Positions 1 to 26,205 of a stretch of 26,205 bases of DNA are shown piece after piece. Source of the stretch: Candidatus Bathyarchaeota archaeon (GTDB lineage Archaea > Thermoproteota > Bathyarchaeia > TCS64); NCBI GenBank assembly GCA_014730055.1, contig WJIV01000102.1, positions 1 through 26,205 on the forward strand, in the 5' to 3' direction. The notes beneath the pieces were generated by a model. The model searched no databases, was not told the DNA's origin, and worked only from the letters and a program-made list of their open reading frames with translations. Both the position numbers and the translations under genes were made by a program. Each line of letters starts with the position of its first letter. Position 1 is the stretch's first letter.

Positions 1-618
1 GGTTACAGTCCCCACCACATGGGGTTCCCTGGCACAATAACATTCAGTTGGGATACCTTGAAGGGTGTCTTAATGGATACCATTGGATCTCTGGCTGAGC
101 ATGGTATTAAACGGTTTTTGATCATCAACGGGCATGGTGGGAACAGAAATATTATGAACCTTGTTGTACAGCTGGCTAAGAGGGAATTCGGAGTCATGGT
201 GACTGCACCAAGCGGGCCCTCGGATACCGAACTTGCTAAGCAGATCGATAAACGTAGAAAATCCCACTGGGATGTACACAGTGGACCCACAGAGACAAGC
301 GGCGCCTTAGCTCTGTTCCCTGAGCTCGTTGATATGGAAAGCTTGGAGGATTGGGAGGTAACTCTTAATGTTCATCCTAGGTTATTGAAGTTCCTCGATC
401 CGGAGAGGGATGATTATGAACTCGTCTCCCAGCTCTGGGGGGCATGCAGTCAACCGGATACCGATGATTTCACGAGCAGCGGTGTCTACGGTACCAACGA
501 TCCTCGAGATGCTGATCCGGAGGAGTACAAGAAACGATTCGAGGAGCGTGTAGAGTTCTTAGCTGAGTTCATTAGAAGATGGAAGGAGATAGATACCCCT
601 CCCGCTTTTAGAGACTAG
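1..618 (+). CDS. Creatininase-family amidohydrolase (3' part only)
   Basis: This is the C-terminal ~205 residues of a creatininase/MftE-type metallohydrolase. The reading frame is open from base 1, so the start lies outside the window. Visible family signatures are SPHHMGFPGT at the very beginning, the metal-ligand loop NGHGGN (in the context FLIINGHGGNRNI) and the later block HSGPTETSGAL, a variant of the usual HAGxxETS. The family hydrolyses cyclic or linear amides such as creatinine and formamidopyrimidines, usually with two divalent metals; the substrate cannot be read here. The stop at 616-618 lies inside the 3' end of the convergent gene downstream, so the two coding regions overlap tail to tail by about 11 bases. 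Family assignment is secure; the exact reaction is not. Confidence 0.88.
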   Translation, partial: GYSPHHMGFPGTITFSWDTLKGVLMDTIGSLAEHGIKRFLIINGHGGNRNIMNLVVQLAKREFGVMVTAPSGPSDTELAKQIDKRRKSHWDVHSGPTETSGALALFPELVDMESLEDWEVTLNVHPRLLKFLDPERDDYELVSQLWGACSQPDTDDFTSSGVYGTNDPRDADPEEYKKRFEERVEFLAEFIRRWKEIDTPPAFRD

Positions 619-1561
619 TTCTACTTTTTTCCTCATCTATAGTCTCGGACAGTTCTGTCTTACCGTACATCTCTCTTAATCGGTCTTCAGGTAGAAACTC
701 AAGCTCCCTCCTTCGCCAACTGCTAACTCCAATGATTACATTGAACTCGTCCCAAGTTACTCCTCTTTTCGATATCTGTTCCCATGAATTTGCCCTTTTA
801 AGCTCGTTTAATGAGTCTTGCATTGCTTTAACAGCTGGGTAAAGGCATATCATAGGTACTGAAAGGTACTTGACGCCAAGCCTCTCCAGTTCATCGAGTG
901 AGAAGGAGGGGGTTTTTCCACCTGGAATTATGTTAAATGCAAGGTGTCCCGGTACTTTCTTGACAAGCTCCTTTACCTCACTAATTTTTTGAGGTGCCTC
1001 AACATAACATAATTAGCTCCAGCTTTGGCGTAGTTTATAGCCCTTTTTAAGCATTCTTCGAACCCCTTGATGCTCCTCGCATCTGTCCTTGCGCCAATAA
1101 CCATATCGATACCAGTATCATCCTTAGCTTTGATGGCAGCTCTGATCCTTTGTATCATCTCTTCCTCAGGGATGACCTCCTTTCCTGACATGTGTCCACA
1201 CCGTTTTGGCCATACCTGATCCTCCAGTCTTACACTTGCCGCCCCTATCTTCGCGAAATTAAGAACGGTCCAATATACATTCAAAGCGTTCCCATATCCC
1301 GTGTCGATATCAACATCGACAGGTAGGTCTACGGCATTAACAATTGTTCGTGTCCTTTCCAACATCTCATGATAACCAATAAGCCCCATATCTGGTTAGA
1401 CCAATGAGAGAGGCGCTTATACCATAACCAGTAGTACCTACGACGCTAAAACCAGCTCTCTTTATTAATATAGCAGATAGAGCGTCATAAGCACAAGGAC
1501 GCAGGAGAAGTCCTTCCGTGTTAAGTAAATCTCTAAAGATTTTACCCTTGGACGTGTTCAT
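608..1561 (-). pseudogene. Isocitrate lyase/PEP mutase-family gene, two single-base frameshifts
   Basis: Three consecutive pieces of one protein lie in different frames: N-terminal 1561-1397, central 1395-1002, C-terminal 1000-608. Joined, they give about 317 residues, near the family norm of ~290-300. The first junction has one surplus base near 1396; skipping it turns SLIGL into SLIGLPDMGL, as relatives have. The second lacks one base near 1001-1002; restoring it gives an EAPQKISEVKELV continuation. Motifs include DIDTGYGN, EDQVWPKRCGHMSGK (the KRCGH catalytic loop of methylisocitrate and dimethylmalate lyases) and ARTDA. The family cleaves or forms C-C or P-C bonds in small 2-hydroxyacids; KRCGH favours a lyase over PEP mutase. 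The gene is either a recent pseudogene or intact with two assembly errors. A TATA element sits 25 bases upstream of the ATG. Confidence 0.85.
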
Positions 1562-1581
1562 GGTTTAGTTATAGCGAATGC

Positions 1582-1588
1582 AAATATA
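1582..1588 (-). promoter_or_regulatory. TATA element of the lyase-family gene
   Basis: Minus-strand TATATTT is centred about 25 bases before the ATG at 1561. This spacing fits archaeal TATA-box geometry with a transcript beginning at or near the start codon. No Shine-Dalgarno sequence is visible before this ATG. Confidence 0.5.
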
Positions 1589-1638
1589 TCTACTAGTACT
1601 TTTACAGTTCGACCACAAGACCTCTTGAGGCATAAATG

Positions 1639-1647
1639 TATAATATT
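1639..1647 (+). promoter_or_regulatory. TATA element of the GNAT gene
   Basis: TATAATATT is centred about 24 bases upstream of the ATG at 1667. There is no Shine-Dalgarno motif, so the transcript is probably leaderless. Confidence 0.5.
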
Positions 1648-1666
1648 TAGATGAAAACATCGTGCT

Positions 1667-2164
1667 ATGCACGGACTATCTCCTGATTATAGCCTGAGAA
1701 ATACACTCAGGCCTGGAGATCTTGGTTATATTACCTACCTCCACGGTTCTATATACAGCGAAGAGTATGGGTTTGACCTTTCTTTCGAAAAGTATGTCTT
1801 TGAACCGCTTTGTGATTTTGCTCTCGCGGTTCCAAATGACAAGGAGAGAATCTGGATAATTGAGAGAGGGTCTGATATCGTTGGCTGTGTGGCGATTGTG
1901 GAAGGTGAAGAGGATAAAGCTCAGTTGAGGTGGCTGATCTTGAAACCAGAGGACCGAGGTAAAGGTTTGGGCCGTATGCTTGTCCAGTTGGCGGTGGACT
2001 TCTGTAGGGTTAGTGGGTACAATGAAGTATTTCTCTGGACAGTATCTGAACTTGATGCAGCTCGTTATCTATATGAGTCAATGGGCTTTCATTTAGAGGA
2101 TTCCAATGAGAACAAGATCTGGGGAAGAGTTCTAGTTGAGGAGAAATATGTTTTAGAATTATAA
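1667..2164 (+). CDS. GNAT-family N-acetyltransferase
   Basis: A 165-residue acetyl-CoA-dependent N-acetyltransferase. The acetyl-CoA pyrophosphate loop is RGKGLGRML (residues 97-105), preceded by the strand LRWLILKPED. The C-terminal half holds FLWTVSELDAARYLYESMGF, which closely resembles the GNAT half of bacterial MarR-GNAT fusion proteins. The MarR-like DNA-binding half is absent here; the first ~60 residues look like the GNAT N-terminus. The substrate is unknown; free amino acids or small amines are possible. The gene stands alone between divergent and downstream promoters. The ATG at 1667 is supported by the TATA element 24 bases upstream. Fold assignment is firm, function open. Confidence 0.88.
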   Translation: MHGLSPDYSLRNTLRPGDLGYITYLHGSIYSEEYGFDLSFEKYVFEPLCDFALAVPNDKERIWIIERGSDIVGCVAIVEGEEDKAQLRWLILKPEDRGKGLGRMLVQLAVDFCRVSGYNEVFLWTVSELDAARYLYESMGFHLEDSNENKIWGRVLVEEKYVLEL

Positions 2165-2261
2165 CCTGGAGTTCCATCAATCCTTCTGGCTCTTATAAGT
2201 ATTGTAGATCAGAGTTACATACACAGCAATATACACCACATCACGATATCAATCATAAAGT

Positions 2262-3185
2262 GTGGGGAGGATGTCAGTACAACAACTAGTATGTTCGGAA
2301 TGTGACTCAGAGGAATTGATAACAGACCAGCACACCGGGGAGATGGTATGTACCCAGTGTGGTACAGTTCTGAGAGAAACATCCATTGATACAGGGCCGG
2401 AGTGGAGGGCCTTCAGCCTACAGCAGCAACAGGACCTAACTAGGACAGGAGCACCTCTAACCTACACTATTCATGATAAGGGACTAAGCACGACGATCAG
2501 CTGGAAGAGCCTTGATGGAACAGGCAGGCGTATGAATGCAGAGGAGCAGCGTCGCCAATACCGTCTTAGAAAATGGCAGAGGAGAACAACAAGCAGTGAT
2601 AGCATACAGAGGAACCTCACTCAGGCACTTAGTGAGCTAAACAGGATCACGAACCATCTAAACCTACCTAAAAATGTCGCTGAGACAGCAGCCATGATCT
2701 ACAGGCGTGCAGTCCATAGGCAGTTAATTAAAGGCAGAACAATACAGGCCATGGTGGCGGCAAGCATATACACAGCATGCAGACAGTGTACTGTTATCCG
2801 TAGCCTCGAGGATGTGGCGGATGCTGCTAACATCACCCGTAAGGAAGCCGCAAGAAATTATCGTTTTCTATATAACGAGCTGAACACTGATGTTCCTCAG
2901 GTCGATAGGGATAACCTGATATCTAATTATGTTTCAAAGCTGCGAATCAGCGGACTAACTGAACAAAAGGCTCGGAGGATTCTTGAGGAAGCTGAGGAGC
3001 AGAAACTAACCATCGGCAAGGCCCCGGAGGGAATAACAGCCGCTTGCATATATATTGCATGTAGACTTATGGAGGAACACCGTACACAGGGAGAGATAGC
3101 TAGGGTTGCTCAGATAACAGAGGTTACCATAAGGAATCGTTACAAGGAGCTTATGAGAAACCTGGAATTCACAGTGGAGTTATAA
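2262..3185 (+). CDS. tfb: Transcription initiation factor IIB (TFB)
   Basis: Archaeal TFIIB homologue that bridges TBP-bound promoter DNA and RNA polymerase. The N-terminal zinc ribbon has CSEC and CTQC pairs (Cys 11, 14, 30, 33). The B-reader/linker follows, with DTGPEWRAF, TGAPLTYTIHDKGLSTTI and YRLRKWQRR. Two cyclin-like repeats fill residues ~115-305, each with a typical ACR-type helix (SIYTACRQ, CIYIACRLM). Length (304-307) is normal. The start is ambiguous: GTG at 2262 or ATG at 2271. GGGGAGG directly abuts the ATG, too close for an ordinary ribosome binding site. TATA-like stretches lie at 2193-2200 and 2228-2234. It is followed after two bases by a CBS-domain gene and almost certainly shares its transcript. 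Confidence 0.96.
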   Translation: MGRMSVQQLVCSECDSEELITDQHTGEMVCTQCGTVLRETSIDTGPEWRAFSLQQQQDLTRTGAPLTYTIHDKGLSTTISWKSLDGTGRRMNAEEQRRQYRLRKWQRRTTSSDSIQRNLTQALSELNRITNHLNLPKNVAETAAMIYRRAVHRQLIKGRTIQAMVAASIYTACRQCTVIRSLEDVADAANITRKEAARNYRFLYNELNTDVPQVDRDNLISNYVSKLRISGLTEQKARRILEEAEEQKLTIGKAPEGITAACIYIACRLMEEHRTQGEIARVAQITEVTIRNRYKELMRNLEFTVEL

Positions 3186-3187
3186 CC

Positions 3188-3619
3188 ATGATACCCCGGG
3201 TTCGCCATGTAATGAAGCGTGATCCCCTGACCTTGGATGAGACTTACACTGTCACAGAGGCGGCAAGAATGATGGTGGATTATGCCATGGATACTCTAAT
3301 CATCACATATATGGGGAATATCCTTGGTGCAATAACTTACCGTGATCTGATTCGCTACCTAATCCAGCCTGGAGTTGACCCAGATGATACCGTAATCGGT
3401 GAATTAGTTGATTCTGACGTGGTTCTTGTACGTCCAAGCACGACGCTGGAGGACGCTATAATTCTCATGCTAGAGACAGGTAAAAACACACTACCAGTTG
3501 TCGACTCTGAAATCGTCGGTTATATTGGCTACACGGATATCCTTCGTATGGTAAATCGGATAGAAGCGGTAGCTACAAATAATGATGATCAATTCGATCC
3601 ACGAAAATTTATTGTATAA
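3188..3619 (+). CDS. Two-CBS-domain protein
   Basis: A 143-residue protein made only of a CBS pair (Bateman module): CBS1 ~residues 6-60 (VRHVMKRDPLTLDET to ITYRDLIRYLI), CBS2 ~70-130 (IGELVDSDVVLVRPSTTLED to GYIGYTDILRMV). Such modules bind adenine nucleotides or S-adenosyl compounds and act as energy or metabolite sensors, usually on a partner protein. No effector domain is attached. The ATG follows the tfb stop codon with only two bases between, so translation is probably coupled. The arrangement suggests, without proving, a role in modulating transcription initiation or simply shared expression. Confidence 0.9.
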   Translation: MIPRVRHVMKRDPLTLDETYTVTEAARMMVDYAMDTLIITYMGNILGAITYRDLIRYLIQPGVDPDDTVIGELVDSDVVLVRPSTTLEDAIILMLETGKNTLPVVDSEIVGYIGYTDILRMVNRIEAVATNNDDQFDPRKFIV

Positions 3620-3622
3620 ATA
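3615..3622 (+). promoter_or_regulatory. TATA element of the HIT gene
   Basis: TATAAATA overlaps the stop codon of the CBS gene and is centred ~48 bases before the HIT ATG. This predicts a transcript with a short (~20 base), AT-rich leader. Confidence 0.4.
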
Positions 3623-3665
3623 CCAGAAGATACATAAAAAATCAAAATAAAGAATAAATGATTTA

Positions 3666-4082
3666 ATGAGCTGTATCTTCTGCAAGATCATAAAAGGGGA
3701 ATCTCATGCCTACAAGGTCTACGAAGATGACCTGACCTTGTCTTTTCTAGATATCAACCCAATCTCTCACGGTCATATACTAGTTATTACTAAGCGACAC
3801 GAACCAAGGCTGGAAAATTTGCCAAGGGAGCACTCAGATGCTCTATTTCAGACTGTCAGAAAACTCGTAGGCCCAATCCAGAAAGCTGCAGGTGCACCTT
3901 CTGCTAATATTGGAATAAATAATGGAAGGGAGGCAGGTCAGATTATTCAACATATTCATGTTCATATTATTCCGAGAGACGGAAGTAAACCTGCTTGGAG
4001 AAAAGATTTAACGAGGATGCCTAAGTCGAGTGGATACTTTGAGGATACTGCAGAGAAAATAAGAGGAATAATTGGTCCTTAG
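3666..4082 (+). CDS. HIT-family nucleotide hydrolase/transferase
   Basis: A 138-residue histidine-triad protein. The catalytic triad HIHVHIIPR is at residues 96-104, and the N-terminal CIFCKI (Cys 3, Cys 6) matches the zinc-binding pair of many Hint/Fhit-like enzymes. The nucleotide-binding signature SFLDINPISHGHILVI is intact. Members cleave the phosphoramidate or phosphoanhydride bonds of nucleotide conjugates such as AMP-lysine or Ap4A. The exact substrate cannot be assigned. The stop codon overlaps the 3' end of the convergent flavoprotein gene by four bases. Confidence 0.93.
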   Translation: MSCIFCKIIKGESHAYKVYEDDLTLSFLDINPISHGHILVITKRHEPRLENLPREHSDALFQTVRKLVGPIQKAAGAPSANIGINNGREAGQIIQHIHVHIIPRDGSKPAWRKDLTRMPKSSGYFEDTAEKIRGIIGP

Positions 4083-5779
4083 TCTTTCTTTAGAAGATCT
4101 TTTGGGAATGGCCAGGCCTGGAGACTGCCGTCACTAAATTTGACATTTTCGAAACCCATATTCCGCATGACCCTTTCAGCTATGTATGCGGTAATACTGG
4201 TGTTACAGAAGAATATGATCTCTTTGTCTTTAGGTAGTTTCTCGTAGTCTTCTTTTAACTGTCCCAGAGGGATATTTACTGTATGCTCTGTTTTTATCGT
4301 GTTAGCCTCATACGCCGGGCGTCCCCTGCAGTCGATGAACATGAAATCTTCGTCACTCTCCAGCTTCTCTTTCAATGTAAGTGGATCGATCCCATGAGCA
4401 AGCTTATCATTTTTGTTACGTACTACATTAGCTGCATGAGCAATAGCATCTATGGCAGTGCTATATGGAGGGGCGTAGGCTAGATCGAGGTCGGCTAGAT
4501 CTTTCACAGTTCCACCGTAGTTTAGGACCGTCGCAGCCACGTCTATACGTTTAATCCCTTCACCCTTCCCTACTACCTGACAGCCAAGTAGTTTCCCGGA
4601 TTTATCGGCGACCAGTTTAATTACAAAAGTCTCTGATCCAGGAATATAGTGACTGTAATCATGTTTGGGACAGAGACTAGTAACCACATCGTAGCTATGT
4701 TCCCGTGCCTGTTTCTCAGTTAACCCAGTGGAGCCACAATTAAAATCGAGTATCTTGAAGACAGCTGTGGATAGGACACCTGGGAATTTTTCTTTCATAC
4801 CCTTGATGTTATTGGCTATTATTCTACCATGTTTGTTTGCGGTGCTACCCATTGGTGCGTAGACTTTCTCACCGGTTACGAGGTGCTTGCACTCGATACA
4901 GTCTCCTCCGGCGTAGATATCTGGGTCGTTGGTCTGAAGAAACTCATTAACCGATATTGCCCTTGTTGGACCAGTCTCAAGCCCGGATTCAACACCCAGT
5001 TTGGTATTTGGTCTAACCCCTATGGCAACTATTACCATATCTGCGTCCACCCTTCTGCCGTCCGCTGTCTCAACCCCGGCTACCTTTCCCTCACCATCAT
5101 CCAGAATTCTGTTCACAGGACTTCCTGTTATTATTTTGGCGCCGTTTTCCCTGAGATAGTTCTCTAAGAGTAATGCCATTTCAGGATCCATAAGATTTGG
5201 TACTAGGTTCGGCATCATCTCAAGTATAGTAACTTGGATACCCCTCTCGATAAATGCGCTACAGGTCTCCATACCTATTAGACCGCCACCAACTATGGCT
5301 ATCTTAGATGCGCCCGCATCGAGGGCCTGTTTTATTGCTCTTGCGTGATGAGGCGTATAAAGACGATGAACTCCCTCAAGCTCTATGCCCTCCATCTTAG
5401 GTACAAAGGGGCTGGCGCCCGTAGCCAGGACGAGTTTATCGTATGGAAGATCCCTCTCCTTCTGAGTTTTTAGATCCAGAACCCTTACCGTCTTACTCTC
5501 ACGATCTATATTCAATGCCTCAGTCAAGTCAAGGATCTCAATATCCTTGGTCTCCTTGAAGTATTTTGCGTCCCGAATCTCCCCTGTAGCAGTCTTCAGG
5601 AGTGCATCATATTCCTTCACGATGTCTCCTATGTAGAAAGGCATCCCACAACCAGCGTAGCTAAGAAGATCCCCCTTCTCGATGATAGTAATTTCCATTT
5701 CGTTATCAAGCCTTCTTAACCTAGCAGCAGCTTTGGGCCCAGTGGCGACTCCACCAATTATTAGAACTTTTTCAACCAT
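4079..5779 (-). CDS. CoA-disulfide reductase-like FAD/NAD(P) oxidoreductase with rhodanese domain
   Basis: A 566-residue flavoprotein of the CoA-disulfide reductase/NADH oxidase/persulfide reductase group. The N-terminal FAD motif is GGVATGPKAAARLRRLD. The single redox cysteine is C44 in SYAGCGMPFYIGD, the position of CoADR Cys43. The NAD(P) motif is GGGLIGMETCSAF and the second FAD motif is IYAGGDCIE. After the dimerisation domain, residues ~465-560 form a rhodanese domain with cysteine C525 in FFCNTS. This architecture is known from CoADR-Rhd proteins and NADH-dependent persulfide reductases, so the likely role is reducing CoA disulfide, CoA persulfide or polysulfide. It is downstream of the hydrolase gene at 5816-6616 (36-base gap), probably one operon. 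GGTG seven bases before the ATG is a weak ribosome binding site. Confidence 0.92.
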   Translation of the reverse strand: MVEKVLIIGGVATGPKAAARLRRLDNEMEITIIEKGDLLSYAGCGMPFYIGDIVKEYDALLKTATGEIRDAKYFKETKDIEILDLTEALNIDRESKTVRVLDLKTQKERDLPYDKLVLATGASPFVPKMEGIELEGVHRLYTPHHARAIKQALDAGASKIAIVGGGLIGMETCSAFIERGIQVTILEMMPNLVPNLMDPEMALLLENYLRENGAKIITGSPVNRILDDGEGKVAGVETADGRRVDADMVIVAIGVRPNTKLGVESGLETGPTRAISVNEFLQTNDPDIYAGGDCIECKHLVTGEKVYAPMGSTANKHGRIIANNIKGMKEKFPGVLSTAVFKILDFNCGSTGLTEKQAREHSYDVVTSLCPKHDYSHYIPGSETFVIKLVADKSGKLLGCQVVGKGEGIKRIDVAATVLNYGGTVKDLADLDLAYAPPYSTAIDAIAHAANVVRNKNDKLAHGIDPLTLKEKLESDEDFMFIDCRGRPAYEANTIKTEHTVNIPLGQLKEDYEKLPKDKEIIFFCNTSITAYIAERVMRNMGFENVKFSDGSLQAWPFPKDLLKKD

Positions 5780-5815
5780 TTTTTAACACCATTTACTGAA
5801 ACATAGAGGGCTTAA

Positions 5816-6616
5816 TCATATTTTAAGAGCTTTGAAGAACTCCTCAAGCCTCTTCTCCATGCTCTCCCCCATTGCGTACACGTTGTGCTCAACCGACTGG
5901 AATATCTCCAGATTTACATCCGCGCATGCATTACCAAGGGCCTCCGCTAGAGGTATGGCGTGAGTTTGAGCCGGAACGTTCTCATCATTTTCACCGTGAT
6001 AGATGGCTGTCTTGGGCAATTTTTCGCCTAGCTTCAGATCCTGCAGCTTATTTATTGGGTCGCTGGATTTGATCTTCTCTATGGCTTCTTCGTCTGATGT
6101 GTCAGGCGGTATATCATATGCCCTCAGACAGGGTTCCTTGAATTTCCCAGCCTTTATAATATCCGATAGGTTGGCGACAGCCTGCATCACCGCAACCGCT
6201 TTCACTTTTCCCTTCATGGGACCAAGAACACTGTTCCAAATGAGGGCGCCTCCAAGGCCTCCACCCATCAAGCCAAGTCTATTTGTATCTATGCCTTTGA
6301 TATTCTCTAGTGCTTTAAGAAGAGCTGCATTCGCCTTTACTGCACATTCATTTCCCCAATGGTCTCCACATGCATGGCTTCCCGCTATCGCACAGCCGCC
6401 GCCCCTCATGACAGCGTCCAAGAATACCTTTTTTGAGGGTATGTCTATCCAGTCGGCTTCTCCATCTCTCACATATCCTCTTGCACCATGATGATGTATT
6501 ACTAGAGGAACTGATGTATCCTGAGTAAATCCTGGGGGAGTCCAGATGTAGCACCATTCTCCACCAGCCTTGAAAAAGACCTTATGCTCTCCATCCTTAA
6601 GCTCAGCTTCCAACAT
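5816..6616 (-). CDS. Alpha/beta hydrolase-fold protein lacking the nucleophilic serine
   Basis: A 266-residue alpha/beta hydrolase, dienelactone hydrolase/acyl-peptidase-like in layout. Visible parts are the oxyanion strand VPLVIHHHGARG, the nucleophile elbow RLGLMGGGLGGAL, the acid loop YHGENDENVP and the terminal histidine loop SVEHNVYAM. In the elbow the expected G-x-S-x-G is G-G-G-L-G: the nucleophile position, residue 120, is glycine (codon GGC, one transition from AGC serine). The acid and histidine loops remain. It may be a non-catalytic binder or carrier, use another mechanism, or contain a sequence error. It lies upstream of and probably in one operon with the CoADR-rhodanese gene. 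The substrate is unknown. Confidence 0.8.
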   Translation of the reverse strand: MLEAELKDGEHKVFFKAGGEWCYIWTPPGFTQDTSVPLVIHHHGARGYVRDGEADWIDIPSKKVFLDAVMRGGGCAIAGSHACGDHWGNECAVKANAALLKALENIKGIDTNRLGLMGGGLGGALIWNSVLGPMKGKVKAVAVMQAVANLSDIIKAGKFKEPCLRAYDIPPDTSDEEAIEKIKSSDPINKLQDLKLGEKLPKTAIYHGENDENVPAQTHAIPLAEALGNACADVNLEIFQSVEHNVYAMGESMEKRLEEFFKALKI

Positions 6617-6691
6617 TGTAATCCGTTTTAACTATAGGTTTTTGAGTAAATAACGGTGACTTTCGAAAAGTTACTAAGTAACCAGTGTATC

Positions 6692-7768
6692 ATGCCAGTT
6701 ATGTCTATTCTATTTAAGCCATTCAAGATTCGAGACTTGGAGATAAGAAACCGTTTTATGAGAAGTGCCACAACCAGCGCTTACGCTGACGAGGATGGAA
6801 TCCTGAGAGATCCCATCATAAGTCTATATGAGAGACTAAGTAAGGGCCAGATTGGGCTCATAGTTAAAGGGCATCTTTACGTGCAGGACAAAGGCAAAGC
6901 CCATACAGGGATGGCAGGCATAAGCCACGACAATCACATACCCAGACTAAAGGAGCTAACCGAGGCGGTGCATCAACATGGAGTTCACATAGTAGCACAG
7001 ATAAATCATGCAGGTGTGGTTCACCAGCCTGATAGGGCAGGTCCAAGTGTGTACTCTGAGGATGACTGGGTTAGTCGGGAAATGTCAGTGGATGAAATCG
7101 AGGCTACAGTGGAGGCTTATGGTGATGCCGCTGACAGAGCGATGCAGGCGGGCTTCGACGGTGTTCAGATACATGGTGCTCATGGATACCTGGTCAGCCA
7201 GTTCTTGAGCAGGCTGGTCAACCAGAGAGATGATAGGTACGGTGGAAGCCTTGACAAAAGGACGCGTTTCCTAATAGAGGTCTATGATGAGGTGAGGAAG
7301 AGAGTTGGGAATGAGCCAGTCCTTATCAAGATAAATTGTGACGACTTCAGCCCTGAAGGATTCACTGTTGAGGACTGCATCAGTGTCTGCAAGAAACTTG
7401 CTGAAAAGGGGATCGACCATATAGAGATAAGTGGGGGAGGCAGAGGAAGCCAGACACGATTAAGGGAAAGAGCAAAACATGGAGACGCTGCCTACAGCGA
7501 GCTAGCATTCGCAGGCCACATGAGTAAGATCAGGAAAGAATTAGATTTCTCACCAATGGGTCTGGTTTACGGCTTCAGGAATCTTGATACAATGAAAAAG
7601 GCAGTCTCAGAAGGACTTACTGATATGGTCTCTATGAGCCGCCCATTCATCCGAGAACCTTACCTAGTGGATAAACTCAGTAAAGGACAGAGTCAAGCCG
7701 AGTGTATCCGGTGCGATGCCTGCAGGGCGTATTTTGGGAAGGAAATGATGAGGTGCCTCCTCGAGTGA
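6692..7768 (+). CDS. NADH:flavin oxidoreductase, Old Yellow Enzyme family
   Basis: A TIM-barrel FMN oxidoreductase of about 358 residues. The start MSILFKPFKIRDLEIRNRF is typical of the family; ATG 6692 (or 6701) is preferred over the upstream in-frame GTG at 6656. Signatures are IHGAHGYLVSQFLS and NQRDDRYGGSLDKRTRF, with late FMN-phosphate contacts SEGLTDMVSMSRPFI. The C-terminus ends in CIRCDACRAYFGKEMMRC, matching the 4Fe-4S cysteine cluster of 2,4-dienoyl-CoA reductase and trimethylamine dehydrogenase relatives. The protein stops there, without the FAD/NAD(P) domains those enzymes carry. It therefore probably needs a separate electron donor. It is divergent from the hydrolase-flavoprotein pair, whose flavoprotein is a conceivable donor (inference only). 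Confidence 0.88.
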   Translation: MPVMSILFKPFKIRDLEIRNRFMRSATTSAYADEDGILRDPIISLYERLSKGQIGLIVKGHLYVQDKGKAHTGMAGISHDNHIPRLKELTEAVHQHGVHIVAQINHAGVVHQPDRAGPSVYSEDDWVSREMSVDEIEATVEAYGDAADRAMQAGFDGVQIHGAHGYLVSQFLSRLVNQRDDRYGGSLDKRTRFLIEVYDEVRKRVGNEPVLIKINCDDFSPEGFTVEDCISVCKKLAEKGIDHIEISGGGRGSQTRLRERAKHGDAAYSELAFAGHMSKIRKELDFSPMGLVYGFRNLDTMKKAVSEGLTDMVSMSRPFIREPYLVDKLSKGQSQAECIRCDACRAYFGKEMMRCLLE

Positions 7769-7770
7769 TC

Positions 7771-9330
7771 TTATTTCATTCCTAATATTTTCAACGCGGT
7801 CTCTCTTATTCTATCAAGGTTTATACTACTCCCATCCAGAATGCCGTGAGGGAACAGAGACATCGAGAGGACTAGGAAAAATATAGGTAGTAAGCCCTGC
7901 CACTTCAACACTGGTAACCCAAAGAACGTGAACGCAATGTTTCTCAAGATATCTTGACCCAAGGCGACAAATAACCCTCCGATAATTGCACCATAAATGT
8001 TGCTTGTACCTCCAAGGATCGATCCGCTCATTATGCTAATTATCATATCATCTGGACCGCCAAGACCCATACCCCCGCGGATTGTCATTATACTGCCTGC
8101 CAGTGCCGCTAGGGCCCCGCTGATGAACCAGCTTACCATGTGAGCCCTGAAAGTGTTGATACCTAGTGTTGCGGCGAGCTTCTCATCTTCAGCTGTGGCC
8201 CTCAAGCTTATCCCTATCTTGCTCTCACCAAGGAAATAGTGAAGACCAATAACAAGCAGTACACAGGTGGCTGGCGCGATGATTGAGATACCCGCTATAC
8301 CTCTATAATTGAAATCATAGAATCCGAGGTTATAGCCCCTTGTTGGGACCTGTCCGTAATATCTCGCCCAGTAGTTGAATATGCTAGCTACCGATGGTAT
8401 TACTAGGGCAATAACCAAGAAGGACAGAGTCAGCGTGATATCTTGGTAGCCCCCATGACACTTTATTGGCCGAACAATTAACAGATAGAGAATAATCCCT
8501 AAAAAGCCCCCGAATAATGCAGCGAATCCCCATGTGTCATATGGGTTAATATTGAAGAATCTAGTCAGGTAAAAGCTTGCCATTGACCCTATAACAGCGT
8601 AACTGGTGTGAGCGAAGTTTGGAAAGCCCTCCATCATGAATGTAAAGGTGAAGCCAACACAGAATATTATCATCACACTTACGTTGATCAATGTTTTCTC
8701 ATCAACCGGTAGCTTGATATCCGTCTCACTTCTCGGTCTCTGACCTGGAAAGTGACAAACAGCACTTGATACTGTCTGGTTGAAGAGATCAAATAACTTG
8801 CTTGAGTTATAGGAAACAGGTGCTTCCACCAATACCGTGAAAAACCTCTCTGAATTATTACACTCCCAGTAACCCAGATATGCATTTCTGGGTTGTTCAT
8901 GCTCAATCTTAATTTTTACATATGTGAGAACATGATCACTTATGTTATGAGTATATACTTCCTCAAATCCGATTTCGAGATCTATTTCTTCGGTGATATT
9001 GTATGATCTTTTCAGACATTGCTCAAAGTTACTCGGTTTAGTATCACTCCAGCTAAAAGCCATGAACGGAGACTCTCTCTCATCAAAGCCTACCCGATAA
9101 AAGTATCCTCTCATGTAACTTAGTGCAAAGTCTCCGAGTTTACTGACATTGAACTTTAATCCTTCCTCAAGCTCAAAGCTCATCCCGGCTACACCATACC
9201 TCTCTAATGGATCCTCATCAACTAGAACCGAACCAGTATTTTGAATAATATTCCAGCCCGTTAGAATCAATATTAGGAATAAAACAATGGAAAAGTTCCG
9301 GAATGATAAATTCTTGGGCATTTTCATCAT
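7771..9330 (-). CDS. LivH-type ABC permease with N-terminal extracellular domain
   Basis: About 519 residues in two parts. Residues ~218-516 are a branched-chain amino acid ABC permease (LivH/LivM fold, 8-9 membrane helices) with the diagnostic loop SLRATAEDEKLAATLGI. In front is an unusual extension: a helix at ~14-29, then ~185 polar residues before the first permease helix. That segment holds seven N-x-S/T sequons (N61, 111, 129, 158, 175, 184, 216), suggesting an S-layer-side, N-glycosylated ectodomain. Its fold is not recognised. Ordinary LivH proteins are ~290-330 residues. The start at 9330 (MMKMPKN) is one base beyond the preceding gene's stop; an in-frame upstream ATG at 9417 would lie inside that gene. 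No LivM, LivG, LivF or LivK gene is nearby. Confidence 0.85.
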   Translation of the reverse strand: MMKMPKNLSFRNFSIVLFLILILTGWNIIQNTGSVLVDEDPLERYGVAGMSFELEEGLKFNVSKLGDFALSYMRGYFYRVGFDERESPFMAFSWSDTKPSNFEQCLKRSYNITEEIDLEIGFEEVYTHNISDHVLTYVKIKIEHEQPRNAYLGYWECNNSERFFTVLVEAPVSYNSSKLFDLFNQTVSSAVCHFPGQRPRSETDIKLPVDEKTLINVSVMIIFCVGFTFTFMMEGFPNFAHTSYAVIGSMASFYLTRFFNINPYDTWGFAALFGGFLGIILYLLIVRPIKCHGGYQDITLTLSFLVIALVIPSVASIFNYWARYYGQVPTRGYNLGFYDFNYRGIAGISIIAPATCVLLVIGLHYFLGESKIGISLRATAEDEKLAATLGINTFRAHMVSWFISGALAALAGSIMTIRGGMGLGGPDDMIISIMSGSILGGTSNIYGAIIGGLFVALGQDILRNIAFTFFGLPVLKWQGLLPIFFLVLSMSLFPHGILDGSSINLDRIRETALKILGMK

Positions 9331-9331
9331 C

Positions 9332-10480
9332 CTAAATATACTGCAATAGTGACTTCGGGTACCTTCTTTTAAGTAGATAATATCTAGAACAGAGATGATA
9401 TAGAACGAATAATCCAATCAACCAAAGACCAATGGTTGGTGTCATTGGTAGATAAAATAAGGGTGGGGTTCCAGGAAGCCTGAGTCTGTAGATCCAAAGA
9501 TGTGTCAAGTAGAAGAAAAGAGCGGTCCTGCCGAAGATAATTATGGCACCAGATATCCCTCTTTCAAAGTTCACCCTATCTTGAAGTCTTAACCCAAGTG
9601 CCATCATGAAACACATGCCTCCTAGAGTCCATAGTAGGAATGAAAGACTTGGAGGATACTTTGATACATATAGCCAGTCAACCAAAGAGACCCCGTTCCT
9701 AGGTAGTAAGTTTCCAAATCCATTCATACCTCTAACTATGAAAAACAGTGCTAGAGCTGAGATCCCTGTTATTTTCAAAGGTCTCTCGAGGTATCTTATC
9801 TGTTCAGAATCATAACCGCTAAGTAGCTGGCCGAAGGTCCAGCCAAGCCCCATTACACCGATCCAAGGGATAATGGGGTAAAGGCCCGTGAAGGGAGGCC
9901 ATTGGAAATTTGGCTCATGGATTATTACCCTCAGATAGTGGCCCCACCATGTATAGTTCGGTATAAAGCTCAGGTCCAAAAAGCTGTGATTGAGTATTGT
10001 TAGCAGACTTGCTCCAAAAATCATCGAAGTCGGCAACTTTCTGGCAATACTAAAAATCATAAAACAGACCCCTATACAGGCTATGACACCAAAATAGTAT
10101 GCCCCCGTCTCAAAAGCCGGAGAGACTATAAGGTACTCGAACACAAGCAGAAGGACCCCGCGTATGATCATTCTGATGCTGATCCTGAAACCCGATTCTC
10201 CTCTCTCAATCCGCTTCAAGGTGGAAAGAGCAAGAACGGTTCCAGCGAGGAAAATGAATGTAGGGGCACAGTAATGGGTTATGAATCTCGATAAGAACCA
10301 GCTGGTGCTGATAAAGGGTCTAGCTGTTCCCATTACGCCTTCGCCTCCCTGATGGTACCTATTCCAGAAACCAGAGACATGATCCCATGCCATGAGCACC
10401 ATTACTATACCTCTGGTAAAATCTATGAAAAAAAGTCTACCAGTTTTTTGTTTTGAGGGACTCAGGCTCATGAGTTTCAT
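9332..10480 (-). CDS. HGSNAT-like multipass membrane acyltransferase
   Basis: About 382 residues with roughly nine to ten membrane helices. The N-terminus RLFFIDFTRGIVMVLMAWDH is the hallmark of the heparan-alpha-glucosaminide N-acetyltransferase catalytic family (PF07786/DUF1624), whose conserved Asp-His follows the first helix. Family members move acetyl groups from cytosolic acetyl-CoA to sugars on the far side of the membrane; many prokaryotic ones are uncharacterised. Start choice: ATG 10480 or 10471. The minus-strand TATA at 10495-10502 is ~27 bases before ATG 10471, favouring a leaderless start there. The first in-frame start (10534) lies upstream of the TATA and is unlikely. It is followed with no gap by the ectodomain permease gene, so they are surely co-transcribed. 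Confidence 0.8.
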   Translation of the reverse strand: MKLMSLSPSKQKTGRLFFIDFTRGIVMVLMAWDHVSGFWNRYHQGGEGVMGTARPFISTSWFLSRFITHYCAPTFIFLAGTVLALSTLKRIERGESGFRISIRMIIRGVLLLVFEYLIVSPAFETGAYYFGVIACIGVCFMIFSIARKLPTSMIFGASLLTILNHSFLDLSFIPNYTWWGHYLRVIIHEPNFQWPPFTGLYPIIPWIGVMGLGWTFGQLLSGYDSEQIRYLERPLKITGISALALFFIVRGMNGFGNLLPRNGVSLVDWLYVSKYPPSLSFLLWTLGGMCFMMALGLRLQDRVNFERGISGAIIIFGRTALFFYLTHLWIYRLRLPGTPPLFYLPMTPTIGLWLIGLFVLYHLCSRYYLLKRRYPKSLLQYI

Positions 10481-10494
10481 ATCTACCAATTTGA

Positions 10495-10502
10495 GTATAA
10501 AA
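10495..10502 (-). promoter_or_regulatory. TATA element of the acyltransferase-permease operon
   Basis: Minus-strand TTTTATAC is centred 18 bases before ATG 10480 and 27 bases before ATG 10471. The geometry fits a leaderless transcript starting at 10471. Confidence 0.5.
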
Positions 10503-10608
10503 TATTGATTATAAGATCCGGTGTTATTCTTCAAAGAACCCCGGATAGTTAATGGGCACGTAATAGAACCAGTAAAATATCACAAGGGCTCCTCTTTTAT
10601 GAACACAC

Positions 10609-11379
10609 TTGACTCTCTACACTAGATCCAAAGATGGCACCAAGATCGCATACAAGGTTACGGGTGAGGGACCGGCAATCATACTACTCCACGGAGGAGG
10701 AGACACAAAAGAGGTGTGGTTTGACTCTGGGTGGGTAGATAAGCTTAAGGAATTCAAGATTATAGCGATTGACGCTCGAGGTAGCGGAGAAAGTGATAAA
10801 CCCAACGACCCTGATTCCTACTGGATAGCTGACTTACGCTGGGATATCTACTCTGTAGCTGATGCATGTAACGTTGATGACTTCTCACTCTTGGGATTCA
10901 GCTTCGGTGGTGCAATAGCTAAATCCATCGCTGCCAAGTCCAGAAGAGTAAACAAAGCGGTGATAATCGGTCATACTTTTGGGGCCAGTGCATATGGTCA
11001 GTTTGTAGAGGAGATCCCAGTCATAAGAGAGAGATGGAAATTTTTGGCGGAGGAACAGCACCATAGTGTGCTGGATTACGGGTCCCTCAGCAAGCTTGAG
11101 AGATTCTGGGTTGATAACTATCATCTTCCCTCATGGATTCATATAATTACCCAGATGGCTAACTGGGAGGTCGTCGAACCCGGTGACATAAAGTGTCCTC
11201 TGCTGGTAGTAATTGGTTCCGGTGATTCTGACTCCGTCAAACAGTCGGAGAAGTATCTCAAGGACATAAAAGAACAGGAGAACATATATCTAGAGATCAT
11301 ATATGGGCTGGATCAACTTGAACAATTCAGCAAGATTGATAAGGTGTGGCCAAGAGTAGAAAGATTCCTTAAATCTTAG
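10609..11379 (+). CDS. Alpha/beta hydrolase lacking the catalytic histidine
   Basis: A 256-residue alpha/beta hydrolase of the haloperoxidase/esterase type. The oxyanion region is ILLHGGGDTKEVW. The nucleophile elbow LGFSFGGAIA is intact (Ser98), and an acid loop VVIGSGDSDSV is present. The histidine loop, normally GxDHLE near the C-terminus, reads GLDQLEQF: residue 236 is Gln (codon CAA). The enzyme may be inactive, slow, or use another histidine. The start is TTG at 10609; the ATG at 10599 is out of frame and stops after eight codons. The TTG start gives the usual DGTKIAYKVTGEGP opening. It is a single gene, divergent from the acyltransferase operon. The substrate is not predictable. Confidence 0.83.
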   Translation: MTLYTRSKDGTKIAYKVTGEGPAIILLHGGGDTKEVWFDSGWVDKLKEFKIIAIDARGSGESDKPNDPDSYWIADLRWDIYSVADACNVDDFSLLGFSFGGAIAKSIAAKSRRVNKAVIIGHTFGASAYGQFVEEIPVIRERWKFLAEEQHHSVLDYGSLSKLERFWVDNYHLPSWIHIITQMANWEVVEPGDIKCPLLVVIGSGDSDSVKQSEKYLKDIKEQENIYLEIIYGLDQLEQFSKIDKVWPRVERFLKS

Positions 11380-11453
11380 GATGAGCCTTTTCCAGTTGGT
11401 ATTTTATAGATAATCCGCCATATTATACCTGATTCTAAGACTTTGGTGATTAT

Positions 11454-12944
11454 ATGGGAGTGCTTGAAGAGCCGATAAGAGAAGAGATAGAGCTGAATAA
11501 CTATATCAATGGAGAGTGGATCGAATCCGAGTCATCGGAAGTAAAACAAATATTTAATCCAGCGACACTGAAACCCTTGGCTAAGGTGCCGATTGGTCAC
11601 AAAGATGATGTTAAGGCCGCGGTTGATGCCGCGGTTGATGCCTTCCCCGGGTGGAGGCGTACGACACCACTGACCAGGTCCCGTTACCTCTTGAGACTGG
11701 TTCAGCTTCTCGAGGAAAACTTTGAGGAGCTTTCAAGGGTCATAACCATGGAACATGGTAAAATTATCGATGAGGCACGTGGGGAAATAAGGAGGGGAAT
11801 AGAGAATGTTGAGACCGCTGTCGGAATACCCAGCCTTATGATGGGCTATAACCTAGAGGACATAAGCAGCGGGATAGACGAGATAGTTGTAAGACAGCCC
11901 CTTGGCGTTTTCGCTTGTATAGCCCCATTTAACTTCCCATTCATGGTCCCCCTCTGGTTCCTCCCGTACGCCGTAGCTACAGGGAACACTTACGTTGTGA
12001 AGCCAAGTCCATGGACGCCTCTAAGCATGATGAAACTTGCTGAGCTCATCGACGAGGCCGGTTTCCCTCCAGGAGTAGTCAACTTTGTTAACGGTGAAGT
12101 GGAACCGGTAACTGCTATACTCGAGCATCCGGACGTCAGAGGAGTCAGCTTTGTAGGTTCCACACATATCGGCAAGGACATCATCTACAGTGAGGCTGCT
12201 AAGCGAGGTAAACGGGTTCAAGCTCAGTGTGGTGCAAAGAATTTCTTAGTTGTTCTCCCTGATGCTGATATGGGGCTAACTGTCTCCTCCCTGATGTCCA
12301 GCTTCTTCGGCAACACCGGTCAGAGGTGCCTTGCAGGGGCTAACCTAGTGCTAGTTGGAGGCGATAAATCTTTCAACGATTCGCTGCTGGAAAATATCCA
12401 AAATAGCGCCGATAGCATCAGGATCGGCTACGGTCTTGAGCAGGGTATTCAGATGGGGCCTCTTCAGGCGGAACACCGAAAGAAAAGAGTTGTAGGTTAC
12501 ATAGAGTCAGGGTTAGAGGAAGGTGCTGATCTATTAATGGACGGGAGGGATTTCGATAGCTCTGGCTATCCCGAGAAAAATTTCCTAGGGCCCTCGATAT
12601 TCACAGATGTTTCACTGAATATGTCTATAGCTAAAGAGGAGATATTTGGCCCCGTGATGAGCGTAATGGAAGCGGATAGCCTAGACAAGGCGATAGAGAT
12701 GGTGAACTCCTCAGAGTACGGGAACGCAGCTAGCATATTCACACGTGATGGGGGGAATGTCAGGAACTTCCAGTACAACGTCGAGTGTGGGAACATAGGA
12801 GTAAACATAGGAACAGCAGCCCCCATGGCCTTCTTTCCCTTCAGCGGGATGAAAAACAGTTTCTTCGGAGACCTCCATGGACAGGGAAGAGACGCTGTAA
12901 GGTTCTTCACTGAGGACAAGGTAGTCATCCAGCGGTGGCCTTAA
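11454..12944 (+). CDS. mmsA: Methylmalonate-semialdehyde dehydrogenase (CoA-acylating)
   Basis: A 496-residue aldehyde dehydrogenase matching the MMSDH subgroup: NYINGEW at the start, the IPSLMMG region, the oxyanion Asn in FNFPF (N160), VGSTHIGK, QAQCGAKN in place of the ELGGK general-base motif, GNTGQRCLAGA with catalytic C292, and the C-terminal FFGDLHGQGRDAVRFFTEDK. Loss of the general-base Glu is characteristic of CoA-acylating members. Expected reaction: (methyl)malonate semialdehyde + CoA + NAD+ to propionyl- or acetyl-CoA + CO2 + NADH. The 3' end overlaps the next gene's ATG (TAATG), so translation is coupled. A class III aminotransferase that could supply the semialdehyde is convergent downstream. 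Related acylating dehydrogenases for other semialdehydes are the alternative. Confidence 0.88.
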   Translation: MGVLEEPIREEIELNNYINGEWIESESSEVKQIFNPATLKPLAKVPIGHKDDVKAAVDAAVDAFPGWRRTTPLTRSRYLLRLVQLLEENFEELSRVITMEHGKIIDEARGEIRRGIENVETAVGIPSLMMGYNLEDISSGIDEIVVRQPLGVFACIAPFNFPFMVPLWFLPYAVATGNTYVVKPSPWTPLSMMKLAELIDEAGFPPGVVNFVNGEVEPVTAILEHPDVRGVSFVGSTHIGKDIIYSEAAKRGKRVQAQCGAKNFLVVLPDADMGLTVSSLMSSFFGNTGQRCLAGANLVLVGGDKSFNDSLLENIQNSADSIRIGYGLEQGIQMGPLQAEHRKKRVVGYIESGLEEGADLLMDGRDFDSSGYPEKNFLGPSIFTDVSLNMSIAKEEIFGPVMSVMEADSLDKAIEMVNSSEYGNAASIFTRDGGNVRNFQYNVECGNIGVNIGTAAPMAFFPFSGMKNSFFGDLHGQGRDAVRFFTEDKVVIQRWP

Positions 12945-13369
12945 TGCTCCGGACGACCAGTCAGATAATAGATCACTATACAAGAATGGAACAAAAAATT
13001 GAGGGAGATTATACCCTTCTGGCTGATATGTTTCCCGAGTATCGTAACCTATTTCACAAGTACTCCGAGGAGACACGGAAACACAGGGAAAGGGTCGTAA
13101 GAGCATACAGATTCGGAGTGACAGACGCCTACGAGGTTGGGTTCCTATCCAATCCCCTTGAGGTTGATGATTTTAGATTAAAAGACATTGAGGGGGACGA
13201 TCTTTATGAATCTCTTGATTCATTAATCAAAAATGAAGGTAGAGCTGTCAACTTCCTTGAAGCCGCGAAAGAAAGCTCAGGTGATTTAATACCTGACCTT
13301 CACAACAATTTCCAATACGTAACCAAAATGAAAAAACGAAGAATAGAACAGATCGAAAAAATAAGATAG
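12944..13369 (+). CDS. Ferritin-like (rubrerythrin-type) helical protein, degenerate metal site
   Basis: About 141 residues, almost wholly helical. The layout resembles a rubrerythrin-like four-helix bundle: helix 1 around residues 14-38, helix 2 with EETRKHRERV (an ExxxH-like metal motif), helix 3 with KNEGRAVNFLEAA, and helix 4 with YVTKMKKRRIEQIEKI. Helix 4 lacks the expected E-x-x-H ligands, which are replaced by Lys/Arg, so a diiron site would be incomplete. There is no rubredoxin domain. The ATG sits in TAATG with the mmsA stop, a strong coupling signal; the upstream GTG at 12935 is less likely. Coupling suggests it serves the dehydrogenase, or a protective or chaperone role. The fold assignment is by pattern only. 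Confidence 0.5.
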   Translation: MLRTTSQIIDHYTRMEQKIEGDYTLLADMFPEYRNLFHKYSEETRKHRERVVRAYRFGVTDAYEVGFLSNPLEVDDFRLKDIEGDDLYESLDSLIKNEGRAVNFLEAAKESSGDLIPDLHNNFQYVTKMKKRRIEQIEKIR

Positions 13370-13372
13370 GGA

Positions 13373-14704
13373 CTAAACTGTTTCCTTATCAGCTATCTCA
13401 AGGGCCTCACCAAGCGCCTGAACCCCCTCATCGATCTCCGTCTCGCTGACAATTAAAGGTGGGGCGATTATCAACGTGTTTATCACATTGACTACGTAGA
13501 CGTTTCGCTTCATTGCCTCACCGCTTACCCTCTTCAACATATTTGGATCAAACTTATCCTTTCTCCGGGCGAATGGCTCCTTGGTCTCCCTGTCCTTTAC
13601 CAGTTCGACTCCCCAAAAGAGCCCTTTCCCACGAACATCACCTATGGACACATGATCCTCTTTTAGTTCCTCGAGTTTTTTACCCAGTATTTTCCCCATC
13701 TTGGCCGCGTTCTCAACGAGATTATTATTTTCATATTCCTCTATAGCAGCGAGTGCAGCGGCGCATCCAACTGGGTGCATGGCGTACGTCTGGCCGTGGC
13801 TGAAGAGGTTTCCCGGCTGGTCGAAGTGTTCCGCGATCTTCTTGCTTGTGACTGTGGCTCCAAGAGGTATGTAGGCTCCTGTCAGTCCTTTTGCAAGGGA
13901 CATTATATCGGGAACTACATCCCAGTGATCCATACAGAACATTTTTCCGGTTCTTCCAAAACCTGCCATTACCTCATCATCTATTAGAAGGACTTCGTGT
14001 TCGTCACATATCTCTCTGAGTCGTGGCATGTATTCATCTGGAGGGACAAGTATTCCGTTTGAACCAACTATGGGCTCAACTACCACGCCTGCGACGCTTT
14101 TTGGGTTCTCCATGGTTATTATCTCGTCTATATATTCCACACATGCTATTCCACATTCTGGATACTCCAAGCCAAATGGGCATCTGTAGCAGTAACAGTC
14201 AGGAGCTCTAACAACCCCAGGCATTCCAACCGCGTGATGTGTTCTGGGATCCCCTGTCAGGGCTATTGCTCCGCTAGTTGCCCCGTGGTAAGACCGGTAC
14301 CTTGAGATTAGCTTCACTCTCCCTGTGTAAAGACGTGATATCTTTATTGCTGCTTCATTTGCTTCCGAGCCTCCAAGGGTGATGAAACTCTTAGATAGAT
14401 CTCCCGGCGTGATCTCCGCGAGCTTCTTTCCCAGCATTGCAGCAGCAACCGTTGCGAAACCTGGTGCCACGTATGCGAGTTTCTTGGCTTGTGAAGCCAT
14501 GGCTTCCTTAACCGCTTGGTTGCTGTGACCAAGGTTGCTGCACATGAGCTGAGATGAGAAATCCAGAATTCTCTGTCCATCTATATCGAAGATGTAGCTT
14601 CCATCTCCTCCGTCAATGACTTTTGGGTCCCAAGTGTTCTCATATCTCCATGTTCCATAAACGTATTTTTTCTCCATCTCCCTGATGCTTGCTGAATCTG
14701 ACAT
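13373..14704 (-). CDS. Class III PLP aminotransferase (omega-amino acid type)
   Basis: About 443 residues of the class III (subgroup II) aminotransferases. Signatures include GGSEANEAAIK, SYHGAT, LLIDDEVMAGFGRTGK (PLP-ring Asp 243), PLP lysine K272 in SLAKGLTGAYIPLGA, and the C-terminal block APPLIVSETEID. The stretch YCYRCPFGLEYPECGIAC resembles taurine:pyruvate and beta-alanine:pyruvate transaminases. The likely substrate is an omega- or beta-amino acid (beta-alanine, 3-aminoisobutyrate, taurine or similar), but this cannot be fixed. The ATG at 14704 is chosen because the TATA element lies 29 bases upstream and overlaps the alternative GTG at 14743. It converges on the mmsA-ferritin-like pair with three bases between, so product and enzyme may share a pathway. 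Confidence 0.88.
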   Translation of the reverse strand: MSDSASIREMEKKYVYGTWRYENTWDPKVIDGGDGSYIFDIDGQRILDFSSQLMCSNLGHSNQAVKEAMASQAKKLAYVAPGFATVAAAMLGKKLAEITPGDLSKSFITLGGSEANEAAIKISRLYTGRVKLISRYRSYHGATSGAIALTGDPRTHHAVGMPGVVRAPDCYCYRCPFGLEYPECGIACVEYIDEIITMENPKSVAGVVVEPIVGSNGILVPPDEYMPRLREICDEHEVLLIDDEVMAGFGRTGKMFCMDHWDVVPDIMSLAKGLTGAYIPLGATVTSKKIAEHFDQPGNLFSHGQTYAMHPVGCAAALAAIEEYENNNLVENAAKMGKILGKKLEELKEDHVSIGDVRGKGLFWGVELVKDRETKEPFARRKDKFDPNMLKRVSGEAMKRNVYVVNVINTLIIAPPLIVSETEIDEGVQALGEALEIADKETV

Positions 14705-14727
14705 AGTTGAGATCAGTCTCCTTGGGG

Positions 14728-14737
14728 ATATAATATT
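14728..14737. promoter_or_regulatory. Near-palindromic TATA shared by divergent genes
   Basis: ATATAATATT lies between the aminotransferase (minus) and amidohydrolase (plus) starts. Minus reading gives TATTATAT, 29 bases from ATG 14704. On the plus strand it is ~31 bases from GTG 14764 and ~40 from ATG 14773. One element could seat TBP in either direction. Confidence 0.45.
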
Positions 14738-14772
14738 TAGCACTGGTAGTACACTCTATTCCTGTGAATTGT

Positions 14773-16371
14773 ATGCATGCTGATCTGATCTTAAAGAATG
14801 GGAAGATTATCACCATGGACTCAACAGGCTCAATTATAGAGGCCGTTGGAGTAAAGAACGGGAGAATAGTTTCTACTGGAGAAAACGCTGATTTAGATAA
14901 AATAATTGGTCCAGAAACCGAGGTCATCGATCTTAATGGACGAACAGTTATACCTGGTTTAATAGATAGCCATGGACATTTTATATCAACTGGAGCCCGT
15001 CGGATTTTAAATGTTGATCTAAGCCAGGAAGCAGGTGTAACATCCATACAGGACATCATTGACCGGCTAAAGGAGAGGGCTAAGATAACCCCCAAGGGAG
15101 AATGGATATCTGGTTATCAGGAGGATGATTCCAAACTTAAAGAGAAACGTCACCCCACAAGATGGGAGTTAGATGAAGCAAGCCGGGAGCATCCAATACT
15201 CATCTCCACTGTTGGAGGGCACTTTTATATGGCTAACAGCCTCGCCTTCGAGAGTGCTGGAGTAAAAAAGGATACCCCAGACCCAGTTGGAGGAAAATTT
15301 GACAGGGACCCTGATACGGGGGAGCCTAATGGTGGAATACATGAGAAAGCACTTGATATTATTAGACCGGGAGGTCCACCAGAGCCAACCCGAAAACAGG
15401 CCATGGATGGGGCTAAGGAGATCCTAAATGAGTGCGCCGAAGTGGGGTTAACATGCGTCTATGATACAGTTGAAAAATCTCAGATAAGAGCCGCTCTGGA
15501 CCTTAAGAACAGGGGAGAGCTGCCCATCAGAGTGAGGATGGATGTAAGTATCGATTCCTTCCCTGAGCTAAACAAACTGGGTATATACCGGGGCCTGGGG
15601 GACGACTGGTTAAGAGTTTGTGGCTTGAAATTCTTCTTCGATGGTGCCATATCCGCTCGAACCGCAGCCGTAACGGAGGAGTATTTGAATAAGCCCGGAT
15701 TCTTCGGTGTCATGGCAACTACTAGGGAGATCGCCACCGAGACCATAGAGGAAGCGTACTCTGAGGGTTACCGGATAAGTGCCCATGCTAACGGGGATAG
15801 GGCCATTGAAATGTATCTTGATATCATGCAGGAGATGCAGGAGAAGTACCCTCGAGAAGATCCTAGGAACAGGGACATCCACTGTACCGTTATAAATGAG
15901 GAGCTAGTGCAGAGAATAAAGAAACTGAGGATTCTACCCACAATCTTTGGGCCATATGTCTACTACCATGGTGATAAGCTCATACCGGCCTTTGGAGAAG
16001 CCCGGCTTGAGAGGATGTTCGCGGCCAAAAGCTTCCTCGATGCGGGTGTCACGATAGCAGCTCACAGTGACCACCCCTGTGCACCGTATCCCCCCTTAAT
16101 GGCCATACACGGACTAGTAAATAGAAGAACTAAGAGCGGAAGCCCAATTGGTCAAACCCAAAAGATATCCGTCCTGGACGCTCTGAAACTCTACACGATT
16201 AACGCTGCTTACCAGCAGTATGACGAGGACTTACTTGGAAGCATCGAGGAGGGAAAGCTAGCCGACTTCGTAGTCCTAGCTGAAGATATCCTCACAGTAC
16301 CTAGTGAGAAGATAAAGGACATAATGGTTGAAATAACAATCATCGATGGAAAGATAGCATATAGAAAGTAG
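14773..16371 (+). CDS. YtcJ-like metal-dependent amidohydrolase
   Basis: About 532 residues of the amidohydrolase superfamily, YtcJ/amidohydrolase_3 type. The N-terminal beta-sandwich part reads ADLILKNGKIITMD. The first metal motif is GLIDSHGHF (H67, H69), followed by FFFDGAISAR, ISAHANGDRAIEM and the terminal HSDHPCAPYPPLMAI, then the composite C-terminal strand GKLADFVVLAEDIL. All are typical. YtcJ homologues hydrolyse N-acyl or cyclic amides but most have no proven substrate. The start is ATG 14773 or GTG 14764. It is divergent from the aminotransferase and followed by T-runs at 16388-16394 and 16405-16412. With the creatininase-like enzyme it is one of two amidases in the window. Confidence 0.88.
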   Translation: MHADLILKNGKIITMDSTGSIIEAVGVKNGRIVSTGENADLDKIIGPETEVIDLNGRTVIPGLIDSHGHFISTGARRILNVDLSQEAGVTSIQDIIDRLKERAKITPKGEWISGYQEDDSKLKEKRHPTRWELDEASREHPILISTVGGHFYMANSLAFESAGVKKDTPDPVGGKFDRDPDTGEPNGGIHEKALDIIRPGGPPEPTRKQAMDGAKEILNECAEVGLTCVYDTVEKSQIRAALDLKNRGELPIRVRMDVSIDSFPELNKLGIYRGLGDDWLRVCGLKFFFDGAISARTAAVTEEYLNKPGFFGVMATTREIATETIEEAYSEGYRISAHANGDRAIEMYLDIMQEMQEKYPREDPRNRDIHCTVINEELVQRIKKLRILPTIFGPYVYYHGDKLIPAFGEARLERMFAAKSFLDAGVTIAAHSDHPCAPYPPLMAIHGLVNRRTKSGSPIGQTQKISVLDALKLYTINAAYQQYDEDLLGSIEEGKLADFVVLAEDILTVPSEKIKDIMVEITIIDGKIAYRK

Positions 16372-16404
16372 ACCTCAGTACTCCATATTTTTTTAAAATA
16401 ATCA

Positions 16405-16412
16405 TTTTTTTT
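16405..16412 (+). terminator. T-run terminator after the amidohydrolase
   Basis: Eight consecutive T at 16405-16412, preceded by seven T at 16388-16394, shortly after the stop at 16371. Poly-T tracts without a strong hairpin are the usual archaeal intrinsic termination signal. Confidence 0.55.
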
Positions 16413-16445
16413 CATAAATTTTGAACTTTGATTATTTTAGTATCC

Positions 16446-16454
16446 TTTATATTA
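16446..16454 (+). promoter_or_regulatory. TATA element of the first MFS gene
   Basis: TTTATATTA is centred ~44 bases before the TTG at 16494. It implies a leader of about 17 bases that carries the GAGGAG ribosome binding site. Confidence 0.5.
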
Positions 16455-16481
16455 CTCGTACCTGTCTCACCTGTATAATCT

Positions 16482-16487
16482 GAGGAG
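16482..16487 (+). promoter_or_regulatory. Ribosome binding site that decides a TTG start
   Basis: GAGGAG with a six-base spacer to TTG 16494. It is the clearest Shine-Dalgarno motif in the window and supports the non-ATG start of the MFS gene. Confidence 0.65.
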
Positions 16488-16493
16488 ACGATT

Positions 16494-17723
16494 TTGGCAT
16501 CAGTTAGAAAAGCTATTCAGGACATGATGAAGAGCCGAAATCTGATGGTAATCACTCTAACCCAGAGCCTATTCATGCTCACAGCAAGTCTGTGGTGGCC
16601 TTTCTGGAGTCTATACATCTTGGAGTTAGGTACAACTAAGACCCTCATGGGGATGATATTCATGGCAGAGACTGTTGCCCAGCTAATTTTCCAGCTACCA
16701 GGTGGCATCTTAACGGACAGATTAGGAAGGAAAAAAATGATAGTTCTCGGAAGCGTGCTAAGGGCTACATCTCCACTGATCTATGTGGCCACTGGGAGCT
16801 GGCAGTTCGTATTGGTCGGTATGTTCATAACACAGATGAGTAACATGATGGTGCCAGCGATTGATGCCCTAATCGCCGAATCCACCAGCGTTGAGCACCG
16901 TGCTATGGGCTACGGGACTTTCAGAATGATGACCTTGTTGCCCATGATTTTTACTCCTTTCATTGGTGGGGTGATCACGGATTCACTGGGCGTTTACGGT
17001 GGGGTGCGGCTAGCGATTACATGCACTCTTGCTGTTGCCTGGTTAAATGTGTATATTCGCTGGAAGTACCTAGAGGATACCTATACTACTGAACACGCTT
17101 CCAGTCGACTTGACGCATTAAAGGAGATAAAATCAGTCCCCCGTACGATATGGACCTTAATAACGGTAGCAGTCTTTGCCAGCTTAGGATTAAGAGTAGC
17201 AAGCCAATTTATGGCGGTCTATGCCACTCAGGTGGCCCAACTCACAAAGACCCAGTGGGGCCTGATAATGACTACCGTAGGCATAATCTCCACTGTGCTG
17301 ACAATTCCCTCAAGCATCTGGTCTGATAAGGTGGGAAGGAAGCCAGGAATAATGATTAGTCTCGGCCTCACACCATTGATGTACTTGGGCTTCCCCTTTT
17401 CAAATGGCTTCCTGCAGCTTGCATTTAGTAGAGTATTTGGGGCCATTAGCGAGGGGTTTGGAGGTGCCGTAACGGGCTTGGAAGGGGGATCTGCGTGGCT
17501 TGCACTGGTAGCGGATATCGTTCCATCACAGCAACGAGGAAAAGTTATGGGGCTCATTGCTACTATAGCTGGGGCTCTGAGTTTCCCCGGGGCTTGGATA
17601 GGGGGTCTTCTCTGGGATAATGTATCTCCCTCTGCTCCATTCTATCTTGCATCAGCCACGAGTGCCTTCGCTTTTCTGATCTTTTCTATACTGGTTAAAG
17701 AACCAAAGGAAAAAGCTGATTGA
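16494..17723 (+). CDS. MFS transporter
   Basis: A 409-residue major facilitator with about 12 membrane helices. The loop 2-3 signature is GILTDRLGRKKMIVLG, and the equivalent motif after helix 8 is SIWSDKVGRKPGIMIS. The central cytoplasmic loop near residue 200 separates the two six-helix halves. The pattern resembles drug/H+ antiporter and general sugar or organic-acid carriers; the substrate cannot be inferred. The TTG start is supported by GAGGAG six bases upstream. The stop codon overlaps or touches the AlaX-like gene, so the two are probably co-transcribed. Confidence 0.9.
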   Translation: MASVRKAIQDMMKSRNLMVITLTQSLFMLTASLWWPFWSLYILELGTTKTLMGMIFMAETVAQLIFQLPGGILTDRLGRKKMIVLGSVLRATSPLIYVATGSWQFVLVGMFITQMSNMMVPAIDALIAESTSVEHRAMGYGTFRMMTLLPMIFTPFIGGVITDSLGVYGGVRLAITCTLAVAWLNVYIRWKYLEDTYTTEHASSRLDALKEIKSVPRTIWTLITVAVFASLGLRVASQFMAVYATQVAQLTKTQWGLIMTTVGIISTVLTIPSSIWSDKVGRKPGIMISLGLTPLMYLGFPFSNGFLQLAFSRVFGAISEGFGGAVTGLEGGSAWLALVADIVPSQQRGKVMGLIATIAGALSFPGAWIGGLLWDNVSPSAPFYLASATSAFAFLIFSILVKEPKEKAD

Positions 17724-17746
17724 TACCTGCGACTATTGTAGTTGAC

Positions 17747-18463
17747 ATGACCGATACAGCGCTGCTATATCTACAGGACAGCTACATCAAGGAGTTTGAT
17801 GCTGAAGTCGTGAGATCCGGACCACGATACGTCATTCTGGACAGGACAGCCTTCTACCCTGAGGGCGGTGGCCAGCCAACTGATACAGGGAGGCTCTACT
17901 ATGATTCTGATGAATTCAGAGTAATCAAAGTAATGCAGAGGGGAGAACAGGTATATCACTACCTGGACGGAGACATCCCCGAAAGGTCAAAGGTTCACGG
18001 TAAGGTAGATTGGGAAAAGCGATTTACCTATATGAGGCTTCACAGCGGTGAGCACCTCCTGACCGGTCTATTCGAGGGAGAAAAAGGGGGTCCCAAAGTG
18101 TTCAGCAGTTTCTCCCAACTCGACTTTAAGCCTAGTGACATCGACGAGAACACCATCAGAGATATCGAGGAAAGGTTTAACGAGATAATTGATGAGAACA
18201 TACCCGTTGATACTTACTATCAGAACAGGGATGAATTAGATGTGAGTGATGATGAGCGAAAGAAAGAGTTCCTTGAAAAGATTCCTAACGCCATTAAAAA
18301 GATAAGAATGGTCAAGATAGGGACTTATGCATTAACCTTCTGCATGGGAACCCATGTCAAGAGCACAGGGGAGATTGGCAAGCTAGAGGAATTGAGAGTT
18401 GAACCCAAGAAGAAGAGAAGGAAGATAGTATATTTCAAGCTCGAGGGATTAGAGGCCCCTTAA
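17747..18463 (+). CDS. Alanyl-tRNA editing protein AlaX-like
   Basis: About 238 residues equivalent to the editing domain of alanyl-tRNA synthetase, free-standing. It hydrolyses Ser- or Gly-tRNA(Ala) in trans. Conserved pieces are AFYPEGGGQPTDTG (the Gly-rich loop of AlaX-M/L), the first zinc pair HSGEH (H99, H103), the second pair CMGTH (C199, H203) and KSTGEIG. All four zinc ligands are present. There is no C-Ala domain; the size fits AlaX-M. ATG 17747 gives the usual LLYLQDSYIKEFDAEV opening. A TTG at 17720 overlapping the MFS stop (TTGA) is the alternative and would imply translational coupling. Confidence 0.9.
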   Translation: MTDTALLYLQDSYIKEFDAEVVRSGPRYVILDRTAFYPEGGGQPTDTGRLYYDSDEFRVIKVMQRGEQVYHYLDGDIPERSKVHGKVDWEKRFTYMRLHSGEHLLTGLFEGEKGGPKVFSSFSQLDFKPSDIDENTIRDIEERFNEIIDENIPVDTYYQNRDELDVSDDERKKEFLEKIPNAIKKIRMVKIGTYALTFCMGTHVKSTGEIGKLEELRVEPKKKRRKIVYFKLEGLEAP

Positions 18464-18656
18464 AAAATTTCAGGTACTTTGGTTGACCAAGTTTATGTCC
18501 ACTAAATCACTATTTCTCAAATCCTAAAGATTCTTTCTATCAACGGTGCATAATTTGAACAAACTAATACTTTTACATATTTGAAGAACTTTGTACATTA
18601 GATAAGTTTATAGATTGGTTGCGTTGCGTGAATTTGATCTAAAAGAAGGCAAATTC

Positions 18657-19865
18657 ATGAGTGGACGCTCAGTACGGATGGATATACTCTCAATATATGT
18701 CCCATCATTCTTTATCTTCTTGGGAATGAGCATAGTATCTCCGATTCTTCCACTATACGCAAAGAGTTACAATGTCTCTTACACCCTTGTATCGCTCGCT
18801 ATATCGGCTTATGCCTTCGGAAGGTTTCTAGCTGATATCCCAACAGGTATTTTGGCTGATAAATATGGCAGAAGGCCTATTATGATAATAGGAACCCTAC
18901 TACTCACCGTCATGGCCTTCCTGAACGCTTGGGCCGGAAGCTTCGCAGAATTCTTGCTCTACAGACTAATACAAGGCATAGGCTCTGCCATGTGGATGAC
19001 CAGTCGCAGTACCCTGCTTGCCGATATACTGAAGCCTGAGGAGAGGGGCAGAGTAATGGGGTACTTTCAAACCTTCATGCTCCTAGGTAGCAGCGCCGGA
19101 CCTGTGATAGGCGGATACGTGGCCTCACTCTACGGGATTAAGTCCACCTTCTACTTCTATGCCTTAACAGGATTTATCAGCCTAATAATAACCTACCTAC
19201 TCATCAAAGAACCCGAGGGGACCTCCCACAGATCAGAGCATCTTAGCTTTGATATGGAGACAGCGAAGAGGATTATGAGGAACCGGAGCTTCAGCCTTGC
19301 ATGCCTTGCGACCTTCACAGTATTCTTCATGAGAACAGGTATCAGAGGAACGATGATCCCTCTCTATGCAAATGGCGTTCTCGGACTAGACGAGATATCA
19401 ATAGGGGCCGTCATTAGCTACGCCACGATCATGAACCTAATACTAACAATACCCATGGGTCACATTACAGACTACTTCGGCCGAAAACCTGCCATAGTAC
19501 TATCCCTGTTCTTTACTGCAATATCCGCTCTAGTCTTTCCCTTTACAACCAACTACCACACACTAAGCATAGCTGCTATCCTCCTAGGCATCGGAACAAG
19601 TGGAGCAGGTCAAGCTCCCCTTGCATTAGCAACAGATGCCACCTATAACGAGCCAAGAGGGCTATGTCAGGGGCTCTACAGACTATTTGGTGATATCGGT
19701 TTCATGGTGGGCCCAATTATACTTGGTTTAATCTCAGACAATTATGGACTACGAGCTCCCTTCTTCTTCATGACAGGCATGATCCTCACCAGTGCAATCC
19801 TAATTCAGCTCTTCGCGGTAGAGACTTATAGTGCGAGGAAAAATAAACAAAAAATAATCGTATAA
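18657..19865 (+). CDS. MFS transporter
   Basis: About 402 residues with 12 predicted membrane helices. The loop 2-3 motif is GILADKYGRRPIMIIG, the antiporter-type motif GSSAGPVIGGYVASLYG is in helix 5, and the second-half motif is GHITDYFGRKPAIVLS. The GP motif of helix 5 favours a proton-antiporting drug or metabolite exporter, though the substrate is unknown. ATG 18657 has AGAAGG seven bases upstream and is preferred over TTG 18615. The 190 bases before it hold no gene, only AT-rich sequence with a TATA-like TTTATA at 18607-18612. It is a paralogue in kind of the MFS gene at 16494, but the two do not look like recent duplicates. Confidence 0.9.
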   Translation: MSGRSVRMDILSIYVPSFFIFLGMSIVSPILPLYAKSYNVSYTLVSLAISAYAFGRFLADIPTGILADKYGRRPIMIIGTLLLTVMAFLNAWAGSFAEFLLYRLIQGIGSAMWMTSRSTLLADILKPEERGRVMGYFQTFMLLGSSAGPVIGGYVASLYGIKSTFYFYALTGFISLIITYLLIKEPEGTSHRSEHLSFDMETAKRIMRNRSFSLACLATFTVFFMRTGIRGTMIPLYANGVLGLDEISIGAVISYATIMNLILTIPMGHITDYFGRKPAIVLSLFFTAISALVFPFTTNYHTLSIAAILLGIGTSGAGQAPLALATDATYNEPRGLCQGLYRLFGDIGFMVGPIILGLISDNYGLRAPFFFMTGMILTSAILIQLFAVETYSARKNKQKIIV

Positions 19866-19907
19866 AAAATCAAGGATCGTTGAAGTTTCACTCTTTCGAG
19901 GATTGTG

Positions 19908-21461
19908 TTAGATCTCTTGGACATCTATTCGGAGGCCAAGCTTGTTTTCCAGTCTCGCAATGTTCTTACCACTTTTACCGATTATCTTGGGTATCACGCC
20001 TCTATGAACTCTGACAATGGCGGAATTTGGGCCTGTAATCTCCACTTCAGCTCCCTTATCGTACCTCCTGATATAGTGCATTATCCTCTCCTCTGCCAAC
20101 TGTTCAACTGTGCTTGCTTCCCTGTACTCCGAGCGCACAGGTACCACAACGCTTTCATTCCCGAATGTGAAGACGTCGTACTCCAAGTATCCTGTCTCAA
20201 AATCCTTTATCTCTACTACTGGTCTGGCCAGGTCCTCACCAATCATGCCTGTGGGTACTTTCACAGCCATGCCTACAGTGTATACACGTCGCACCTCCCC
20301 GTCCTTGATGAAAATGATCGTATCTATTACACTAGGTATCATCCCCAGTTCAGCCCTTGTCAGGAACCTCTGAAGCGCATCCAAGGCTTCTGATGCATGC
20401 GTTACCCCGATCATGCCCACCCCGGCCAACCTCATATCCATGAAGACCTCGAAATCTTCAGTCTTTCTAACCTCATCGAAAATTGTATAATCTGGTCTCA
20501 CGAGTAGAAGGATGTTAGCTGTCTTCTCGAACTTTCCGTCCAGGGCACCGTACTGTGTGATCTCTGGTCCTACCTGGAGATCCCTGGGGCTCTCCATGGT
20601 CTTCGTGACCTTGCCAAGTCCGCTGTAGTACTCGGCAAGACTACTAGCGAAGGTGGTCTTTCCCGATCCTGGTGGGCCCGCTATCAATATCCCTTCAGCT
20701 CTCTCAGCAAGCCTTTCCTGCAACCTGTCCGAGAGGAAGTAATCCTCAAGTCTTAGCTTGATTAATGGCCTCACTATGGTTACCTCGAGGCCATCGCTGA
20801 ACGGAGGTTCAGCTATAGCGATCCTGTACTCATCTAGTTGCACAACCCTTGCACCAGGTTCCCTTACCTCGATTAAGGCCTGACCCCTGTCAATAGCCTC
20901 ATCTATCTCACTAATGATCTTTCTGAGCTCGCCTCTTGTACGAGGGTTCTGCCTTATCTTTACAAGGTTAAAGTCCCCGGGGACCCCTCGTTTAGCGTGA
21001 GGTGGGACGTTCTCCTTGAGATGTACACTCATTGTGTCATCTGAGAAGTACTGCTTAAAGCTGAGGGCATATTCATCTCGGGGCATCTCTATGTACTGGG
21101 AATCCAACCCTTCGGCCTCGGCCACTAAAGACTGGAGATAGTCCATCGTTATTAGTACAGCCTTATTTTCCCTCACGACATCCCTGATTAAAGCATCTAT
21201 TCTTCCCCTCGGTGCCAACTGGATTTCCTCGGCTGATGGGCGATCCCCCTTGAAGGTTAATTCAACACTTTTTCTCATACACTCCGTTCGAAGCCTCTTA
21301 ATTTCCTCAAGACCATCATAACCCTCACCCTTTCCCCGGTTTGCCATACCCTCCAACTCATTTAGAGCGGCGTAAGGTATTATGATCTCCTCGACCCCCT
21401 CCTCAAGGAGGTCCACGGTCCTACCCTCTACTATTACCGATGTATCAAGTACAAACTTCAT
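19908..21461 (-). CDS. PIN domain-ATPase-KH domain protein (COG1855-like)
   Basis: About 517 residues in the three-part layout widespread in archaea. The N-terminal PIN-type nuclease fold has MKFVLDTSVIVEGR with acidic D6 and later D89. The central PilT/VirB11-like secretion-ATPase-type P-loop domain has Walker A GPPGSGKTTF (K268). The C-terminal KH RNA-binding domain carries the GxxG loop IIGKSGKNI. Biochemistry of the family is scarce; RNA cleavage or remodelling is expected from the domains. ATG 21461 is chosen for its PIN consensus and the GGTGAG just upstream; an in-frame start at 21485 is less likely. It is the last gene of a minus-strand run after the CoA-transferase gene, with a separate TATA-like GATATATG near 21487-21494. 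Confidence 0.92.
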   Translation of the reverse strand: MKFVLDTSVIVEGRTVDLLEEGVEEIIIPYAALNELEGMANRGKGEGYDGLEEIKRLRTECMRKSVELTFKGDRPSAEEIQLAPRGRIDALIRDVVRENKAVLITMDYLQSLVAEAEGLDSQYIEMPRDEYALSFKQYFSDDTMSVHLKENVPPHAKRGVPGDFNLVKIRQNPRTRGELRKIISEIDEAIDRGQALIEVREPGARVVQLDEYRIAIAEPPFSDGLEVTIVRPLIKLRLEDYFLSDRLQERLAERAEGILIAGPPGSGKTTFASSLAEYYSGLGKVTKTMESPRDLQVGPEITQYGALDGKFEKTANILLLVRPDYTIFDEVRKTEDFEVFMDMRLAGVGMIGVTHASEALDALQRFLTRAELGMIPSVIDTIIFIKDGEVRRVYTVGMAVKVPTGMIGEDLARPVVEIKDFETGYLEYDVFTFGNESVVVPVRSEYREASTVEQLAEERIMHYIRRYDKGAEVEITGPNSAIVRVHRGVIPKIIGKSGKNIARLENKLGLRIDVQEI

Positions 21462-21464
21462 GGA

Positions 21465-21470
21465 CTCACC
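21465..21470 (-). promoter_or_regulatory. Ribosome binding site of the PIN-ATPase-KH gene
   Basis: Minus-strand GGTGAG lies three bases before ATG 21461, complementary to the usual archaeal 16S tail. It supports this ATG over the in-frame codon at 21485. Confidence 0.45.
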
Positions 21471-21553
21471 AGTACTATCTATCAATCATATATCGGAGTA
21501 ACTTAAAAACCGGGTCTCAAAACGAAAAAATATGTAATGTTATGAAAAATTTC

Positions 21554-22717
21554 TTAGCCCTTCCACTTTACAATAGCACCCTCCTTGACGAGTTCATTGA
21601 TCTTCTCCTGTTCAAATCCAAGAAGCTCCATCAAAACATCTGATGTGTGCTGTCCGAGCATAGGAGAGGCACTTGTTACCTCACCAGGGGTCTTGCTGAA
21701 TTTCACCGGGAAGTTTGGTACAAGGTGCTTTGCCCCACTGGCGTGCTCAACCTCTACCCACATATCCCTTGCTTTTAGATGGGGATCGAAGATAGCCTCA
21801 TATGCCTCATATATCGGCGCACAAGGTAACTCGGCATCAGCAAGAAGCTTGAAGGCCTCCATTCTCGTCATATCTTTAACTTTTTCAACAAGCACCTCCC
21901 TGGTAAGCTCCTCCACGTCAAATAGTTCCTTTAGATTCTCTATCGCCCTAGGCCTCTCGCCTGCAACTTGGATCCAACCATCTTTGACCTTGATAATCCC
22001 CCAGAGACGAGTAGGATCTCGAGGGCGTTTCTGCCTCCGATCGATGGGACTCTCCTTGAACAGATCGTATGCAACGCTTGCACAGCAGTTGAATGCGACC
22101 ATGCTATCCACCTGATTGACATCAATCCACTGTCCCTCACCAGTCTTATCACGGTGCCGTATCGCAGCGACTATCGAGAAAGCCGCGTACATCGCCGGAC
22201 CTAGATCACCAAGGGCTCCTGCCATGGTGATGGGCGGGCCGTCATAATCATGTCCTTTCCCCGTGGCATAGGTATGGCCGCTAATGGCCTCTGATACCAC
22301 AGCGTAGCTTCCATATCTGCTATAGGGTCCATCCTGACCGAATCCTGATAAAGCGGCATAGATAATGTCTGGTTTTAGTTCCTTTAAGACATCATACCCC
22401 AGTCCCAGCTTCTCCATAGTTCCTGGTGCAAAGTTCTGGACAACTATATCGCTCTTTTTTACAAGTTCCTTCACTATTTCCAAGCCTTCAGGGTTTTTCA
22501 TATCGATGCTTATGTCCTTCTTGTTGAGGTTTAAAGCGTAAAATGTTGAGCTCACTCCGTTGAAAAGCTCCCCAGGTCCGAGTCTTCCGATGGTTCCCCA
22601 TGGTGGTTCAACTTTTATGACCTCTGCACCAAGCTCAGCTAGCATCATTGTGCAGTAGGGTCCGAACCATACGTGGGTAAAGTCCAACACCCTAATGTCT
22701 TCTAGTATCTTTTGCAT
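21554..22717 (-). CDS. Class III CoA-transferase (CaiB/BaiF family)
   Basis: A 387-residue CaiB/BaiF (formyl-CoA transferase-type) enzyme. The opening ILEDIRVLDFTHVWFGP and the block MLAELGAEVIKVEPP are canonical. The predicted catalytic Asp is D171 in AGALGDLGPAMYAAF, aligned with the acyl-aspartate residue of formyl-CoA transferase. Members move CoA between carboxylic acids such as oxalate, carnitine, 2-hydroxyacids and aryl acids. The acid used here is unknown. It lies 71 bases downstream of kynureninase on the same strand, so co-transcription is likely. GAGGA sits only two bases before the ATG. Confidence 0.9.
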   Translation of the reverse strand: MQKILEDIRVLDFTHVWFGPYCTMMLAELGAEVIKVEPPWGTIGRLGPGELFNGVSSTFYALNLNKKDISIDMKNPEGLEIVKELVKKSDIVVQNFAPGTMEKLGLGYDVLKELKPDIIYAALSGFGQDGPYSRYGSYAVVSEAISGHTYATGKGHDYDGPPITMAGALGDLGPAMYAAFSIVAAIRHRDKTGEGQWIDVNQVDSMVAFNCCASVAYDLFKESPIDRRQKRPRDPTRLWGIIKVKDGWIQVAGERPRAIENLKELFDVEELTREVLVEKVKDMTRMEAFKLLADAELPCAPIYEAYEAIFDPHLKARDMWVEVEHASGAKHLVPNFPVKFSKTPGEVTSASPMLGQHTSDVLMELLGFEQEKINELVKEGAIVKWKG

Positions 22718-22788
22718 ATTCCTCAGATACCCAATGTTGGGGTAATAATGTTTATCCCATTTAGAAAAAAATAAATTTAAATATGTAG

Positions 22789-24072
22789 CTAGGTGACTGT
22801 TCCCCGATCCTTTGTATAGTTTTCATATTCCTTGCTGTCGATGACGCCCTTAAGGTGCTGAGCGACCTTCCATACATCATGATAGCTTATGTAGAGGGGA
22901 ATGGGAGCCAACCTGATAATATTCGGTGGCCTGAAGTCGGGGATAACACCTCTCTCAATCAAGGCCTGGTTTATTCGCCAGGCATCATTATGATAGACTC
23001 CAACGTGTCCTCCTCGTCTCTCTGGCTCCCTCGGAGTAGCTATCCCATAGTTATAAGGGTCCTCACTGAGGGTCTGATCTATAAGGAACATAAGGTAGTC
23101 AGTTATTTTTAGGCTCTTTTTACGAATATTCTCGATCCCAGCCTCCCTCATCATGCGAAGGCTACCCTCTATTGGAGCCGTACTGAGGATTGTGGTGGTT
23201 CCTATCTGCCAAGCAGAGGCAGTCTTTGCAGGTTCGAACTCTTTTCTCATCTCGAACATGGTACTTCTCTCGTTACCAAACCACCCCGCTAAACCGGGGC
23301 GCGTCCCGAAATGAGCTCTGTTCACGTATAGGCTTCCCGTGCTACCTGGTCCTCCATTCATGTATTTATAATTACACCAGAATGCAAAGTCAGTCCCCCA
23401 GTCGCTGAAATGATGAGGTATGACCCCGACGCTATGGCTGCAGTCAAACCCTATTATTATCCCTCTCTCGTGGGCTTCCCTTGTTAGTCTTTCCATATCG
23501 AGGAGCTGCCCACTTCTGTAATACACGCTTGGAAGCAGAGCCAGTTGGACCTCATCACTCATTGCTTTTATGATATCGTCTTCATCAATCAGCATACCGT
23601 CTTGGCTCTTCACGAGGACAAGGTCCTCATCTGGGTCCCCTCCTCTTAACCGAACCTGAGCAGCCAAAGCATAAAGATCACTGGGGAAGTTCAACTCATC
23701 AGCAAGTATCTTTGTCTTACCGCCCTCTGGTTGATAAAAGCTGGCGACTAGGGTATGAAGATTGATCGTTGTGCCACCCGTGACGACAATTTCACCTGGA
23801 TTGGCTCCAACTAGTGATGCTTGCAATTCTCCGACTCTCTCAGAGTAGTTGATCCATGGGATCTCGGCACCACTCCATCCCTTTATTCCAAGGTTTTTCC
23901 ATTCATTTATCACCCTTTCGAGTGTTTTCTCGGCGTCCTTACTCATCAGCCCGAGACTGTTGCCATCCATGTAGATGCTATCTGGCAGTGCATAGAACCT
24001 CTGCTTATACCCCACCAACGGGTCTATAGCATCTAGCTCCAGGGCGTAGTCTTCTCCCAGTTGAAAATCCAT
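22789..24072 (-). CDS. kynU: Kynureninase
   Basis: A 427-residue PLP fold-type I hydrolase: L-kynurenine (or 3-hydroxykynurenine) + H2O to anthranilate (or 3-hydroxyanthranilate) + alanine. The N-terminal YMDGNSLGLM and the W-x-x-x-GIKGW block are diagnostic. The PLP aspartate region reads GFDCSHSVGVIPHHF (relatives usually have DLAHS), and the PLP lysine is K236 in WCNYKYMNGGPGS. The C-terminal RRGGHVGVYH block is also present. Length is normal. GAGGT six bases before the ATG is a good ribosome binding site. It lies between pyroglutamyl peptidase (upstream) and the CoA-transferase (downstream). No tryptophan or indoleamine dioxygenase or formamidase is visible in the window. Confidence 0.95.
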   Translation of the reverse strand: MDFQLGEDYALELDAIDPLVGYKQRFYALPDSIYMDGNSLGLMSKDAEKTLERVINEWKNLGIKGWSGAEIPWINYSERVGELQASLVGANPGEIVVTGGTTINLHTLVASFYQPEGGKTKILADELNFPSDLYALAAQVRLRGGDPDEDLVLVKSQDGMLIDEDDIIKAMSDEVQLALLPSVYYRSGQLLDMERLTREAHERGIIIGFDCSHSVGVIPHHFSDWGTDFAFWCNYKYMNGGPGSTGSLYVNRAHFGTRPGLAGWFGNERSTMFEMRKEFEPAKTASAWQIGTTTILSTAPIEGSLRMMREAGIENIRKKSLKITDYLMFLIDQTLSEDPYNYGIATPREPERRGGHVGVYHNDAWRINQALIERGVIPDFRPPNIIRLAPIPLYISYHDVWKVAQHLKGVIDSKEYENYTKDRGTVT

Positions 24073-24078
24073 ATACTT

Positions 24079-24083
24079 ACCTC
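24079..24083 (-). promoter_or_regulatory. Ribosome binding site of kynureninase
   Basis: Minus-strand GAGGT with a six-base spacer to the ATG at 24072. It confirms that start. Confidence 0.55.
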
Positions 24084-24153
24084 GTTATCTGATAAGGGCT
24101 CGCAGCTTTAAGAATGTTCAACATCGTAGGTTTTTGATCACATTATCAGAAAT

Positions 24154-24768
24154 TTAAAGGTTAGAGATGACCACTTCAACCACAACCTCAAGGGCTCTTA
24201 CTGAATGACTTAGGCTCATTGAAGGATTACTTGTACCTACTGCGTTCTCCGGGAGTCTGGGTAGATGAATGAATCCTGCAGGGATATCAAGCTCATTCTC
24301 TGAGATATAGTTCATAAGATGATAGAAGACCAGGTTACAGCCCTGGGTACCAGCGGTGTTACTAATTCTTGCAGGTATCCCGTTTTTATTGATTTCGATA
24401 ACAATTTCCCTTATAGGTAGGGTTGAGAAGTAGGCTGTAGGGCCCTCGTTTTTGAGGACCTGATCGAGTTCATCGAATCCAAAGTTAGGCCCACTATCAG
24501 CACTACCAATATTAATTGCTACCCTTTCAACGCATATATCGGGGGCTAAACTGGATACACCAGTGGAGATCACAGCCGCTGGCTGGTGTTCGAGAAGATT
24601 ACCAGTTATTAGACCTTTTACCTCTTTATACCTCATTGGAAGTTCTTCGACTACTATTTTGTAGCCATCGTATGTCTTTCCTTCTAGAAGTTTACATGCC
24701 TCTATGCTGGGATTTTTCTTAAAATCTAAGAAAGGTTCGTATCCAGTGAGAAGTATTTTTTCGTTCAA
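24154..24768 (-). CDS. pcp: Pyroglutamyl peptidase I
   Basis: A 204-residue cysteine peptidase of family C15 that removes N-terminal pyroglutamate from peptides in the cytoplasm. The catalytic triad is complete: E81 in VERVAINIG, C144 in TAGTQGCN and H168 in GFIHLP. The N-terminal ILLTGYEPFLDFKKNPS is the family opening. The start is TTG at 24768; the nearby ATG at 24779 is out of frame and stops after four codons. TATATTTA at 24797-24804 is centred ~32 bases upstream, giving a near-leaderless transcript. It heads a minus-strand series with kynureninase downstream (81-base gap). Confidence 0.93.
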   Translation of the reverse strand: MNEKILLTGYEPFLDFKKNPSIEACKLLEGKTYDGYKIVVEELPMRYKEVKGLITGNLLEHQPAAVISTGVSSLAPDICVERVAINIGSADSGPNFGFDELDQVLKNEGPTAYFSTLPIREIVIEINKNGIPARISNTAGTQGCNLVFYHLMNYISENELDIPAGFIHLPRLPENAVGTSNPSMSLSHSVRALEVVVEVVISNL

Positions 24769-24796
24769 GTTGTTACCATATTTTCTATCTTCTAAA

Positions 24797-24804
24797 TAAA
24801 TATA
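24797..24804 (-). promoter_or_regulatory. TATA element of the pyroglutamyl peptidase gene
   Basis: Minus-strand TATATTTA is centred ~32 bases from the TTG start at 24768. It is likely the promoter of the pcp-kynU-CoA-transferase series. Confidence 0.45.
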
Positions 24805-24924
24805 GGCATATCATATTATTTAGCCGTAATTTTTCAATATGTAGGGTATAGATTTAAGAAATAATTCATTTTTTGGAATTTTTATATGCTAGACTGGGTC
24901 ATGGATATGAATATTCATTTAATG

Positions 24925-24933
24925 TTTATATTA
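24925..24933 (+). promoter_or_regulatory. TATA element of the rhodopsin gene
   Basis: TTTATATTA is centred 27 bases before the ATG at 24956, the exact geometry of a leaderless archaeal transcript. The same nonamer serves the MFS gene at 16446-16454. A second TTTATATG at 24881-24888 is a weaker alternative. Confidence 0.55.
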
Positions 24934-24955
24934 GGCGGTTAATCCACCCTTTCTC

Positions 24956-25564
24956 ATGTCAACGGAAATACTTATATTCCAAGCGGGAGCTGCGTTGTTT
25001 GCTTTAGCGTCGATTTACTTCTTATTCACTGGTGAGAATAAACCTAATTTTAGCACAGAGTTTTTTATTAGCTTTATTACAACAACAAGTTACGCTCTAA
25101 TGAGCCAGAGTTTAGCTGTTACTTTCTCCATGAATGGACAGCCAATATATTGGTCCCGATGGCTTTTCTATATGATTGCCTGCTCATTATTGATGTATGA
25201 TACATCAAGAGTCCTCAAGATAAGCGAGAGAGATTATCCATTTATGGTCTTGCTAACATGGCTAACAATGTTCAATGGTTTTCTCGCAAGCTATATCACC
25301 TCATCCTCAAGATGGATTTTTTATATATTGAGCTCTGTTGCCTATATAGGACTGTTATACTTCGTAATGAAGGGCGAGGATAATCCTGAATTTAAGACTA
25401 TAAAGCCTTTTGTCTTAATAGGTTGGACTTTATTCCCAGTAGTTTTCATATTAGCACCAACTGGAATAGGGTTAATTAATACCAATATTGCAGAAGCGAG
25501 TTATCTTGTCTTGGATGTAGCTACTAAGATAATATTTGGAATACAGACATCAAAAATAAAATAA
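24956..25564 (+). CDS. Microbial (type I) rhodopsin with F-A-D motif
   Basis: A compact 202-residue seven-helix retinal protein. Helix G reads LVLDVATKIIFG: retinal lysine K191 and D187 match bacteriorhodopsin K216 and D212. Helix F has GWTLFPVVF (W157, P161). Helix C reads QPIYWSRWLF then YMIACSLLMYD and aligns without gaps to bacteriorhodopsin from NPIYWAR: R68=R82, F71=D85, Y72=W86, A75=T89, C76=T90, S77=P91, D82=D96. The primary counterion/proton acceptor is therefore replaced by Phe, while the cytoplasmic donor position keeps Asp. E194 and E204 equivalents are Thr and Ala; D115 appears to be Leu. A light sensor, slow photocycle pigment or novel ion function are all open. No transducer or retinal-synthesis gene is in view. 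Classification as a rhodopsin is firm; activity is not known. Confidence 0.93.
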   Translation: MSTEILIFQAGAALFALASIYFLFTGENKPNFSTEFFISFITTTSYALMSQSLAVTFSMNGQPIYWSRWLFYMIACSLLMYDTSRVLKISERDYPFMVLLTWLTMFNGFLASYITSSSRWIFYILSSVAYIGLLYFVMKGEDNPEFKTIKPFVLIGWTLFPVVFILAPTGIGLINTNIAEASYLVLDVATKIIFGIQTSKIK

Positions 25565-25570
25565 AAACCA

Positions 25571-25577
25571 TTTTTTT
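25571..25577 (+). terminator. T-run terminator after the rhodopsin gene
   Basis: Seven T follow the rhodopsin stop by about six bases. The short convergent intergenic region to 25656 is AT-rich and contains no gene. Confidence 0.5.
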
Positions 25578-25656
25578 AACCTTTAAAAGAGGGGATCGAT
25601 TATCAACGGGGGTTAATAAAGGTAAATTAATTTATTTAAATGTAAAGAATAGTTTT

Positions 25657-26205
25657 TTATTCTTTCCAATAATCTCTTTCATCACTGGTTTTAATTATCG
25701 ATTCCACATCGAGCAAATCATCAGGATATGGATTAAAATAACTCTGGTTTTTAAGATAATCTTCATTGAAACGAATAATCCAAGATCTTATTATGTCAAC
25801 TGGCACAATAAGAGGAATCTTACCCTCTCTATATAACTTGAGTTTATCAATGAAATAGTCTCGTTCCTCTTTCTTCAAATCACTACTAAAATAACCCATG
25901 GAGTTCTGAAGTACATTTATATTATTACCATGATCAGGAGCTCTGATCATTACACTTAACAGATGTTCTTTATAATCAGCGTGTACCACATCATAGGGTT
26001 TCTTTTCATGATTTGCCACTATCCTTCCTAAGATCCTCATTTCTACCTGGTTATATGCCTTTAACATTAACTTGTGCCTAGAATGAAAATCTACTAGATC
26101 CTTCATCTGAGTTCCAGTATTTTCTCTGAAATCAGCGAGAAGGAATAACTTTCGAAGAAAATGCTCTCTAATAACCGGATTCCTCAAACGACCTTCATCT
26201 TCAAC
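25657..26205 (-). CDS. DUF1722 (YbgA-like) protein, N-terminus beyond window
   Basis: The C-terminal ~183 residues of a DUF1722 protein; the frame is open to the window edge. Recognisable blocks are IREHFLRKLF, LVDFHSRHKLMLKAYNQ, the YFSSDLKKEERDYFIDKL region, YREGKIPLIVPVDII and the terminal YLKNQSYFNPYPDDLL. They follow the YbgA/DUF1722 pattern. A DUF523 domain commonly precedes it but would lie outside. Function is unknown; in bacteria such genes are often next to DNA photolyase (ybgA-phr in E. coli), suggesting a tie to light or UV response. Here it converges on the rhodopsin gene, which strengthens that hint. Confidence 0.82.
   Translation of the reverse strand, partial: VEDEGRLRNPVIREHFLRKLFLLADFRENTGTQMKDLVDFHSRHKLMLKAYNQVEMRILGRIVANHEKKPYDVVHADYKEHLLSVMIRAPDHGNNINVLQNSMGYFSSDLKKEERDYFIDKLKLYREGKIPLIVPVDIIRSWIIRFNEDYLKNQSYFNPYPDDLLDVESIIKTSDERDYWKE

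Follow-up and report, generated by a model that had tools for sequence, protein, structure and literature searches.

A schizorhodopsin-type protein with a Phe-Ala-Asp helix C motif probably pumps protons inward and releases them by a modified route

The DNA analysed here, a stretch of 26,205 nucleotides referred to as the window, encodes a schizorhodopsin-type rhodopsin that most likely transports protons into the cell, where they would be released along a modified path, a reading to which we assign a probability of about 0.6. Phe, Ala and Asp occupy the helix C positions corresponding to D85, T89 and D96 of bacteriorhodopsin (BR), and helix G carries the Asp and the retinal Lys, so that the residues named in the original prediction were confirmed by alignment (F71, A75, D82, D187 and K191). 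Phe at the D85 position and the occurrence of schizorhodopsins in Bathyarchaeota were already known; what looks new is the combination of F-A-D with a Glu in helix B (Glu35). The features discussed below are listed in Table 1.

Table 1. Coordinates of the rhodopsin gene, its key codons and adjacent features in the window
Feature	Position	Strand	Basis
Rhodopsin gene, 202 aa, schizorhodopsin-type	24956..25564	+	ORF, Pfam PF01036, closest solved relatives, structure, motif E-R-F-A-D-D-K
Glu35 codon, helix B, putative BR T46 position	25058..25060	+	Invariant in FAD clade
Phe71 codon, BR D85 (proton acceptor) position	25166..25168	+	Alignment
Ala75 codon, BR T89 position (SzR4 Ser74)	25178..25180	+	Ala in 66/70 FAD-clade rows
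Asp82 codon, BR D96 position (SzR4 Glu81)	25199..25201	+	Asp in 70/70 FAD-clade rows
Thr104 codon	25265-25267	+	Conserved among the FAD-clade matches listed
Asn107 codon	25274-25276	+	Conserved among the FAD-clade matches listed
Asp187 codon, BR D212/SzR4 D184, presumed sole Schiff-base counterion	25514..25516	+	Alignment
Lys191 codon, retinal-binding lysine (SzR4 K188)	25526..25528	+	Alignment
TATA-like element TTTATATTA	24925..24933	+	About 27 bases 5′ of the ATG; sequence reading
DUF1722 protein gene, converging on the rhodopsin gene, open at the window end	25657-26205	-	PF08349, 132 bits

The reading frame of the rhodopsin gene is uninterrupted over its whole length and encodes an intact seven-helix rhodopsin. 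Its product scored 86.9 bits against the Pfam family Bac_rhodopsin (PF01036; cut-off 24.6), the sole family above its cut-off, which rules out a heliorhodopsin; a chance ORF or a pseudogene is ruled out by the intact frame and the conserved key residues. The spacing between the TATA-like element and the ATG, taken at face value and uncorrected for chance occurrence, would fit a leaderless archaeal transcript. The closest PDB chains were Antarctic rhodopsin (AntR, 9or2; E = 5.8e-40) and schizorhodopsin 4 (SzR4, 7e4g, listed with LaSzR2, Asgard archaea; E = 2e-32), the next match being at 1.4e-15, and structural alignment of the window protein with AntR and SzR4 gave identities of 38% and 37%, respectively. 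Helix C was aligned free of gaps with both chains. The alignment showed that R68, F71, A75, D82, D187 and K191 of the window protein correspond to BR R82, D85, T89, D96, D212 and K216, and to R67, F70, S74, E81, D184 and K188 of SzR4. With the residue at the BR T46 position placed first, these sites give the motif E-R-F-A-D-D-K. D187 and K191 were invariant in all 32 rows of the alignment, as were W69, Y72, W157 and P161, which argues for retinal binding. No acidic helix residue other than D187 was found near K191. A shift of helix C placing an Asp or Glu at the Schiff base, which the original prediction had raised as an observation that would overturn it, was looked for in the structural alignment and not seen; such a register shift is ruled out by the sequence alignment as well.

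According to the original prediction, Phe at the acceptor position was without known precedent among characterised pumps. This did not hold, as SzR4 and AntR both have Phe there, and AntR also resembles the window protein in its lone Asp counterion. In schizorhodopsins, the counterion position of helix 3 is described as occupied by a neutral aromatic residue such as Phe or Tyr, and inward pumps are described as commonly sharing the theme of a single negative charge (PMC13093656). LaSzR2 is reported to move protons inward with Asp184 as the presumed counterion (PMC7704677), and AntR is reported to be an inward pump (PMC9442786). The window protein has the neutral aromatic residue (Phe71) as well as the lone helix G Asp and the retinal Lys (D187 and K191). 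The earlier proposal that the helix G Asp would be the sole counterion agrees with the family, D187 being kept and helix C being devoid of a counterion; the absence of an acidic counterion from helix C is normal for the schizorhodopsin kind. Equally sound was the expectation that an outward proton pump of the usual kind is unlikely: bacteriorhodopsin- and proteorhodopsin-type outward pumps have a carboxylate acceptor at BR D85, where the window protein has Phe71. A new ion-handling class, in turn, is not needed to account for Phe, since schizorhodopsins with Phe or Tyr are described as inward proton pumps. Xenorhodopsins are described as carrying Asp at the D85 and Pro at the D212 position (PMC7704677, PMC13093656), which sets them apart from the window protein with its Phe71 and Asp187.

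Homologues with Phe at the D85 site, for which a search had been suggested, proved to be the rule. The relatives examined were the best 120 of 238 proteins found, the window protein among them. Of these, 72 (window protein included) had the triad F-A-D, 33 had F-S-E, four had F-S-D, and F-T-D, F-V-D and Y-S-E occurred once each; the remaining eight were incomplete at one or two triad sites. Among the matches listed, the D85 site was Phe in 111 of the 112 proteins covering it (window protein included) and Tyr in one.

The window protein differs from the characterised pumps in the rest of the triad. The SzR4/AntR core carries F-S-E in helix C, for which we take 'FSE' to be the motif name, the letters themselves being read from the alignment; the window protein has Ala in place of Ser and Asp in place of Glu, a mismatch that would count against an inward pump. 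Glu81 is, however, reported not to be conserved among SzRs (PMC7704677), and therefore it was not taken as defining the wider group. A word search of one open-access collection of papers, a weak instrument here given that the phrase 'FSE motif' was also absent from the papers listed, found no characterised member with F-A-D.

A tree was built from 94 rows thinned from 122, including seven haloarchaeal and chloride-pump rows. The result showed that the window protein falls within a 53-row clade (50 FAD, 2 FSD and 1 FTD; support 98/93), referred to as the FAD clade; the bootstrap of this tree had not settled, and the long branches of SzR4, AntR and the outgroup could be misleading. The FAD clade and the SzR/AntR side were together set apart from the seven haloarchaeal and chloride-pump rows (100/100), and the SzR side had support of only 94/68. 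A second, quickly built tree (92 rows) omitted six signature columns as well as two outgroup rows with long branches. In it, a single branch again separated the FAD clade from all other rows (SH-aLRT 92), but the SzR side did not come out as a single group, implying that the FAD clade may be sister to the SzR side or nested in it; no weight is therefore placed on the deep split of the first tree.

Conservation was compared between 70 full-length (at least 185 aa) FAD-clade matches, those ranked above P0086 among the matches listed, and 34 FSE-group rows, namely SzR4, AntR and P0087-P0120 without P0101 and P0105 (neither P0086 nor the loci rows were used). Among the matches listed, position 35 was Glu in 70/70 FAD-clade rows, whereas the FSE group had Ala (31), Ser (2) or Asn (1); position 82 was Asp in 70/70 versus Glu in 34/34, and position 75 was Ala in 66/70 versus Ser in 34/34. 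T104 and N107 were likewise present in 70/70 FAD-clade rows among the matches listed, the FSE group having Val in 34/34 and Thr in 33/34, respectively. These two residues may match what we take to be the BR retinal-pocket positions M118 and T121; if they lie in the pocket, a colour shift is possible. The FAD clade is thus a separate, supported and apparently uncharacterised branch with a rebuilt cytoplasmic side.

Besides the triad, Glu35 of helix B, to which the original prediction did not refer, is the other distinctive part of the window protein. Glu35 aligns with an Ile of a haloarchaeal row (L013), and in deltarhodopsin this Ile is matched by the leading Thr of a TT pair in helix B, which we take to be BR T46; Glu35 would accordingly stand at the T46 position. 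As deduced from the BR positions, Glu35 and Asp82 may be in contact and form a cytoplasmic carboxylate pair, so that the window protein would have two carboxylates on the cytoplasmic side, compared to one in the characterised FSE group. At the T46, T89 and D96 positions, SzR4 has Asn, Ser and Glu and AntR has Ala, Ser and Glu, compared to Glu, Ala and Asp in the window protein. Acidic residues at position 35 also occur outside the FAD clade: 10 of 45 SzR-side rows carry one (Asp in five FSS, two YSD and one FSE row; Glu in one YSE and one FSE row); SzR4, AntR and their nearest rows have none. Five Hermodarchaeota rows with D-R-F-S-S-D-K (L037-L041, from the same genomes as L003-L007) lack the D96-position carboxylate and have Asp at the T46 position, an arrangement that looks like a move of the cytoplasmic acid from helix C to helix B. 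The T46 position has been stressed as functionally important, with Glu described as possible there in viral rhodopsins, and CryoRhodopsins are reported to carry Arg at this position, salt-bridged to the Glu of the D96 position (PMC12227055). The window protein resembles CryoRhodopsins in having a charged residue there, an equivalence that rests on alignment, and differs in that the D85 carboxylate is kept in 38 of the 40 CryoRhodopsins described (PMC12227055).

In the inward pump that we favour, light would isomerise the retinal, which would be taken up from outside, and the Schiff-base proton would exit toward the cytoplasm as in schizorhodopsins, because helix C has no acceptor for it. The Glu35/Asp82 pair would receive or guide the proton and then free it inside, and the Schiff base would be re-protonated from the extracellular side. 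Owing to this pair, release would be a two-carboxylate step, unlike that in SzR4, which has Glu81 and an Asn at the other position. What the analysis establishes is the residues, the predicted fold, the clade and its conservation; each of the transport steps, like the Glu35/Asp82 contact and the uptake of retinal, is inferred.

The main rival to the inward pump is a light sensor or slow photoswitch, which we regard as rather unlikely, in which the two cytoplasmic carboxylates would keep the released proton and give rise to a long-lived blue-shifted signalling state. The FAD clade does depart from the characterised pumps at cytoplasmic-side E35 and D82 (70/70 rows among the matches listed), and for CryoRhodopsins, with Arg at the T46 position, a very slow photocycle is reported, decay being about 100 times faster in the R57T variant at pH 8 (PMC12227055). 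A steady inward proton leak would, moreover, be an energy cost to an anaerobe. However, no transducer-like neighbour was present among the genes checked at the window and at both methanogen loci, the rhodopsin has no extra domain and its relatives are pumps. Transport of a different ion, by a pump or a channel on which the altered motif confers a new selectivity, is very unlikely: the Ser at the T89 position is lost (Ala in 66/70 among the matches listed) and no characterised member with the exact F-A-D triad was found, but the T89 position then offers no hydroxyl for an anion site, there is no motif of the NTQ or TSD type (as given in PMC9601134), and protons are what the nearest characterised relatives transport.

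Retinal-pathway genes were searched for in 10 schizorhodopsin-type genomes (MAGs and others), two of them FAD-bearing and all of them distinct from the genome of the window. Blh/Brp (PF15461) was found in none of the 10; the positive control was its presence in nine of 10 genomes with other rhodopsins, chosen from high scorers and presumably haloarchaea (G025 was the exception). RPE65-type PF03055 was likewise found in 0/10, compared to 2/4 comparison genomes, and the lycopene cyclase PF18916 in 0/10, compared to 2/2; among 14 control genomes, PF15461, PF03055 and PF18916 were found in 0, 2 and 3, respectively. Carotene cleavage to retinal requires oxygen. Given this requirement and the failure to find the searched genes, the retinal is probably external, and scavenging from outside is the simplest explanation. 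The same search result (all three families unmatched in 10/10), together with the occurrence of FAD members in methanogens and probably Bathyarchaeia, would also suit an opsin that is mostly independent of retinal and light in its natural setting and is retained for another reason. This we consider highly doubtful, as the retinal lysine, D187, W69, Y72, W157 and P161 are invariant over the 32 rows, genes can be missing from MAGs, and retinal can be scavenged.

As for the carriers, the nearest named relative of the PINc/VapC ATPase encoded in the window comes from a Candidatus Bathyarchaeota archaeon (78% identity), a FAD homologue with 70% identity (P0022) is named as from a Thermoproteota archaeon, and the window contains a TFIIB gene; a bathyarchaeon is accordingly the probable host. 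Schizorhodopsins have been reported from Bathyarchaeota MAGs of Shark Bay (PMC7495880), and thus from the archaeal group to which the host probably belongs. In another study, Bathyarchaeota rhodopsins were called heliorhodopsins and a complete retinal pathway was not found (PMC7110647).

When GTDB species genomes were scanned with a pattern, seven loci were obtained. Two of these are FAD, one located on a 447 kb contig of a Methanomicrobiaceae MAG and the other on a 70.6 kb contig of a Methanoculleus MAG. Within the order surrounding the Methanomicrobiaceae MAG, four of 232 genomes matched (2 FAD and 2 YSD). Two Methanomicrobiales-order rows (L029 and L030) have Tyr at the D85 site, in the motif D-R-Y-S-D-D-K. 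A sample of the phylum gave matches in 52 of 392 genomes, only G001 (FAD) and G036 (FSE) scoring above 190 bits and the others 87.1 bits or less. Of 227 genomes of the Asgard phylum, 14 gave a match, nine with N-R-F-S-E-D-K and five with D-R-F-S-S-D-K, and none of these 14 had a FAD-type protein. A viral origin was considered and rejected: 72 viral-contig stretches matched a pattern and none encoded a relative, only exact peptide patterns having been used. Between the two methanogen copies, 23.5 differences fall on 146 synonymous sites and 17.5 on 460 non-synonymous sites (dS 0.181, dN 0.039), and between the window and a methanogen copy the synonymous sites are saturated. In the two Methanomicrobiales MAGs, the FAD rhodopsin genes (L001:10001-10606 and L002:10001-10606) have a G+C content of 0.47-0.49, compared to 0.59 for the loci, and may have been acquired recently by horizontal transfer.

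Tentatively, and with the odds somewhat against so specific a reading, the FAD clade could be a subfamily of Phe-type rhodopsins with a function of its own, carried by anaerobic archaea (Methanomicrobiales and probably Bathyarchaeia), in which Glu35/Asp82 traps the inward-moving proton, the protein working with scavenged retinal as a slow inward pump or a photoswitch. If so, it would be, to our knowledge, the earliest example of a schizorhodopsin-type protein whose proton has a true acceptor on the cytoplasmic side. Which residues govern inward proton release, in its direction and in its speed, is a live question. The natural T46/D96 combinations comprise N/E in SzR4 and nine Asgard genomes, A/E in AntR, E/D in the FAD clade, D/S in five Hermodarchaeota genomes, D/D in two Methanomicrobiales-order genomes and E/E in one further genome of the phylum of Methanomicrobiales, and these variants are natural mutants for asking if inward release requires a cytoplasmic carboxylate. 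The FAD clade also places a retinal protein in methanogens, and as three retinal-pathway families were not found in the two FAD-bearing MAGs, it raises the questions of the retinal source and of the role of light there.

The genes beside the window rhodopsin encode a pyroglutamyl peptidase and the DUF1722 protein. DUF1722 (YbgA) genes adjoin photolyase genes in some bacteria, and on this ground DUF1722 would be a light-related neighbour. Both methanogen loci have a DAO-Rieske oxidoreductase gene downstream and a gene for an unannotated protein upstream, and Thi4 and Bles03-like genes lie near the FAD rhodopsin at L001, the one locus checked for them. Among the genes checked, no neighbour was common to the window and the two methanogen loci. 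Elsewhere in the window, a 144-aa ORF (12935-13369, + strand) overlaps the end of the large preceding ORF (11454-12944) and had no match in a Pfam search at E 1e-5. A short frame at 973-1389 (- strand) matches only the middle of the PEP mutase/isocitrate lyase family (PF13714, positions 54-181 of 240) and looks like a truncated or frameshifted gene.
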